Below are positions 1-64,000 of a stretch of 64,000 bases of DNA, piece after piece (position 1 is the stretch's first letter; every line of letters starts with the position of its first letter). Source of the stretch: Pseudonocardia broussonetiae (GTDB lineage: Bacteria > Actinomycetota > Actinomycetes > Mycobacteriales > Pseudonocardiaceae); the NCBI RefSeq assembly GCF_013155125.1, contig NZ_CP053564.1, positions 3,355,501 through 3,419,500 on the forward strand. The letters are read 5' to 3'. The notes under the pieces were generated by a model. That model ran no database searches. It was not told the DNA's origin and was given only the letters and a program-made list of their open reading frames with translations. Position numbers and translations under genes: made by a program.

Positions 1-197
1 GGCGGCAGCCCGAGCCGCGCGGTGCTCTCCGCGACGCCGACGTAGGGCCCGGTCGCGGCGAGCACGCGCTCGCGCAGGGCGTCGGCGGGCAGGTCGGAGA
101 CGGGGCCGGCCGGGCGCGGCAGCGCGTCGACGCCCACCAGGGCGAGCGCCCCGGCGCCGACCAGCAGCCAGCGCCGGGAGAAGCGGGGGGCGGCCAC
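1..197 (-). CDS. Secreted protein, possible LolA-like N-terminus (partial)
   Basis: The gene runs off the left edge, so only about 65 N-terminal residues are visible. They start with a twin-arginine-like signal (FSRRWLLVGAGALALVG) followed by LPADALRERVLAATGPYVG, then STARLGLPP. That second part resembles the start of the actinobacterial LolA-like (outer-membrane lipoprotein-sorting) domain, but this rests on memory of the family and cannot be tested on the fragment. I chose the GTG at 197 because GGGA lies just upstream; an in-frame GTG at 215 is an alternative. It lies 48 nt downstream of the PIN toxin gene in the same direction. Export is likely; function is uncertain. Confidence 0.55.
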   Translation of the reverse strand, partial: MAAPRFSRRWLLVGAGALALVGVDALPRPAGPVSDLPADALRERVLAATGPYVGVAESTARLGLP

Positions 198-245
198 GTG
201 GTCCCACGATGCCACCGCGGGCGTGAGGACCGCGTGGCCTCCGGG

Positions 246-686
246 TCAGGTCGCGCCGGTCGGGACGAGCCCCGAGACGCCCGCCTCGTCCGGGACGACG
301 TGCCGGACGTCGGCGAGACCGGCGAACGCGGCGTCGGCGGACACCACCGTCGTGGCACCCGCCGCGACGGCCGAGGCGGCGAGTGCCGCGTCGAAGGACC
401 CGAGACGGGGATGCCGGCGGAAGAGGCGCAGTCCGGCTCGGAACGCGTCCTCGTCGACGGTGATCAGCGGTGCGAGGAGATCGGAGAACGCCTCGGCCAG
501 GTCGGCGGCGTCGTCCCGGTCGCGGCGCCGGGCGCGGACGTGCGCGAACTCCTGGAGGACCTCGGGAGTGGTCGTCGCGACGACCATCCCGCTCGCGACC
601 GCGTCGAGCAGCCGGGCGCACGGCTCGCGGAAGCGGTGCTCGGTGCCGACGGAGTACACGAGCACGGTGGTGTCGAGCACGATCAC
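246..686 (-). CDS. VapC-type PIN-domain toxin
   Basis: A 146-residue PIN-domain protein, the size of VapC toxins, which are Mg-dependent ribonucleases that cleave tRNA or rRNA. It opens with IVLDTTVLVYS, carrying the first PIN aspartate, and has acidic residues in EVLQEFAHV and in GSFDAALAASA near the third conserved Asp. The C-terminal TTVVSADAAF resembles the usual TxDxDF segment. The GTG start overlaps the antitoxin stop as GTGA, so the two are probably translationally coupled. The preceding gene encodes a ribbon-helix-helix protein, the normal VapB arrangement. The exact RNA target cannot be predicted. Confidence 0.85.
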   Translation of the reverse strand: MIVLDTTVLVYSVGTEHRFREPCARLLDAVASGMVVATTTPEVLQEFAHVRARRRDRDDAADLAEAFSDLLAPLITVDEDAFRAGLRLFRRHPRLGSFDAALAASAVAAGATTVVSADAAFAGLADVRHVVPDEAGVSGLVPTGAT

Positions 687-928
687 GCGTGCCGGCCCCG
701 GAGCTCGTCGAGCTCGGCGCGGAGGTCCTCGGGCGGCCCGACGTCCATCGGTACGGCCTCCCGGACCCGGCGCATCGCCGCGGTGCGCCGCGCCGGCACC
801 GACGGCAGTCCACGGTCGATGGCATCGCGCACGACGGCGGCGACGGACACCCCGCGCGCCTTCGCGAGCGAGGAGATGCGCTGGTAGCGCTCCTCGTCGA
901 GGAGGATCTGCAGACGGTGGTCCAACAT
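683..928 (-). CDS. Ribbon-helix-helix antitoxin (VapB/CopG-like)
   Basis: An 81-residue protein starting MLDHRLQILLDEERYQRISSLA, the beta-strand plus two helices of a ribbon-helix-helix DNA-binding domain (residues about 4-45, with GVSVAAVVRDAI as the second helix). The C-terminal tail, rich in charged and Pro residues, would wrap and inhibit the PIN toxin encoded next. In family terms it binds its own promoter alone and with the toxin. The stop TGA overlaps the toxin start. The upstream ASCH-like gene ends only 4 nt before this start, so the antitoxin may be transcribed from that gene as well as from its own promoter. Confidence 0.85.
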   Translation of the reverse strand: MLDHRLQILLDEERYQRISSLAKARGVSVAAVVRDAIDRGLPSVPARRTAAMRRVREAVPMDVGPPEDLRAELDELRGRHA

Positions 929-946
929 GCACCTACATTAGCATGT
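925..946. promoter_or_regulatory. Inverted repeat over the antitoxin start codon
   Basis: ACATGC and GCATGT form a perfect 6-bp inverted repeat separated by 10 bp. The repeat covers the antitoxin start codon and the stop codon of the preceding gene. RHH antitoxins commonly repress at such short palindromes near their own start. This is a position-based inference; binding is not shown. Confidence 0.3.
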
Positions 947-1508
947 GCAGGTAGGCGGTGCCGCGGGGTGAGAGGCGGTAGCCGACCTCCAGGCTCTCGG
1001 TGAGGCCCAGCTCCTTGAGCTTGCGGACGTCGCGCTTGAACGGCGCGGTCTCGCGGCCGAGCCGCGCGGCGAGGTCGGGCGCGCGCACGCCCGGGTGGTC
1101 GGCGATCAGGCGCAGGACGGCGCCGGTCCAGGGCGCGGTGCGGTCCATCCGGGCCAGTCGGGCGTCGAGGGCGGTGCGGTCGTCGTCGGAGAGGACGGCG
1201 GACTCGCGCAGCGCGATGCGCGGGTCGGGCCCCGCCGGGCGCAGCGTGACGCGGAACAGCGCGCCGTCGCGGCGGGCGTTCGCGGCGCGCAGGGCGTCGA
1301 GGGAGTCGTGGCCGGAGCGGCGGGCGTCCTCGGCCGTGAGATCGGACTCCTCCACCACGTCCACGGCGACGACCTCCAGCAGCCCGACGGCCGTGCGCAG
1401 GCGCGTCCCGGCGCGGACGCGGGCGTGTGACCAGCGGCGGAAGGCCATGTCGACGCTGCCCGCCGCGATGGCGTCGAGCACCGGTCGACGGATGAGCACG
1501 GGGTCCAT
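933..1508 (-). CDS. ASCH-like plus winged-helix protein of unknown function
   Basis: A 191-residue protein. The N-terminal half (about 1-95) has the look of an ASCH/PUA-type beta-barrel: LIRRPVLDAIAAGSVDMAFRR, then TRLRTAVGLLEVVAVDVV. The C-terminal half (about 125-185) looks like a winged helix: WTGAVLRLIADHPGVRAPDLA, KRDVRKLKELGLTES and YRLSPRGTAYL. A plausible role is RNA or DNA binding with regulation, but no substrate is evident. The start ATG faces hrcA across a 47-nt divergent intergenic space. Its 3' end abuts the antitoxin gene, making a three-gene minus-strand operon. Domain assignment is by eye and moderate in confidence. Confidence 0.6.
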   Translation of the reverse strand: MDPVLIRRPVLDAIAAGSVDMAFRRWSHARVRAGTRLRTAVGLLEVVAVDVVEESDLTAEDARRSGHDSLDALRAANARRDGALFRVTLRPAGPDPRIALRESAVLSDDDRTALDARLARMDRTAPWTGAVLRLIADHPGVRAPDLAARLGRETAPFKRDVRKLKELGLTESLEVGYRLSPRGTAYLHMLM

Positions 1509-1555
1509 CCCACATCTAGACTGGTGGCGACGCCAGTACCCCGGGGAGGTGCCGC

Positions 1556-2575
1556 ATGAACGCCGACGAGCGGCGGTTCGCCGTGCTCCGCGCCATCGTC
1601 GCCGACTACGTCTCCACGCAGGAGCCGGTCGGTTCGAAGATGATCGTGGAGCGCCACAACCTGGGTGTCTCCAGTGCCACGGTGCGCAACGACATGGCCG
1701 TGCTGGAGGAGGACGGGCTCATCGCCCAGCCCCACACCAGCGCGGGCCGGGTGCCCACCGACAAGGGCTACCGGATGTTCGTCGACCGGTTGACGCAGGT
1801 CAAGCCGCTGAGCGCGGCCGAGCGCCGGGCCGTCACCGCGTTCCTCGACGGCGCCGTCGACCTCGACGACGTCATGCGCCGCAGCGTCCGGCTGCTCGCG
1901 CAGCTCACCCGTCAGGTGGCCGTCGTGCAGTACCCGACGCTGACGCGCTCGACGGTGCGCCACTGCGAGGTCGTCGCCCTCACCCCGGCCCGGCTGATGC
2001 TGGTGCTGATCACCGACTCCGGCCGCGTCGACCAGCGGGTCGTCGACCTGGGCCAGGTCCTCACCGACGACGACGTGGCGCAGATCCGCACGCTGCTCGG
2101 AGCGTCGCTGACCGGGCGCCCGCTGGCCGCGGCGTCCGTCGCCGTCGCCGACCTCCCCGGCACCGCGCCCGCGGAGCTCCGCGACGTCGTCACCACGGTC
2201 GCCACCGTGCTGATCGAGACGCTCGTCGAGCACCCCGAGGAGCGGCTGGTGCTGGGCGGCACCGGCAACCTCACCCGCAACGTCGCCGACTTCCCCGGCT
2301 CCCTGCGCACCGTGCTGGAGGCGCTGGAGGAGCAGGTCGTCGTGCTCAAGCTGCTGGCCGCGGCGCAGGACCCGGGCACCGTCACCGTCCGGATCGGCGA
2401 GGAGAACGAGGCCGAGGAGATGCGCGACACGTCCGTGCTGTCGATCGGCTACGGCACGGGCACGGTGCTGGGTGGGATGGGCGTCGTCGGCCCCACGCGG
2501 ATGGACTACCCGGGCAGCATCGCGGCGGTGCATGCCGTCGCCCGGTACGTGGGTGAGATCCTGGCGGGACGCTAG
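1556..2575 (+). CDS. hrcA: Heat-inducible transcription repressor HrcA
   Basis: A 339-residue HrcA, the repressor of groE/dnaK-type heat-shock operons that binds CIRCE elements and is stabilised by GroEL. The N-terminal winged helix (about 1-75) includes [22 protein letters not shown] and [33 protein letters not shown] follows, as in the family. The C-terminal IRD/dimerisation region ends with [23 protein letters not shown] strong RBS (GGGGAGGTG) precedes the ATG, and a TAGACT -10-like box lies at 1517-1522. The downstream dnaJ begins 36 nt later, the usual actinobacterial hrcA-dnaJ2 pair. I saw no CIRCE copy in this window, so its targets lie elsewhere. Confidence 0.97.
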
Positions 2576-2611
2576 TACCGCTTTCCACACGCACGACTAT
2601 CGAGAAGGACC

Positions 2612-3778
2612 ATGGGGAACACGCACGTGGCACGGGACTACTACGGGATTCTGGGTGTCTCGAGCGACGCCGGAGCAGACGAGATCAAGCGCGCCTACCG
2701 CAAGCTAGCCCGCGAGCTGCACCCCGACGTCAACCCCGACCCGGGGGCGCAGGAGCGCTTCGCGGAGGTCGGTGCGGCGTACGAGGTGCTGTCCGACCCC
2801 GAGAAGCGGCGCATCGTCGACCTCGGTGGCGACCCGCTGGGCAACGGCGGCGGCGGGGGAGGGGGCGCCGGCGACTTCGGTGCCTTCGGCTTCGGCGACA
2901 TCATGGACGCGTTCTTCGGCGGCCAGGGCGGCGGCCGCGGGCGCGGCCCGCGCAGCCGCGTGCAGCCCGGTGCCGACGCGCTGATCCGGATGCAGCTGAC
3001 GCTCGAGGAGTGCGCCGTCGGCGTCACGCGCGACCTGGCCGTGGACACCGCGGTGCTGTGCACCGAGTGCACCGGCTCGGGCTGCGCGCCCGGCAGCGCG
3101 CCCACGATGTGCGACATCTGCGCCGGCCGCGGCGAGGTCCAGAGCGTGCAGCGCTCCTTCCTCGGCCAGGTCGTCACCTCGCGGGTGTGCCCCAACTGCC
3201 GCGGCTTCGGCGAGGTCATCCCCGACCCCTGCCACCAGTGCGGGGGCGACGGGCGGGTGCGCTCGCGGCGCACCGTCGGCGTCCGCATCCCCGCGGGCGT
3301 GGCCGACGGCATGCGCGTGCGGCTGGCCGGGCAGGGCGAGGTCGGCTCGGGCGGCGGCCCGGCGGGCGACCTGTACGTCGAGGTCGAGGAGGAGCCGCAC
3401 GAGCTCTTCACCCGCGACGGCGCCGACCTGCACTGCACCGTCAAGCTGCCGATGACCGCGGCCGCGCTGGGCACGAACCTGCCGCTGCCCACCCTCGACG
3501 GCACGCACGAGATCACCATCGAGCCCGGCACGCAGACCGGCGCCGTGCGCACGCTGCGCGGCCAGGGCATGCCGCGGCTGCGCTCCACCGGCCGCGTCGA
3601 CGGCCACGGCGACCTGATGGTGCACGTCGAGGTCGTCACGCCCACCAAGCTCGACCGCGAGCAGACCGAGCTGCTGCGCCGCCTCGCCGCGCTGCGCGAG
3701 GAGGAGCAGCCCGGGGTCGGGTCGGGGCGCAACGGCCACGGCCTGTTCGGGCGGCTGCGCGACTCGTTCGGCCGCTGA
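2612..3778 (+). CDS. dnaJ: Chaperone DnaJ (DnaJ2 type)
   Basis: A 388-residue Hsp40 co-chaperone that delivers unfolded clients to DnaK and stimulates its ATPase. The J domain (about 8-73) has HPD at 37-39. A Gly/Phe-rich linker follows (about 78-112). The zinc-binding domain has four CxxC modules at about 150, 167, 193 and 207 (CTEC, CDIC, CPNC, CHQC). The C-terminal client-binding barrels run to the end. ATG 2612 has AGAAGGA just upstream; an in-frame GTG at 2627 would give the common N-terminus [10 protein letters not shown] and is a real alternative. It forms an operon with hrcA and rsmE. Confidence 0.97.
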
Positions 3779-3783
3779 CGGGC

Positions 3784-4536
3784 GTGGGCACCGCCCCGCT
3801 GTTCCTCGTCGACGCCCTGCCCGCCGGCCCGGACGCCGTGCTCGACGGCGCCGAGGGCCGGCACGCCGCGACCGTCCGCCGGATCCGGGCGGGCGAGGTC
3901 GTGCAGCTGGGCGACGGGGTCGGCGGCACGGCGCTCGCCGTCGTCGGGTCGGTCGGGCGCGACCGCGTCGACCTGCGCATCACCGACCGCGCCGCCGTCG
4001 CGCCGCCCGCCCCGCGGGTGCTGCTCGCGCAGGCCCTGGTCAAGGGCGACCGCGGCGAGCTGGCCGTCGAGCTCGCCACCGAGGCGGGCGTCGACGGGGT
4101 GCTGCCCTGGCGCGCGGCCCGCTGCGTCGCGCGGTGGGAGGACGGCCCGCGCGGGGACAAGGCGCTGGCGCGATGGCGCAGCACCGCGCGGGAGGCGGGG
4201 AAGCAGGCGCGGCGGCCGTGGCTGCCCGTCGTCGAGGAACCGGTGACGACGGCCGCGCTCGCCCGCCGGGTCGGGTCGGTCGCCGGGGCGCTCGTGCTGC
4301 ACGAGTCGGCCACCGCGCCGCTGGCGTCGGTCGCGCTCCCGGCCGACGGCGACCTGCTCCTCGTCGTCGGTCCCGAGGGGGGCGTCACCGACGAGGAGCT
4401 GGACGTGCTCGTGGCCGCCGGCGCGCAGCCGGTGCGGCTCGGCGCGGAGGTCCTGCGGGCCTCCACCGCGGCCGCCGTCGCACTCGGGGCGCTCGGTGTG
4501 CTGACCGGGCGGTGGAACCCTCTCCACACGGGCTGA
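3784..4536 (+). CDS. rsmE: 16S rRNA (uracil1498-N3)-methyltransferase RsmE
   Basis: A 250-residue SPOUT-family methyltransferase that methylates N3 of U1498 of 16S rRNA using SAM. The N-terminal PUA-like part (about 1-70) includes GRHAATVRRIRAGEVVQLGDG. The SPOUT fold carries LAQALVKGDR, ARRPWLPVV, LLLVVGPEGGVTDEEL (GPEGG 196-200) and LGAEVLRASTAA (219-230), which form the SAM-binding knot. The GTG start lies 6 nt after the dnaJ stop, so the genes are co-transcribed, as in other actinobacteria. Confidence 0.95.
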   Translation: MGTAPLFLVDALPAGPDAVLDGAEGRHAATVRRIRAGEVVQLGDGVGGTALAVVGSVGRDRVDLRITDRAAVAPPAPRVLLAQALVKGDRGELAVELATEAGVDGVLPWRAARCVARWEDGPRGDKALARWRSTAREAGKQARRPWLPVVEEPVTTAALARRVGSVAGALVLHESATAPLASVALPADGDLLLVVGPEGGVTDEELDVLVAAGAQPVRLGAEVLRASTAAAVALGALGVLTGRWNPLHTG

Positions 4537-4705
4537 CCCGGATGGTGGACGCACCGGCGCCACGCGGTGTTCCCGGTGGTGGGGCTGGGTGTGGCGGGGT
4601 CCGTGGGTCTATCGTTCGCGCGTCCCGGCCGCAGCGCGAGGCCGGACCGCAGACGCGGGTGCTCGCACCCGTGGGCCGCCGGGGAGTCCCCCCTCGTCCG
4701 GCGGA

Positions 4706-4749
4706 GCCGCGCCGCGGTGGGCGTCCCCCCACGTCCACCGCGGCGCGGC
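4706..4749 (+). terminator. Perfect 15-bp hairpin downstream of rsmE
   Basis: GCCGCGCCGCGGTGG (4706-4720) and its exact reverse complement (4735-4749) flank a 14-nt C-rich loop. The stem is all GC and has no T-tract, which is usual for actinobacterial terminators. It lies 170 nt after rsmE and 47 nt before the hydrolase start, so it could instead be a 5'-leader element, since a TATCGT -10-like box lies upstream near 4613. Nothing else recognisable occupies 4537-4795. Confidence 0.4.
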
Positions 4750-4795
4750 GACCAGGGCGCGTGAACTCGCCGCTCCCGGCCCGCGAACGCCTGCC

Positions 4796-5665
4796 ATGAT
4801 CGGACGCGTGTCCCGCCGCAGCGTGCTCTCCCGCCTCGCGCTCGCCCTGCCCGCCGGCCTGCTCGCCGCGTGCTCCACCGGGCCCCGCCCGGCCGAGGGC
4901 ACCGCCGAGCCCGTGCGCCTGGACTACGGGCCGGACGCGAGCCAGTTCGGCGAGCTGACGCTGCCCGCCGGCGACGGGCCTGTGCCCGTCGTGGTGGTCG
5001 TGCACGGCGGGTTCTGGCGGAGCTCCTACGGCCTGGAGCTGGGCCGCCCGCTGGCCGTCGACCTCGCGAACAGCGGGGTGGCGGCGTGGAACGTCGAGTA
5101 CCGGCGGGTCGGAAACGGGGGCGGCTGGACGGCCACCTTCGACGACGTCGCCGCCGCGGTCGACCGGCTGGCCGACGCCGCCGCGTCCGAGATGGGCGCC
5201 CGGCTCGACCTCGACCGCGTCGTCGCCGTCGGGCACTCCGCGGGCGGGCACCTCGTGGCCTGGCTCGCCGCCCGCCCCGGCCTCCCCGCGGGCGCGCCCG
5301 GTGCGGGCCCGCGGGTGCGCCTGCGCGGGGCCGTCAGCCAGGCCGGGGTGCTCGACCTCGTCGACGCCGCCGAGCGGGCCGTCGGGGCGTCGGCGGTGCC
5401 GGACCTGATGGGCGGGTCGCCCGCGGAGCTCCCCGACCGCTACGCCGTCGGGTCGCCGGTGGCGCGCGTGCCGATCGGGGTGCCGGTCGTGTGCGTGCAC
5501 GGCACGGCCGACGCGAACGTGCCGATCCGCCAGAGCGAGCGGTTCACGGCGGCCTCGGGCGACGAGCTCGTGACGCTGCCCGGCGTCGACCACTTCGCGG
5601 TGATCGACCCCTCGACCGACGCGTGGCGGGCCTGCCGGGACGCGGCGGTGCGCCTGCTGGGCTGA
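4796..5665 (+). CDS. Alpha/beta-hydrolase lipoprotein (esterase/formamidase-like)
   Basis: A 289-residue predicted lipoprotein. The signal peptide SRRSVLSRLALALPAGLLAAC ends in a lipobox with Cys26, and the two arginines also suggest possible Tat export. The catalytic core has an HGGFW oxyanion motif at 70-74, a nucleophile elbow GHSAGGH (Ser148), an Asp in HGTADANVP and a His in VDHFAVID. This pattern fits esterases of the kynurenine-formamidase/BD-FAE type. The real substrate is unknown. I chose ATG 4796 because it leads directly into the signal peptide. The gene is followed 6 nt later by a hairpin repeat. Confidence 0.88.
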   Translation: MIGRVSRRSVLSRLALALPAGLLAACSTGPRPAEGTAEPVRLDYGPDASQFGELTLPAGDGPVPVVVVVHGGFWRSSYGLELGRPLAVDLANSGVAAWNVEYRRVGNGGGWTATFDDVAAAVDRLADAAASEMGARLDLDRVVAVGHSAGGHLVAWLAARPGLPAGAPGAGPRVRLRGAVSQAGVLDLVDAAERAVGASAVPDLMGGSPAELPDRYAVGSPVARVPIGVPVVCVHGTADANVPIRQSERFTAASGDELVTLPGVDHFAVIDPSTDAWRACRDAAVRLLG

Positions 5666-5671
5666 CGCCCC

Positions 5672-5713
5672 CGTGAGTGGATACGAGTGCTGGGGCACTC
5701 GTATCCACTCACG
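5672..5713. repeat. 19-4-19 hairpin repeat, copy 1
   Basis: CGTGAGTGGATACGAGTGC, a TGGG loop, then the exact reverse complement of the first arm. It is the best-preserved of four elements in this window with the same 42-nt design (others at 5720, 18814 and 45261). It starts 6 nt after the hydrolase stop. It could act as a terminator or be a REP-like mobile palindrome. Confidence 0.85.
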
Positions 5714-5719
5714 GGTGCT

Positions 5720-5761
5720 CGTGAGCGGCGATCGTGGCTCTGGCCGTGGTTGCCACTCACG
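5720..5761. repeat. 19-4-19 hairpin repeat, copy 2 (diverged)
   Basis: This element begins CGTGAG and ends CACTCACG, with 19-nt arms (5720-5738 and 5743-5761) and a TCTG loop. The arms keep the same length as copy 1 but pair imperfectly. A GGTGCTCGTG string follows both copy 1 and copy 2, so the two look like a tandem duplication. It lies 29 nt before the isochorismatase gene. Confidence 0.65.
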
Positions 5762-5790
5762 GGTGCTCGTGGGCGCTCTACGGTGGCCCG

Positions 5791-6324
5791 ATGCTGCTCA
5801 CCGCCGAGTCGTCGACGCTGCTGCTGGTGGACCTGCAGGAGCGCCTCATGCCCGTCATCCACGACGGGCCGTCCGTCGTGGCCAACGCCCGGCGCCTCGC
5901 CGAGGGGGCGGGCCTGCTCGACGTTCCGGTCTGCGCCACCGAGCAGAACCCGGCGGGGCTCGGCCCCACGGTGCCCGAGGTCGCGGCGTTCCCCCAGCTG
6001 GTGATGGCCAAGACGTCGTTCGGGGCGGTCGCCGAGGCCGGGTTCGCGACGCTCCTGCCGCCGGGCACCGAGGAGGTCGTCGTGGCCGGGTGCGAGGCGC
6101 ACGTCTGCGTGCTGCAGACCGTGCTGGGCCTGCTCGCGAAGCGGCACCGGGTGCTGCTGGTGGCCGACGCGGTGGGGTCGCGCGACCCCCGCAACCGCGA
6201 CCTCGCGATCGACCGCATGCAGCGCCACGGCGCCGAGGTGGTCAGCACCGAGATGGTGCTGTTCGAGTGGCTGCGCGACTCGCACCACCCGCGGTTCCGG
6301 GAGGTGCACAAGCTGATCAGGTGA
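5791..6324 (+). CDS. Isochorismatase-family cysteine hydrolase
   Basis: A 177-residue cysteine hydrolase of the YcaC/nicotinamidase-like superfamily. The catalytic triad is visible: Asp14 in [11 protein letters not shown], Lys74 in VMAKTSFGA and Cys106 in EAHVCVLQT (preceded by Cys101). The length is normal for the small single-domain group. The family hydrolyses amide or enol-ether bonds of small molecules; the substrate here cannot be named. TACGGT lies 6 nt before the ATG, so the mRNA may be leaderless. The 3' end overlaps the convergent M1 peptidase gene by 8 nt. Confidence 0.85.
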
Positions 6325-7606
6325 GGGGCGGCAGCGGCTTCCGGTGCAGCCAGGCGTCGAACAGGCCGGACGGGTCCGTGCCCGCGTGCTCCCCGGCCAG
6401 CGCGACGAACTGCTCCGTGGTCACCGAGCCGTGCCGGTGCCGCACGGCCCAGTCGCGCAGCAGCGCGAAGAACACCGGGTCGCCGACGCGCCCGCGCAGG
6501 GCGTGCAGGGTGAGCGCGCCGCGCTTGTAGACGCGCTCGTCGAACAGGCCGCCGACGCCGGGATCGGCCAGCACCAGGTCCGGGCGCCGGGGCGCGATCG
6601 CGGCGTGCCACTCGGCGGCGTGCGCGGCCGCGGACCGCCCGCCCGACGCCTCCGACCACAGCCACTCCGCGTACGTCGCGAAGCCCTCGTTGAGCCAGAT
6701 GTGGCGCCAGCCCGCGATCGTGAGGCTGTTGCCGAACCACTGGTGCGCGAGCTCGTGGAGCACCAGCCGCTCGTGGGTGCGGCGGCCGTCGACGTGGTTG
6801 GCGCCGAACACCGACATGCCCTGCGCCTCGATCGGCACGTCGAGGTCGTCGTCGGCGACGACGACCTGGTGCTCGGCGAAGGGGTACGGGCCGAACCAGC
6901 CGGTGAGCGTCCGCATCATCGCGGCGTGGCGGCCCAGGTCGCGGGCGGCGGCGCGGCGCAGCCGGGGCGGCACGAACGCCGTCTGCCCCGGCCCGAGCGG
7001 CAGCTCCTCGTAGCGCCCGATCTGGACGCCGGCGAGGTAGGTCGCGGTCGGCTCGGGCCGCTCGAACACCCAGGTCCGGGTGCCCGCGGAGCGCCGCCGC
7101 CCGGTCAGCACGCCCGTGGCGCGCACCGTGTAGGGCGCCTCGGCGGTGACCGTCATCCGGTACGCGGCCTTGTCGCCGACGTGGTCGTTGCACGGGAACC
7201 ACGACGGCGCCCCGACGGGCTGGCTCGCGACCAGCGCGCCGTCGGTCAGCTCGTCCCAGCCGATGTCGCCCCAGCGCCCGCGCACCGGCCGCGGGTTGCC
7301 GCCGTAGCGGACCTCCACGACGAACTGCCCGCTCACCGGACGCGCCGGGGTGACGCGGAGCTTCCCGCCGCGGTGGGTGAACCGGGCGACCCGGCCGTCG
7401 ACGGCGACCCGGCGGACCGTCAGCCCGGCGAGGTCCAGGGCGAAGCGGGGCAGCGGCGCGTCGCACTCCGCGGTGAGGACGGCGCGGGCGGCGAGCCGGT
7501 TGGCGCCGACGCGGTAGTCGAGCTCCAGGTCGTAGTGCCGCACGCGCAGGTCGGTGGTGCCGTGCCCGGGGAGGTAGGGATCGGCGCCCACCTCAGGACC
7601 CGTCAC
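6317..7606 (-). CDS. M1-family zinc aminopeptidase (Pld-like candidate)
   Basis: A 429-residue M1 peptidase: N-terminal beta-domain (about 15-190), then the catalytic domain with HELAHQW (zinc ligands His284 and His288, catalytic Glu285) and the third ligand Glu307 in [12 protein letters not shown]. The exopeptidase motif appears as EAQGMSVFG, a diverged [16 protein letters not shown] near 365 carries the catalytic Tyr. It is short for the family and lacks the large ERAP-type C-terminal domain. The start is 1 nt after the stop of the pls-like synthetase gene, so the two form an operon. In epsilon-poly-lysine producers an M1-type poly-lysine-degrading enzyme (Pld) neighbours pls, as I recall; that role is inferred here from context. 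Confidence 0.9.
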
Positions 7607-7607
7607 C

Positions 7608-10600
7608 TCAGGACCACGACGTGATCGGGTTGCCCCGCCACCGCGTGCCCGCGGGCACCTCGTCGCCGCGGGTGACGAGCGAGCCGGGGCCGACCGTCGT
7701 GCCGGCGCCGATGCCCGCGCCGGGCAGCACGATGCCGTGCGGGCCGAGGGTGGCGCCGTCCGCGAGCCGGACCGGGGACATGCTCATGATCCGATCATGG
7801 AACAGGTGGGTCTGCACGACGCACCCGCGGTTGACGGTGGCGCCGTCCCCGATCGCGACGAGGTCGGACTCCGGCAGCCAGTACGTCTCGACCCACGCCC
7901 CGCGCCCGATCGACGCCCCCATCGCGCGCAGCCACGCCGACAGCACCGGCGTCCCGGTGGCCGGGCCGACCAGCCACGGCACGGCCAGGACCTCGACGAA
8001 CGTGTCGGCGAGCTCGTCGCGCCACACGAACGCGCTCCACAGCGGGTGCTCGACGGCGCGGAACCGGCCGACCAGCACCCACTTCGCCAGCACGGCGGTC
8101 GACGCGGCCAGCACGCCCGCGACCAGCACGAACGGCCCGGCCAGCGCCGCCGCCACGAGGACGCCCGCGGCCTGCCAGACGGCCAGCACGGCGGTCAGGA
8201 CGAGGACGGCGAGCGTCGCGGACAGCACGACCGGCACCACCCGGCACAACTCGACGAGCGCCCGGGCCAGCCGCAGCCGCCGCGGCGGGTGGAACGTGCG
8301 GGCGGTGTCGGCGTCGCCCGCGGAGCGCTGCAGCGGCATCGGCGGCAGGCCCAGGTAGGACGAGCCCTTCTTGGCCTTGCGCGGCGTCGCCGACAGCACG
8401 CCGACCAGCCCGCGGTTGGGCACCGAGCGCCCCGGCGCCGTCATCCCGGAGTTGCCCAGGAACGCCTGCTTGCCGATCCGGCTCGGCGCCACGTGCAGCC
8501 ACCCGCCGCGCAGCTCGTAGGTGCCGACGAGGGTGTCGTCGGCGAGGAACGCGCCGTCCGCGACGGTCGTCATGCGGGGCAGCGCGACGACCGTCGAGAT
8601 CTCGACGTCGCGCCCGACCGTCGCGCCGAGCGCGCGCAGCCAGTGCGGCGTCAGCGAGCTCGCGTAGAGGGGGAACAGGCCGGTGCGGGCCATGCCCATC
8701 AGCCGCTCGGTGGTCCAGACCTGCCAGCCGGTGCGCCCGTGGACGGGGTGGTAGCCCGCCGCCATGCCGACGCCGAGCAGCCGCACGGCCACCAGCACGA
8801 GCAGGGCGTACGTGACGAGGTGGGCCAGCGTGGCGACGGGGACGGCCAGCAGCGACCCGGTGCCGACGACGAGCGCGAGCCCGGGCAGCGCGGCCACGGC
8901 GGGCAGCAGCCCGAGCGCGGCCGAGGTCAGGGCGTAGACCGCGACCCAGGCGCGCGACCGCGGGGCCGGGTCGGCGGGCCACTCCAGCCGCGAGCGGCCG
9001 GTGCGGGCGGCGGGGGAGCCGGCGACGCGCTGCCCGGCGGGCACCGCGCCCTCCACCGTCGACCCGGCGACGAACTCGGCGCCCTTCCCGATCCGGGTGC
9101 CCGGCAGCAGCGTGCTGCGCGCGCCGACGCGGGCGCCGGCGCCGATCCGGATGCGCCCGACGTGCACGAGGTCGCCGTCGACCCAGTGCCCGGACAGGTC
9201 CACCTCGGGCTCCACCGACGCGCCGCGGCCCACCTTGAGCAGGCCGGTGACGGGCGGCGGGGCGTGCAGGTGGACGTCGGCGCCGACCCGCGCGCCCAGC
9301 AGCCGGGCGTAGCGCAGCGTCCAGGACGCCCCGGCCACACCGGTGACGCCGGAGCGCTCGGCGAGCCGCTCCGCCGCCCAGATCCGCAGGTGCACCGACC
9401 CGGCGCGCGGGTAGGTGCCCGGCCCGACCCCGCGCAGCAGCAGCCGGGCGCCGCCCGCCGCCACCGCGACGCGCCCGGCCGGGCTGAACAGCGCGACCCA
9501 GGCCAGGGCGAGCGCCCACCACGGCACAACGATGCCGGGCCCGGTGCCGACGAGCGCGGCGACGGTCGACACCGCGCCCGCGACGGCCGTCCAGCGCAGC
9601 CCGACCAGCAGCAGCACCGGCAGCGACAGCAGCGCCTGCAGGAACCCGGTGCGCGCGGGCACCGGGGCGACCTCGCGGACCGTGGCCTCCCCGCCGCGCA
9701 GCGCGTCGACGTGGGCGGCGAGCGCGCCCAGGCGCGGGTGGCGGTAGAGGTCGTCGACGGCCACCTGCGGGTGCCGCGTCCGGATCCGCGCGACGAGCTG
9801 GGCCGCGGTGAGGCTGCCCCCGCCCAGGGAGAAGAAGTCGGCCGACGGCCCGGACACGCCCGCGCCGAGGATCTCCGCGAAGCCCTCCGCGAGCCAGGCC
9901 TCGGTCGGCGTCAGCCCGGCGGCGGAGGCGGTGGCCAGCGGCCAGGGCAGCGCATCGCGGTCGACCTTGCCCGAGGTGCGGGTCGGCAGCTCGTCGACGA
10001 CGGCGAGCAGCGGCACCAGCGCGGCCGGTAGGCGCTCGCGCAGGGCGGCCGCCGCGGCGTCGTGGTCGAGGTCGGCCGCCGCCACGTACCCGACGAGGAC
10101 CTGGTTGCCCGCCGTCGTGCGCCGGACCGCCGCCGCGGCCCCGCGGACGCCGGGCAGCGCGGCCAGCGCGGCGTCGACCTCGCCGAGCTCGATGCGCCGC
10201 CCGCCCAGCTTGACCTGCTCGTCGGCGCGGCCCAGGAACACCAGGCCCTCGGGCTCGGCGCGCACGACGTCGCCGCTGCGGTAGGCGCGGTCCCAGCCCA
10301 ACGCGGGGGCGGGCGCGAACTTCTCGGCGTCCTTGGCCGCGTCGAGGTAGCGGGCCAGCCCGACGCCGCCGATCACGAGCTCGCCGGTGCCGCCCATCGC
10401 GACCGGCTCGCCCGCCGCGTCGACGACGGCGAGCTCCCAGCCGTCCAGGGGCAGCCCGATCCGCACGGGGGCGTCGGCGTGCAGCGGCGCCGCGCAGGCG
10501 ACGACGGTGGCCTCGGTGGGGCCGTAGGTGTTCCAGACCTCGCGCCCCTCGACGGCGACGCGCGCGGCCAGCTCCGGCGGGCAGGCCTCGCCGCCGAAGA

Positions 10601-11417
10601 TCAGCAGCCGGACCTCCTCCAGCGCGTCGGCGGGCCACAGCGCGGCGAGCGTCGGCACGGTGGAGACGACGGTGATGCGCTGGGCGCGCAGCCACGGCCC
10701 GAGGTCGACGCCGGTGCGCACCAGCGCGCGCGGCGCCGGCACCAGGCAGGCGCCGTGGCGCCAGGCCAGCCACATCTCCTCGCAGGAGGCGTCGAAGGCG
10801 ACCGAGAGCCCGGCCAGGACGCGGTCCCCGGGGCCGATCGGCTCGTCGCCGTGCTCCTCGCCGCCCAGGAACAGCCGCGCCTCGGCGTCGACGAAGGCGG
10901 CCGCGGACCGGTGGGTGACCGCGACGCCCTTCGGCGTGCCGGTGGAGCCGGAGGTGAAGATGATCCAGGCGTCGTCGTCGGGCCCCGGGCGTCCGGGACG
11001 GCCGTTGGGCGCGCCGACGACGTCGAGGCCCGCGTCGGTCAGCACCGCGCAGACCGCGGCCTCGCCGAACACGAGCGCGGCGCGCTCCTCGGGGTCGTCG
11101 GCGTCGACCGGCACGTACGCGGCGCCCGCCGCGAGCACGCCGAGGACGGCGACGTAGAGCCCGGCGGTGCCCGACGAGCGGCGGACGCCGACGCGGTCGC
11201 CCACGCCGATCCCGGCCGCGACCAGCTCCGCGCGCAGCGCGTCGACCTCCTGGGCCAGGCCGCGGTAGGTCAGCAGCGTCCCGGCGGCGTCGACGGCGGG
11301 CTCGTGCGGGACGAGTTCGGCCGTGGCCGCGAGGACGTCGAGGAGGGTGCGCCCGGGGGGCGTCGGACCCGCCGTGAAGCGGGCAGGGACGAGTGCGGGC
11401 GCGAGCGCGAGGGTCAC
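7608..11417 (-). CDS. Pls/PosA-type membrane NRPS (poly-lysine synthetase-like)
   Basis: A 1269-residue single-module synthetase. The adenylation domain (about 20-490) has [13 protein letters not shown] near 152, FDAS at 208-211, NTYGPTE at 296-302, [11 protein letters not shown] near 396 and [10 protein letters not shown] (Lys484). The carrier domain has FFSLGGGSL (phosphopantetheine Ser535). There is no condensation or thioesterase domain. Instead come three membrane-plus-soluble blocks: helices near 596-645, 825-890 and 1060-1115, alternating with hexapeptide-repeat acyltransferase-like regions. That is the architecture of epsilon-poly-L-lysine synthetase Pls. By-eye alignment with GrsA gives the pocket code DAESIGTVVK, close to the lysine code DAESIGSVCK I recall for bacitracin. 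GTG 11417 has GGAAGG upstream. It is followed at once by the M1 peptidase gene. Confidence 0.88.
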
Positions 11418-11639
11418 GGTGCCTTCCGGGGCGGGGGGCTGCGGAGCAGGCGGCGGGGGCACGCGGGGCGCAGCGGTCGGCGGACACGTTAACGGGAGAT
11501 GACGCCGCGCGGGCGGGGACGTGCGGGAGTTCACGCCGGGCAAACACCGGGCGGTGGGAGGGGGGATGGCGGTAGCATCGACGCCGTCACACCGACTCGT
11601 GCCAGACGGCCCGGACGCAGAGAGCAGGCGGCGCAGCCC

Positions 11640-12710
11640 TTGACCCATCCCGACCCGGATTCGGTCCAGCCGGTCCAGTCCGTCCAGTCCCGCATGGCCG
11701 TTCCGGACGCCGCACTGCTCGCCCTCCTGGGGCGCCGCGACGAGACGCTGCGCATGGCCGAGGAGATGCTCGACGCCGACGTGCACGTCCGCGGCAACGA
11801 GCTCACCCTCTCCGGCGCCCCGGCCGACGTCGCGTTCGCCGAGCGCGTCTTCACCGAGCTGATCACGCTGGCCGAGCGCGGCCAGCAGGTCGCCCCCGAC
11901 GCCGTGCGCCGCACCGTCGAGATGCTCGGTGCCGGCGAGGAGACGCTGGGGGAGTCGCCCGCCGAGGTGCTCTCGCTCGACATCCTGTCCCGCCGCGGCA
12001 AGACGATCCGCCCGAAGACGCTCAACCAGAAGCGCTACGTCGACGCCATCGACGCGCACACGATCGTCTTCGGCATCGGCCCCGCGGGCACGGGCAAGAC
12101 CTACCTCGCCATGGCCAAGGCCGTGCAGGCGCTGCAGGCCAAGATGGTCAACCGCATCATCCTCACGCGCCCGGCCGTCGAGGCGGGGGAGCGGCTGGGG
12201 TACCTGCCCGGCACGCTGTTCGAGAAGATCGACCCGTACCTGCGCCCGCTCTACGACGCGCTGCACGACATGATCGACCCGGAGTCCATCCCGAAGCTGA
12301 TGGCCGCCGGCACGATCGAGGTGGCGCCGCTGGCCTACATGCGCGGCCGCACGCTCAACGACGCCTTCATCATCCTCGACGAGGCCCAGAACACCACGCC
12401 CGAGCAGATGAAGATGTTCCTGACGCGGCTGGGCTTCGGCTCGAAGATCGTCGTCACCGGCGACGTCACGCAGGTCGACCTGCCCGGTGGCGGCACCCGT
12501 TCGGGCCTGCACGTGGTGCGCGACATCCTCGACGGCGTCGACGACGTGCACTTCTCCGCGCTGTCGAGCCAGGACGTCGTGCGTCACCGGCTGGTGGCCG
12601 ACATCGTCGACGCGTACTCCCGCTGGGACGCCGAGACCGCCCGCCCCGACCTGCGCTCGGCGGCGCCGCGCAACGGCCCGCCGCAGGACCGCCGGGCCCG
12701 CCGGCGCTGA
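11640..12710 (+). CDS. phoH: PhoH-family ATPase (PhoH1 type)
   Basis: A PhoH-like P-loop ATPase. From the TTG at 11640 it is 356 residues, close to mycobacterial PhoH1. A KH-like N-terminal part (about 25-75) precedes the ATPase with Walker A GPAGTGKT (147-154), [16 protein letters not shown] and Walker [10 protein letters not shown]. The biological role is unsettled; the genomic link with ybeY suggests RNA metabolism. ATG 11694 is an alternative start. TAGCAT near 11571 is a likely -10 box. The 222-nt gap to the divergent synthetase start should hold both promoters. Confidence 0.92.
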
Positions 12711-12716
12711 CCCCGC

Positions 12717-12747
12717 ACCCCGATCGGCTCATCAAGCCGATCGGGGT
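12717..12747. terminator. Perfect 13-bp terminator hairpin after phoH
   Basis: ACCCCGATCGGCT, a CATCA loop and AGCCGATCGGGGT form an exact 13-bp stem starting 6 nt after the phoH stop. Its position between phoH and the next independently expressed gene supports termination. It has no strong T-tract. Confidence 0.75.
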
Positions 12748-12794
12748 CGGCGTGTGGCCGCGGCGGCGCGTCCGTCCGGGGTGAGGATGGCGCG

Positions 12795-14375
12795 GTGAGG
12801 TCCTCCCGCCGCGTCGCGTCCGCCGTCGTCCTGGCGGCGGCGCTGCTGCTCCCGGTGGCCGGTCCGGCCGCGGCCGACCCCGTCGTCTCGCCGCTGGCGC
12901 CCGCGCTGAACCCCTACTTCGCGCAGGAGCTCACCTGGGGCGCGTGCACGGACCTCGCGCGCACCGCCGCCGACCGCGAGGCCTACGCGAACCCGCAGTA
13001 CGACTGCGCGTTCCTCGAGGTGCCGCTCGACTACGGCGACCCGGCGGCGTCCACCGCCCGCATCGCGATGCTGCGGCAGAGGGCCCTCGACCCGGCCGCG
13101 CGGATCGGATCGCTGTTCGTCGACCCCGGGGGCCCCGGTGGCTCCGGCGTGAGCTTCCTGCCCGCACTGGCCGGGCTGCTCGGCGACGGGGAGGTCGCGC
13201 GCCGGTTCGACCTCATCGGCTTCGACCCGCGCGGCGTCGGCGTCAGCGAGCCGTCGATCGACTGCTCCACGACCGAGGAGGTCGACGCCGAGCGCGCCGA
13301 CCTCGACCTCGACACCTCGCCCGAGGGCGTCGCGCAGACCGAGGCCGAGTTCCGGGAGTTCGCGGACCGCTGCGCCGAGCGCGTCGGGCTCGACGTCCTG
13401 GAGAACGTCGGCACCCGTGACGTGGCCCGCGACCTGCAGATCGCGCACGAGGTCGTCGGCGACCCGCAGCTGACCTACCTCGGCTACTCCTACGGCACGT
13501 CGATCGGGACCGAGTTCGCCGAGCAGTTCCCGACGGAGGTGCGCGCGCTCGTCCTCGACGGCGCGGTCGACCCCTCGCTCGACCCGGTCGCGTCGCGCAC
13601 CACCCAGGCCCGCGGCTTCCAGCGCGCGTTCGACGGCTTCGCCGCGTACTGCGCCGCGCAGCCGGAGTGCCCGCTGGGCACCGACGCGGCCGGGGCGTCG
13701 GCGCGGGTGCAGGAGCTGCTCACGCCGCTGGTCGACGCGCCCGTCCCGACGTCGGACGCCGGGCGCGAGCTGGGCTACGCCGACGCCGTCACGGGGATGG
13801 TCCAGGCGCTCTACGCCGACTCGCTGTGGCCGCCGCTGCTCGACGGCCTGCGCCAGGTCGCCCGCGGCGACGGCACGAACCTGCTGATCCTCTCCGACAT
13901 CTACTACGACCGGGCCCCGGACGGCTCCTACGGCAACCTGCTGGAGGCGTTCCCGGTGATCAGCTGCATGGACGGGGACCGGCTCACCGACCGCGCGGTC
14001 GCCCGCGAGGTCAACGAGGCGAACCTGGCGCTCGCGCCGTTCCTCGACGCCGGGTACGGCGCGTCGGACGTGCTGGAGCTGTGCTCGTTCTGGCCGGTGC
14101 CGCCGACGAGCGACCCTGGCCCCGTCGACGCGCCCGGCCTGCCGCCGGTGCTGGTGGCCTCGTCCACCGGGGACCCCGCCACGCCCTACGAGGACGGCGT
14201 GTCGCTGGCGCGCCAGCTCTCGGCCCGGCTGCTCTCGGTCGACAACGACGGCCACACCGTCGTGCTGCAGGGGGTCAACGCCTGCGCCGACGAGGTGACC
14301 ACCCGCTACCTCGTCGATCTCGTCCTGCCGCCCGCCGACATGACCTGCGCGCGGCCGCCCGCCCCCGCCTCCTGA
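12795..14375 (+). CDS. Secreted alpha/beta-hydrolase, tripeptidyl aminopeptidase family
   Basis: A 526-residue secreted S33-type hydrolase. A Sec signal peptide (residues 1-about 28, ending AAADP) is followed by the aminopeptidase-like core: DPGGPGGSG oxyanion motif, DLIGFDPRGVGVS, nucleophile elbow GYSYGTSIG, and a C-terminal Asp in SSTGDPATPYE and His in DNDGHTVV. These match Streptomyces tripeptidyl aminopeptidases and SlpD/SlpE-like proteins, with the usual C-terminal TAP domain. Four or more Cys residues suggest disulfides outside the cell. It probably trims exported peptides; the substrate is unknown. Confidence 0.88.
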   Translation: MRSSRRVASAVVLAAALLLPVAGPAAADPVVSPLAPALNPYFAQELTWGACTDLARTAADREAYANPQYDCAFLEVPLDYGDPAASTARIAMLRQRALDPAARIGSLFVDPGGPGGSGVSFLPALAGLLGDGEVARRFDLIGFDPRGVGVSEPSIDCSTTEEVDAERADLDLDTSPEGVAQTEAEFREFADRCAERVGLDVLENVGTRDVARDLQIAHEVVGDPQLTYLGYSYGTSIGTEFAEQFPTEVRALVLDGAVDPSLDPVASRTTQARGFQRAFDGFAAYCAAQPECPLGTDAAGASARVQELLTPLVDAPVPTSDAGRELGYADAVTGMVQALYADSLWPPLLDGLRQVARGDGTNLLILSDIYYDRAPDGSYGNLLEAFPVISCMDGDRLTDRAVAREVNEANLALAPFLDAGYGASDVLELCSFWPVPPTSDPGPVDAPGLPPVLVASSTGDPATPYEDGVSLARQLSARLLSVDNDGHTVVLQGVNACADEVTTRYLVDLVLPPADMTCARPPAPAS

Positions 14376-14403
14376 CCCGGCGCCCGACCCGGCACCGGGG
14401 CGC

Positions 14404-15627
14404 TCAGGCCGGCAGGTACCGGTCGAGCATCGCGTTGCGCAGCTTGCCCGTCGGGTCGGTGCCCCGGGCCAGGTCGGCGAACTCCGGCAGGTGCTTCCAC
14501 AGCTCGCGCACCCGCTGCGGCGGGGTCGTGAAGACCTTGCCCCAGTGCGGGCGGGCGTCGAACGGGTCGAGCGCGGCCTCCACGGCGGCGACGGCCGGGG
14601 CGACGGCCGCGGCGTCGGGGACCCAGGTGAAGTGCACGGCGACGGAGTCGCGGCCCTGCGCGGCCGACAGCCACAGGTCGTCGGCGGCGACGCTGCGGAC
14701 CTCCGAGACCAGCAGCACCGGCGCGATCACGCCCGCCACCGCCTCCAGCGCCCGCAGCGCCGCCGGGGCCGCCGCGCGCGGCAGCAGGTACTCCGACTGC
14801 AGCTCCTCGCCACTGCTCGGGCGGAACCCGGCGCGGAAGTGGGGCAGCCGCTCGTGCCACGGGCCGGGGCGCCCGCCCTGGTCGGTGCAGTTGCCGGTGG
14901 GCTCGCCGCGGGTCATGTGCCGGGCGCCGTCGGCGGGCCGCCCGCCCATCCAGTGGTCCTCCGGCGGCCCCTGGCCGACGCGCCGCTTGAGCCAGACCTG
15001 GTCGAACACCGGGCGCTCCCAGTAGGTGAAGGCGCTGACGCTGTAGGCGTCGGCCAGCAGCTCGCCGAGGTGGTCGAAGCCGTGGAAGGGGACGTCGAGC
15101 ACCACCCACTGCGCGACGTCGAAGGCCGGCACCGTCCGCAGCGTCAGCGACGTGACGATCCCGAGCGCGCCCAGCGCCACCACCGACGACGGGCCGGACA
15201 CCGTGTCGAGGGACCCGTCGGCGCGCACCACGTCGGCCGAGACGACGGCCGTGGCGAGCACGCCGTTGCCGTCGCCGGAACCGTGGGTGCCGGTGGCGCA
15301 GGCGCCCGCGACGGAGATGTGGGGCAGGGAACCGAGGTTGGGCAGCGCGCGCCCGGCGGCGTGCAGCCGGCGCGCCAGCTCGGCGTAGGGCATCCCGCCC
15401 GGCACGGTGACGAGGTCGCCGTCGAGGTCGGTCTCCGCCGGCAGGCTGTCGAGGACGACCAGGTCACCGGGGGTGTCGGCGATCGGGGAGAACGAGTGGC
15501 CGGTGCCCAGGGCGCGCACGCGGTCGGACCCCGCGACCAGCTCCTGCAGCTCCGGCACCGACCGCGGGTGGTGCACCTCACGGGCGGAGAAGACGACGTT
15601 GCCGGCCCAGTTCCGCGCGCGAGTCAC
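14404..15627 (-). CDS. FAD-dependent aldono-lactone oxidase (gulonolactone oxidase family)
   Basis: A 407-residue flavoenzyme of the VAO/GULO family. The N-terminal FAD domain has [12 protein letters not shown], where the His is the usual covalent FAD attachment site, and [18 protein letters not shown]. The C-terminal ALO domain ends with [22 protein letters not shown]. Family members oxidise aldono-1,4-lactones (arabinono- or gulono-lactone), and M. tuberculosis Rv1771 is a relative. TAGGTT lies 7 nt before GTG 15627, so the transcript may be leaderless, which decides this start over GTG 15651. The gene is divergent from ybeY. Confidence 0.88.
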
Positions 15628-15668
15628 CGCGGGGAACCTACCCGGACCCACCGACTACCCTGGGTCTC

Positions 15669-16205
15669 GTGTCCATCGAGGTCAGCAACGAGTCCGGCGT
15701 CGCGATGGACGAGTCGCTCATCGTGTCGGTGGCGCGGTTCGCCCTCGACGCCATGCGGGTGAGCCCCGCCGTCGAGCTGGCGATCACCGCGGTCACGGAG
15801 GACGCGATGAGCGAGCTGCACGAGCGGTGGATGGAGGAGCCCGGCCCGACCGACGTCATGTCGTTCCCGATGGACGAGCTGCTCGACGAGTCCCGCCGCC
15901 CCGACGCCCCCGACATCGGCCCCGCCCTGCTCGGCGACATCGTGCTGTGCCCGGAGTTCGCGAAGGGCAACGCGCGCAAGGCCGGGCACCCGCTCGCCGA
16001 CGAGCTGCACCTGCTCACCGTGCACGGCGTCCTGCACCTGCTCGGCTACGACCACGGCGAACCCGAGGAGGAGCGCGAGATGTTCTCGCTCCAGGCCCGG
16101 CTGCTCGCCACCTGGCGCAGCTCGCGCGAGGAGGCCGCGGCCCGCGCGGCCCAGCGCCGCACCGACTCGGCCGTGCTCGGTGCCGCCGGCCTCGAGGACG
16201 GCTGA
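15669..16205 (+). CDS. ybeY: Endoribonuclease YbeY
   Basis: A 178-residue YbeY, the metal-dependent RNase for 16S rRNA 3'-end maturation and ribosome quality control. The zinc motif [11 protein letters not shown] supplies His119, His123 and His129. Other family segments are [21 protein letters not shown] and [12 protein letters not shown] charged, Ala-rich C-terminal tail (about 145-178) extends beyond the usual domain. TACCCT lies 7 nt upstream of the GTG start, so translation may be leaderless. It is followed by a CNNM gene, the conserved phoH-ybeY-CNNM order. Confidence 0.95.
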
Positions 16206-16224
16206 GCATGGACCGGAGTCGGGC

Positions 16225-17571
16225 GTGAACTGGAGCCTGATCGTCGCGGCCGTCGTCCTGGTGCCGCTGGCCGGGCTGTTCGCCGCCGCCGACGCGGCGC
16301 TGCTGTCGGTGTCGCGCGCCCGCGTCGACTCGCTGGTGCGGATGGGCCGGCCCGGTGCGCGGGCGCTCGCGGCCGTCGTCGACGACCGCCCCCGCCACGT
16401 CAACCTGCTGCTGCTCCTGCGCCTGGCCGCGGAGACGGCGGCCACGGTGCTGCTCACCGTCGCGCTGGTCGAGTCCTCGCTGTTCGAGGACACGGCACCG
16501 GTGTGGCCGGCCGCGCTGCTCGCCGGCGGGATCATGCTGGTCGTGTCCTACGTGCTCATCGGCGTCGGGCCGCGCACCCTGGGCCGCCAGCACCCCTACC
16601 GCCTCGCGATGCTGGTGGCCGCGCCGGTCCGCGCGCTGGCCCGGCTGCTGGGGCCGCTCACGTCGCTGCTGATCCTGGTCGGCAACGCGATCACCCCGGG
16701 GCAGGGCTTCCGGCAGGGGCCGTTCTCCTCGGAGGTCGAGCTGCGGGAGCTGGTCGACATGGCCAGCACCACCGGCGTCGTCGACGAGGACGAGCGCCAG
16801 ATGATCCACTCGGTGTTCGAGCTGGGCGACACCCTGGTCCGCGAGGTCATGGTGCCCCGGCCCGACGTCGTGTGGACCGAGTACGACACCCCCGTCGAGA
16901 AGGTCCTGCGGCTGGCGCTCAAGAGCGGCTACTCGCGCATCCCGGTGCTCGGGGAGAACATCGACGACATCGTCGGCGTCGCCTACCTCAAGGACCTGGT
17001 GGCGGCGTCGCACACGGGGGAGACGACGCTGTCGTCCGTCATGCGCCCGCCCGCGTTCGTGCCCGACAGCAAGCGCGTCGACGAGCTCCTCAAGGAGATG
17101 CAGGCGCAGCGCAAGCACATGGCGATCGTCGTCGACGAGTACGGCGGCACCGCGGGCGTCGTCACGATCGAGGACATCCTCGAGGAGATCGTCGGGGAGA
17201 TCGCCGACGAGTACGACGCCGAGGAGGTGCCCGACGTCCAGCCGCTGGAGAACGGGCGCCTGCGGCTGGCGGCGCGGCTGCCCGTCGACGACCTCGCCGA
17301 CCTGTTCCCCGGCATCGACGCCGACGACAACGACCTGACCGAGGCGGTCGAGGCCGCCGACGTCGAGACCGTCGGCGGCCTGCTCGCCCAGCGGCTGGGG
17401 CGCGTCCCGCTCCCCGGCGCGGTGGCGGAGGTCGCCGGCCTGCGGCTGCGGGCCGAGGGCGGCAAGGACGCCCGCGGACGCATCCGCATCACCACGGTGC
17501 TGGTCGAGCAGCTCGACCGGCCCGACGACGACACGACCGCCACCCCCACCAGCTTGGAGTCCACAGGATGA
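16225..17571 (+). CDS. CNNM/CorC-family transporter with CBS pair
   Basis: A 448-residue membrane protein of the hemolysin III/CNNM family, implicated in Mg or Co efflux. The DUF21 membrane domain occupies about 1-150 (LIVAAVVLVPLAGLFAAADA is the first helix). Two CBS domains follow (about 185-330), with VMVPRPDVVWTEYDTP and a final VVDEYGGTAGVVTIEDILEEIVGEI. The C-terminal CorC/HlyC domain (about 350-435) contains LPVDDLADLFPGI and TVGGLLAQRLGRVP. GTG 16225 starts 19 nt after ybeY. Its stop overlaps the next gene as ATGA. Confidence 0.93.
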   Translation: MNWSLIVAAVVLVPLAGLFAAADAALLSVSRARVDSLVRMGRPGARALAAVVDDRPRHVNLLLLLRLAAETAATVLLTVALVESSLFEDTAPVWPAALLAGGIMLVVSYVLIGVGPRTLGRQHPYRLAMLVAAPVRALARLLGPLTSLLILVGNAITPGQGFRQGPFSSEVELRELVDMASTTGVVDEDERQMIHSVFELGDTLVREVMVPRPDVVWTEYDTPVEKVLRLALKSGYSRIPVLGENIDDIVGVAYLKDLVAASHTGETTLSSVMRPPAFVPDSKRVDELLKEMQAQRKHMAIVVDEYGGTAGVVTIEDILEEIVGEIADEYDAEEVPDVQPLENGRLRLAARLPVDDLADLFPGIDADDNDLTEAVEAADVETVGGLLAQRLGRVPLPGAVAEVAGLRLRAEGGKDARGRIRITTVLVEQLDRPDDDTTATPTSLESTG

Positions 17572-18797
17572 CCACCCCCACCTTCGACGTCGTCGTGGTC
17601 GGCGGCGGGATCGTCGGCCTCGCCACCGCGCACGCCGTCGCCCGCACCGGCCGCTCCGTCGCGGTCGTGGAGCGCGAGCCCCGCCTGGCGAACCACCAGA
17701 CCGGCCACAACTCCAACGTCATCCACTCCGGCCTCTACTACGCCCCGGGCGGTCTCAAGGCCCGCCTGGCCGTGGCCGGGTGCGCGGAGACCGTGGCGTT
17801 CTGCCGCGAGCACGACCTGCCCCACCAGGTGTGCGGCAAGCTCGTCGTGGCCACCGAGCCCGAGGAGCTGCCCCGCATGGCGGAGCTCGTGCGCCGGGGC
17901 GCGGCCAACGGCGTCGAGGTCACCGAGCTCGACCAGGCCGGGATGCGGCGGTACGAGCCCAACGTCCGCGGGATCGCCGCGCTGCACGTGCCGTCCACCG
18001 GGATCACCGACTACCGGCTGATCGCGGAGAAGCTCGGCGAGCTCGTCGTCAAGGAGGGAGGGGAGGTCCACACGGGCCGCGCGGTCACCCAGATCGTGCG
18101 CCGCGGCGCCGACGTCGTCGTGCGCACCGAGCGGGGCGACCTGCTCGGCACCCAGGTCGTCGTCTGCGGCGGCCTGCGCTGCGACGAGCTCGCGGTGGCC
18201 TCGGGCGCCGACCCCGGCATCCGGATCATCCCGTTCCGCGGCGAGTACTCCGGCTTCTCCGACCGGGCCGCGGCGCTGGTGAAGGGCCTGATCTACCCGG
18301 TGCCCGACCCCGCGTTCCCGTTCCTGGGCGTGCACGCCACCCGCGGCATCGACGGCCACGTCCACGCCGGCCCCAACGCCGTGCTGGCGCTGGCGCGCGA
18401 GGGCTACTCCTGGGGCACGGTCAAGCCCAAGGAGTTCCTGTCGACGATCGCCTACCCCGGCATGCTGCGGATCGCGCGGACGCACTGGAAGTACGGCTTC
18501 GGCGAGATGCACCGGTCGCTGTCGAAGAAGGCGATGGTCAAGCAGATCCAGCGGATGCTGCCCGACGTGCAGGCCTCCGACCTCTCGCCCGCGGGCGCCG
18601 GGGTGCGGGCGCAGGCCGTGAAGCGCGACGGCACGCTCGTCGACGACTTCCTGTTCGTCGACCAGGGCTCCGGCGCCGGCTCGGTGCTGCACGTGCTCAA
18701 CGCGCCCTCGCCGGCCGCCACCGCGGCGCTGCCGATCGGCCGCGAGATCCTGGAGCGCCTGACGGGCGAGCGCATCGCCCCGCTGGGGGCGGCGTGA
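17568..18797 (+). CDS. lhgO: L-2-hydroxyglutarate oxidase
   Basis: A 409-residue FAD-dependent oxidoreductase of the DAO family, assigned as L-2-hydroxyglutarate oxidase (LhgO), which returns L-2-hydroxyglutarate to 2-oxoglutarate. The FAD fingerprint is VVVGGGIVGLATAHAVA near the N-terminus, followed by HNSNVIHSGLYYAPG, which is typical of the LhgO/L2HGDH group. IIPFRGEYSGF, VHAGPNAVLALAREGY and DFLFVDQGSGAGSVLHVLNA also match. It overlaps the CNNM stop by 4 nt, so the two are coupled. Substrate assignment rests on family resemblance. Confidence 0.9.
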   Translation: MTTPTFDVVVVGGGIVGLATAHAVARTGRSVAVVEREPRLANHQTGHNSNVIHSGLYYAPGGLKARLAVAGCAETVAFCREHDLPHQVCGKLVVATEPEELPRMAELVRRGAANGVEVTELDQAGMRRYEPNVRGIAALHVPSTGITDYRLIAEKLGELVVKEGGEVHTGRAVTQIVRRGADVVVRTERGDLLGTQVVVCGGLRCDELAVASGADPGIRIIPFRGEYSGFSDRAAALVKGLIYPVPDPAFPFLGVHATRGIDGHVHAGPNAVLALAREGYSWGTVKPKEFLSTIAYPGMLRIARTHWKYGFGEMHRSLSKKAMVKQIQRMLPDVQASDLSPAGAGVRAQAVKRDGTLVDDFLFVDQGSGAGSVLHVLNAPSPAATAALPIGREILERLTGERIAPLGAA

Positions 18798-18813
18798 GTG
18801 CGCCTGCGGCACC

Positions 18814-18855
18814 CGTGAGTGGAAAAGAGTGCCAGAGCACTGCTTTTCACTCACG
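18814..18855. repeat. 19-4-19 hairpin repeat, copy 3
   Basis: Left arm CGTGAGTGGAAAAGAGTGC, CAGA loop, right arm ending TTTTCACTCACG. The outer CGTGAGTG and inner AGTGC are conserved, while the middle keeps pairing through different bases or a bulge. It starts 16 nt after the lhgO stop and ends 15 nt before the era start, so it could terminate upstream transcription or structure the era leader. Confidence 0.75.
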
Positions 18856-18870
18856 ACCCCGGTGGGCGTC

Positions 18871-19794
18871 GTGAGGTTCGCCGACGTCCCCGACGGCTAC
18901 CGCTCGGGCTTCGCGTGCTTCGTCGGCCGCCCCAACGCAGGCAAGTCGACGCTGACGAACGCCCTGATCGGGCAGAAGATTGCCATCACGTCGAGCCGGC
19001 CGCAGACGACCCGGCACGCGATCCGGGGCATCCTGCACCGCCCCGACGCGCAGCTGATCGTCATCGACACCCCGGGGCTGCACAAGCCGCGCACGCTGCT
19101 CGGGAGCCGGCTCAACGACGTCGTCCGCGAGACGTGGGCGGAGGTCGACGTCGTGGGCTTCTGCGTGCCGGCCGACGTGCCGGTGGGCCGCGGCGACGAG
19201 TTCATCGTCAACGAGCTGCGCGGGGTCGCGCACCGTACCCCGGTGATCGGCGTCGTCACCAAGACCGACCTCGCCGAGCCCGAGCAGGTGCTGGCCCGGC
19301 TCACCGAGCTCTCCCAGCTCATGGAGTTCGCCGAGATCGTGCCGTGCTCGGCGAAGGACGGGTACCAGACGCAGCTGGTGGCCGACCTGCTCGTCAAGCG
19401 GCTGCCCGAGGGCATGCCGCTCTACCCCGACGGCGACCTCACCGACGAGCCCGAGGAGATCCTCGTCGCGGAGCTGATCCGCGAGGCGTCGCTGGAGGGC
19501 GTGCGCGACGAGCTGCCGCACTCCATCGCCGTCGTCATCGAGGAGATGGCGCCGCGCGAGCGGCACCCCAAGGCCGAGCCGATGCTCAACATCACGGCCA
19601 ACATCTACGTCGAGCGGTCCAGCCAGAAGGGGATCGTGATCGGCAAGGGCGGGGAGCGGCTGCGGCAGGTCGGCACCGACTCGCGCCGCCAGATCGAGGC
19701 GCTGCTGGGCACGAAGGTGTTCCTCGACCTGCACGTGAAGATCGCCAAGGACTGGCAGCGCGACCCCCGGCAGCTCCGCAAGCTGGGCTTCTAG
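18871..19794 (+). CDS. era: GTPase Era
   Basis: A 307-residue Era, the essential GTPase that binds 16S rRNA near its 3' end during 30S assembly. The G domain has G1 GRPNAGKS (about 19-26), G3 VIDTPGLHKPRT and G4 TKTD. The C-terminal KH domain has VIGKGGERLRQVG. GTG 18871 gives the expected N-terminus; in-frame GTG 18862 is possible. No clear RBS is seen, and a hairpin repeat sits just upstream. Confidence 0.96.
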   Translation: MRFADVPDGYRSGFACFVGRPNAGKSTLTNALIGQKIAITSSRPQTTRHAIRGILHRPDAQLIVIDTPGLHKPRTLLGSRLNDVVRETWAEVDVVGFCVPADVPVGRGDEFIVNELRGVAHRTPVIGVVTKTDLAEPEQVLARLTELSQLMEFAEIVPCSAKDGYQTQLVADLLVKRLPEGMPLYPDGDLTDEPEEILVAELIREASLEGVRDELPHSIAVVIEEMAPRERHPKAEPMLNITANIYVERSSQKGIVIGKGGERLRQVGTDSRRQIEALLGTKVFLDLHVKIAKDWQRDPRQLRKLGF

Positions 19795-19836
19795 GGCCTT
19801 GACCTCGAGTCGGGTGCAGGTCCGACACTGGGCCGC

Positions 19837-20220
19837 GTGACCTTCCACGACTTCGAGATCGCCTACCTCCGCAGCCAGGACCTGGGGCGCCTCGCCACGC
19901 AGCGGCCCGACGGGACGCTGCAGAACAGCCCCGTCGGGTTCACCTACAACGCCGAGCTCGGCACGATCGACATCGGCGGCTTCCACAACACCGCGAGCCG
20001 CAAGTACCGCAACGTCGCCGACAACGGGCGGGCGGCGTTCGTCGTCGACGACCTGGCGTCGCGCGACCCGTGGCGCGTGCGGTGCCTGGAGGTCCGGGGC
20101 CGGGCGGAGGTGGTGGGCGACCTCATCCGCCTGCACCCGGCGCGGATCATCAGCTTCGGCATCAGCGAGCCCGACGTCGAGCCGCACGCGCTGACGTCGT
20201 TCTCGCGGGACGTGGCCTGA
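19837..20220 (+). CDS. PPOX-class F420/FMN-dependent oxidoreductase
   Basis: A 127-residue split beta-barrel protein of the pyridoxamine-phosphate-oxidase-like class, similar in size to Rv1155-type F420-binding proteins. LATQRPDGTLQNSPVGFTYN and TASRKYRNVADNGRAAFVVDDL are characteristic. The basic residues of SRKYRN would contact the cofactor phosphate. It probably binds F420 or FMN and reduces a small substrate. The start is a GTG 42 nt after era. The convergent HugZ-like neighbour also has a split barrel, so two related folds face each other. Confidence 0.82.
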   Translation: MTFHDFEIAYLRSQDLGRLATQRPDGTLQNSPVGFTYNAELGTIDIGGFHNTASRKYRNVADNGRAAFVVDDLASRDPWRVRCLEVRGRAEVVGDLIRLHPARIISFGISEPDVEPHALTSFSRDVA

Positions 20221-20224
20221 GGGG

Positions 20225-20959
20225 TCAGGTCGACAGCGCCCGCGCCGCCCGCACCATCTCGACCATCGCCGCGCGCACCTCGTCGGGGGTGTCGACGCGC
20301 CGCGGGAACGCCAGGCGCAGCGGGGCGCCGTCGGCGAGGACCGTGAAGCCGTAGCGGTCGCAGCCCGTCATCTCCGCGGTGGCGGTGTCGGGCCGCTCGC
20401 CGTAGGTGCGGCAGAACGTCACGAGGGCGTCGGCGTGGTCGTCGTTCATGTGCTCGACGATCCGGGCGACGTGCGGCACCAGCGGGTCGGGCTCGGCGGC
20501 CGCGTAGTCCTCCGCGCGCACCCAGCTCATCCGCGCGAACCCGCCGACGTAGCGCACCGAGCCGATCTCCATGCGGTAGATGCGGAAGCCGTGGTCGGTG
20601 CCGATGAAGGCGTCGTGGACGGCGCGGTAGGCCTCCAGCGCGGCGTCGCGCTCGTCGGGGGGCGGCTGGCTGACGTTGCCGACGAGCGTGACGCGAGCCA
20701 GCGACAGGGGGTCGCCGACGTCCTGCTGCGCGACGAGCAGCGACGCGCGGGGGTCGGAGGTGAGGTTGCCGGTGTGCTCGGCCAGGTCGCTGAGCAGCAG
20801 CAACGGCCGGCCGAGCCCGTCGACGGCGTGCGTGACGACCGACCCGAAGGGGAACCCGCCGCGCCCGACGGTGGACAGCGCCCCCGTGTGGACGGTCGCG
20901 GCCAGCGTGCGCGCCCGCTCGGCGTCGGTGGCCTCGGTCGCGCTCTGCGGGGTGCCCAT
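20225..20959 (-). CDS. HugZ-like protein with DUF2470 C-terminus
   Basis: A 244-residue protein with an FMN-binding split barrel (about 15-160; GALSTVGRGGFPFGSVVTHAVDG, LLSDLAEHTGNL) and a C-terminal DUF2470 segment that begins VPHVARIVEHMNDDHADALV. This arrangement occurs in HugZ/HutZ haem-utilisation proteins and in actinobacterial PPOX proteins. The NDDH segment carries the His often linked with haem binding in HugZ. Haem degradation is possible but unproven. I chose ATG 20959. The promoter region is shared with divergent recO. Confidence 0.78.
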   Translation of the reverse strand: MGTPQSATEATDAERARTLAATVHTGALSTVGRGGFPFGSVVTHAVDGLGRPLLLLSDLAEHTGNLTSDPRASLLVAQQDVGDPLSLARVTLVGNVSQPPPDERDAALEAYRAVHDAFIGTDHGFRIYRMEIGSVRYVGGFARMSWVRAEDYAAAEPDPLVPHVARIVEHMNDDHADALVTFCRTYGERPDTATAEMTGCDRYGFTVLADGAPLRLAFPRRVDTPDEVRAAMVEMVRAARALST

Positions 20960-21030
20960 GCGGGCACTCCACCCGGTAAGGGTGCCCTGCGTCAAGTGCG
21001 TGCGCGGCCGGACATCCGTAGGCTCGGAGC

Positions 21031-21810
21031 GTGACCCTGTACCGCGACACCGGCGTGGTGCTGCGCGTGCAGAAGCTCGGCGAGGCCGACCGCATCGTCA
21101 CGATCCTCACGAGCCGCCACGGCAAGGTCCGCGCCGTCGCGAAGGGGGTGCGGCGCACGAAGTCGCGCTGGGGGGCGCGGCTCGAGCCGTTCAACCACGT
21201 CGATGTGCAGTGCTACACCGGGCGCTCGCTCGACATCGTCACGCAGGCCCAGACCGTCGACGCGTTCGGCGCCGGCATCATCGCCGACTACTCCCGGTAC
21301 ACGGCGGGCTGCGCGGTCCTGGAGACCGCCGACCGGCTCGTCGCCGAGGAGGGGGAGCCGGCCGTCCGGGTGTACCTGCTGGTGGTGGGCGCGATCCGGG
21401 CGCTGTCGGCGCGCGAGCGCGACGCGTCCCTGGTGCTCGACGCGTTCTTCCTGCGGGCCATGACCCACGCCGGCTGGGCCCCCGCGATCACCGAGTGCGC
21501 CCGGTGCGCCGAGCCCGGGCCGCACGCCGCGTTCAACATCGCCGCCGGCGGGGCCGTCTGCCCCCGCTGCCGCCCGCCCGGCTCGGTCCTGCCGACGCCC
21601 GAGACCTACCGCCTGCTCGACGCCCTGCTGCACGGCGACTGGGCCACCGCCGACGCCACCGGCCCCGCCACGCGCCGCGACACCAGCGGCCTGGTCGCGG
21701 CGCACCTGCAGTGGCACCTGGAGCGCCAGCTCCGCTCGCTGCCGTTCGTGGAGCGGCGGGCGGCCACGGCGCCCACGCCCGACGGGCCGCTGCCGGTGGC
21801 GCAGGACTGA
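21031..21810 (+). CDS. recO: DNA repair protein RecO
   Basis: A 259-residue RecO, which anneals ssDNA and loads RecA with RecR at gaps. The N-terminal OB fold (about 1-80) reads LYRDTGVVLRVQKLGEADRI and continues into GKVRAVAKGVRRTKSRWGARLEPF. The helical part carries a zinc knuckle CARC...CPRC near residues 156-180. TAGGCT lies 6 nt before the GTG start, which suggests a leaderless mRNA. The stop is 1 nt from the end of the convergent TrmH-like gene. Confidence 0.94.
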   Translation: MTLYRDTGVVLRVQKLGEADRIVTILTSRHGKVRAVAKGVRRTKSRWGARLEPFNHVDVQCYTGRSLDIVTQAQTVDAFGAGIIADYSRYTAGCAVLETADRLVAEEGEPAVRVYLLVVGAIRALSARERDASLVLDAFFLRAMTHAGWAPAITECARCAEPGPHAAFNIAAGGAVCPRCRPPGSVLPTPETYRLLDALLHGDWATADATGPATRRDTSGLVAAHLQWHLERQLRSLPFVERRAATAPTPDGPLPVAQD

Positions 21811-21811
21811 G

Positions 21812-22357
21812 CTAGTCGTCCGGCTCGTCCGTCGCGTCCGCCCACTCCTGGCGCCGCACCTCGTAGGTCGCGATGCTCACCGCCGAGGCCACGTTGAACG
21901 AGCCGACCTTGCCCAGCTGCGGGATGTAGCCGACGCCGTCGCAGGCGTTCAGCATCTCCGTCGACATGCCCCGCGCCTCGTTGCCCACCGCCACGCACAC
22001 GTCGCGGCGCAGGTCGAGCTCGTGCAGCGGCTTCGCGGTGTCGGTGAGCTCCAGCCCGACGACGTGGTAGCCGTCGGCGTGGGCGGCGTCGACGGCCTCG
22101 CGCACCGTCGCGCACCCCCGGACCTGCAGGTACCGGTCGGTGCCCATGGCGAGCTTCTGCGCCTTGGGCGTGGTCGGGTCGGCGGAGCGGCCGATCAGGT
22201 AGAGGTGGTCGACGCCCAGCACGGCGGCCGAGCGCACGATCGCGCCGACGTTGAACGGCGACTCCACGTCCTGCAGCATCAGCCCGACCTGCATGGTCGC
22301 CCGCCGCCGCCACGTGCGGTTCAGGCGCTTGAGCGCGGTGCCTCCGAGCTGCTGCAC
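21812..22357 (-). CDS. TrmH/SpoU-family RNA 2'-O-methyltransferase
   Basis: A 181-residue SPOUT methyltransferase. Motif 1 is [21 protein letters not shown], motif 2 is [13 protein letters not shown], and motif 3 is [22 protein letters not shown], the knot that binds SAM. The N-terminal [11 protein letters not shown] is basic and would contact RNA. TrmH-type enzymes make Gm18 in tRNA, but rRNA targets are also possible. GGAGGT lies 4 nt before GTG 22357, which decides the start. The gene overlaps the 3' end of the upstream methyltransferase by 37 nt, so the two are likely coupled. Confidence 0.87.
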
Positions 22358-22938
22358 GACACCTCCAGGATGCGGTAGCCCTGCACGGACGTCAGGCGGG
22401 TGGTGGGCCAGCCGCGGCCGGTGAGCCAGTCGGCGAACGAGTCGGACCCCAGGTGCTTGTGCACGACGAGGAACGCGCGGCCCTCGGGCGCCAGGCGGGG
22501 CAGCCAGCGCTCCATCATCCCGTGCAGCACGCCCTTGCCCGAGCGGATCGGGGGGTTGGAGTAGATGCCGGCGAACGCGACGTCGTCGGGCACCTCGTCC
22601 GGGCGGGCGACGGTGACGTTGCCCAGGGCGGCGGCGTTGGCGCGGGTGAGGTCGAGCGCGCGGTCGTTGACGTCGACGGCCCACACCGGCAGCCGGCGGC
22701 GCCGCGTGGCCAGGGTGATCGCGATGGGGCCGTAGCCGCACCCCAGGTCGAGCAGCGGGCCGCGCCGGGGCGGCATCGGGGCGTGCTCGAGCAGGATGCG
22801 GGTGCCGCGGTCGAGCCGGGAGCCGGAGAAGACGCCGCTGTCGGTGGCCAGCGTCAGGTCGACGTCGGGCAGCACGACGCGGACGGAGTCCGGACGGCTC
22901 GGTGTCGAAGGGCTCGACGTGAAGTAGTGCTCCTGCAC
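22321..22938 (-). CDS. Class I methyltransferase, RsmC/RlmG-like
   Basis: A 205-residue SAM-dependent methyltransferase. Motif I is [16 protein letters not shown] (about 65-80), motif II is VWAVDVND, and the catalytic motif IV is [10 protein letters not shown], matching the NPP pattern of N2-guanine rRNA methyltransferases such as RsmC. MQEHYFT and the following sequence agree with small actinobacterial homologues. GTG 22938 lies 34 nt from the divergent uppS start; GATACT sits 7 nt upstream, so this mRNA may be leaderless. Its target nucleotide is not determined. Confidence 0.85.
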
Positions 22939-22971
22939 GCCCAGGAGTATCCCCTCCGTAGGGTGCGGGTC

Positions 22972-23751
22972 GTGGTCTCACCCCCGCCGCAGCACCCGAC
23001 GGGCGCGCGCCCCCCGGCGATCCCGCGCGAGCTCGTGCCGAACCACGTCGCCCTCGTGATGGACGGCAACGGCCGGTGGGCCAACGCGCGCGGGCTGCCG
23101 CGGATCGAGGGGCACCGGCGCGGCGAGGCGTCACTGATGGACGTCGCGTGGGGCTGCATCGACGTCGGCGTCCGCTGGCTGTCGGCCTACGCCTTCTCCA
23201 CGGAGAACTGGAAGCGCAGCCCCGACGAGGTGCGCTTCCTCATGGGCTTCAACCGCGACGTCATCCGCCGCCGCGTCGACGAGATGCACGAGCACGGCGT
23301 GCGCGTCCGCTGGGCCGGGCGGCGCCCGCGGCTGTGGCGCAGCGTGATCCGGGAGCTCGAGGTCGCGGAGGAGAAGACGCGCGACAACGATGTCCTCACG
23401 CTGACGATGTGCGTCAACTACGGCGGCCGCGCGGAGATCGCCGACGCGGTGCGCCAGATCGCGCAGCAGGTGGCCGACGGCCGCATCAAGCCCGGCAAGA
23501 TCGACGAGCGGACGATCGCGCGGTACCTCGACGAGCCCGACATGCCCGACGTCGACCTGTTCGTGCGCAGCTCGGGGGAGCAGCGGACGTCGAACTTCCT
23601 GCTGTGGCAGTCGGCCTACGCCGAGATGGTCTTCCTCGACACCCTGTTCCCCGACTTCGACCGCCGCCACCTCTGGCAGGCCGTCGAGATCTACGCCCGG
23701 CGCGACCGCCGCTTCGGCGGCGCGCTCGACACCCCGGAGAGTGCTTCATGA
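22972..23751 (+). CDS. uppS: Z-isoprenyl (undeca/decaprenyl) diphosphate synthase
   Basis: A 259-residue cis-prenyltransferase that condenses isopentenyl diphosphate in Z configuration to make the lipid carrier for cell-wall synthesis. It has [17 protein letters not shown] (Mg-binding Asp), [14 protein letters not shown] and the C-terminal [24 protein letters not shown]. It corresponds to M. tuberculosis Rv2361c, which makes decaprenyl diphosphate, so product length is open. TAGGGT lies 7 nt before GTG 22972, favouring this start over GTG 22963. Its stop overlaps a 25-codon mini-ORF as ATGA. Confidence 0.95.
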
Positions 23752-23825
23752 GCGAGCGTGCGAGCTCGTCATCGACGCAGCAGCCGCGAACGCGGCCGAC
23801 GAGCGACAGCGAGGAGGACTCGTGA
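23748..23825 (+). CDS. 25-codon bridging mini-ORF (MIRU-like element)
   Basis: The ATG overlaps the uppS stop (ATGA), and the TGA stop overlaps the GTG start of the next gene (GTGA). The predicted peptide is rich in Ser, Thr, Gln and Arg and shows no domain. The DNA contains GAGCGAGCGTGCGAGC and ends with AGCGAGGAGG, which serves as the downstream RBS. Small ORFs that interlock with both neighbours in this way define mycobacterial MIRU elements (Supply and colleagues, as I recall). The likeness is in architecture, not sequence. The peptide itself may have no function. Confidence 0.5.
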
Positions 23826-24208
23826 GCCTGGACGTCGCGCGCAAGGCGCTGGAGAACTACCACGACGTCACCGTCGACGACGACGGCTCGCTCACCTTCG
23901 CCCACGGCGGCGTGCTGTGCGTGGTGCAGGGCATGGACCTGGAGGAGGGCCTGCCCGTCCTCAACCTCATGTGCGTCGTGGCCTGGGACCTGCCGGTCGA
24001 GCAGGACGTGCCCACCCGCATCGCGCTCGGGGCGGGGGAGGGGCTGTTCGGCACGCCGAAGGTCATCCGCGGCGAGCACGGCTGGGACGTCACCCTGCGC
24101 TACGCGTTCCCGGCCAACGGACTGGACGAGAAGGCGATGGGCACGCTGCTCATGCTCGTCGTGAGCAGCGCGTCCGGCCTGCGGGCGGAGCTGGTCGGCT
24201 CCTCCTGA
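23822..24208 (+). CDS. YbjN-family protein of unknown function
   Basis: A 128-residue protein that resembles the YbjN/type III secretion chaperone-like fold: DVARKALENYHDVTVDDDGSL at the N-terminus, then the beta-rich CVVAWDLPVEQDVP and the helix GLDEKAMGTLLMLVVSSASGLRAEL. These proteins are common beside uppS or recO in actinobacteria but have no settled function. A strong AGCGAGGAGG precedes the GTG start, which overlaps the mini-ORF stop. It is probably co-translated with uppS. Confidence 0.65.
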   Translation: MSLDVARKALENYHDVTVDDDGSLTFAHGGVLCVVQGMDLEEGLPVLNLMCVVAWDLPVEQDVPTRIALGAGEGLFGTPKVIRGEHGWDVTLRYAFPANGLDEKAMGTLLMLVVSSASGLRAELVGSS

Positions 24209-24214
24209 CGGGGA

Positions 24215-24871
24215 CTAGACCTCGGCGAGGTGCACGAGCGGCAGCGAGCTGAGCTGCAGCGTGCTCATGTCGCGCGCGACGCCCAGCACCTTGTTCTGCG
24301 CCTCCTGCATGCGGCCGTCGATGTAGCCCGAGAGCGAGTAGGCGATGCGGCCCAGCAGGCGCACGGTGGTGTCGTCGACGATCGGGCGCGGCGCCGAGAC
24401 GACCGCGACCCCCATCAGCGAGCCGTCGTTGGCCTGCGCCGCGCCGATGGTGAACGCCTCGCGCGGGTTGACGTGCCGCGAGGCGTAGTGGTCGCGCAGC
24501 TTCTTGAGCATGGAGTGGAAGTCGGCCGCGGTGATCTCGGTGCCCGGCAGCTCCAGCTCCTTGACGTCGTCGTCGGAGAGGATGCCGATGCGGGCTGAGA
24601 AGCAGCGGACGTAGCCGATCAGCGCGCCCGTCCACAGCGCCTCGACCAGCGCGTCGTCGGTGGCGACCTGGACGGGACCGGCGTCGGGCGCGGCGAGCGC
24701 GGTGACGAGGTGCTCGCAGCAGCGCAGCACGTACTGGAGGTCCTCGAAGACCGCCGCCAGCTGCGCGAGCTCCTCGGACTCGGGGGCGTCGAGCTTGCGG
24801 ACCGCGTTCGGGGAGGCCCCGTTCGTCTCGTCCGCAGCGGCCTCGTCGCCGTTGGTTCCGGGCTCACTCAT
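24215..24871 (-). CDS. Conserved hypothetical protein
   Basis: A 218-residue protein I do not recognise. The first 30 residues are acidic and Asn/Glu-rich, probably disordered. The rest is alternating helix and strand: LAQLAAVFEDLQYVLRCCEHL, a segment ending GYVRCFSARIG, then DFHSMLKKLRDHYASRHVNPREA and GVAVVSAPRPIVDD. No catalytic motif, signal peptide or membrane segment is evident. GGAGACG precedes the ATG. It sits between the uppS-ybjN operon (convergent) and the metal regulators, with 100 nt to zur. Confidence 0.7.
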   Translation of the reverse strand: MSEPGTNGDEAAADETNGASPNAVRKLDAPESEELAQLAAVFEDLQYVLRCCEHLVTALAAPDAGPVQVATDDALVEALWTGALIGYVRCFSARIGILSDDDVKELELPGTEITAADFHSMLKKLRDHYASRHVNPREAFTIGAAQANDGSLMGVAVVSAPRPIVDDTTVRLLGRIAYSLSGYIDGRMQEAQNKVLGVARDMSTLQLSSLPLVHLAEV

Positions 24872-24971
24872 GGGGGACGTCTCCTTGCTTCCACCTGCGA
24901 CATCGACCGTGCAGGAGCCGGACGTTAACGCCGCACCCGATATCCGGATGACTCAGTCTGAGACGCAGGTC

Positions 24972-25400
24972 TCACACCGCCGCGGAGCAGTCGCGGCACA
25001 GCCCGAAGATCTCCGCGGTGTGGCTGAGCTCGGAGAACCCGTGCTGCTCGGCGACGCGCTGGGCCCAGCTCTCGACGTCGGGTCCCTCGATCTCGACGGT
25101 CGCCCCGCAGCGCCGGCAGACGAGGTGGTGGTGGTGGTGCGCGGACTCGCAGCGCCGGTACACCGCCTCGCCCGACCCCGTGCGCAGGACGTCGACCTCG
25201 CCGGCGTCGGCCAGGTTCTGCAGCGTCCGGTAGACCGTCGTCAGGCCGATGCCGTCGCCCGCGCGGCGCAGCTCCTCGTGGATCTCCTGAGCGGAGCGGA
25301 AGTCGTCGAGCCGGTCGAGCAGGGCCGACACGGCGGCCCGCTGGCGGGTGGCCCGCAGGACGCGCGTCGCGGGGCCGTGCTGGGCGGTCGGCTGGGTCAC
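24972..25400 (-). CDS. zur: Fur-family zinc regulator Zur
   Basis: A 142-residue Fur-family metalloregulator. The N-terminal winged helix includes RATRQRAAVSALL, FRSAQEIHEEL and TVYRTLQNLADAGEVD. The C-terminal dimerisation domain has HHHHHLVCRRCG and GLCRDCS, the two CxxC pairs of a structural zinc site. Its position directly behind an ArsR/SmtB gene matches the M. tuberculosis smtB-zur (Rv2358-Rv2359) operon, so zinc-dependent repression is the likely role rather than iron sensing. The GTG start overlaps the smtB stop (GTGA). Confidence 0.9.
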   Translation of the reverse strand: MTQPTAQHGPATRVLRATRQRAAVSALLDRLDDFRSAQEIHEELRRAGDGIGLTTVYRTLQNLADAGEVDVLRTGSGEAVYRRCESAHHHHHLVCRRCGATVEIEGPDVESWAQRVAEQHGFSELSHTAEIFGLCRDCSAAV

Positions 25401-25744
25401 CGGCCCTCCTCCGCGTGCGCCACGGCGTCGACGACGATGTGGGCGAGGTGGTCGTCGACCAGCGAGTACAGGACCTCGCGGCCGTGCCGCTCGCCGTGCA
25501 CGACCCCGGCGGACTTGAGGACGCGCAGGTGCTGGCTGATCAGCGGTTGGGTGACGCCGAGCGCGTCGACGAGGTCGTGCACGCAGCGCGGCGACTCGTG
25601 CAGCTGCAGCACGATCGCGATCCGCACCGGCGCGGCGAGCGCGCGCAGCAGGTCGCCCGCGGCCTCCAGCGTGCGCGGCGTGCGCACCGGGGCGGGCGCG
25701 GCCCGTCCGGCCTCGTGCGCGGAGTCCTCGGCCACGATCGACAT
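25397..25744 (-). CDS. smtB: ArsR/SmtB-family zinc-sensing repressor
   Basis: A 115-residue ArsR-family winged-helix repressor: LLRALAAPVRIAIVLQLHE, the recognition helix GVTQPLISQHLRVLKSAGVV, the wing RHGREVLYSL, and a C-terminal helix DDHLAHIVVDAVAHA. DDHLAHIVVDAVAH carries Asp and His residues of the alpha5 zinc site of the SmtB type. Zinc should release it from DNA and de-repress zur. I chose ATG 25744 over ATG 25807 because the 63 nt between them contain a palindrome that looks like an operator. It is divergent from the monooxygenase-like gene. Confidence 0.87.
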   Translation of the reverse strand: MSIVAEDSAHEAGRAAPAPVRTPRTLEAAGDLLRALAAPVRIAIVLQLHESPRCVHDLVDALGVTQPLISQHLRVLKSAGVVHGERHGREVLYSLVDDHLAHIVVDAVAHAEEGR

Positions 25745-25777
25745 CGGTGTTCCCCATCCTGCGGCCCGCCAGTCGGT

Positions 25778-25790
25778 ATCGAGTATCGAT
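25778..25790. promoter_or_regulatory. Palindrome upstream of smtB, candidate operator
   Basis: ATCGA-GTA-TCGAT is a perfect palindrome of 13 nt, unusually AT-rich for this chromosome, located 34 nt upstream of the proposed smtB start and between it and the divergent gene. Metal-sensing ArsR proteins bind such short palindromes and autoregulate. Binding is inferred from position. Confidence 0.35.
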
Positions 25791-25833
25791 GTCGGCCGCG
25801 CCCCCATGGTAGGCCCGCAGTACGTTCGCGGTC

Positions 25834-26160
25834 GTGCTGCTCCTGTGCCGCTTCGCCGTCGACCCCGCCGACGCCCCCGCCTTCCTCGCCCGCGGCACCC
25901 GCGCCCTGGAGCTGCTGACCGCCGCCGAGGGCGCGCTGGGCGGGCAGCTCGGCCGTGCCGTCGACGACCCGCGGCGGTGGGTGCTGTCGGTCCGGTTCAC
26001 CGGGGTCGACGCCTACCGCCGCGCCCTCTCCCCGTTCCCGGTGCGGGAGCACGTGGTGCCGCTGCTGTCGGAGGCGCTGGCCGACGAGCCGGCCACCTAC
26101 GAGACCCTGGTGGACGGGGTGGGTGGGGTGGTGACGGAGCACCCGAGCCTGCTGGCCTGA
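25834..26160 (+). CDS. ABM-like (antibiotic biosynthesis monooxygenase fold) protein
   Basis: A 108-residue ferredoxin-like protein resembling the antibiotic-biosynthesis-monooxygenase family: LLLCRFAVDPADAPAFLARG, then VLSVRFTGVDAYRRALSPF and VREHVVPLLSEALADEPATYE. Such small dimers can be cofactor-free oxygenases or haem-degrading enzymes, but no active-site residues can be fixed here. TACGTT lies 7 nt before the GTG start. It is divergent from smtB and could be under the same metal control. Confidence 0.72.
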   Translation: MLLLCRFAVDPADAPAFLARGTRALELLTAAEGALGGQLGRAVDDPRRWVLSVRFTGVDAYRRALSPFPVREHVVPLLSEALADEPATYETLVDGVGGVVTEHPSLLA

Positions 26161-26288
26161 CGCGGGCCGCTTGATCCTCGCTCCCTCTGGATCCTCGTTC
26201 CCGCCCGCGTTCCCGGCTGCGGCGTGCGTTTCCGGCTGCCGCACGCGTTTCCGCTGTCGCGCGGTTGCTGCCGCGCGTGTCTCCCGCT

Positions 26289-26870
26289 GCCGCACGCGTT
26301 CCTGGTTGCTGCGCACGTTTCGTGCTCCCGCGCGTCCCGGGGGCGCGCGGGAGCGTGAACGGTGCGCGGGAGTACGGAAGGCGCCGGGAGCGGACGTGGA
26401 CGTGGACGGTGCGGGAGTTGCCCGGAGTTGCACAGGCTGGGCGGCGGGCTCGTGGCGCGGCCTGACCCCGTTCACACGCGCGTTCTCGGTTGCCGCGCGC
26501 GTTTCCTGCTCCCGCGCGGTCCCGGGGGCGCGCGGGAGCGTGGTCGGTGCGCGGGAGCCCGGAACGCGCGCGGGAGCGGAGCGGGGGAACGTCGACGGCG
26601 TGGGAATCGAGACGCGCGGGGGCGGGCGGCAACGTGTAGTGCGCCACCTCGGCCGAGTTGTGCACATGCCGGCAGCGGGTCGGGGCGCTGCGCTGACCCC
26701 GCTCCCGCGCGCGTTCCCGGCTGCCGCGCGCGTTTCCTGCTCCCGCGCGGTCCCGGGGGCGCGCGGGAGCGTGGTCGGTGCGCGGGAACCCGGAACGCGC
26801 GCGGGAGTGCGGGGGGAGTGGGGTGGGAGCGCGGCGGGAGTGCGGGGGAGTTGTCCACAGGCCGGGCGGT
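26289..26870. repeat. CGCGCGGGAGC repeat block upstream of the DUF559 gene
   Basis: The 750 nt between the ABM-like gene and 26911 contain no credible gene. Three hairpins with arms GCTCCCGCGCG and CGCGCGGGAGC start at 26324, 26508 and 26739. Around the last two, 26491-26578 and 26722-26809 are almost identical, which indicates recent duplication. Further GCGCGGGAG strings follow each hairpin. Long reading frames through the block come from sequence bias. Confidence 0.8.
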
Positions 26871-26910
26871 GGGGGTGTCGCGGAGGCTCGCGCGCCGGGA
26901 CGCTGTCCTC

Positions 26911-27816
26911 ATGGGACGCCCACCGGTGCTGCGGTCGCAGCTGACCGCCCGCGGCTACAGCGACGACGAGGTCCGGCGGCTGTGCGGCGGCCGGGGCGTG
27001 GTGTCGGTGCGGCGCGGAGCCTACGTCGAGCCCGGCGACGAGCGGCTGCGGCGGCCCGAGGACCGGCACGCCCTCGCGGTGCGGGCGGCGGTGGCGCAGC
27101 TGGGGGAGGGCGTCGTCGTCAGCCACGCCTCCGCCGCGGTCCTGCACGGGATCGCGCTGTGGGACGTGCCGCTGTCGCGGGTGCACGTCAGCCGCGACGG
27201 CCGCTCCGGCGGGCGGCGCAGCGCGCAGCTGCACCTGCACGTGGCGCCGCTGGAGGCCGACGATGTCGTGACGGTCGACGGGATCGCCGTGACCTCGGCG
27301 GCCGCGACGGTCGCCGCGCTGGCGCGGACGCTGCCGTTCGAGCAGGCCGTGGTCGTCGCGGACGACGCCCTGCACCGCGGGCTGGTGACGCCGGCCTCGC
27401 TCGCCGCCGCCGTCGGGCGTCCCGGCCGCCGCTGCGGCACCGCGGCGGCCCTGCGGGTCCTGGCCTTCGCCGACGGGCGCGCGGAGAGCCCGGGGGAGTC
27501 GCGGAGCCGGGTGGCGATCATGCTGGCCGGGCTGCCGGCGCCGGTGCTGCAGGTTCCGCTGCTCTCGGCCGACGGTGCCGCGCTGGGCCGGGTCGACTTC
27601 TGGTGGCCGGATCGCGGTGTCGTCGGGGAGTTCGACGGGCTCGTGAAGTACGGCCGCCTGCTGCGGCCGGGGCAGACCGCCGGCGACGTCGTGTTTGCCG
27701 AGAAGGTGCGGGAGGACGCGCTGCGCGAGGTCGCCCGGAGCGTCGTCCGCTGGACCTGGTCCGAGATCCGGCCCTTCGACGCCGTCGACCGCAGGCTCCG
27801 CCGTGCGCTGGAGTAG
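26911..27816 (+). CDS. AbiEi-like / DUF559 endonuclease-like protein
   Basis: A 301-residue protein of a type widespread in actinobacteria. The N-terminal AbiEi-antitoxin-like winged-helix part (about 1-60) reads RSQLTARGYSDDEVRRLCGG, then VSVRRGAYVEPGD. A middle region has VSHASAAVLHGI. The C-terminal Vsr/DUF559 nuclease-like region (about 205-298) has GRVDFWWPDRGVVGEFDGLVK, with Asp and Glu at nuclease-like positions, then FAEKVREDALREVARSVVRWTW. No AbiEii toxin gene lies next to it. It is isolated between two arrays of the same repeat and interrupts the smtB-glyS neighbourhood, so it is probably a mobile or accessory insertion. Confidence 0.8.
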   Translation: MGRPPVLRSQLTARGYSDDEVRRLCGGRGVVSVRRGAYVEPGDERLRRPEDRHALAVRAAVAQLGEGVVVSHASAAVLHGIALWDVPLSRVHVSRDGRSGGRRSAQLHLHVAPLEADDVVTVDGIAVTSAAATVAALARTLPFEQAVVVADDALHRGLVTPASLAAAVGRPGRRCGTAAALRVLAFADGRAESPGESRSRVAIMLAGLPAPVLQVPLLSADGAALGRVDFWWPDRGVVGEFDGLVKYGRLLRPGQTAGDVVFAEKVREDALREVARSVVRWTWSEIRPFDAVDRRLRRALE

Positions 27817-27825
27817 GTCGGATCC

Positions 27826-28170
27826 CGTCACGCGCACGTTCCCGGCTCCCGCGCGCCCCCGGGACCGCGCAGGAACACGAAAGGCGCGCGGGAGCACGGA
27901 GGCCGCGCGGGAGCAGGGAGCCCGCGCGGGGGCACGGAGGCCTCGCGGGAGCAGGGAGGCCGCGCGGGAACGCGAACGGCGCGCGGGAGCACGGACGGCG
28001 CGCGGGAACACGAACGGCGCGCGGGAGCACGGAGGCTGCGCGGGAACGCGGGTCAGCCGCGCGGGGGCACGGAGGCCTCGCGGGAGCACGGACAGCGCGC
28101 GGGAGCCCGGACGCCGCGGGACCACCACGGCCCCGCGGGAAGGCGGACAACGCGCGGGAAGGCCGGTGGG
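27826..28170. repeat. Tandem CGCGCGGGA(G/A)C array between DUF559 gene and glyS
   Basis: Roughly 18-20-nt units built on GCGCGCGGGAGCACGGA, with variants GGGAACACGAA and GGGAGCAGGGA, repeat more than a dozen times in one orientation. The core matches the hairpin right arm on the other side of the DUF559 gene. The array ends near 28170, just before a TACGCT -10-like box for glyS at about 28182. No gene is supported here. Confidence 0.82.
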
Positions 28171-28227
28171 GGGAGGTCGCTACGCTGGACTCTTCCGTTC
28201 GTCCCCGCAGTCCAGGAGTACAACCCC

Positions 28228-29625
<1,398 letters not shown>

Positions 29626-29649
29626 GCGGACGCGCCCCGGGAAGCGGCG

Positions 29650-29850
29650 TCAGGGGCGGTAGGCCAGGAGCTGGACGCCCAGCTCCGCCTCCGCCCGCTG
29701 CAGCTCCGCGACCTGCGCGTCGGTGAGCGGGGCGTAGGGGGTCTGCGGGGCGTACGCGACGAGGGGCACGCCGAGCTGCGACTCCAGCGCGCGGACCTTC
29801 GCCAGCGCGGTGTCGTCGAGATCGGCCGGTCGCAGGGTCGGGGCGCTCAT
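29650..29850 (-). CDS. Small conserved hypothetical protein
   Basis: A 66-residue protein made of two similar helical halves: LAKVRALESQLGVPLVAY in the first and LQRAEAELGVQLLAYRP in the second, joined by APLTDAQVAEL. The internal repeat suggests a two-helix unit duplicated. Short homologues with this pattern seem common in actinobacteria, but I know of no function. Codon usage looks like that of real genes. It is convergent with glyS, with 24 nt between them. Confidence 0.65.
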   Translation of the reverse strand: MSAPTLRPADLDDTALAKVRALESQLGVPLVAYAPQTPYAPLTDAQVAELQRAEAELGVQLLAYRP

Positions 29851-29874
29851 CGCGGCATCGTAGGACCGCCGGCG

Positions 29875-29900
29875 GGGGTGCCGCGAGTCCGCGGCACCCC
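29875..29900 (-). terminator. Hairpin terminator of the CNNM operon
   Basis: GGGGTGCCGCG, an AGTC loop and CGCGGCACCCC form a perfect 11-bp stem 40 nt beyond the stop of the CNNM gene on the minus strand. Three 14-15-nt CCGGGTGGCTCAGG repeats (29903-29945) lie between it and the coding end. Confidence 0.65.
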
Positions 29901-29940
29901 GACCGGGTGGCTCAGGCCGGGTGGCTCAAGCCGGGTGGGC

Positions 29941-30939
29941 TCAGGCCGGAGCGGGCATCAGCCGGTCGAGCAGGTCCTGCAGCGTGACCAGGCCGAGCAG
30001 CTCGCCGTCGGACTCCACGAGCGCCAGGTGGTTGCGCTCCTCGCGCATCGCCCGCAGCGCGTCGTGGATGGCGGTGTCGGCGGACAGCGTGGCCACCGGC
30101 CGCATCAGGTCGGCCGCCGTGGTGGTGGCCGGGCCGGCCAGCGCGTCGCGGACGTGCACGACGCCGACCGGGCGCTCCTGCGCGTCACCGACGACGAGCC
30201 GCAGGTGCCCGCTGGTGCGCGAGGCCTCCCGGATCTGCTCGACGGTGGCGGTCGCCGGCACGCCGGCCACCTCCGCGCGCGGGCGCACGATGTCGCGCAG
30301 CGGGGCGCGGTCGAGGTCGAGCGCGGAGAGGATCTGGTCGCGCTGGTCGGAGTCCAGGTCGCCGGTGCTGGCCGAGTGGTCGACCAGCTCGCGCAGGTCG
30401 TCGGGGTTGCGGCCCTCGCCGAGCTCGTCGACCGGCTCCACGCCGACGCGGCGCAGGCACCAGTTCGCCATGCCGTTGAGCGCGAGCAGCAGCGGCCGGG
30501 TGAGGACCATGAACCCGCGCATGGGCAGCGCGAGCAGCGTCGCCGAGCGCTCGGGGTGCGCGATGGCCCACGACTTCGGGGCCATCTCACCCACCACGAG
30601 GTGCAGGAACGTGACGACGACGAGCGACAGCACGAACGACAGCACCCCGGCCAGCGACTCGTTGAGGCCCCCGAACAGCGGGGCCAGCAGCGACTCCACG
30701 GCGGGCTTGCTCACCGCGCCGAGGCCGAGCACGCACAGCGTGATGCCCAGCTGCGAGCCGGCGAGCAGCAGCGAGAGGTCCTTCGCGCTCCTCAGCGCGG
30801 CCCGGGCGGCCGCGCTGGTCTCGGCGGCCTCCTCGAGCCGGTAGCGGCGGGCCGCCACGAGCGCGAACTCGATGGCGACGAAGAACGCGCTCAGCGCGAC
30901 GAGCGCGACGGTGATCCAGAGGGAGACGGCGGTGCTCAT
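29941..30939 (-). CDS. CNNM-family transporter, short form without CorC domain
   Basis: A 332-residue CNNM protein: DUF21 membrane domain (about 1-170; WITVALVALSAFFVAIEFALVA is the first helix) and a CBS pair (about 200-325). It ends right after the second CBS domain (LVTLQDLLDRLMPAPA), so it lacks the C-terminal CorC/HlyC domain of its partner. Its ATG overlaps the partner's stop (ATGA). Adjacent long and short CNNM genes also occur in mycobacteria (Rv1842c-Rv1841c), which suggests a heteromeric divalent-cation exporter. Confidence 0.92.
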   Translation of the reverse strand: MSTAVSLWITVALVALSAFFVAIEFALVAARRYRLEEAAETSAAARAALRSAKDLSLLLAGSQLGITLCVLGLGAVSKPAVESLLAPLFGGLNESLAGVLSFVLSLVVVTFLHLVVGEMAPKSWAIAHPERSATLLALPMRGFMVLTRPLLLALNGMANWCLRRVGVEPVDELGEGRNPDDLRELVDHSASTGDLDSDQRDQILSALDLDRAPLRDIVRPRAEVAGVPATATVEQIREASRTSGHLRLVVGDAQERPVGVVHVRDALAGPATTTAADLMRPVATLSADTAIHDALRAMREERNHLALVESDGELLGLVTLQDLLDRLMPAPA

Positions 30940-32297
30940 GCCGGCACCTCCGCGGCGACCGGGGCCGGGACGAAGGCCAGGCGGACGGTGGCCGGCACGC
31001 GCCGCTCCACCGTGACGACCTCGACGGACAGCCGCCGCCCCTCGTCGGCCTCCAGGACGACGGTGTCGCCGACCTCGGGCAGCTGCTGCAGCCGGTCGAT
31101 GACCAGACCGCCGATGGTGTGGAAGTCGCCGTCGGGCAGGTCGGCGTCGACGAGGCGCTCGACCTCGTCGATGTTGAGCGTGCCGGGCACGGTCCAGTCG
31201 CCGTCGCCGACGCGGATGGCGTCGCGCCCGGCGGGGTCGTGCTCGTCGGTGATCTCGCCGATCAGCTCCTCGGCGATGTCCTCCATCGTGACGACGCCGG
31301 CCAGGCCGCCGTACTCGTCGACGACGCAGGCGAACTCGTCGTCGGCCTCGCGCAGCCGCTCCAGCACCGCGGGCAGCGGCAGGGACGCGGGCACGAGGAC
31401 GGGCGTGCGGGCTATGTCGGCCACCCGGACTGCGCTGAGGCTCTGCCCATAACCGTCGGGGCCCTCCAGCGACAGCACGTCGCGCAGGCAGATGACGCCC
31501 ACGACGTCGTCGGCGCCGTCACCGAGCACCGGCAGCCGGGAGTGCCCCGACGCCATGATCGCGACGAGCTCGGCCACCGTCTGGTCGGCCTGCACCGACG
31601 CCACCCGCGGGCGGGGGATCATCGCGGCGCGGGCCGTGCGGTCGGTGAAGTCGAGGACGCGGTCGAGCAGGACCGAGAGCTCCTCGTCGATGTCGCCGCT
31701 GTCGCGGGACTCGTCGACGATGGCCTCCAGGTCGCGCGGCGTGGCCGAGTGCTCGACGTCGTGCACGGGCTCGATCCGCAGGGCCCTGAGCAGCAGGTTC
31801 GAGGCCGCGTCGAAGATCCGGATGAGCCAGCCGAACACGCGCAGGTAGACGGCGGTGGACAGCGCGAGCGCGCGGGCCACCGGCTCGGGACGGGCGATGG
31901 CGAGGTTCTTCGGGAACAGCTCGCCGAAGACCATCTGGACGACGGTCGCGAACAGCAGGGCCAGGCCCGTGCCGATCGCGATGCCGACGCCCTGCGGCAC
32001 GCCGACGCCGCCGAGCAGCGTGCCGACGCTCTCGCCGATCAGCGGCTCGGCCACGTACCCGACCAGCAGGCCGGTGACGGTGATGCCGAGCTGGGCGCCC
32101 GAGAGCATGAACGAGGTGCGGTCGGTGATGCCGAGCGCCCGCTGCGCACCGGCGTCGCCCGCGCCTGCGCGGGCCTTGAGCCGGGAGCGGTCGACGGCCA
32201 TGTAGCCGAACTCCTGGGCGACGAAGTAGCCGGTCAGCGCGGTGATGGCGAGGACGACGGCGATGCCGAGGAGGAGGGAGAGGATCGTGCTGATCAC
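30936..32297 (-). CDS. CNNM-family transporter, long form with CorC domain
   Basis: A 453-residue CNNM protein: DUF21 (about 1-190), a CBS pair (about 210-335) and a CorC/HlyC domain (about 350-440) with DWTVPGTLNIDEVERLVD and FHTIGGLVIDRLQQLPEVGDTV. It is a probable Mg or Co exporter. GTG 32297 overlaps the stop of a 16-codon leader ORF (GTGA), and a perfect hairpin ends directly against the start codon, so expression is likely controlled at this junction. In-frame GTG 32303 lies inside the hairpin and is less likely. Confidence 0.92.
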   Translation of the reverse strand: MISTILSLLLGIAVVLAITALTGYFVAQEFGYMAVDRSRLKARAGAGDAGAQRALGITDRTSFMLSGAQLGITVTGLLVGYVAEPLIGESVGTLLGGVGVPQGVGIAIGTGLALLFATVVQMVFGELFPKNLAIARPEPVARALALSTAVYLRVFGWLIRIFDAASNLLLRALRIEPVHDVEHSATPRDLEAIVDESRDSGDIDEELSVLLDRVLDFTDRTARAAMIPRPRVASVQADQTVAELVAIMASGHSRLPVLGDGADDVVGVICLRDVLSLEGPDGYGQSLSAVRVADIARTPVLVPASLPLPAVLERLREADDEFACVVDEYGGLAGVVTMEDIAEELIGEITDEHDPAGRDAIRVGDGDWTVPGTLNIDEVERLVDADLPDGDFHTIGGLVIDRLQQLPEVGDTVVLEADEGRRLSVEVVTVERRVPATVRLAFVPAPVAAEVPA

Positions 32298-32344
32298 GTG
32301 CACCGCCCTGCGAGGGCGGTGCACGTACTGTCGGACGGGTCCAT
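32294..32344 (-). CDS. 16-codon leader ORF upstream of the CNNM operon
   Basis: ATG 32344 has ACAGGA 3-4 nt upstream and encodes MDPSDSTCTALAGRCT. Its TGA overlaps the CNNM start as GTGA. The last two-thirds of the ORF form a hairpin that abuts that start. The N-terminal MDPSD resembles the acidic/Pro opening of MgtL (MEPDP), whose nascent chain destabilises ribosomes when Mg is low (Chadani and colleagues, as I recall). A Mg-responsive leader is therefore plausible; it is inferred, not shown. Confidence 0.55.
   Translation of the reverse strand: MDPSDSTCTALAGRCT
32298..32324 (-). promoter_or_regulatory. Perfect 11-bp hairpin at the CNNM start codon
   Basis: GTGCACCGCCC and GGGCGGTGCAC pair exactly around a 5-nt loop. 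Read on the minus strand, the hairpin lies within the leader ORF and ends 1 nt before the CNNM GTG. It would have to be opened by ribosomes translating the leader before CNNM initiation. Confidence 0.6.
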
Positions 32345-32527
32345 GGTTCCTGTCTCGTGAGGGCCCGAACTCGGGCGTTCCGCCCGGTTCGACGCGGGGC
32401 GCCTGCCGATGGTTCCCGGGGCGCCCGGCGATCTTCGCCAGGATACGGGCCCCGGTCCCCGGTCGTCGCGTCCGGACGGGCCGCTGTCACCGGCTTCACC
32501 CTCCGGGGCACCGCTACCCTGGCGACT

Positions 32528-33532
32528 GTGAGTGCCTCCCTCCGTGATCTCGGTTCGTCCCTGCGCCGCCTGTCCGGTTCGGGCGTGGGCGTCGTGCGGG
32601 TGCTGTCGCGCCACGGCTTCGGCACCGTCGAGAGCGGGCAGATCGTCGTCGGCACGGCGGGCGGGGAGCGCGCGGGCGAGCTCTACCGCGGCGCGCTCGA
32701 CGACTCCGCCCTGCCGCTGGTCGCCGAGTCCGTCGCCGGCCCCGGCACGCGCGACGCGCACGTCGCCGAGTCCGCGGCGATCGACGCCGGGCTCGCCTGC
32801 GCGGGCGGCGCCACGCTGCTCGGGCACCCGCTGCCCGCCGGCCACGCCGAGGTGCTCGGCGCGGCGCTGGAGAACGGCACGCCCGCCGCGCTGGTGTCCA
32901 CCGCCGACGGCGCCACGGTGCTGGTCCTCACCGGGCCGGGCCTGGAGACCGTCACCGGTGCGCTGGGTTCCGCGGCCCTCGACGAAGCGGCCGTCACCGC
33001 CGCCCGCGCCCTGCTGCGGCGCGGCGCGACCGTCACCGAGGTCGTGCCCACCGAGGCCGGCGACCTGCTGCTCGACCTGTGGGTGCCGGTGCCGTCGGTG
33101 CTGGTCGTGGGCGCGGGGGCGATCGGCGACGCCCTGGCGCGCCAGGCCGACCTGCTCGGCTGGGCGGCGCGCTCCGAGTCCGACCTCGACGCCACCGTCG
33201 CCGCCGTCGAGGCGTTCACCGACGCCGACGTCCTGGTGCTGCTCGACCACGACCCCGCCTTCGACGCCGCCCTGCTCGCCGGTCTGCGCCACGGCCGGGG
33301 CTTCCTCGGCGCGCTCGGCTCCCGCCGCACCCAGGCCGCGCGGCGCGAGCGGTTGCTGGCCGCGGGCGTCACCGAGGACGGGCTGGCCCGCGTGCACGGC
33401 CCGGTCGGGCTCGACATCGGCGCGCGCACACCGGCCGAGACCGCGGTGTCGATCGTCGCGCAGGTCGTGGCCGAGCGGGCCGGCCGCGCGGGCGCCGCGC
33501 TGGCCGCGGCACCGGGGCGGATCGGCGCATGA
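32528..33532 (+). CDS. XdhC/CoxI-family protein
   Basis: A 334-residue XdhC-type protein. The N-terminal XdhC/CoxI domain (about 1-100) precedes a Rossmann domain with VLVVGAGAIGDALARQADLLG and the family segment RGFLGALGSRRTQAARRERLLAAG, then GLDIGARTPAETAVSIVAQVVA. XdhC proteins insert sulfurated molybdenum cofactor into xanthine dehydrogenase-type enzymes, but no molybdenum hydroxylase gene is in this window. TACCCT lies 7 nt before the GTG, so the mRNA may be leaderless. Its stop overlaps the next start (ATGA). Confidence 0.87.
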   Translation: MSASLRDLGSSLRRLSGSGVGVVRVLSRHGFGTVESGQIVVGTAGGERAGELYRGALDDSALPLVAESVAGPGTRDAHVAESAAIDAGLACAGGATLLGHPLPAGHAEVLGAALENGTPAALVSTADGATVLVLTGPGLETVTGALGSAALDEAAVTAARALLRRGATVTEVVPTEAGDLLLDLWVPVPSVLVVGAGAIGDALARQADLLGWAARSESDLDATVAAVEAFTDADVLVLLDHDPAFDAALLAGLRHGRGFLGALGSRRTQAARRERLLAAGVTEDGLARVHGPVGLDIGARTPAETAVSIVAQVVAERAGRAGAALAAAPGRIGA

Positions 33533-34227
33533 GCGTCCCGGCGTCGCCGTACCACCGCGACGAGGCGCCGACCGTCCGCCTGCGCCCGCCCGCCCGCCGC
33601 CGGGCCGCGTGGTTCACCCGGCTCGTCGCCGGTGCGCTGCTGCTGGCCGCGCTCATCGTCGGCGGCACCGCCTTCCGGGTGTGGCAGGTGGCGCGCGTCG
33701 ACGACCGCCGCCCCGTCGACGCCGTCGTGGTGCTCGGCGCCGCCCAGTACGACGGGGAGCCCAGCTCGATCTTCGCGTGGCGGCTGCGGCACGCGCAGGT
33801 GCTCTACGAGGAGGGCGTCGCGCCGCTGATCGTCACCACCGGGGGCTCGGCCGTCGGCGACGCCTTCACCGAGGCGCAGGCCGGGCGTGACTACCTGATC
33901 GAGCGTGGCGTGCCCGCCGACGCGATCGTCGCGGTGGGGGAGGGCTCCGACACCCTGCGCAGCCTGGAGGCCGTCGCCGCGCGCGCCGAGGCCGACGGCT
34001 GGAGCACCGCGCTCGTCGTCAGCGACCCGTGGCACTCGCTGCGCGCCCGCACGATGGCCCGCGACGCCGGGCTCGAGGCGTGGAGCTCGCCCACCCGCAG
34101 CGGGCCCGCGGTGCAGACGCGCGAGACGCAGTTCCGCTACATCCTGCGCGAGACCGCGGCGCTGCTGTTCTACCGGCTGACGCACGCCTCGGTCGACACC
34201 GGCGGCGACGACTCGGGCCTCGGCTGA
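33529..34227 (+). CDS. YdcF/SanA-like DUF218 membrane protein
   Basis: A 232-residue protein with a cytoplasmic N-terminus, one membrane helix (about 29-50, [18 protein letters not shown]) and an extracytoplasmic DUF218 domain: [42 protein letters not shown], and [19 protein letters not shown]. SanA/YdcF relatives affect envelope integrity. The ATG overlaps the xdhC stop, and dgt starts 2 nt after its end, so xdhC-DUF218-dgt form one operon. Confidence 0.85.
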
Positions 34228-34229
34228 GC

Positions 34230-35528
34230 GTGCCCGACACGTACCCCGTGCCCGCCTACTCCGTGCCTGCCTACTCCGCGCACGACCGGGAGCGCCTGCT
34301 GCCCGAGCCGCCCAAGACCGGCAGCGAGCGGCGCACGCCGTTCTCCCGCGACCGCGCGCGCGTCCTGCACTCCGCGGCGCTGCGGCGGCTCGCGGGCAAG
34401 ACGCAGGTCGTCGGGCCGGGGGAGGGCGCGGAAATCAGCGGCGTGCCGCGGACCCGGCTCACGCACTCCCTGGAGGTCGCGCAGATCGGGCGCGGGATCG
34501 CCGAGGAGCTGGGCTGCGACCCCGACGTCGTCGACACCGCGGGGCTCGCGCACGACATCGGGCACCCGCCGTTCGGGCACAACGGCGAGGTCGCGCTCGA
34601 CGCGTGGGGTGCCGCGTGCGGCGGGTTCGAGGGCAACGCGCAGACGCTGCGGATCCTCACCCGGCTCGAGCCCAAGATCGGCCACGGCGACGTCGCGGCC
34701 GGGCTGAACCTCACCCGCGCCACCCTCGACGCGTCGGCCAAGTACCCGTGGGAGCGCCGGCCCGACACGACGAAGTACGGCGCGTACGCCGACGACGCGG
34801 CCGTGCTGGCCTGGGTCCGCGACGGCGCGCCCGCGGGCCGGCGGTGCCTGGAGTCGCAGGTCATGGACTGGTCCGACGACGTCGCGTACTCGGTGCACGA
34901 CGTCGAGGACGGCATCCTGTCCGGCCGGATCGACCTCGCCGCGCTGGGCTCGCCCACCGAGCGCGCCGCGCTCGCCGCCGCCGCGGTGTCGCACTTCGGC
35001 GCCGACCCCGGCGCGCTCGACGAGGCCGGTTCCGTGCTGCTCGCGCTGCCCGTCGTCGCCGCGGTGCGGGGGTTCCGCCCGTCCACGGCCACGACGTCCG
35101 CGCACGTCGCGCTCAAGCGGCTGACCAGCGAGCTCGTCGGCCGGTTCGTGCTCGCCGCCGTCGACGCCACGCGTGCGACGCACGGCGACCGCCCGCTCGT
35201 CCGCTACGCCGCCGACCTCGTCGTCCCGCCCCGCGCGGCCGCCGAGGTGGCGCTGCTCAAGGCCGTCGCCCTGCGCTACGTCATGAGCGACCCACAGCGC
35301 CTGGCCATGCAGCGGCGCCAGCGCGAGCTGCTCGCCGAGCTCGCCGACGCCCTGCTCGCCGGGGCGCCCGCCGCGCTGGACCCGGTGCTCGCCGAGGACT
35401 GGCTCGCCGCCGCCGACGACGCGGCCCGGCGGCGCGTGGTCGTCGACCAGGTCGCGCTGCTCACCGACCAGCAGGCCGTCGCCCGCCACCGCGCGCTGAC
35501 CGAGGGGGTCGGTGCGGCGCAGGCGTAG
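34230..35528 (+). CDS. dgt: Deoxyguanosinetriphosphate triphosphohydrolase-like protein
   Basis: A 432-residue HD-domain dNTP triphosphohydrolase. Metal ligands are visible in [16 protein letters not shown] (His), [19 protein letters not shown] (His-Asp) and [16 protein letters not shown] (Asp). It hydrolyses dNTPs to deoxynucleosides and triphosphate and helps control nucleotide pools. In many actinobacteria dgt is followed by dnaG, but here the next gene is a CMD-like protein. GTG 34230 is 2 nt after the DUF218 stop. The tandem [11 protein letters not shown] near residue 10 is an odd short repeat. Confidence 0.94.
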
Positions 35529-35621
35529 GACCCGCAGGTGTGACGCCCGTCATGTCCCGTCACGCCGGCCTCCGGCTCCCCGTCCCACGGGCAGGACGCA
35601 CGACGAGCGGTGGAGGACGGC

Positions 35622-36188
35622 ATGGCACGGATCGAGGCGGTGCCCGCGCAGCGGGCCGGGGTGCTCGGGCGACTGGTGTACCGGGTGCTGGAGAAGCGGT
35701 TCGGGGCGGTGCCGGAGCCGATCGCGGTCGCGCGGCACCACCGCGGCCTGTTCTGGGCGGGGCTGGTGTCGGAGCTGTCCTACGAGCGCGCGTCGCGGGT
35801 GCTGCCCGCGCGGCTGCGCGACCTCGCGGTCTACCGGGTCGCGACGGTCGTCGGGTGCGCGTGGTGCGTCGACTTCGGCACGATGCTGCAGCGCCTGGAG
35901 GGCCTGGACGTGGAGCGCCTGCGCCACGTCGACGACCACGCGACGAGCCCGCTGTTCACCGACGACGAGCGCCTCGCGATCGCCTACGCCGACGCCGTGA
36001 CGGCGCAGCCGCCGACCGTCACCGACGCGCAGGTCGCGGAGCTGGAGGCGGCGCTGGGGCCCGCCGGGCTGCTGGAGCTCACGCACGCGATCGCGCTGGA
36101 GAACATGCGCGCCCGGATGAACCACGCGCTGGGGATCACCGACCAGGGCTTCGACGCGGCGTGCGCGGTGCGATCTTCGCGGGGTTGA
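35622..36188 (+). CDS. Carboxymuconolactone decarboxylase-family (AhpD-like) protein
   Basis: A 188-residue all-helical CMD protein. VGCAWCVDFGTMLQR gives a CxxC pair with the downstream acidic residue of the AhpD-like redox core, so thiol peroxidase/reductase activity is more likely than decarboxylation. The family next helices appear as ERLAIAYADAVTAQPPTVTDAQV. GGAGG lies 8 nt before ATG 35622. The 3' end overlaps the convergent ECF41-type sigma gene by 53 nt. CMD-family genes are the typical partners of ECF41 sigma factors. Confidence 0.88.
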   Translation: MARIEAVPAQRAGVLGRLVYRVLEKRFGAVPEPIAVARHHRGLFWAGLVSELSYERASRVLPARLRDLAVYRVATVVGCAWCVDFGTMLQRLEGLDVERLRHVDDHATSPLFTDDERLAIAYADAVTAQPPTVTDAQVAELEAALGPAGLLELTHAIALENMRARMNHALGITDQGFDAACAVRSSRG

Positions 36189-37017
36189 GCACGCTGTGCA
36201 GGCCGACGATCCGGCCGTCGTCCACCGTGAGCACGGTGACGGCGGCCGGGTCGTGCGTGACGAGGCCCAGGTCGCCGTTGACCAGCGCCACCTCGCCCTG
36301 CAGCATCCCCGGCCCGTAGCGGACCAGCAGGCCCAGCAGCAGCCGCGCGACCTTCTCGGCCCCGACGACGGGCCGCCGCGCCGCGGCCACCTCGCCGCCG
36401 CCGTCGTTGACGAGCACGACGTCGGGGTGCAGGACGGCGAGCAGCGCCCGCACGTCGGCGTGGGCCATCGCGTCGGCGAACGCGGCCAGCGCCGCCTGCT
36501 GCTCCTCGGTGCGCGGCCGGGGCGGGACCGGCGCGGCGGCGACGATCCGGCGCGCCCGCGCCGCGTGCTGGCGGGCCGTCGGCTCCGGGCAGTCGAGCAC
36601 GGCGGCGATCTCGGCGTAGGGGAGCGCGAGCGCCTCGTGCAGCACGAACGCGACCCGCTGGGGCGCGCTGAGCCGCTCCAGCACGACCATCGCGGCCATC
36701 CGCACGTCCTCGTGGAGCACCACGGCGTGCAGCGGGTCGTCCGGGTCGTCGCCGGTGAGCAGCGGCTCGGGCAGCCACGGGCCGACGTAGCGCTCGCGGC
36801 GGGCCGCGCTCGACCGGAGCCGGTCCAGACACAGGCGGGCGACGACGGTCGTGAGCCAGGCGCGCAGGTCGTCGGGCGCGGTGTCCTGCGCCGCGTAGCG
36901 CAGCCACGCCTCCTGCACCGCGTCCTCGGCGTCGGCGAGGCGCCCGGTGATCCGGTAGCCCACCCGCAGCAGGTGGGCGCGCTCGACCTCGAACGCCGCC
37001 GGATCGGCCGGGCCCAC
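36136..37017 (-). CDS. ECF41-type RNA polymerase sigma factor (SigJ-like)
   Basis: A 293-residue sigma factor. Sigma2 (about 10-75) includes LLRVGYRITGRLADAEDAVQ; sigma4 (about 125-175) includes LERLSAPQRVAFVLHEAL and LPYAEIAAVLDC. A SnoaL-like C-terminal domain follows. The three ECF41 signatures are all recognisable: WLPEP at the sigma2/sigma4 linker, DGGGE for DGGGK, and NPAKI for NPDKL near the C-terminus. The C-terminal domain both helps and restrains activity instead of an anti-sigma factor. GTG 37017 is 2 nt after the HNH-nuclease stop, so the two are co-transcribed. Confidence 0.92.
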   Translation of the reverse strand: MGPADPAAFEVERAHLLRVGYRITGRLADAEDAVQEAWLRYAAQDTAPDDLRAWLTTVVARLCLDRLRSSAARRERYVGPWLPEPLLTGDDPDDPLHAVVLHEDVRMAAMVVLERLSAPQRVAFVLHEALALPYAEIAAVLDCPEPTARQHAARARRIVAAAPVPPRPRTEEQQAALAAFADAMAHADVRALLAVLHPDVVLVNDGGGEVAAARRPVVGAEKVARLLLGLLVRYGPGMLQGEVALVNGDLGLVTHDPAAVTVLTVDDGRIVGLHSVLNPAKIAPRTPRRSPGR

Positions 37018-37019
37018 GG

Positions 37020-37748
37020 TCAGCCCGCCGCCCGCGACGCGGGCAGCGCCGACACCGGCAGGGGCTCGCCGGGGCAGCCCTCCAGGATCCGGGCGATGGC
37101 GTCGGCCTCGGCGGCGGTCACCCACAGACCGTACGTCGCCTTCACCGCCACCTGCCGCGCCACGTACGCGCAGCGGTAGCCGCGCGCCGGCGGCAGCCAG
37201 GTGGCGGCGTCGCCGTCGCCCTTGGAGCCGTTGGTGGGGCCGTCGACGGCGAGCAGGTTGAGCGGGTCGTTGGCGAACAGCTCGCGGGTGACCGGGTCGA
37301 GCTGCTGCGCACCGGTCTGCCAGGCGTTCGACAGAGCCACGACGTGGTCGATCTGCACGTCGGCGCTGGTGGCCTCGCCGCGCAGGAACGGGACGCCGTC
37401 GCCGGTGTAGGGGTCGAGCAGCGCGCCGCTCAGGACCACGCAGTCGTGCGTGCCGGGCTTGAACTCGACGGAGGTGAGGTCGCGGGCGAGCACCTGGTTG
37501 CGCTGGTCGCAGCCGTCGCGGTCGACGTCGGCCCAGCGGCGGCCGAACTGGTCGCGGTCGTAGCCGGTCTTGGGGGCGCGGCCCTTGACGGGCAGGGCGG
37601 CCAGCGCGGTGGCGGCGTCGCCGACGGGCGCCGAGGGGGCCGCGGGGACGGTCAGGTCGGGAAGGTCGTAGAGGTCCGGGAACTCCAGTCCGGCACAGCC
37701 GGAGAGCAGCAGGACGGCGAGCAGGATCGGGATCAGGGGCCGGCGCAC
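37020..37748 (-). CDS. Secreted HNH-nuclease lipoprotein (DUF1524-like)
   Basis: A 242-residue lipoprotein. The signal peptide IPILLAVLLLSGCAG has its lipobox Cys near residue 18. The mature part has the DUF1524/GmrSD C-terminal HNH pattern: DRDGCDQRNQVLARDL, QIDHVVALSNAWQTGA (catalytic His) and NDPLNLLAVDGPTN then KGD (the N and final residues of the fold). The C-terminal GYRCAYVARQVAVKATYGLWV completes it. Surface nucleases of this type are common in actinobacteria and may degrade extracellular DNA. Odd feature: it is the first gene of an operon with the ECF41 sigma factor. Confidence 0.88.
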   Translation of the reverse strand: MRRPLIPILLAVLLLSGCAGLEFPDLYDLPDLTVPAAPSAPVGDAATALAALPVKGRAPKTGYDRDQFGRRWADVDRDGCDQRNQVLARDLTSVEFKPGTHDCVVLSGALLDPYTGDGVPFLRGEATSADVQIDHVVALSNAWQTGAQQLDPVTRELFANDPLNLLAVDGPTNGSKGDGDAATWLPPARGYRCAYVARQVAVKATYGLWVTAAEADAIARILEGCPGEPLPVSALPASRAAG

Positions 37749-37810
37749 CGGTCCCAGGATGCCGCCCGGGGAGCCCCGGGTCCCGGCGGCGCGCCGACCG
37801 CCCGACGACG

Positions 37811-37845
37811 CGAGGCGCGGCCCCCCGGTGGGGAGCCGCGCCTCG
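37811..37845 (-). terminator. Nested GC hairpin after the DEAD-box gene
   Basis: CGAGGCGCGGC (37811-37821) and GCCGCGCCTCG (37835-37845) pair perfectly, and the loop contains an inner CCCC/GGGG pairing. It lies 16 nt beyond the helicase stop on the minus strand, a good position for termination before the HNH gene promoter. Confidence 0.75.
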
Positions 37846-37861
37846 TGGGTGCGTCGGTGGA

Positions 37862-39355
37862 TCAGGCCGCGGAGCGGCGTCCGCCGGAGCGCGGACGACC
37901 GCCGCCGCTGCGACCGACGCCGGGTGCGCCGGCCCCGCGGGGGGCGCCGCCGCCGCTGCGGGAGCGACGGCCGGAGCCGCGCGGCTGCTGGGCCGGCTTG
38001 GGGGGCTCGATGATCGGCACGCCCGACGGGGTGCGGGCACCGGTGATGCGCTCCAGCGCCGCGTCGCCGGGGGCGACGTCGGTGTTGGTGGCGCGGACGC
38101 CGGCCAGGCGGGTGAGCCGGTCGACGTCGCGGCGCTCCTGCGGCGTCACCATGGTGACGACGACGCCCGAGTCGCCCGCGCGCGCGGTGCGGCCCGCGCG
38201 GTGCAGGTAGTCCTTGGGGTCGGCCGGCGGGTCGACGTGCACGACGAGCGACACGTCGTCGACGTGGATGCCGCGCGCGGCGACGTCCGTGGCGACCAGG
38301 ACCGGCGTGCGCCCGTCCTTGAACTCCGCGATCGCCCGGTTGCGGGCGTTCTGGGCCTTGCCGCCGTGCAGCGCGCCGGCGTTGATGCCGTCGCGGCGCA
38401 GCGTCTTGACCAGCCGGTCGACGCCGTGCTTGGTGCGCACGAACAGGATCGTGCGCCCGTCGCGGGCCGCGATCTCGGTGACGACGCGCGGCTTGGCCGC
38501 GAGGTCCACGTGCAGCACGTGGTGGTCCATCGTCTCGACCTGCGCGGTGGAGGACGCGATCGACCGCGTGACCGGGTCGGTCAGGTACTGGCGCACCAGG
38601 GTGCCGACCTCGCCGTCGAGCGTGGCCGAGAACAGCAGCCGCTGGCCGTCGGCCGGGGTCAGGTCGAGGATCCGGCGGACCTGGGGCAGGAAGCCCATGT
38701 CGGCCATGCGGTCGGCCTCGTCGATCGCGGTGATCTCGACGCCCGACAGGTCGCAGGTGCGCTGCGTGGTGTGGTCGGTGAGCCGGCCCGGCGTGGCGAC
38801 CAACAGGTCGACGCCCCGGTTGAGCTCGGCGACCTGCCGGTTGAACGACATGCCCCCGACGACCGAGGTGGTGGTGAGACCGAGCGCCCGGGCGAACGGG
38901 GTGAGCGCGTCGACGACCTGCGTCGCGAGCTCACGGGTGGGCACGAGCACCAGCCCGCGCGGGCGGCGGGCCTGCGAGCGGCCGCCGGCGAGGCGGGACA
39001 GCAGCGCGAGCCCGAACGCCAGGGTCTTGCCCGAGCCGGTCTGGCCCCGGCCGAGCAGGTCGCGCCCGGCGATCGTGTCGGGCAGCGTGGCGGCCTGGAT
39101 CGGGAAGGGCTCGGTGAAGCCCTCCGCGGCCAGGGCCTTGACGACCGGCTCGGGCAGGCCGAGCTGGGCGAAGGACGGCATGCCGGACTCCGGCACGCTC
39201 CACAGGACCTCGGGCGGGGCGGGGGTGCTCGGCGCCGAGGGGCGCGCCGGGCCGCGGGAGCGGCTCGACGCGGGGCGCCCGCCGCCGCCGGAGCGGCGGG
39301 GACGCGAGCTCGCCGACGAGAAGTCCGCACGGCGAGAAGAGCTGGGGGAAGACAA
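37862..39355 (-). CDS. DEAD-box ATP-dependent RNA helicase
   Basis: A 497-residue RhlE/CsdA-like helicase. A Ser/Arg-rich leader (about 1-55) precedes the core with the Q motif FTEPFPIQAATLP, Walker A GRGQTGSGKT, PTRELA, DEAD in AIDEADRM, SAT in FSATLDGEV, and HRAGRTARAG. The C-terminal tail is Gly/Arg-rich, typical of RNA annealing. The start is a TTG at 39355, supported by CCGGAGGT 9-10 nt upstream. The TAGACT box at 39527-39532 implies a 5' leader of about 165 nt, long for this genome and reminiscent of cold-shock helicase genes. Confidence 0.93.
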   Translation of the reverse strand: MSSPSSSRRADFSSASSRPRRSGGGGRPASSRSRGPARPSAPSTPAPPEVLWSVPESGMPSFAQLGLPEPVVKALAAEGFTEPFPIQAATLPDTIAGRDLLGRGQTGSGKTLAFGLALLSRLAGGRSQARRPRGLVLVPTRELATQVVDALTPFARALGLTTTSVVGGMSFNRQVAELNRGVDLLVATPGRLTDHTTQRTCDLSGVEITAIDEADRMADMGFLPQVRRILDLTPADGQRLLFSATLDGEVGTLVRQYLTDPVTRSIASSTAQVETMDHHVLHVDLAAKPRVVTEIAARDGRTILFVRTKHGVDRLVKTLRRDGINAGALHGGKAQNARNRAIAEFKDGRTPVLVATDVAARGIHVDDVSLVVHVDPPADPKDYLHRAGRTARAGDSGVVVTMVTPQERRDVDRLTRLAGVRATNTDVAPGDAALERITGARTPSGVPIIEPPKPAQQPRGSGRRSRSGGGAPRGAGAPGVGRSGGGRPRSGGRRSAA

Positions 39356-39499
39356 GAAAGGAAACCTCCGGGACGTGGCACGTCAGCACGGAGAGGCAGC
39401 GCCGAGATGGCGGCGGCTGAGATCTCGAGGGACGAGCCCGGGCGCAGACGTTGCGCCCTGAATGGGGTGGTGCGGGTGCGCCCGGCGAAGGGGAAGGAC

Positions 39500-39551
39500 C
39501 GTGGTCGGGCCGGGCGCTCGTGATCGAGTCTAGCGGGCCGGCCCGACCACG
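39500..39551 (-). terminator. 14-bp inverted repeat between RIO kinase and helicase genes
   Basis: CGTGGTCGGGCCGG and its exact complement at 39538-39551 are separated by 24 nt that contain the TAGACT -10-like box of the helicase gene. The right arm begins 2 nt beyond the RIO-kinase stop. It may terminate RIO-kinase transcription, act as an operator for the helicase promoter, or both. Confidence 0.5.
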
Positions 39552-39553
39552 TC

Positions 39554-40495
39554 TCACCACTCCGGCTGTGACGTTGCCGCACCCGCCGCCACCAGCAGCT
39601 CCGGCAGCAGCGTTCCGGGCTGCCCGACCTCCGGCGGGAGGCCCCGCGCGGTGAACCACTCGCCGATCCGCTCCACGTCCCGCGCCAGGAACTGCGGCCC
39701 CTGCGGGTTGGCGACCACGTCCACGACCTGCGGGAGGTCGATGAGCACCAGCCGCGGCGAGCGGTCGGGCCCGCGGTGGACGAGGACGTTGTAGGCGGAC
39801 AGGTCGCCGTGGGTCAGCCCGCGGCGGGCCAGCCCGAGCAGGGCGTCGACGAGCTGGTGCCAGAGATCACACAGCTCGTCGCGGTCGGGACGGCACTGCG
39901 CGAGCCGCGGCGCGGCGGTGCCGTCGGCGTCGCCCACGAACTCCATGAGGAGCTCGGTCCCGGTGCACTGCACCGGGTAGGGCACGGGCACGCCGTCGGA
40001 CCACAGCCGCGACAGCGCCGCGAACTCCGCGCCCGCCCACTGCCCGGCGAGCAGGTCGCGGCCGAACGCGGTGCGGTGGGACATGGCGCGCATCTCCCGG
40101 GAGCGCCGCACGCGGCGGCCCTCCAGGTAGCCCGCGTCGCGGTGGAACATGCGGTGCTCGGCCGTGCGGTAGCGCTTGACGGCCATGAGCGCGCGGCGGT
40201 CGGTGCCGGGCACCGCGCGCTCGAGCAGGCCGACGTCGGCCTCCTTGCCCGACTTCAGCGCGCCGAGCTCGGTGTCGACGGCGGCGTGGTCGGTGACGAC
40301 CCAGTCCGGGCGGGGCTCGGGGCCGTGGTCGGCCCCGTCCCAGGTGGACCAGCGGTCGCCCTCGGGCGGGCCGTCGGGATCGGCGCCGCCGCGCTCGTCG
40401 AGCGCGGACAGGTCGATCCGCGCGCGGCCGCGCGGGCGGGGTTCGTCGTCGTCGAAGCGACGGCGCTTGCGGGTGGGCTCGTAGTGCTGGGACAA
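39554..40495 (-). CDS. RIO-family serine kinase
   Basis: A 313-residue RIO1-like protein kinase. A basic, disordered N-terminus (RKRRRFDDDEPRPRGRAR) precedes the RIO domain: LKSGKEADVG (the flexible loop and glycine-rich segment), LMAVKRYRT (catalytic Lys), LTHGDLSAYNVLVH (catalytic loop) and VLIDLPQVVD (metal-binding Asp). All catalytic residues are present. Bacterial RIO kinases have few known targets; ribosome-related roles are known in archaea and eukaryotes. The start is a TTG with GGAGAAC upstream. A 20-codon ORF lies 39 nt before it. Confidence 0.88.
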   Translation of the reverse strand: MSQHYEPTRKRRRFDDDEPRPRGRARIDLSALDERGGADPDGPPEGDRWSTWDGADHGPEPRPDWVVTDHAAVDTELGALKSGKEADVGLLERAVPGTDRRALMAVKRYRTAEHRMFHRDAGYLEGRRVRRSREMRAMSHRTAFGRDLLAGQWAGAEFAALSRLWSDGVPVPYPVQCTGTELLMEFVGDADGTAAPRLAQCRPDRDELCDLWHQLVDALLGLARRGLTHGDLSAYNVLVHRGPDRSPRLVLIDLPQVVDVVANPQGPQFLARDVERIGEWFTARGLPPEVGQPGTLLPELLVAAGAATSQPEW

Positions 40496-40534
40496 CGGGG
40501 GTTCTCCTGGTGAGGGCGCCCCGGGGTCAGCAGG

Positions 40535-40597
40535 TCAGCGCGGACCGGGGGCGGAGGGGGGACGGGCTCGCGGCACGTCCGTGACAGCGATGGACAC
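40535..40597 (-). CDS. Possible 20-codon leader ORF upstream of the RIO kinase
   Basis: GTG 40597 has a very strong GGGAGGT 6 nt upstream and encodes 20 residues ending VPRARPPSAPGPR, a Pro/Arg-rich tail that could stall ribosomes. It ends 39 nt before the RIO-kinase start. No hairpin partner was found, so it could be chance. The rest of 40496-40768 shows no other feature. Confidence 0.3.
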   Translation of the reverse strand: MSIAVTDVPRARPPSAPGPR

Positions 40598-40768
40598 GAC
40601 GCACCTCCCTCTCCTCGGCCACCACCCGGCCACCCGGCCGGTCGACGCAGACCCTCCCGCAGCCGGTCTGCCGGCCACAACCGGTTTTCCCGCGGTGGTC
40701 GGCCGGGGACTGGCGTGGAGGCGGGGCACTCGCGCGGCAAGGCCGTGGTCGAGGTCGCCCGAGGACGG

Positions 40769-41800
40769 TCAGCCGGCGCAGAGCGCGACGCCCTGCTCGA
40801 GGGTCCGCAGGGCGTCCTCGCGGCTGCGCCGGCCGTACCCGCAGGCGGCGGCGACGTCGACCGGGTGGCCCACGGCGCGCTCGACGGCGGCGAGCACGCC
40901 GCGCAGCTCGTCGGTGGTGCGGCCCTCGTGGAGCAGCCCGGCGACGAACCGGGTGCCCACGGGCAGGCGCAGGCCGGACAGCGGGGCGTAGAAGGAAGGG
41001 TCGAGCGAAGGCGGTTCGTCGCCCGCGGCCAGCGGGGCGTGCACGTACTCCAGCGGCCGCCCCGCGGGCCAGGCCCGCGCCACCGCGTTCGCCAGCACGA
41101 CGAGCGGCGAGGCGTCGCGGGTACGGGCGAGCGCCTTGTGCGCGAGGTCGCCCAGGCACAGGTGGACGCCGAACCGCGCACCCTCGGGGGCGCGGCGGGC
41201 CAGCGCGGCCACCCCGCCGCCCGCCCACCGGGCCACGGCCCGGCGCAGCGGCCCCGGGGCCATCGCGACGAACACCTGCTCCGCGGGCACCTCCAGCTGG
41301 AACACCACCTCCGGGCCCGCCTGCTCGTGGATCCGGCCGATCTCCTGCACGGCCGCCTCGGTGAACGGGTGCCGGTGCGTGAACGGGCCGGTAGGGCCCA
41401 GGGTGAACATCGCCATGTCGAGGTCGCCGGGGATGCCGACCTGGAAGGTGAGCCCCGGACGCCCGTGCTCCGCGCGCAGCGCCTCGAACACCGGGCGCGC
41501 GGCGGCGTACGCGGCGGTGTGGCCGAAGTCGAGGTCGTCGCCGGAGAGCCGGTGCCCACGGCGGACCTTGTAGTTGAGCTGGTCGTCGTAGGCCGTCCAG
41601 CCGCCCTCGCGGCGCACGGCGAGGTCGGGGTGGTCGCGCAGGCCCTCGATGATGTGGACGATCCAGTCGCGGCGCTCGCCGGTCTCGCCGTCGGGCAGGT
41701 ACGCGAGGTGCGGCCCGGCCCGCTCGAGCAGCTCGCGCATCGCCTCCTCGGCGGTCGGCGCCGGGTAGCTCCCGATGACGTGGATCCGGCGTCCGCTCAT
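40769..41800 (-). CDS. MetE/UROD-like protein of unknown function
   Basis: A 343-residue TIM-barrel-like protein that resembles cobalamin-independent methionine synthase catalytic domains: IHVIGSYP at the start, LPDGETGERRDWI, LTFQVGIPGDLDMAMF, FQLEVPAEQVF, GVHLCLGDL (His and Cys of a possible zinc site), VAGLLHEG and AAACGYGRR near the end, where MetE has a zinc Cys. It lacks the N-terminal half of MetE. A methyltransferase or lyase on an unknown substrate is possible. It starts 54 nt after yaaA on the same strand. Confidence 0.65.
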   Translation of the reverse strand: MSGRRIHVIGSYPAPTAEEAMRELLERAGPHLAYLPDGETGERRDWIVHIIEGLRDHPDLAVRREGGWTAYDDQLNYKVRRGHRLSGDDLDFGHTAAYAAARPVFEALRAEHGRPGLTFQVGIPGDLDMAMFTLGPTGPFTHRHPFTEAAVQEIGRIHEQAGPEVVFQLEVPAEQVFVAMAPGPLRRAVARWAGGGVAALARRAPEGARFGVHLCLGDLAHKALARTRDASPLVVLANAVARAWPAGRPLEYVHAPLAAGDEPPSLDPSFYAPLSGLRLPVGTRFVAGLLHEGRTTDELRGVLAAVERAVGHPVDVAAACGYGRRSREDALRTLEQGVALCAG

Positions 41801-41854
41801 CGCGTGATCGTCCGGCCCCGGATCGGGCCGGTCAAGCCGCCGGGAGCGGGGTCG

Positions 41855-42604
41855 TCAGGCCGGGACGACCACGTGCAGCACGGCCGGTCCCGGGCGCTCC
41901 ACCCGCATCCCGGCGCGCCGGGCGAGCGCGGCCACCGCGCCGGCGTCGGACGGCTCGGCCCGGGTGCCGGCGAGCAGGCGGGCGAGGCGGCCCTTGTGAG
42001 CCTTGTTGAAGTGGCTGATGACCGTGCGGGTGCCGTCGGGGCGCTCGGCGAGGACGTCGACGTCCACCGCGCCGGGCACGCGGGCCAATGCGGCGTAGGA
42101 GCCCGAGCGGAGGTCGACGACGAGCTCGCCGTCGGCGATCGCGCGCAGCACCGGTTCGAGCAGCGGCCGCCACGCCGCGGCCAGCGTGCCGCGCCCGGGC
42201 AGGGCGGAGCCCGCGGAGAGGCGGTAGGCCGGGATTGGGTCGTCGGCGCGGACCAGGCCGAACAGCGCGGACCCGACGGCGAGCCGCTCGCGCGCCCGGG
42301 CCGCCGCGGTGCCGCGCAGGCTGCGGACGTCGAGCGCGTCGTAGAGGACGCCGGTGTAGCGCAGCAGCGCGGGGGTCGTGGGGGAGGCGCGCAGCGCCGC
42401 GTTGCGGGCGATCTCGGCGTCCTGCTTCGGTGACAGGCCCAGCGCGGCGCGCGCCGCCGGGACGTCGGCGGACAGGGCCACGACCTCGTCGACGAGCGCC
42501 GACCGCAGCGGGCCGAGCTCGGGGTGGCGCAGCGCGTCGAGCCGCAGGGGCGGGCCGTCACCGCCGTCGATCTTGGTCTCCGAGGGCGGGAGCAGCACGA
42601 GCAC
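41855..42604 (-). CDS. yaaA: Peroxide stress protein YaaA (DUF328)
   Basis: A 249-residue YaaA-family protein. It has the N-terminal signature LLPPSETK, LRYTGVLYDALDV, SALFGLVRADDPIPAYRLS and the basic DNA-binding segment HFNKAHKGRLARLL. In E. coli YaaA lowers free iron and protects DNA during peroxide stress; it binds DNA through a helix-hairpin-helix-like region. TACCGT lies 6 nt before GTG 42604, which supports that start and a leaderless mRNA. It is divergent from the metY leader. Confidence 0.9.
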   Translation of the reverse strand: MLVLLPPSETKIDGGDGPPLRLDALRHPELGPLRSALVDEVVALSADVPAARAALGLSPKQDAEIARNAALRASPTTPALLRYTGVLYDALDVRSLRGTAAARARERLAVGSALFGLVRADDPIPAYRLSAGSALPGRGTLAAAWRPLLEPVLRAIADGELVVDLRSGSYAALARVPGAVDVDVLAERPDGTRTVISHFNKAHKGRLARLLAGTRAEPSDAGAVAALARRAGMRVERPGPAVLHVVVPA

Positions 42605-42629
42605 ACCCGAACGGTAACGACGGGCGCTG

Positions 42630-42658
42630 TTGTGGCCCGATGACGGGGCGGTTACGGT
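42630..42658 (+). promoter_or_regulatory. Promoter of the metY leader peptide
   Basis: TTGTGG (-35, 42630-42635), a 17-nt spacer and TACGGT (-10, 42653-42658). The predicted start of transcription falls at or next to GTG 42665, so the leader peptide would be translated from a leaderless mRNA. Confidence 0.6.
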
Positions 42659-42664
42659 CGCGGC

Positions 42665-42736
42665 GTGATCCGCCTCGTGACCCGCCGGCATGTGGACTAC
42701 ATGCGCGTCACGAGTGCCGCCTGTCGCCGCGCCTGA
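42665..42736 (+). CDS. RRHVD-type leader peptide upstream of metY
   Basis: A 23-residue ORF containing VTRRHVDYMRVTSAAC followed by Arg-Arg-Ala and stop. This is the actinobacterial 'putative leader peptide' pattern (RRHVDLxRxxSxxC), usually found before sulfur-assimilation and related genes. The single Cys codon near the stop suits ribosome-mediated sensing of cysteine supply. It begins 6 nt after a -10 box and ends 46 nt before metY. Too short for routine gene finding; recognised by motif. Confidence 0.75.
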   Translation: MIRLVTRRHVDYMRVTSAACRRA

Positions 42737-42782
42737 CGCGTCCCCGCCGCTCACCTCGCACGTCCACTCCAGGGAGAACTCT

Positions 42783-44096
42783 GTGTCCGACACGCCCGAT
42801 CCGACGGCCAACTGGTCGTTCGAGACCAAGCAGGTCCACGCCGGCGCCACCTCCGACCCGGCCACCGGCGCCCGCGCCACCCCGATCTACCAGACGACGT
42901 CGTACACGTTCCGCGACACCGAGCACGCCGCCGCGCTGTTCGGCCTCGCCGAGATGGGCAACATCTACACGCGGATCATGAACCCGACGCAGGACGTGCT
43001 GGAGCAGCGCGTCGCCGCGCTCGAGGGCGGCATCGGCGCGGTGGCGTTCGCGTCCGGCCAGGCCGCGCAGACCCTCGCGATCCTCAACATCGCCGAGGCG
43101 GGCGACCACTTCGTCTCCAGCGCCTCGCTCTACGGCGGCACGTACAACCTGTTCCACTACACGCTGCCCAAGCTCGGCATCGAGGTCTCGTTCGTCGACG
43201 ACCCCGACGACGCCGAGGCGTGGAAGGCCGCCGTCCGCCCGAACACCAAGCTGTTCTACGCCGAGACGCTGGGCAACCCGCGCGGCAACGTGCTCGACGT
43301 GCGGCTCGTCGCCGACATCGCGCACGAGGTCGGGGTGCCGCTGCTCGTCGACAACACCGTGCCGACGCCCTACCTGCTCCGCCCGCTCGAGCACGGCGCC
43401 GACATCGTCATCCACTCGGCCACCAAGTTCCTCGGCGGCCACGGCACGTCGATCGGCGGCGTCGTCGTCGACTCCGGGAACTTCTCCTGGGGCGACCACG
43501 CCGACCGCTTCCCCGGGCTCACCACCCCGGACCCGAGCTACCACGGCCTGAACTACTGGGACGCGCTCGGCCCGGTGTCGTACCTGATCAAGCTGCGCGT
43601 GCAGCTGCTGCGCGACCTCGGCCCGGCCATCGCGCCGCAGAACAGCTTCCTGCTCATCCAGGGCATCGAGACGCTGTCGCTGCGCATGGAGCGCCACGTG
43701 CAGAACGCGCAGGCGCTCGCGGAGTGGCTGGAGGGGCGCGACGAGGTGGAGACCGTCCACTACGCGGGCCTCCCGAGCAGCCCGTGGCACGCGCTGCAGC
43801 AGAAGTACCTGCCCAAGGGCGGCGGCGCGATCGTCGCGTTCGAGCTGCGCGGCGGCGTCGAGGCGGGCAAGAAGTTCGTCGACGCCCTCGAGCTGTTCAG
43901 CCACCTCGCCAACATCGGCGACGTGCGCAGCCTCGTCATCCACCCGGCGAGCACCACGCACTCGCAGCTGTCGGGCGACGAGCAGGCGAGCACCGGCGTC
44001 ACGCCGGGCCTGGTGCGGCTGTCCGTCGGCCTCGAGGGCATCGAGGACCTGAAGGCCGACCTCGACGCGGGCTTCCGGGCGTCCAAGGGCGCATGA
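42783..44096 (+). CDS. metY: O-acetylhomoserine sulfhydrylase
   Basis: A 437-residue PLP enzyme of the Cys/Met metabolism family. It makes homocysteine (or methionine) directly from O-acetylhomoserine and a sulfide. Family segments include [84 protein letters not shown] (split here for reading: the PLP Lys is in [10 protein letters not shown]), and [20 protein letters not shown] lies 3 nt before GTG 42783. It is followed 7 nt later by metX, which makes its substrate, and is preceded by a cysteine-type leader peptide. Confidence 0.95.
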
Positions 44097-44103
44097 TCGA
44101 CGG

Positions 44104-45246
44104 GTGACGACCACACTCGACTCCCCTCCCGCCACGGGTGCGTGGCGGGAGGGGGACGACCCCGGCGGGCGGCTCTGGACCCCGCCCGCCCCGCTCCGCG
44201 TCGAGTCCGGCGCGGAGCTCCCCGGAGTGCGCCTGGCGTACGAGACGTGGGGGGAGCTGAACGCCGACGCGTCGAACGCGGTGCTGGTGCTGCACGCCCT
44301 CACCGGCGACAGCCACGTCACCGGCCCCGCCGGGCCCGGGCACCCGACGGCGGGCTGGTGGGACACCCTCGTCGGCCCCGGCCGCGCGCTCGACCCGCAG
44401 CGCTGGTTCGTGGTGGCCCCCAACGTGATCGGCGGCTGCCAGGGCAGCACCGGCCCGTCGTCGACGGCGCCGGACGGGAAGCCGTGGGGGAGCCGGTTCC
44501 CGGTCGTCACCCCGCGCGACGCGGTCGCGGCGGAGACGGTGCTGGCCGACGAGCTCGGCGTGGCGCGGTGGGCGTGCGTCGTCGGCGGGTCGATGGGCGC
44601 GATGCGGGCGCTCGAGTGGGCCGCCACCGAGCCCGACCGCGTCGCCCGGCTGTGCCTGCTCGCCGGCCCCGCGGCCACCTCCGCCGACCAGATCGGCTGG
44701 GCCTCGCCCCAGATCGCGGCGATCCGCGCCGACCCGGGCTGGCACGGCGGCGACTACCACCACGCGGCGCCCGGCCAGGGCCCGCACCTGGGCCTCGGGG
44801 TCGCCCGGCGGATCGCGCACCTGAGCTACCGCAGCGGCTTCGAGCTGGCCGAGCGGTTCGGGCGCGACGCCCAGGCCGACGAGGACCCGTGGCACGGCGG
44901 GCGCTACGCGGTGGAGAGCTACCTCGACCACCACGCGGCCAAGCTGGTCCGCCGCTTCGACGCCGGCTCCTACGTGCGGCTGACCGAGATGATGAACGCG
45001 CACGACGTGGGGCGCGACCGGGGCGGGGTCGCGGCCGGTCTGGCCCGGGTGACGGCCCGGACGATCGTCGGGGGCATCAGCTCCGACCGGCTCTACCCGC
45101 CCGCGCAGCAGGAGGAGCTGGCCGAGGGCATCCCCGGCTCGGGCCCGGCCCGGATCATCGAGTCGCCCTACGGGCACGACGGCTTCCTGATCGAGGCCGA
45201 TGCGGTGGGGGCGCTGGTGGGGGAGCTGCTGGAGGCGGGGGAGTAG
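44104..45246 (+). CDS. metX: Homoserine O-acetyltransferase
   Basis: A 380-residue alpha/beta-hydrolase-fold acetyltransferase that transfers acetyl from acetyl-CoA to L-homoserine, the first committed step of methionine synthesis. It has VLVLHALTGDSHVTG, the nucleophile elbow GGSMGAMRALEW (Ser), AETVLADELG, GISSDRLYPPAQQ (Asp) and SPYGHDGFLIE (His). The GTG start is 7 nt after metY, so the two genes form an operon. A hairpin repeat begins 14 nt after the stop. Confidence 0.95.
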   Translation: MTTTLDSPPATGAWREGDDPGGRLWTPPAPLRVESGAELPGVRLAYETWGELNADASNAVLVLHALTGDSHVTGPAGPGHPTAGWWDTLVGPGRALDPQRWFVVAPNVIGGCQGSTGPSSTAPDGKPWGSRFPVVTPRDAVAAETVLADELGVARWACVVGGSMGAMRALEWAATEPDRVARLCLLAGPAATSADQIGWASPQIAAIRADPGWHGGDYHHAAPGQGPHLGLGVARRIAHLSYRSGFELAERFGRDAQADEDPWHGGRYAVESYLDHHAAKLVRRFDAGSYVRLTEMMNAHDVGRDRGGVAAGLARVTARTIVGGISSDRLYPPAQQEELAEGIPGSGPARIIESPYGHDGFLIEADAVGALVGELLEAGE

Positions 45247-45260
45247 CGGCTGGCGCCGCC

Positions 45261-45302
45261 CGTGAGTGGGAACGAGTGCTATAGCCCTGGTTTGCACTCA
45301 CG
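45261..45302. repeat. 19-4-19 hairpin repeat, copy 4
   Basis: CGTGAGTGGGAACGAGTGC, a TATA loop and a right arm ending GCACTCACG, imperfectly paired. It shares length, loop size and CGTGAGTG/CACTCACG ends with copies 1-3, and again lies just after a gene end. Confidence 0.75.
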
Positions 45303-45345
45303 AGGGGGCGCTGGTCTCGGGAGCCGGGCCGGGGGCGTTCGTGGT

Positions 45346-45970
45346 GTTCCGCGGAATGCGGCTGTGTCGGGTTCCGCGGAGCGCGTCGGTTGCCGCTGAA
45401 CACGGCGTGAGCGGCGCGCACGCCACGTCAGGTTGTGTTCGGAGCCGGGGAGGTGCGGTCACTGGAGCTGTGATCATCGCAACCGTGCCGACAGGGTCCT
45501 CCGGCCGGCCGGCCGGCCGCCACGTCACGCTCCGGTCGGTGGCTCCGCGGGACGTTCGGCGTTCCTCGTTCGCGTTCCGCGGAACGCGGGGTCGGGTGTT
45601 CCGCGGGTTCGGCTGTTCCTCGGAACGCCGGTCGGGTGGTGTCTGCGGGACGCGGGATCGCCGCCGGTTGCTCGCACTCGCGACGTGATCGCCGCGCGTC
45701 GCACAGCACGGTCGTGCCGGGAACCGTGAGGTGCGGTCGGGAGCGATCACCGGCGCGGTGATCGCCAGGACCGCACCGTCACGGTCGTCCAGGCGGCCGC
45801 CCCGTCACACTCCCGGTCGGTGTTCCGCGGAACGCGGGGATGCGGTGTTCCGCGGAACGCGGTGGGTGCGCGGTGTTCCGCGGAACGCGGTGGGTGCGGG
45901 GTGTTCCGCGGAACGCGGTGGGTGCGGGGTGTTCCGCGAAAGGCGGTGGGTGCGGGGTGTTCCGCGGAAC
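45346..45970. repeat. Array of GTTCCGCGGAAC palindromes
   Basis: This 735-nt convergent space between metX and a kinase gene has no credible gene. Perfect or near-perfect GTTCCGCGGAAC palindromes start at 45346, 45371, 45574, 45598, 45615, 45822, 45847, 45875, 45903, 45931 and 45959. The last five are in a 28-bp tandem register, one copy having decayed (GTTCCGCGAAAG). Segments near 45453-45552 and 45733-45835 look like diverged copies of each other. Confidence 0.88.
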
Positions 45971-45981
45971 GCGGGTGCGGG

Positions 45982-48177
45982 TCAGCGGGCTCCGAGCAGG
46001 GCCACGGCGACCGTGGCCAGGATCAGCAGCAGGGACAGCAGGCCGAGCAGGATCGCCCAGCGCCGCTCGGCCCGGCGGTCCCGGGCGACGGGGCGGGTCG
46101 GTGGTTCGGTGACCGGGGTCCGGGTGGTCGGGGCGTCGGGGGAGGCCTCGGGGGTCGGGACGGGGACCGGGACCGGGACGGGGACCGGGACCGGCAGTCC
46201 CGAGGAACCGATGACGAGCGTGCGGGGCCGGCCGGTCTGCCCCGGTTGGCCGGTGGGAGTGGTCGGGGGCTCGGTGCCCGTGTCGTGTCGGGTGGTCGCG
46301 GCCTCCGCACCTGGTCCGGGCGGCTTCGGGGCTGCGGCCGGCGTCGGGGCCGACGCGCCCCGGGCGCGCGGGGACGGTCGGGCCGGGGCGTCGTCGTCCG
46401 GTTCGGCGGACGCCGTGCTCGCGCTGTCCGTATGACCGGTGGCCGCGGCAGGGCCAGGGGTCCGGGCGGTCGGTGGCTGTCCGTCGGTGGAGGCGGGAGC
46501 GGCCTTCGTGAGGACCGGCGTTCCGTCCACCGTCGGCCCGGCCAGGCTGGAGTCAGTGGACGAGGCTCCGGCGGGTGACGGATCGGCCGGCGCCGGATCG
46601 GCGGGCGTCGCCTCGGTGGCGGAGTCGGGGGCGGAGTCGGTGGCCGCGCGGTCGGTCGCGGCCGATGTGGCCGAGGTGGGTTCGACCGGGGTCGGATCCG
46701 TGGCAGAGGCGCCGGTGCGCGTCGGTTCGGCGGCGATCACGTCAGCGGGGCCCGACCCGCCGGAGCCCGACGTCGCGCGGGTCTCCTCGGGGCGGGCACT
46801 CCCGTCCGAGGTGCCGGCGGACGAGGTGCCGGCGGACGAGGTGCCGGCGGACGAGGTGCCGGCGGAGGAGGTGCCGGTGGGGGAGGTGCCGGTGGGGGAG
46901 GTGCCGCCGGAGGGGAGGGCGTCGGATGTCGGCTCGGCGAGGGTGTGGTCGGCCGCAGTGGGCCCGGCGGACGCCGCGGCGGCGGGCGCGGAATCGGCGG
47001 CGGAGGGCTCGGCGGCCGAGGAGGCAGAGGAGGAGGCAGAGGAGGAGGCAGAGGAGGAGGAGGCTGAGGCGGCAGAGGGATCGGCGGGCGCCGGCGCGAC
47101 GGAGGTGGGGGCCTCGCGCGACGGGGATCCGGCCACCGGGGCGGGTGGGGACGCGGCCGCCGTCGACCCGGACCGGGACGTCGCCGGATCCGGTGCACCG
47201 GTGGGGGGCGGCGAGACCGTGGTGGCGTCCGACGGCGCGACGACCGGAGGAGGGACGGCGGCCGTCGCCAGCGTCGGGGCGTCGACGAGGGTGCCGCCGT
47301 CGAGCGAAGCATCGACAGGAGGGACGACGACGGGCGGGGGAGGGGCGTCCAGCGCCGCCCCGAGCTCGTCGCTGAACTGCTGGGCGGTGGCGGGCCGGTC
47401 GCCCGGGTCCTTGGACAGCACCCGGGCCAGCACGGCGTCGATCGCGGGCGTCAGCTCCGGCCGCACCGACGACGCCGGCTGCGGGACCTCGCGGGCGTGC
47501 GCGAGCAGCACCGCCACTTCGTGGTCGCGCTCGAACGGCAGGTGCCCGGTGAGGCAGCGGTAGACGAGCACCCCGAGTGCGTAGACGTCGGTGCGGCGGT
47601 CGAGGGGACGGCCGCTGATCTGCTCGGGGGCGATGAAGTCGGCGGAGCCCAGGACCTGGCCGGTGGCGGTGAGCGGGGGGCCGTCGGTGCGCTTGGTGAT
47701 GCCGAAGTCGCTGAGGTAGAAGTGGTCGCGGCCGCGGCGGTCGGTGCTGGCGAGGACGTTGGCGGGCTTGATGTCGCGGTGCACCAGCCCGGCGTCGTGA
47801 GCGACCTCCAGCGCGCCCGCCACCTGCGCCACCAGCGTCCGGACGCGTTCGTGCGGCAGGGTCGCGCCGGGCGGGAGGAGGCTGCGCAGGTCGCGGTTCT
47901 CGACGTAGCGCATCACCAGGTAGAGCAGCCCGTCGGCCTCCCCGGCGTCGTAGACGGGGACGATGTGCGGGTGGTCCAGCTCGGCGACGATCTGCGCCTC
48001 GCGCGCGAACCGGGCCCGGAACGTCCCGGCGTCGGCCAGCTCGGGGTCGAGAACCTTGAGCGCGACCTGCCGGTTGAGGTGCAGGTGCTGGGCGAGGTAG
48101 ACGGTGCTCATGCCGCCGCGCCCGATGGTGCGGACGATCCGGTACCCGGCGATCTGCGTCGGATCGGTGCCTGGCAT
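45982..48177 (-). CDS. Tail-anchored Ser/Thr protein kinase with long disordered linker
   Basis: A 731-residue PknB-family kinase. The catalytic domain (about 10-270) has IGRGGMSTVYLA, VALKVL, HRDIKPANV, DFGIT and APEQISG, all intact. Residues about 280-700 are Ala/Ser/Thr/Pro-rich and contain repeated TSSAG units, from 15-bp DNA repeats near 46805-46900, and a VPVPVP run. One membrane helix (about 707-728, LLGLLSLLLILATVAVALL) ends 3 residues before the C-terminus, so there is no external sensor domain. It starts 13 nt after the YVTN kinase gene, in the same operon. Confidence 0.92.
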   Translation of the reverse strand: MPGTDPTQIAGYRIVRTIGRGGMSTVYLAQHLHLNRQVALKVLDPELADAGTFRARFAREAQIVAELDHPHIVPVYDAGEADGLLYLVMRYVENRDLRSLLPPGATLPHERVRTLVAQVAGALEVAHDAGLVHRDIKPANVLASTDRRGRDHFYLSDFGITKRTDGPPLTATGQVLGSADFIAPEQISGRPLDRRTDVYALGVLVYRCLTGHLPFERDHEVAVLLAHAREVPQPASSVRPELTPAIDAVLARVLSKDPGDRPATAQQFSDELGAALDAPPPPVVVPPVDASLDGGTLVDAPTLATAAVPPPVVAPSDATTVSPPPTGAPDPATSRSGSTAAASPPAPVAGSPSREAPTSVAPAPADPSAASASSSSASSSASSSASSAAEPSAADSAPAAAASAGPTAADHTLAEPTSDALPSGGTSPTGTSPTGTSSAGTSSAGTSSAGTSSAGTSDGSARPEETRATSGSGGSGPADVIAAEPTRTGASATDPTPVEPTSATSAATDRAATDSAPDSATEATPADPAPADPSPAGASSTDSSLAGPTVDGTPVLTKAAPASTDGQPPTARTPGPAAATGHTDSASTASAEPDDDAPARPSPRARGASAPTPAAAPKPPGPGAEAATTRHDTGTEPPTTPTGQPGQTGRPRTLVIGSSGLPVPVPVPVPVPVPTPEASPDAPTTRTPVTEPPTRPVARDRRAERRWAILLGLLSLLLILATVAVALLGAR

Positions 48178-48190
48178 CTGCGGGCGGCTC

Positions 48191-50275
48191 CTACGTGGCG
48201 GCGGTGTCCAGCACCATGATCTGCCCCGTGTTCAGCAGCGAGACGTAGGCGCGACTGCCGTCGGGCAGCACGGTGACGCTCGACGGGCCGTCCACGGCGG
48301 GGATCTGGGCGGTGACCGCGAGCGTAGCGGCGTTGACCACCGTGACGACGTCGCTCTCGATGTCGGTCGTGTAGAAGAACCGCCCGTCGGGGGAGTAGGC
48401 GATGTCCTGCGGCGACTGCCCGACCGGCACGGTCCCGACGACGGTGTTCGACGCCGTGTCGATCACCGAGACCTCGTCGCTGTCGTAATTGACGACCACG
48501 ACGCGCGAGCCGTCCGGCGAGACCGTGGTGCTGTGCGGCGAGGTCCCGACCGGGATCTCGGTGATGATCCGCCCCGTGTCGGGCTCGATCACGGACACGA
48601 CGTTGGACTCGTGGTTGGCGGTGTAGAACGTCGTGCCGTCGCGGCCGAACGCCACCCAGTGGGGGTTGCGCGCGACCGGGATCTCGCGGGCGACGGTGTC
48701 GGTGGCGAGGTCGATGACGTCGACGCGGCCGTCGTCGTGGCTGGGCACGAACAGCAGCGACCCGTCGGGGTTCGTCGACGACGCGAACGGCCGCTTCCCG
48801 ACCGGCACCGTCGCGGTGATCTCGTTGGTGGCGGTGTCGAGCACCGACACGAAGTTCTCGGTGAACTCGTCGTTGTAGACGCTGATGTAGGCCTCGGAGC
48901 CGTCCGGGGAGAACGACACGAACCGCGGCGGCCCCGCCGGCACCGGGATGGAGGCGACGATGCCGTTGATCGTCGTGTCGAACACCGTGACGACGCCGGC
49001 GTTGCGGTTGCAGATGTAGAGCGTGCGGCCGTTCGGGGTGACGTGGGCGTAGCCGGGGGTGTCGCCGGCCGGGAACGTGCCCGCCACCGTGGGGATCGCG
49101 ACGGCGGGCAGGATCTCCAGCGGCGCGGTCTCGACGACCGGCCCGCCCGTGGTCGTCGTCGGTGCGGCGGCTGCCGTCTGCCCCGTCCCGAACGTGCGGA
49201 CGACGGTGAGCACCAGCGCGGCGAGCGAGAGCACCACGAGCACGCTCATCGCGATGAGCAGCGGGCTGCGCCGCGACGCGGGGGCGGCGGGCGCGGGAGC
49301 GGGGAGCTGCTCCGACGAGCGGTGCCGGCCGTCGGCGGAGGCGAGCCCCAGCGAGGCGACCGGCAGCATCCGCACCGGCTCCACCGGGCGCGGCGGCGGG
49401 GCGGTCGGGACGCGGACGGTGGGGCGGGCGTCGCCGAGGTCGTGGGTGGCCGTCAGGCCGGAGACGGCCGCGCGGGCCGCCGCGGCGAAGGCGCCCGCGG
49501 AGTCGTAGCGGTCGGCGGGGTCCTTGGCCATCCCCTTCGCGACGACGGCGTCGAGCCCGGGCGGCACCGCCGTGCTGACCGCGCTCGGCACGGGCGCGTC
49601 GGTGAACAGGTGCGCGTACATCAGCGCGGGCAGGTCCTCGCCGGCGAACGGGCGCCGCGCCGTGAGGCACTCGTAGAGCAGGCAGGCCAGCGAGTAGACG
49701 TCGGCGCGGGAGTCGACCGGCTGGTTGGTGAACCGCTCGGGCGCCATGTAGTCGAGCGTGCCGACGGTGGCGCCGGTCATCGTCAGCGAGGTCCGGGCGG
49801 TGCCGATGGAGCGGGCGATCCCGAAGTCGACGACGTAGACGAAGTCGCTCGCGGTGACCAGCACGTTCGACGGCTTCACGTCGCGGTGCACCAGCCCGTC
49901 GGCGTGCGCGGCGTCGAGCGCCTCGGCGATCTGCCCGATCAGGTGCACCGCGCGCTGCGGGGCCAGCGCGCCGTCCTGGGACAGCATGACGCCGATGTCG
50001 CGGCCGTCGACCAGGCGCATGTCGATGTAGAGGCGGCCGTCGATCTCGCCGAAGTCGTGGATGGGGATGACGTGCGGCTCGCGCAGCCGGGCGGCGACGT
50101 AGGACTCGCGCTCGAAGCGGCGGGTGTACTCGCCGTCGCCGGTGAAGACCTCGGGCAGCAGCTTGAGCGCGACCTGCCGGTCGCGGCGGGTGTCGTGCGC
50201 GCGGAAGACCTCGCCCATGCCGCCCGTGCCGAGCAGGTCCTGGAGCTCGTAGGGGCCGAACTGCCGCGGGATCAT
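48191..50275 (-). CDS. Ser/Thr kinase with extracellular YVTN beta-propeller
   Basis: A 694-residue receptor-like kinase. The kinase domain (about 5-265) has [32 protein letters not shown] and APERFT. A proline-rich linker leads to a membrane helix (about 343-365, [21 protein letters not shown]). The external part (about 395-694) consists of about seven YVTN-type blades (for example [42 protein letters not shown]), a beta-propeller expected to bind an outside ligand or protein. I chose ATG 50275 with AAGGTGG upstream. It is divergent from proS across 149 nt. Confidence 0.92.
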
Positions 50276-50424
50276 CACGTCGCCACCTTCGAGGCCGTCC
50301 CTGTGCCTGCTGTGCTCGTCGCGCGGCCGGTGCCACACGTTACGACCCGGCGCCCCGACCGTCGAGGGTCCGCGCGGGAGAACCGCCGCGACCGGGCCCC
50401 GGGGGCGTCGCTAGTCTTCTCCGG

Positions 50425-52170
50425 GTGCTGACCAGGATGTCGTCGTTGTTCCTCCGGACCCTGCGGGACGACCCGGCCGACGCGGAGGTGCCGAGCCACA
50501 AGCTGCTCGTCCGCGCCGGCTACGTCCGCCGCGTCGCCCCGGGGATCTACACCTGGCTGCCGCTGGGCCTGAAGGTGCTGCGCGCGGTCGAGCAGATCGT
50601 CCGCGAGGAGATGGACGCCATCGGCGCCCAGGAGATCCAGCTGCCCGCGCTGCTGCCCCGCGAGCCCTACGAGGCCACCGGCCGGTGGACCGAGTACGGC
50701 CCGAACCTGTTCCGGCTCAAGGATCGCAAGGGCGGCGACTACCTGCTCGGCCCCACGCACGAGGAGCTGTTCACCCAGGTCGTCAAGGGCGAGTACGCGT
50801 CCTACAAGGACTACCCGGTCGTGCTCTACCAGATCCAGAACAAGTACCGCGACGAGGCGCGCCCCCGCGCGGGCATCCTGCGCGGCCGCGAGTTCCTCAT
50901 GAAGGACTCCTACTCCTTCGACCTCACCGACGAGGGGCTCTCGGAGTCCTACGCCGCGCACCGCGCCGCCTACGTGAAGATCTTCGAGCGGCTCGGCCTC
51001 GAGTACGTCGTCGTCGCGGCCACATCGGGCGCGATGGGCGGCTCCGCCTCGGAGGAGTTCCTGGCCGTCGCGCCGACCGGCGAGGACACCTTCGTCCAGA
51101 GCCCCGGCGGCTACGCGGCCAACGTCGAGGCCGTCACGACGACGGCACCCCCGGCGATCCCGCTCGACGGGCTGCCCGAGGCGCAGGCGCACCACACGCC
51201 GAACACCCCGACCATCGAGACGCTGGTGGCGTTCCTCAACGGCGCCGGCCTGGGGCGCACCTTCACCGCGGCCGACACCCTGAAGAACGTGCTGCTCAAG
51301 ACGCGCGCCCCGGGTGCGACGGAGTGGACGCTGCTCGGCGTCGGCGTCCCCGGCGACCGCGAGGTCGACATGAAGCGCCTGGAGGCCGCGCTCGAGCCCG
51401 CCGAGGTGGCGCTGCTCGACGAGGCCGACTTCGCGAAGAACGCGTTCCTCGTCAAGGGCTACATCGGCCCGGTGTCGCTGGCCGCCAACGGCGTGCGCTA
51501 CCTCGTCGACCCCCGCGTGGTCACCGGCTCGGCCTGGGTGACCGGCGCCGACAAGCCCGACCACCACGTCGTCGACCTCGTGGCCGGCCGCGACTTCACC
51601 CCCGACGGCACGATCGAGGCCGCCGACGTCCGCGAGGGCGACCCGGCCCCCGACGGCTCCGGCCCCCTCTCCACGGCCCGCGGCATCGAGATCGGCCACG
51701 TGTTCCAACTCGGCCGCAAGTACGCCGACGCCTTCGCGCTCGACGCGCTGGGTCCGGACTCGAGGCCCGTCCGGATCACGATGGGCTCCTACGGCATCGG
51801 CGTCTCGCGGCTCGTCGCGGTGATCGCGGAGCAGAACCACGACGACTCGGGCCTGCTCTGGCCGGCCGCCGTGACGCCCTACGACGTGCACGTCGTGGTC
51901 GCCGGCAAGAACGAGGAGATCACGACGGGCGGTGCCGCCCTGGCCGCCGAGCTCGAGGCCGCGGGCCTGCGCGTCCTGCTCGACGACCGCAAGGCCTCGC
52001 CCGGCGTCAAGTTCGCCGACGCGGAGCTCATCGGCGTGCCGACGATCGTCGTGGCGGGCCGCGGGCTGGCCACCGGCGTGATCGAGGTCAAGGACCGGCG
52101 CAGCGGCGAGCGGGTCGAGGTCGCCCTGGCCGACGCGGTCGCCCACCTGACGGGGCGGGCGACCGGCTGA
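50425..52170 (+). CDS. proS: Proline-tRNA ligase
   Basis: A 581-residue bacterial-type class II synthetase. It has the motif 1 region [19 protein letters not shown], motif 2 [27 protein letters not shown] (split: RDEARPR and GREFLMKD are the key parts), the inserted editing domain (about 220-400), motif 3 [13 protein letters not shown], and a C-terminal anticodon-binding domain. TAGTCT lies 7 nt before GTG 50425, which suggests a leaderless mRNA; ATG 50437 is an alternative. It is a housekeeping gene enclosed by minus-strand kinase genes on both sides. Confidence 0.97.
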
Positions 52171-52190
52171 GGCCCGGCGGCCGGTGCCGT

Positions 52191-54050
52191 TCACCGGTCG
52201 GCGACGAAGTCGACCGAGTTCCACCAGGTGTAGAGGGCGCCGGCGTTGCCGGACGACTCGGCGACGTACCCGATCGCCAGGGCGGCCTCGTCGGTCCAGA
52301 ACAGGTAGGACGTGCCGGTGTCGGTCTCGGTGAAGCAGGCGACCTGCCCGCCGAGGCCGCCGTTCTGCCGCGAGTAGACGGCCCGGACCGACGCCGGCTC
52401 GGCGCACTCCTCGATCGAGCCCGTCGTGCCCGGGATCTCCTCGACGTCGGCGAGGCTGGTGAACGTCGTGTTCATGTCGTCGATCGAGGCGTAGCGGGCG
52501 AACGTGGCGCTCGTGGGCCCGGTGCCGGTCGAGGGCGGGCCCGGGCAGACGACGAACGCCGTGGCGCCGTCGAGGGTGTCGGGGTTGCAGGTCGACACCC
52601 CGTAGCCGGCGGGCAGCTCGGCGAGCAGCAGGTCGGTCTCGGGCGTCGACGGGGCGGTCGTCGGGGTGACGGTGGTGGTCGGGGGCACCGTGGTGGTGGT
52701 CGGCGCCGCGACCGTCGTGGGCGGGGTGGACCCGCCGCCGCCGCTGCCCGACGTCACGAACCAGACGATCCCTCCGCCGATCAGCGCCAGCACCGTGACC
52801 ACGGCGATCGCGATGAGCGCGGTGCGGTCCTTCTTCGGCGGCTGCTGCCCGGCGTAGGAGCCGCCGCCGCCCCAGCCGGGCGGCTGCTGGCCGTAGCCCG
52901 GCCCGTAGGCGCCCTGCTGGCCGCCCTGCCCGTAGCCCGGCTGCTGGCCGTACGCGGTCTGCTGGCCGTAGGCGGTCTGCTGCCCGTACGCCGGCTGCTG
53001 GCCGTAGCCCGGCTGCTGGCCCCACGCCTGCTCCGCGCCGTAGGCGGGCTGCGCCGCGCCCCAGGGGTCCGAGGGGTTCTGCGGGTTGGACGGGTTCGAC
53101 GGGTAGGCCGGCGGCATGACGGCCGTGGCCGGCTTGCGCAGGTCGGGCGTCGACGAGCCGCCGAACGCGACGGTGGCGCCCGAGGTGCTCGGGTCGGTGG
53201 CCCAGCCCCCGATCTCGGCGCGGGCCGCCGCGGCCAGCGCGCCCGCGCTCGACGGGCGCTGCGCCGGGTCCTTGGCCATGCCCTGGGCGACGACCTGGTC
53301 CAGCCCCGTCGGCAGGTCCGGGCGCGAGGTGCTCGGCCGCGGCGGAGGGGCGTTGAGGTGGGCGTTCATCAGCGTCGCCATGTCGCCCTCGAACGGCGGG
53401 CGGCCGGTGAGCGCCTGGTGCAGCACGCACGCCAGGGCGTAGACGTCGGCCCGGGGGTCGCCCTCGACGCCCGCGAACCGCTCCGGCGCGATGTAGGCGA
53501 GCGAGCCGGGCATCGTGCCCGCGCGGGTGAGCGCCGGGTCCTCGCCGACGCCCTCCTGGGCGCGCGCGATGCCGAAGTCGAACAGGTAGGCGAAGACCTC
53601 GCGGTCGACGGTGGGCCCGTGCACGCCCGCGAGCAGCACGTTGGACGGCTTGACGTCGCGGTGCACCAGCCCCTCGGCGTGCGCGGCGTCCAGCGCGGCG
53701 GCGACCTGCGAGATCACCGACACGGCCGCGACCGGCGGCATCGGGCCGTAGCTCTTGAGCCACGTCGCCAGGTCCATGCCCTCGACCAGGCGCATGTCCA
53801 GGTACAGCCGGCCGTCGATCTCGCCGAAGCGGTGGATCGGGACGATGTGCGGCTCGCGCAGGCGCGCCGCCGAGCGGCACTCGCGGCGGAACCGCTCCTG
53901 GTACTCCTGGTCCTCGGCCAGGTGCGGCGGGAGGACCTTGAGGGCGACCGTGCGGTCGGTGTCGGAGTCGTGGGCGCGGTAGACCTCACCCATGCCGCCG
54001 CGACCGAGGAGCTCCTCGATCCGGTACGGCCCGAACGTCGAATCCAGCAC
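52191..54050 (-). CDS. Ser/Thr kinase with GQQ-rich linker and four-Cys external domain
   Basis: A 619-residue receptor kinase. The kinase domain (about 5-275) has [34 protein letters not shown] and APERFAG, all intact. The linker contains about eight YGQQ/PGYGQQ/AYGQQ repeats. A membrane helix (about 405-428) and a Thr/Pro-rich stalk follow. The external domain (about 465-619) starts LLLAELPAGYGVSTC, has four cysteines, and ends ALYTWWNSVDF. The same domain occurs in the kinase at 56448-58244. GTG 54050 is preceded by GGGGAGA. It is divergent from the FHA gene. Confidence 0.92.
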   Translation of the reverse strand: MLDSTFGPYRIEELLGRGGMGEVYRAHDSDTDRTVALKVLPPHLAEDQEYQERFRRECRSAARLREPHIVPIHRFGEIDGRLYLDMRLVEGMDLATWLKSYGPMPPVAAVSVISQVAAALDAAHAEGLVHRDVKPSNVLLAGVHGPTVDREVFAYLFDFGIARAQEGVGEDPALTRAGTMPGSLAYIAPERFAGVEGDPRADVYALACVLHQALTGRPPFEGDMATLMNAHLNAPPPRPSTSRPDLPTGLDQVVAQGMAKDPAQRPSSAGALAAAARAEIGGWATDPSTSGATVAFGGSSTPDLRKPATAVMPPAYPSNPSNPQNPSDPWGAAQPAYGAEQAWGQQPGYGQQPAYGQQTAYGQQTAYGQQPGYGQGGQQGAYGPGYGQQPPGWGGGGSYAGQQPPKKDRTALIAIAVVTVLALIGGGIVWFVTSGSGGGGSTPPTTVAAPTTTTVPPTTTVTPTTAPSTPETDLLLAELPAGYGVSTCNPDTLDGATAFVVCPGPPSTGTGPTSATFARYASIDDMNTTFTSLADVEEIPGTTGSIEECAEPASVRAVYSRQNGGLGGQVACFTETDTGTSYLFWTDEAALAIGYVAESSGNAGALYTWWNSVDFVADR

Positions 54051-54234
54051 GCCGATCTCCCCACCTCTGCCGGTCCGTCTCCGCGACCTTAGACCCGACC
54101 CATCGTGGATCTTGTCGTCGCCGACGGCACGGGTGCTACCACTCCGGTGCACCGAATGGGTAACACCCGATGCCGGGACCGGTCCCGGGAACGGCAGGAT
54201 GTGATCCCCCGGCGGGAGCCGGCAGGGACAGACG

Positions 54235-55605
54235 ATGCGGGGTGGTCGGGACGTGGACGGCGGTGCGCCGCGCGCGGTGGTGCTCCCCGGTGACGGGGTG
54301 GTCGCGCGCTTCCCCGGGATCCTCTGCGTCGCCCGCTGCCCCGACCCGGCCCCGCTCGCGCGGCTGCTGGACCTGTGCCGGGAGGTCGCGGGGGCCGAGC
54401 CCGGGCGCCCGCTGGCCCGCCGGCTCGCCTCGTGGCTCGGCGGCCCCGACGCCCCGCCCGACGCCCTGGTCTTCGGCACCGTCTGCGCCGCCGGGGAGGC
54501 CACCGCGGTGTTCCTGACCGGGCCGGTCGGCGCGCGGGTGGGCGGGGCGGTGCTGTCCGGCGCCGACGCGGCCGCCTGGACCGACCGGCTCGTCGCCCCC
54601 GGCCCCGTCCGGCTCGCCCTCGACGGCCCGGCGGCGCCGCCCGCGCCGCTGGCCGGCCTGCACGACCTGCGTGAGGGGGTCGTCGGGGGTGGGGGGATCG
54701 AGCTCGTCGGGGCGCCGACCGTCGCGCCGCCCGTGTCCGCTCCGGCGGCGGCCGCCACCGCCCCGCCGGGCAGCATCAACGCCCAGCCGACGCTGGTCGG
54801 GATGGAGACCGGGCGCGCCGCCGGCACCGCACCCGCCCCGCCGGAGGCCGCGCCCGCGGCGGCGGTGGCGCTCGGGAAGCCCGGGCCGGCCCCGGCCCCG
54901 CCCCCGGTCGTCCCCGGCACCGGGCAGCTGCCCGCCGTCGGGGAGCGCCCCGGTGCAGGGCAGCCCCCCGCCCCCGGCCCGCGGACCCCGCCCCGTCGCT
55001 CCGACGCCATCCACGGCGTGCCGCCCGACGGTCCGCCGCGCCCGCCGCTGGAGGCCGGCGACCCCGGAGGCACCGGCACCCGCTCGGCGTCGGGCGGGCC
55101 GTCGGCGGCCACCCCGACCGGTCCGGGCCCGGGCGAGGCCCGCGGTCACCTGTGCTCCAACGGCCACCTCAACGACCCCCGCTCGCGGGCGTGCGTCCTG
55201 TGCGGGGTCCGGATGAACGAGCGCACCGGCGTCCTCGTCATCGGCACGCGCCCGCCGCTGGGCCTGCTGGTGTTCGACGACGGCGCCGCGTACACCGTCG
55301 ACGGCGGGTACCTCGCCGGCCGCATGCCCGAGTCCGACGAGCGGGTCCGGTCCGGGGAGCTGCGCTCGATCGTCGTCGAGGACCGGTCGGGGGCGGTGTC
55401 GCGCGTGCACGCCGAGGTGCGCGTCGAGGACTGGGACGTCGTGCTGCTCGACGCCGGGTCCCGCAACGGCACGTTCCTCGCCGCTCCCGGGGACCCGTCC
55501 TGGTCGCAGCTCCCGCCCGGGCAGGCGCGGCGGCTGCTGCCGGGCACGCGCGTGCGCCTGGGCGGGCGCACCTTCACGTTCGAGTCGACGTCCGGGGCGA
55601 GCTGA
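54235..55605 (+). CDS. FHA-domain protein with zinc ribbon
   Basis: A 456-residue cytoplasmic protein. Residues about 10-140 form an unfamiliar N-terminal domain (VLPGDGVVARFPGILCVARC, then LVFGTVCAAGEATAVFLTGPVG). A long Ala/Pro/Gly-rich linker (about 160-300) leads to a zinc-ribbon-like CSNGHLNDPRSRACVLCG and a C-terminal FHA domain (about 350-450) with GRMP, SRVHAEV and GSRNGTFL, the phosphothreonine-binding residues. It probably reads phosphorylation by the adjacent kinases. The next gene, a pseudokinase, starts 6 nt later. The 184-nt gap to the divergent kinase should hold both promoters. Confidence 0.88.
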   Translation: MRGGRDVDGGAPRAVVLPGDGVVARFPGILCVARCPDPAPLARLLDLCREVAGAEPGRPLARRLASWLGGPDAPPDALVFGTVCAAGEATAVFLTGPVGARVGGAVLSGADAAAWTDRLVAPGPVRLALDGPAAPPAPLAGLHDLREGVVGGGGIELVGAPTVAPPVSAPAAAATAPPGSINAQPTLVGMETGRAAGTAPAPPEAAPAAAVALGKPGPAPAPPPVVPGTGQLPAVGERPGAGQPPAPGPRTPPRRSDAIHGVPPDGPPRPPLEAGDPGGTGTRSASGGPSAATPTGPGPGEARGHLCSNGHLNDPRSRACVLCGVRMNERTGVLVIGTRPPLGLLVFDDGAAYTVDGGYLAGRMPESDERVRSGELRSIVVEDRSGAVSRVHAEVRVEDWDVVLLDAGSRNGTFLAAPGDPSWSQLPPGQARRLLPGTRVRLGGRTFTFESTSGAS

Positions 55606-55611
55606 GACGAC

Positions 55612-56451
55612 GTGGACGCTGTGCTGACGGCCGCCTCCGCGGTGGCCGACTACGAGATCGTGCGCCTGCTCGGCGAGGGCGACCACGGCCGCTGCTACCT
55701 CGCCCACCCGCCCGCGCGGCTCGGGGTGGACCGGCCGGTCGTGCTCAAGGTGTTCGCCGACGCGGTGGGGGAGCAGGCCTACGAGCGGGGCGTGCAGGAG
55801 CTGCGGGCCTACGCCGCCGTCGGGTCGCCGCACCTGGTGCGGGTGCACGAGGCGGTGCTGGGCCACGGATTCGTCCACGTGAGCGAGCACCTGCCGCTCG
55901 GCTCGCTCGCCGCGCCCGTCCGCACCCCGGACCGGGTCGCGACGCTGCTCGCCCTGGAGCACGCGGCCCGCGCCGCGCACGCCCTGCACCAGGCCGGGAT
56001 CGCGCACGGGGCCATCACGCCGGCCAACGTGCTGCTCGACGGCGGCCCCGATCCCGACCCCGACGGGCCGCCGCGCGGCGGACGGCTCGCCGAGCCGAAC
56101 CTGGCCCGCCACCTCACCCCGGGCACCACGCTCACCGGCATGGGCCGGGCGGGGTCCGTCGAGTTCACCGACCCCGCCCTGCTCGCCGGGGCGCGGCCGT
56201 CGCGGCGCACCGAGGTGTGGGCGCTGGGCGCCACGATCCACCGCGCGCTGGCCGGCACCGGCCTGTACGGCGAGCTGCCCGCCTCGCGGCCGATCTCCTC
56301 GATCCGGATCGTGCTGACCGCCCGCCCGGAGATCGACCCGGGGCTCGACCCGGAGGACGCGGCGCTGGTCCGCGCCTGCCTGACGCCGGGCACCGGCCGC
56401 CCGGCCACGGCCGAGCAGGTCGCCGACCGCCTCGCCGCGCTCGCGTCCTAG
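55612..56451 (+). CDS. Predicted pseudokinase
   Basis: A 279-residue protein with the fold marks of a Ser/Thr kinase but without key catalytic residues. The glycine loop LLGEGDHGRCYLA and the ATP Lys (VVLKVF, Lys46) remain. The HRD motif is replaced by HGA (132-134, in IAHGAITPANVLL), and DFG is replaced by AEP (160-162). EVWALGATIHRAL matches the alphaF region. It has no membrane segment. It is co-transcribed with the FHA gene and overlaps the convergent kinase gene by 4 nt. A scaffold role is likely, comparable to the MviN pseudokinase domain that recruits FhaA in mycobacteria. Confidence 0.88.
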   Translation: MDAVLTAASAVADYEIVRLLGEGDHGRCYLAHPPARLGVDRPVVLKVFADAVGEQAYERGVQELRAYAAVGSPHLVRVHEAVLGHGFVHVSEHLPLGSLAAPVRTPDRVATLLALEHAARAAHALHQAGIAHGAITPANVLLDGGPDPDPDGPPRGGRLAEPNLARHLTPGTTLTGMGRAGSVEFTDPALLAGARPSRRTEVWALGATIHRALAGTGLYGELPASRPISSIRIVLTARPEIDPGLDPEDAALVRACLTPGTGRPATAEQVADRLAALAS

Positions 56452-58244
56452 AGGAACCCGCCCAGCGACCACCAGTCGTAGAGCACGGCGGTGTCGCCGT
56501 CGGCGCGGACGACGATCGCGCGGGCCCGGTTGCGGGGGTCGGTCCAGTCGATCGTGGCGCCGACCGACGGCTCGGACCAGCAGGTCAGCGCACCGTTCTC
56601 GGCGTTGCGGGTCCAACCGCCGGTGGCGGCGGTGCCGGTGCGGCAGCCGGTGATGTCGCCGCTGGTGAGGCCGCGGGCGGTGGCGTCGGCGGAGTGGGTG
56701 GAGGTCAGCGCGCCGGCGTCGCGGTAGCGCAGGAACGTCGCCGTGTCCGGGCCGTTGGCCGGCCCGCCGGTGCAGGTCAGCGCCGCGTCGACGACGGCGT
56801 CCTCGCGCTCCGGCGCGGGCGCGCAGTTCGCCGCGGAGAACCCGATCGGCAGCACGGCGAGCAGCGACTGCTGCGGCGCGGTCAGCTCGACGGCCGGGGG
56901 CGCGGTCCGGGTCGGGCGCAGCAGGAGCACCGCGACCACGACGGCCACCGCCGCGAGCACCGCCCCGGCGACGACGAGCGCGGGGCCCCGGCGCGCGGCC
57001 GGCGGGTCGTGGTGCAGGCGCGCCGTGGCGCCGCGCGGAGGGCCGATGCCCGCGGGGACGGTGCGGCCCTCGGGCGGGTTCCAGGCGGGCGCGGGGCGAC
57101 CCGGCCCGGTGAGCGGGCGGGGCGTGGCCGGGCGGGGCGGCGGGGGCGGCGCCGGCCGGGGGCCGCGGCGGCGGGCCTGCTCCAGCAGGGCCGCGCGGTC
57201 CAGCAGCATGGCGTGGTCGGAGACCAGCGGCCCGGGGGCGGGGACCTCGGGAGAGGCGGGGACCTCGGGAGCGGCGGGGACCTCGGGGACGACCGTGTCG
57301 TCGCCCGGGGCGACGCCGCGGTCGGCGGGCGCCGGCTCGGCGGGCTCCCGGCGGGGCGGCGCGGCCCGGGGCGGGTCGGGGCGCAGGACCCCGGCCGGCA
57401 GCGTCACCGACCCGTCGAGCGCCTTGCGCGCCGCCGCGGCCAGCGCGCCCGCGGTGGGGAAGCGCTGCGCGGGGTCCTTGGCCATGCCGCGCGCGACGAC
57501 GTCGTCGATCGTCGCCGGCGCCGCGATCCGGTGCTGCGACGGCTTCGGCGGCGGCGTCCGCAGGTGCCCCCGCATGAGCGCGGGCAGGCCCTGCACCGGG
57601 AACGGCTTCTCCCCGGTCAGGCACTCGTACAGGACGCAGGCCAGGGCGTAGACGTCGGCGCGGCCGTCGACGGGCTGCTCCAGGAACCGCTCCGGGGCCA
57701 TGTAGTCGAGCGTGCCGACGGCGGTGCCCGCGCGCGTGATCCCGGCGCCGGTGGTGTCGCCGGTCAGGGAGCGGGCGATGCCGAAGTCGACGAGGTAGGC
57801 GAAGTCGTGGCCGTCGTCGTTGGCGGCGAGCAGGACGTTCGACGGCTTCACGTCCCGGTGCACCAGCCCCGACCGGTGCGCGCTGTCGAGCGCCCGCGCC
57901 ACCTGCGACACCAGCGCCACGGTGCGGGCGGGGGACAGGCGCCCGGTGCGCCCGAGCACCTCGGAGAGGTCCTCGCCCTCGACCAGGCGCATGTCGAGGT
58001 AGAGCCGGCCGTCGATCTCGCCCCAGTTGTGGATCGGGATGACGTGCGGGTCGGTGAGCCGGGCCGTCACCCGCGACTCCCGCAGGAACCGGCGCCGGTA
58101 CTCCTCGTCCTCGCCGATGTCGGCGTGCAGGAGCTTGAGCGCGACGGTGCGGTCCTGGGCGACGTGGTAGGCGCGGTGGACCTCGCCCATGCCGCCGCTG
58201 CCGAGCAGCCCCTCGAGCCGGTACGGCCCGAACACCTCCGCCAC
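56448..58244 (-). CDS. Ser/Thr kinase with four-Cys external domain
   Basis: A 598-residue receptor kinase. The kinase domain (about 4-270) has [32 protein letters not shown] and APERFLE, all intact. A Pro/Ala-rich juxtamembrane segment with PEVPAAPEVPASPEVPA follows, then a membrane helix (about 426-447, VVAGAVLAAVAVVVAVLLL). The external domain (about 455-598) begins SLLAVLPIGFSAANC, has four cysteines and ends VLYDWWSLGGFL, matching the kinase at 52191-54050. GTG 58244 is 43 nt after the upstream membrane-protein gene, in the same operon. Confidence 0.92.
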   Translation of the reverse strand: MAEVFGPYRLEGLLGSGGMGEVHRAYHVAQDRTVALKLLHADIGEDEEYRRRFLRESRVTARLTDPHVIPIHNWGEIDGRLYLDMRLVEGEDLSEVLGRTGRLSPARTVALVSQVARALDSAHRSGLVHRDVKPSNVLLAANDDGHDFAYLVDFGIARSLTGDTTGAGITRAGTAVGTLDYMAPERFLEQPVDGRADVYALACVLYECLTGEKPFPVQGLPALMRGHLRTPPPKPSQHRIAAPATIDDVVARGMAKDPAQRFPTAGALAAAARKALDGSVTLPAGVLRPDPPRAAPPRREPAEPAPADRGVAPGDDTVVPEVPAAPEVPASPEVPAPGPLVSDHAMLLDRAALLEQARRRGPRPAPPPPPRPATPRPLTGPGRPAPAWNPPEGRTVPAGIGPPRGATARLHHDPPAARRGPALVVAGAVLAAVAVVVAVLLLRPTRTAPPAVELTAPQQSLLAVLPIGFSAANCAPAPEREDAVVDAALTCTGGPANGPDTATFLRYRDAGALTSTHSADATARGLTSGDITGCRTGTAATGGWTRNAENGALTCWSEPSVGATIDWTDPRNRARAIVVRADGDTAVLYDWWSLGGFL

Positions 58245-58287
58245 GACCCTCCCGCTCCCCTCGCCCGCGCCGAGTATGCCGGGCGGG

Positions 58288-59859
58288 TCAGACCGACGGC
58301 AGGCGCGCGCTCGCCAGCACCGCCTCCAGCGTCGACCGGTCGGGCACCGGCGGCGCCGTCGAGGGTCCGCCGGTGGTGTCGCCGTTGACGACGAGCACGG
58401 CCGTGCCGGGTGCGCCGTCGGGTCCGGTCGTGGGCACCGCGAGGATCAGCACGGTGCCCTCGGTGGCCAGGCAGCCGTCGTCGGTGGGGGTGCGGGAGGT
58501 CGCCTCGACGAGCTGGCCCGGCACGCCGTCGACCTCGAACGGCCGCGCGTCGGAGACCTGCACGTCCGGTGACGCCCCCGCGGCCGAGACGTAGAACGAC
58601 GAGCCGGTCTCCCGCGCGAACGCCGAGGCCACGGCGGCCGCGGGGCGCTCGCCGGGCACGAAGGCGCTCGCGACGACCCCGCGGTAGTACTGGTTGCCGT
58701 CGCACTCGTAGCCGGGAGCGTCGGCGCGGCCCTCCAGCGGGGCGCCGAGCACGGAGCCGGCGTCGGCCGAGTCGAGCCAGTCCGGGGGCACGCTGTAGGA
58801 CAGGGTCGCGGTCGTGATCGGGCGGAAGTCGGCGGGGACGACGGTGCCGGTGGTGCGGGTGAGCAGCAGGTAGCCGCCGACGCCGAGCGCGGCGAGCAGC
58901 AGGACGCCGACGACGACCAGCGCGACCAGGCGTCCGCGGCGGCGCCGGGGGCCGGGGTGGGGTGCGCCGGGGTACGGGGCTCCCGGGTACCGGCCTGCCG
59001 CGTACTGGCCACCCGTGTACGGGCCTCCCGCGTACTGGGCGGCCGAGTACTGGGTCCCCGGGTACGGGGCGGCCGCGTACTGGGTGCCCGGGTACTGGGC
59101 GCCCTGGTACTGGCTCGCGGGGTACGGCGAGCCGGGGTAGGGGGAGCCGGGGTACGGGGCGCCGGGGTGGGGCGCGCCCTGCTGGGGCCACCCCTGCTGC
59201 GGCCATCCCTGCTGGGCCACTTCCGGCTGAGTGCCGGTCGGGGGCGGCCAACCGGGCTGCGGGCCGGTCCACGGCCCGCCGACCTGCGTGGGGGGTCCGG
59301 CCGTGCCCTGCTGGCCCGGCGCCCAGGCCTGCTGCGACGGGTCCGGGCCCGGCGTCCACGCCGGCTGCGCGGCCGTCAGCGGGCCGGTGGGTCCGGGCGC
59401 GCCCCACGGCGCCTGCCCGCTCCCCGGCTGCCCGCTCCCCGCCTGCCCGCTCCACGGCTGTGCGGCGGGGTCGGGCGGGGGCCAGGACGGCGGCGCGGCC
59501 GGGTGCGTCCACCCCATGCGCGTCTCGGGCGCCTCGGGAACGGGCTTCGCCCACGGGTCCGCCGGGGGACGTCCCCAGCCGCCGACCTTCGTCGCGTCGG
59601 TGGGCCCGGCGGGGGGCGGCCAGCTCGCGGCGGGCGGCGGGGGTTCGGCGGGCGGCGGGTCTGCGGGCGGCAGGTCTGCGGGCGGCGGGTCGGCGGGCGC
59701 CGCGTCGGCGGGTGGCTGCGCGGCGGCCGCCTGCCCGGGCGCGGGCCACGGCGGGTCCTGCGGCGGCGCGGCGAACGACGTGACGCTCGGGTCCGGTTCC
59801 GGGCGCTCGCGCGCCGCGTCCGGACCGTCGTCCGGCGAGCCCCCCTGCGGCGTCCCCAC
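58288..59859 (-). CDS. Pro/Gly/Tyr-rich single-pass membrane protein
   Basis: A 523-residue protein. The first 300 residues are disordered: PPADPPPAD blocks, then GWPQQGWPQQG and many PYPGxPYPG/QYPGTQY units. A basic RRRRGR stop and one membrane helix (about 310-331, LVALVVVGVLLLAALGVGGYLLL is split by the window) lead to an external domain (about 335-523) beginning FRPITTATLSYSVPPDWLDS, with two cysteines (YECDGNQYY and DGCLATEG). It may be a kinase substrate or co-receptor, judged from its place upstream of the kinase. TAGAGT lies 7 nt before the GTG start. Confidence 0.82.
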   Translation of the reverse strand: MGTPQGGSPDDGPDAARERPEPDPSVTSFAAPPQDPPWPAPGQAAAAQPPADAAPADPPPADLPPADPPPAEPPPPAASWPPPAGPTDATKVGGWGRPPADPWAKPVPEAPETRMGWTHPAAPPSWPPPDPAAQPWSGQAGSGQPGSGQAPWGAPGPTGPLTAAQPAWTPGPDPSQQAWAPGQQGTAGPPTQVGGPWTGPQPGWPPPTGTQPEVAQQGWPQQGWPQQGAPHPGAPYPGSPYPGSPYPASQYQGAQYPGTQYAAAPYPGTQYSAAQYAGGPYTGGQYAAGRYPGAPYPGAPHPGPRRRRGRLVALVVVGVLLLAALGVGGYLLLTRTTGTVVPADFRPITTATLSYSVPPDWLDSADAGSVLGAPLEGRADAPGYECDGNQYYRGVVASAFVPGERPAAAVASAFARETGSSFYVSAAGASPDVQVSDARPFEVDGVPGQLVEATSRTPTDDGCLATEGTVLILAVPTTGPDGAPGTAVLVVNGDTTGGPSTAPPVPDRSTLEAVLASARLPSV

Positions 59860-59901
59860 GGGCGCGACTCTAGGACACCGCGGCCGCCCCGACCGGGCCG
59901 G

Positions 59902-60312
59902 TCACCCGGCCAGGAACGACAGCCGCACCGAGCGGACGGGGTTGTCGCCGTTGGTGTCCACGAGGCAGACCGACTGCCACGTGCCCAGCGCCGGACGCCC
60001 GCCGAGCACCGGCACCGTCATCGACGGGGCGACGATCCCGGGCAGCACGTGGTCGCGCCCGTGCCCGGCGCTGCCGTGCCGGTGGCGCCACCGGTCGTCG
60101 GCGGGGAGCAGGTCGCGCAGGGCGGCGAGCAGGTCGGTGTCGCTGCCCGCGCCCGTCTCGATCACCGCGAGGCCCGCCGTCGCGTGCGGCACCCAGACGT
60201 GCAGCAGTCCGTCGCCGCCGTCGCCCGCGGACAGGAAGGCGTCGATCTCCGCGGTCAGGTCGACGACGGTCTCGCGGGTGCCGGTACGGACCTCGATCAG
60301 CTCGCTGCGCAT
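59902..60312 (-). CDS. YjbQ-family (UPF0047) protein
   Basis: A 136-residue YjbQ protein. It has LIEVRTGTRETVVDLTAEI, LLHVWVPHATAGLAVIETG, the metal-binding His cluster in RWRHRHGSAGHGRDHVLPGI, and GTWQSVCLVDTNGDNPVR. Members can show weak thiamine-phosphate-synthase activity, but the physiological role is open. ATG 60312 is chosen as the conserved start. The 69 nt to the divergent aminotransferase are filled by four 17-bp repeats. Confidence 0.88.
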   Translation of the reverse strand: MRSELIEVRTGTRETVVDLTAEIDAFLSAGDGGDGLLHVWVPHATAGLAVIETGAGSDTDLLAALRDLLPADDRWRHRHGSAGHGRDHVLPGIVAPSMTVPVLGGRPALGTWQSVCLVDTNGDNPVRSVRLSFLAG

Positions 60313-60316
60313 GCCA

Positions 60317-60384
60317 CCAGGTTCCCAGCCTCGCCAGGTTCCCAGCATCGTCAGGTTCACGGCCTCACTAGGTTCTCAGTTGTG
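60317..60384. repeat. Four tandem 17-bp repeats filling a divergent promoter region
   Basis: Units CCAGGTTCCCAGCCTCG, CCAGGTTCCCAGCATCG, TCAGGTTCACGGCCTCA and CTAGGTTCTCAGTTGTG follow each other without gaps. The fourth supplies TAGGTT, a -10-like hexamer, 7 nt before the aminotransferase GTG, which forms its end. Confidence 0.75.
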
Positions 60385-61407
60385 AACCCCGCATCCCCGC
60401 GCGACGCCTTCGGACTCCGGTTCGACGTCCCCGACGGCTACCTCAACACCGCCAGCATCGGCGTCCCGCCCGCGCAGGCGGCCGACGCCGTCGCCGACGC
60501 GGTGCAGGGGTGGCGCTCCGGCACGGGCCGGCCCACCGACTTCGACGCCCCCGTCGCCACCGCCCGCGCCGCCTGGGCGCGGCTGGTGGGGGTGCCGGTC
60601 GAGCGGGTCGCGGTCGGGGCGACGGTGTCCGGGCTCGTGTCGCTGCTCGCCGCCGCGCTGCCGCCCCGCTCGCGGGTGCTCGTCGCGGAGGGGGAGTTCA
60701 CGAGCGTGACGTGGCCGTTCGCGGCGCGCGGGCACGAGCTCACCGAGGTGCCGCTCGACGAGGTCGGCGCGCGGGCCGCGGAGTTCGACGCCGTCGCCGT
60801 TTCCGTGGTGCAGTCCGCCGACGGCGCGATCGTCGACCTCGACGCCCTGCGCGCCGCCCGCGCCTCCGGCACCCGGGTCGTCCTGGACGCCACGCAGGCC
60901 ACCGGCTGGTTCGACGCCGACCTCGGCTGGGCCGACGCCGTCACCGGCGGCGCCTACAAGTGGCTGCTCAGCCCGCGCGGGGCGGCCTGGCTCGCGGTGC
61001 ACCCGGACTGGGAGGTGCCGGCCGAGCAGGCCGGCTGGTTCGCGGGCGCCCGGGTCTGGGACAGCGTCTACGGCCTGCCGCTGCGCCTGGCCGCCGACGC
61101 CCGGGCGCTCGACACCTCCCCGGCCTGGCTCTGCCACGTCGGCGCCGCCGTCGCGCTGCCCCTGCTCGCGGATCTCGACCGCGCCGCCGTCCGGGCCCAC
61201 TGCACCGGCCTCGCCGACGCCCTGCGCACCGGCCTCGGCCTGGAGCCCGCCGGGTCGGCGATCGTGGCGGTCCGCGCCCCGGGCGCCCAGGAGAAGCTCG
61301 ACGCGGCCGGGGTCGTCGGCGCCGCCCGGGCCGGCGCCGCCCGCCTGTCCTTCCACCTCTACAACACCCGGGCCGACGTCGACCGCGCGCTGGAGGCCCT
61401 CACCTGA
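60382..61407 (+). CDS. Class V PLP-dependent aminotransferase
   Basis: A 341-residue class V aminotransferase of the cysteine desulfurase/isopenicillin-epimerase-like fold. LNTASIGVPP starts the fold, VVLDATQATGWFDADLGW has the PLP-binding Asp and Gln, and TGGAYKWLLSPRGAAWL has the Schiff-base Lys in GAYKW. The substrate is unknown; small homologues act on amino acids or kynurenine-like compounds. GTG 60382 follows TAGGTT by 7 nt, so the mRNA is probably leaderless. Confidence 0.87.
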   Translation: MNPASPRDAFGLRFDVPDGYLNTASIGVPPAQAADAVADAVQGWRSGTGRPTDFDAPVATARAAWARLVGVPVERVAVGATVSGLVSLLAAALPPRSRVLVAEGEFTSVTWPFAARGHELTEVPLDEVGARAAEFDAVAVSVVQSADGAIVDLDALRAARASGTRVVLDATQATGWFDADLGWADAVTGGAYKWLLSPRGAAWLAVHPDWEVPAEQAGWFAGARVWDSVYGLPLRLAADARALDTSPAWLCHVGAAVALPLLADLDRAAVRAHCTGLADALRTGLGLEPAGSAIVAVRAPGAQEKLDAAGVVGAARAGAARLSFHLYNTRADVDRALEALT

Positions 61408-61428
61408 CCGGGCCCTCGTCGGCCCCCG

Positions 61429-61538
61429 CCCCGACTCGCGCGCAGCCACACCCCGACTCGCGCGCAGCCACACCCCGACTCGCGCGCAGCCACACCCCGA
61501 CTCGCGCGCCCTCACACCCCGACTCGCGCGGGGAAGGG
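61429..61538. repeat. Five 22-bp tandem repeats
   Basis: Units starting CCCCGACTCGCGCG begin at 61429, 61451, 61473, 61495 and 61517. The first three are identical, the fourth differs slightly and the fifth is partial. They lie in the convergent space between the aminotransferase and the ferritin-like gene. Confidence 0.85.
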
Positions 61539-61541
61539 GCG

Positions 61542-61997
61542 TCAGAGACCGGGGAAGAGGGGGATGGCGGGCGGGCTGCCGACCACCACCCGCCACCGGG
61601 CGCACCGCAGGGTGCCCTGGGTCATCGCGTCGAGGGCCGCCTGGCGCAGCGGGCGGTCCGTGGTGCGCTCGATCACCGACCGCCATGCGGCGAGCGCGTC
61701 GGTCTCCGCGACGACCGCCAGCGCCGCGGCCGACGCGGCGTCGACGACCGGCTGCGGCACGGCGTACGCCGGCTGCGCCGACACCGCCCGCGCCCCGATC
61801 TGCGACAGCGTCGTCTCGACCGCCGCCCGCAGCGTGCGGTGGGCCTCGGCGTCCTCGCGGGCCTGCGCCCGGTTCTGCGGCCCGAGGAACGCGACCGCCA
61901 GGCCGTAGCACCACAGCGCCGCGTGCTCGGCGGCCAGCGCCCCCTGCAGGGCGTCGGTGGACTCCTCGTCGAGCACGCTCGACCGTCGCGGCTCCAT
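61542..61997 (-). CDS. Ferritin-like DUF4439 protein
   Basis: A 151-residue four-helix protein. Helix 1 has LQGALAAEHAALWCYGL, and helix 2 has REDAEAHRTLRAAVETTL, placing Glu and His residues as in ferritin-like diiron sites. It corresponds to the M. tuberculosis Rv2844-like neighbour of proS and rimP. Metal binding is plausible but unproven. The ATG overlaps the stop of the upstream lipoprotein gene (TGATG), so the two are coupled. Confidence 0.82.
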   Translation of the reverse strand: MEPRRSSVLDEESTDALQGALAAEHAALWCYGLAVAFLGPQNRAQAREDAEAHRTLRAAVETTLSQIGARAVSAQPAYAVPQPVVDAASAAALAVVAETDALAAWRSVIERTTDRPLRQAALDAMTQGTLRCARWRVVVGSPPAIPLFPGL

Positions 61998-62467
61998 CAG
62001 CCCAGCACCGCCGCGTAGGTCCCGCAGCAGGCAGAGATCGAGGCCACGAGCCCGACGCGCTCGGCCGGCAGCGAGAGCACGGCCTCCGCGGCCGCCCGCG
62101 CCGACGCCGTGACGGCGGCGCGCAGGGCGGGCAGGTCGGCGACGGCGGGGGCAGCGGGCGGGGGAGCGGCGGGGGCGGCGGGCGCGGTGTCGCCTGCCAG
62201 GCGGGCGATCTCGGCGTCGAGGCGGGCCGCGTGCGCGGTGCGGGCGTCGACCAGGGGGTTCACGCGCTCGGCCAGGTCGGGGTCGGCGGCGACCAGGGCG
62301 GCGGCCAGTGCGGCGTCGGAGCGGGCGGCGCCGGCGAGCCCGATCAGCGGGTCGGGGCCGTCGTCGCGGACCGCGGCGCACCCGGAGAGCAGGCCGGGGG
62401 ACAGGGCGACCGGAGCCAGCGCGAGCGCGGCGAGCACCCGGCGGCGCGGGACGGCGTCGACCCGCAC
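61997..62467 (-). CDS. Lipoprotein paired with the ferritin-like protein
   Basis: A 156-residue predicted lipoprotein. The signal peptide RRRVLAALALAPVALSPGLLSGC has its lipobox Cys near residue 30. The mature part is helical and Ala-rich (ARSDAALAAALVAADPDLAERV; AARLDAEIARLAG) with a Pro/Ala linker, and resembles half of a ferritin-like bundle. It corresponds to the Rv2843-like gene in mycobacteria. GTG 62467 is chosen because AGGAGGG lies 4-5 nt upstream. It is divergent from rimP. Confidence 0.75.
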   Translation of the reverse strand: MRVDAVPRRRVLAALALAPVALSPGLLSGCAAVRDDGPDPLIGLAGAARSDAALAAALVAADPDLAERVNPLVDARTAHAARLDAEIARLAGDTAPAAPAAPPPAAPAVADLPALRAAVTASARAAAEAVLSLPAERVGLVASISACCGTYAAVLG

Positions 62468-62671
62468 GAGCCCTCCTGGCACGACCCCTCCTCGACGCCC
62501 GCCACCGGTCCTCGGCCGGGCGGGCGCCCATCCTGCCAGGCCGCCCGGGGCGTCCCGCCGCCGGAGCGCTGGCGGCCGTGGGGTTGCGGGCGGCGCGCTA
62601 CCCTTGCGGGCCCGTCCGGCCGTGCCGACGGACCCCGCCCCGGGCGGGACACTCGACGATCAGGAGAGCGC

Positions 62672-63244
62672 ATGTCCACCCACCGCCCCGCGCAGGAGGG
62701 CAGCCCGCTGCACGGCGTGCTGGAGCCCGTCGTGCGCGCCGCGGGGTTCGAGCTCGACGAGCTCGACGTGCACACCGTGGGCAGGCGGCACACCGTGCGC
62801 CTCGTGGTGGACGCCGACTCCGGGGTGGGCCTGGACGACATCGCGCGGGTCTCCCGGGCGGCGTCGGCCGAGCTCGAGGAGCACGAGGACCTGATCGCCG
62901 GGTCCTACACCCTCGAGGTCACCTCGCCCGGCGTCGACCGGCCGCTCACCCTGCCCCGGCACTGGCGCCGCGCCCACCTGCGGCAGGCGCTCGTCCGCAC
63001 CACCGACGGCCGCACCCTGACGGTGCGCGTCGGGGACGCCGGCGACGAGTCGGTCACCGTGCTCGTCGACGGCGCGCTGCGCGAGCTGCGCTACGCCGAC
63101 GTGGCGCACGCGGCCGTGCAGGTCGAGTTCCGCAAGCCGCCCGCCGCGGAGATCACGAAGCTCGGCGGACCCGCCCCCGGAGCGGACCACGACGCGGACC
63201 ACGACACAGAAACAACTGAAGACGACGAAGAGGACCTGGCATGA
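62672..63244 (+). CDS. rimP: Ribosome maturation factor RimP
   Basis: A 190-residue RimP, which assists 30S subunit maturation. The N-terminal domain has [39 protein letters not shown] and the signature [15 protein letters not shown]. The C-terminal SH3-like barrel follows, then an acidic tail ([15 protein letters not shown]). GGAGAGC precedes ATG 62672. TACCCT near 62600 is a likely -10 box. Its stop overlaps the nusA start (ATGA), the usual rimP-nusA operon. Confidence 0.96.
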
Positions 63245-64000
63245 ACGTCGACATCGCCGCCCTGCGCGCCATCGAGCGCGACAAGGACATCCCGTTCGAG
63301 ACGGTGATCGAGGCCATCGAGACCGCACTGCTCACCGCGTACAAGCACACCGACGGCCACGAGCCGCACGCCCGCATCGACATCGACCGCAAGTCCGGCC
63401 TGGTCCGCGTGATGGCGCAGGAGCTGGGCGAGGGCGGCGCCGTCGACCGCGAGTGGGACGACACCCCCGAGGGCTTCGGCCGGATCGCGGCCACCACCGC
63501 GCGGCAGGTCATCCTGCAGCGCCTGCGCGACGCCGAGCACGAGCGCACCTACGGCGAGTTCGCCACCAAGGAGGGCGAGATCGTCTCGGGCATCGTCTCG
63601 CGCGACGCCCGCGCCAACGCCCGCGGCGTCGTCATCGTCTCCCTGGGCGGGCAGACCGAGGGCGTGCTGCCCGCGGCCGAGCAGGTGCCGGGGGAGACCT
63701 ACCAGCACGGCGAGCGCATCCGCTGCTACGTCGTCGGCGTGACGCGCGGGATGCGCGGCACGCAGATCACCCTGAGCCGCACGCACCCCAACCTCGTGCG
63801 CAAGCTGTTCGCGTTCGAGGTGCCCGAGCTCGTCGACGGCACGGTGGAGATCGTCGCCGTGGCCCGCGAGGCCGGGCACCGCTCCAAGATCGCGGTCCGC
63901 TCGACCGTGCCCGGCGTCAACCCCAAGGGCAGCTGCATCGGCCCGATGGGGCAGCGCGTCCGCGGCGTGATGAGCGAGCTGGCCGGCGAGAAGATCGACA
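63241..64000 (+). CDS. nusA: Transcription termination/antitermination protein NusA (partial)
   Basis: The first 253 residues of NusA, truncated by the right window edge. The N-terminal RNA-polymerase-binding domain (about 1-105) starts [19 protein letters not shown]. The S1 domain (about 110-180) has [11 protein letters not shown] and [18 protein letters not shown]1 begins near 205 with [18 protein letters not shown] and [15 protein letters not shown]. NusA modulates pausing, termination and antitermination. The ATG overlaps the rimP stop. Confidence 0.97.

Follow-up and report, generated by a model that had tools for sequence, protein, structure and literature searches.

A probable epsilon-poly-L-lysine synthetase and peptidase gene pair in Pseudonocardia broussonetiae

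The window analysed here, a stretch of 64,000 nucleotides from the soil actinomycete Pseudonocardia broussonetiae, carries on its reverse strand two adjacent genes that raise the question of which polymer the first one makes and where in the cell the product of the second one acts on it. A sequence-only reading had proposed that an adenylation-carrier synthetase and an M1 peptidase together make and trim a cationic isopeptide. Epsilon-poly-lysine is sold as a food preservative, which gives any further producer a practical interest. We judge it likely that the two genes are a Pls-PldII pair, making and hydrolysing epsilon-poly-L-lysine. Papers designated below by their PMC number are cited from the available portions of their text. 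The synthetase gene and its parts are the following (coordinates of the window):

7608..11417, reverse strand: synthetase gene, pls-type (1269 amino acids; start GTG at 11417, stop TGA at 7608-7610)
9927..11375, reverse strand: adenylation domain, residues 15-497 (68% identity to 7WEW)
10500..10793, reverse strand: pocket stretch with nine of the ten pocket residues, D209, A210, E213, S252, I273, G275, T297, V305 and V306 (alignment)
9966-9968, reverse strand: tenth pocket residue, K484 (alignment)
9708..9896, reverse strand: carrier (thiolation) domain, residues 508-570 (Pfam)
7623..9641, reverse strand: Pls/PosA terminal domain, residues 593-1265, with three hydrophobic blocks alternating with hexapeptide-type soluble parts

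The description of this protein as an adenylation-carrier protein devoid of condensation and thioesterase domains agrees with the Pfam search, in which no condensation or thioesterase family was found in the synthetase at an E-value of 0.001, and with a motif scan of the protein in which the condensation motif HHxxxDG was not found. The Pfam domains identified are AMP-binding (residues 31-356) and a hexapeptide repeat (756-790), and a carrier motif of ten residues lies at 527-536. The three membrane/hexapeptide-repeat blocks noticed earlier in the C-terminal part correspond to three hydropathy stretches (589-654, 823-890 and 1053-1117) obtained in a crude scan that also flags residues 84-131 inside the soluble adenylation domain; the hexapeptide repeat and a match to TIGR02353, the Pls/PosA terminal domain, accompany them. 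This match, at 689 bits for a curated cut-off of 423, bears out the Pls domain order that had been claimed. The A-T module, the terminal domain and the pocket Asp and Glu (see below) assign the protein, by its sequence, to the Pls/PosA-type cationic homo-poly-amino-acid synthetases.

The adenylation domain is 68% identical over 491 columns to the solved Pls structure 7WEW and the ten pocket letters are DAESIGTVVK in both, so that the code first read by eye is reproduced by the alignment and is that of Pls itself. The domain scores 653 bits against the Pls structure; against PosA (structure 8G95), with less of the domain covered, it scores 179 bits. The acidic residue on which the assignment depended is present as E213, equivalent to PosA E221: the pocket combines an Asp for the alpha-amine (D209) with a Glu for the side-chain amine (E213), according to the roles described in PMC10522769. 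PosA with either Asp217 or Glu221 changed is reported to have no activity left, and its pocket is given as DMEHNGTVSK (PMC10522769). According to the same source, the position occupied by Met218 in PosA and by Phe in the PDAP enzyme is an alanine in lysine enzymes; the window residue at this position is A210, an alanine as in Pls. Since the pocket is identical to that of the solved Pls and different from that of PosA, L-lysine is the best-supported substrate by analogy. A PosA-like ornithine specificity was rejected on the evidence of the pocket and of the scores, both of which point to Pls. The 12 neighbouring genes scanned include no aminomutase, Dat or Ask gene, and a polymer of beta-lysine or diaminobutyrate was rejected because no such precursor gene is present among them.

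The second gene has two features of interest:

6317..7606, reverse strand: M1 zinc peptidase gene (429 amino acids; GTG start at 7606; Peptidase_M1 match at 87 bits)
6686..6757, reverse strand: M1 zinc site HEXXHX18E, residues 284-307 (motif scan)

Synthetase stop and M1 start are spaced by a single nucleotide (7607). These coordinates, the Peptidase_M1 match and the zinc site confirm the M1 zinc aminopeptidase gene that had been placed directly behind the synthetase; the nearest solved relatives of its product are small M1 enzymes (6A8Z, 195 bits). In Streptomyces albulus pldII follows pls and codes for a poly-lysine-degrading enzyme (PMC9223678, PMC8117764), and it is reported to be translationally coupled to pls (PMC9223678).

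The association of the two genes extends far beyond the window. Among 396 Actinomycetota genomes the synthetase was found in 22 (threshold E up to 1e-200; the best two synthetase and best four M1 candidates scored per genome), and in the same 22 an M1 scores 384 bits or more, against 298 bits for the next M1 down (this limit and the one of 674 bits used for the genus were chosen after seeing the score gap in the lists). The two genes lie within 400 nt of each other on the same strand in 21 of the 22 genomes, the exception being G359. Within the genus a synthetase of at least 72% identity is present in 19 of 62 genomes (best ten candidates scored per genome; disrupted copies in G013, G017 and G034 counted as present); it is these 19 that have an M1 scoring 674 bits or more, adjacent in every case. 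The synteny anticipated for relatives is thus found in both samples. The synthetase gene looks disrupted in three of these 19 genus genomes: it is split over two frames at G013:C5:1311134-1315063 and G017:C107:159239-163083 and holds one TGA at G034:C87:2741-6640. The M1 frame beside it is open in all three, and the disruptions reflect either decay or sequencing error.

From the family that holds Corynebacterium (that of genome G099) 201 genomes were sampled. Both genes are present in 182 of them and both are missing from 16; G570 has the synthetase without the M1, and G468 (66% complete) and G479 have the M1 without the synthetase. The synthetase is therefore near-universal there, in 183 of 201 genomes and 27 of 31 genera, an unusual distribution for a supposed secondary-metabolite gene. 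The genome of C. glutamicum, taken as a control, has a TIGR02353 match above the cut-off. The adjacency is looser in this family, as seen from the pair distances in 139 genomes (those among the matches listed, of the 182 with both genes): up to 400 nt in 92, 401-1000 nt in 28, within 10 kb in 14 and elsewhere in five.

Seventy-seven named loci were read from the best 80 of at least 592 places (L122, L159 and L166 were left out). Their pocket is DAESIGTVVK in 76 cases and DAESIGTVIK in one. An M1, defined here as a close relative anywhere in the same locus, is present in 67, absent in seven, and the locus ends too early in three. In locus L137, which has a broken synthetase frame, the M1 is found 2.1 kb past the end of that frame. 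The genus pocket table, built from 80 regions around the best-scoring matches listed, holds 86 rows including the window: 20 with DAESIGTVVK, one unread (L077, a split gene) and 65 with another pocket or without an adenylation domain. No close relative of the window M1 was found beside any of these 65 rows. The M1s of this type (93 rows, with the window counted twice, identical proteins from L072 and L167, and the non-adjacent L207 of G359) split from 12 other small M1s, taken as non-neighbours from the next-best scores, with an SH-aLRT support of 100. An association by chance is excluded because many genera share the pair, with order and orientation conserved.

The pair sits between an isochorismatase-like gene and phoH, in a block with hrcA, dnaJ, an RNA methyltransferase gene, phoH, ybeY, a CBS/CorC gene and the gene for a KH-domain GTPase. 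The pls gene adjoins phoH in eight of the 19 genus genomes and not in ten, while one has no phoH match. Comparison with a sister genome defines one further feature:

6331..11533, unstranded: stretch absent from sister genome G026 (locus L214), the two genes as one unit (alignment)

In G026 the sequences aligned to window positions 5778-6330 and 11534 onward abut directly, and the M1 tail, which overlaps the isochorismatase gene, is the sole part of the pair outside the absent stretch. This joint absence and the co-occurrence in the same 22 of 396 genomes, adjacent in 21, establish that synthetase and M1 travel as a unit.

In a tree of 107 synthetases (FastTree, local support) the DAESIGTVVK enzymes fall into two groups, and three other Pls/PosA-family paralogues lie apart from both. 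The 22 rows of clade I comprise S. albulus-like Streptomyces, Kitasatospora, six Pseudonocardia rows with five distinct sequences and one Kocuria, whose branch is long and whose place is unsure. Clade II has 82 rows including the window (support 94). The window synthetase has a mean identity of 67% to clade II and 58% to clade I. The published 5′ primer of the Corynebacterium variabile pls gene matches one of 242 Corynebacterium genomes, with one mismatch at the start codon. The gene found in this way codes for 1321 residues with the same pocket motifs as the window, and the published 3′ primer, as far as its letters are shown, fits the end of the gene; we infer from the primer letters that it is the C. 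variabile pls. When included in the tree it groups with the window in clade II (83 rows, support 94), so the window enzyme is placed together with a C. variabile-type pls, not away from the characterised Pls/PosA enzymes. C. variabile Pls expressed in S. coelicolor yields epsilon-poly-lysine of 26-35 residues, and no polymer was detectable in the culture of C. variabile itself (PMC8117764), from which it follows that such genes can be silent.

No M1 is visible beside the six clade I Pseudonocardia synthetase rows; these lysine-pocket enzymes are found at L106/L162, L107, L108, L212 and L213. Genomes G040 and G013 each have one synthetase of either clade. The same synthetase type without an adjacent M1, found in at least three Pseudonocardia loci (L107, L108 and L213) and in seven of the 77 named loci, indicates that the M1 is dispensable for synthesis in clade I.

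The two clades differ also in their peptidases. A hydropathy scan, which is not a signal-peptide predictor, detected a hydrophobic twin-arginine leader before the M1 domain in eight of 94 loci with a close M1 relative (maximum hydropathy 1.49-1.81; the 94 include the repeats L072/L167 and L207/L215 and one locus without score). These eight are the M1s of clade I, the S. albulus-like clade. A leader is absent in 85 of the 94 (hydropathy at most 1.21), including the C. variabile-type M1 (−0.29) and the window M1 (−0.07), for which no hydrophobic stretch was found either in the in-frame sequence upstream of its start. S. albulus PldII is reported to be on the outside of the membrane (PMC9205021, PMC9223678). 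No comparison of the leaders of partner peptidases was found in the available parts of PMC9223678, PMC8117764 and PMC9205021. The scan suggests that the M1 in the clade of the window is cytoplasmic; showing no export leader, the window M1 would act inside the cell, on polymer retained there or taken back in. The proposal that the pair makes and trims a cationic isopeptide is accordingly sharpened in its first half, where the pocket narrows the substrate to L-lysine, and weakened in its second, the M1 showing no export leader, unlike the Streptomyces PldII type. With a cytoplasmic M1 the pair would make and export the polymer and cleave whatever remains in, or comes back to, the cell, instead of simply making and trimming it.

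The P. broussonetiae genome codes for other proteins of both families. A second Pls/PosA-family synthetase (G000:C1:594498-596588; L034:8027-12160) matches TIGR02353 at 727 bits and has the pocket DFECLCVVS, its last position unread. It is followed by genes for an A-T-thioesterase protein, a TauD dioxygenase and an ornithine-cyclodeaminase-like protein, with no adjacent M1. A link of the window pair with this synthetase was rejected on account of its pocket, its other neighbours and the missing M1. A second small M1 (G000:C1:681294-682574, L194; 284 bits), 42% identical to the window M1, is near neither synthetase. Pseudonocardia genomes have up to 15 TIGR02353 matches (G004) among the matches listed. 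Many of the genus TIGR02353 proteins fetched (L034-L113) are terminal-domain-only frames, several of them beside adenylation-domain frames with the code DIWQSTADDK or similar; others have the code DFECLSVVTK.

What the sequences show directly is the gene order and domain content, the pocket shared with the solved Pls, the clade of the synthetase, and that the two genes occur together and are absent together. In the scheme that we favour, the synthetase would adenylate L-lysine and load it onto the carrier domain, and the membrane-embedded terminal domain would polymerise it through the side-chain amine into epsilon-poly-L-lysine, whose export is probable. Hydrolysis of this polymer would fall to the M1 zinc peptidase, whose gene is read directly after that of the synthetase. 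In the cytoplasm it would cut polymer staying in or re-entering the cell, for self-protection or turnover, unlike S. albulus PldII reported outside. We infer the product, its chain length, its export and the peptidase substrate from characterised relatives. The putative antimicrobial role of the polymer in Pseudonocardia is unproven.

Two alternatives change the chemistry of this scheme. The synthetase could polymerise another diamino acid (L-beta-lysine, ornithine, diaminobutyrate or diaminopropionate), the M1 being the hydrolase of that polymer; the family makes all of these polymers and an enzyme for the beta-lysine polymer is known (PMC10522769), the full pockets compared here being those of Pls and PosA. 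We regard this as improbable given the pocket identical to the solved Pls, the PosA score of 179 bits against 653 for Pls, the alanine A210, as in lysine enzymes, in place of the Met218 of PosA or the Phe of the PDAP enzyme, and a neighbourhood of 12 scanned genes free of aminomutase, Dat and Ask. It is less probable still that the M1 is an unrelated general aminopeptidase, adjacent by accident. M1 peptidases are common and the same genome has its second small M1 (284 bits) elsewhere, but the same 22 of 396 genomes carry both genes, adjacent in 21, the M1s of this type form a separate branch, and a close relative of this M1 is missing beside all 65 genus synthetase rows that have a different pocket or lack an adenylation domain. 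A generic M1 is set aside on this co-occurrence and on the tree.

A further alternative concerns purpose, namely that the pair is a physiological polylysine system and not an antibiotic one, the polymer being used by the cell itself, for its envelope, polyphosphate or stress handling, and recycled by a cytoplasmic M1. We hold this to be possible, if rather doubtful. It would suit the 183 of 201 genomes with the synthetase in the Corynebacterium-holding family (27 of 31 genera) and the missing hydrophobic leader on M1s of the window's clade, as well as “NRPS-1”, a one-module A-PCP family found in all studied strains of Rhodococcus and relatives except pathogenic mycobacteria (PMC5550956) and perhaps encoded by the same gene as the window synthetase. 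Wide presence does not show a role, however, and the C. variabile enzyme makes ordinary epsilon-poly-lysine (PMC8117764). Moreover, the pair is patchy in Pseudonocardia (19 of 62 genomes) and cleanly absent in the sister genome, as expected of an accessory trait.

Returning to the Pls-PldII reading, the closest functional model is S. albulus, which shares with the window the domain order, the pocket DAESIGTVVK, an adenylation domain of 68% identity (7WEW) and an M1 gene right after pls. It belongs to the other clade (the S. albulus-like L114 is 58% identical to the window synthetase), and the near relatives of its PldII have the twin-arginine leader that the window M1 lacks. C. variabile Pls and its peptidase (PMC8117764) share clade, pocket motifs and an adjacent leaderless peptidase gene; the C. 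variabile-type Pls, recognised by its primer letters, is from another genus and 57% identical. PosA, the delta-poly-L-ornithine synthetase of Acinetobacter baumannii, has the same protein family, domain order and pocket Asp and Glu, with the differences that its pocket is DMEHNGTVSK, its score 179 bits and its operon a single gene without peptidase (PMC10522769). NAPAA (non-alpha poly-amino acids), an annotation class of antiSMASH that is routinely predicted, is reported for Saccharopolyspora sp. NFXS83 (PMC10145562), in which locus L153 shares the window's pocket and has an M1 next to the synthetase, and for 218 of 263 Nocardia genomes (PMC12153302).

The pls-peptidase operon is already described in Streptomyces and Corynebacterium (PMC8117764), and the window pair is a further example of this known kind, in Pseudonocardia. 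In a search for literature on Pseudonocardia with polylysine or NAPAA no publication naming this pair was found, including in the available parts of PMC8944477 and PMC10145562, and a search on polylysine in the mycobacterial envelope found nothing relevant. The product of “NRPS-1” is given as unknown (PMC5550956). We tentatively suggest, as a speculative possibility, that two Pls systems exist: a Streptomyces-type one secreting antibiotic polylysine together with an exported PldII, and one of the window's type, near-universal in the Corynebacterium-holding family and including the Rhodococcus “NRPS-1”, that would supply the cell itself with polylysine, recycled by a cytoplasmic M1. The split in leaders between the clades and the near-universal spread in that family (183 of 201 genomes) deserve specialist attention. 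Because partner peptidases divide into exported and leaderless ones, and one large family has the leaderless type almost throughout, the natural role of polylysine can be tested in safe laboratory strains.
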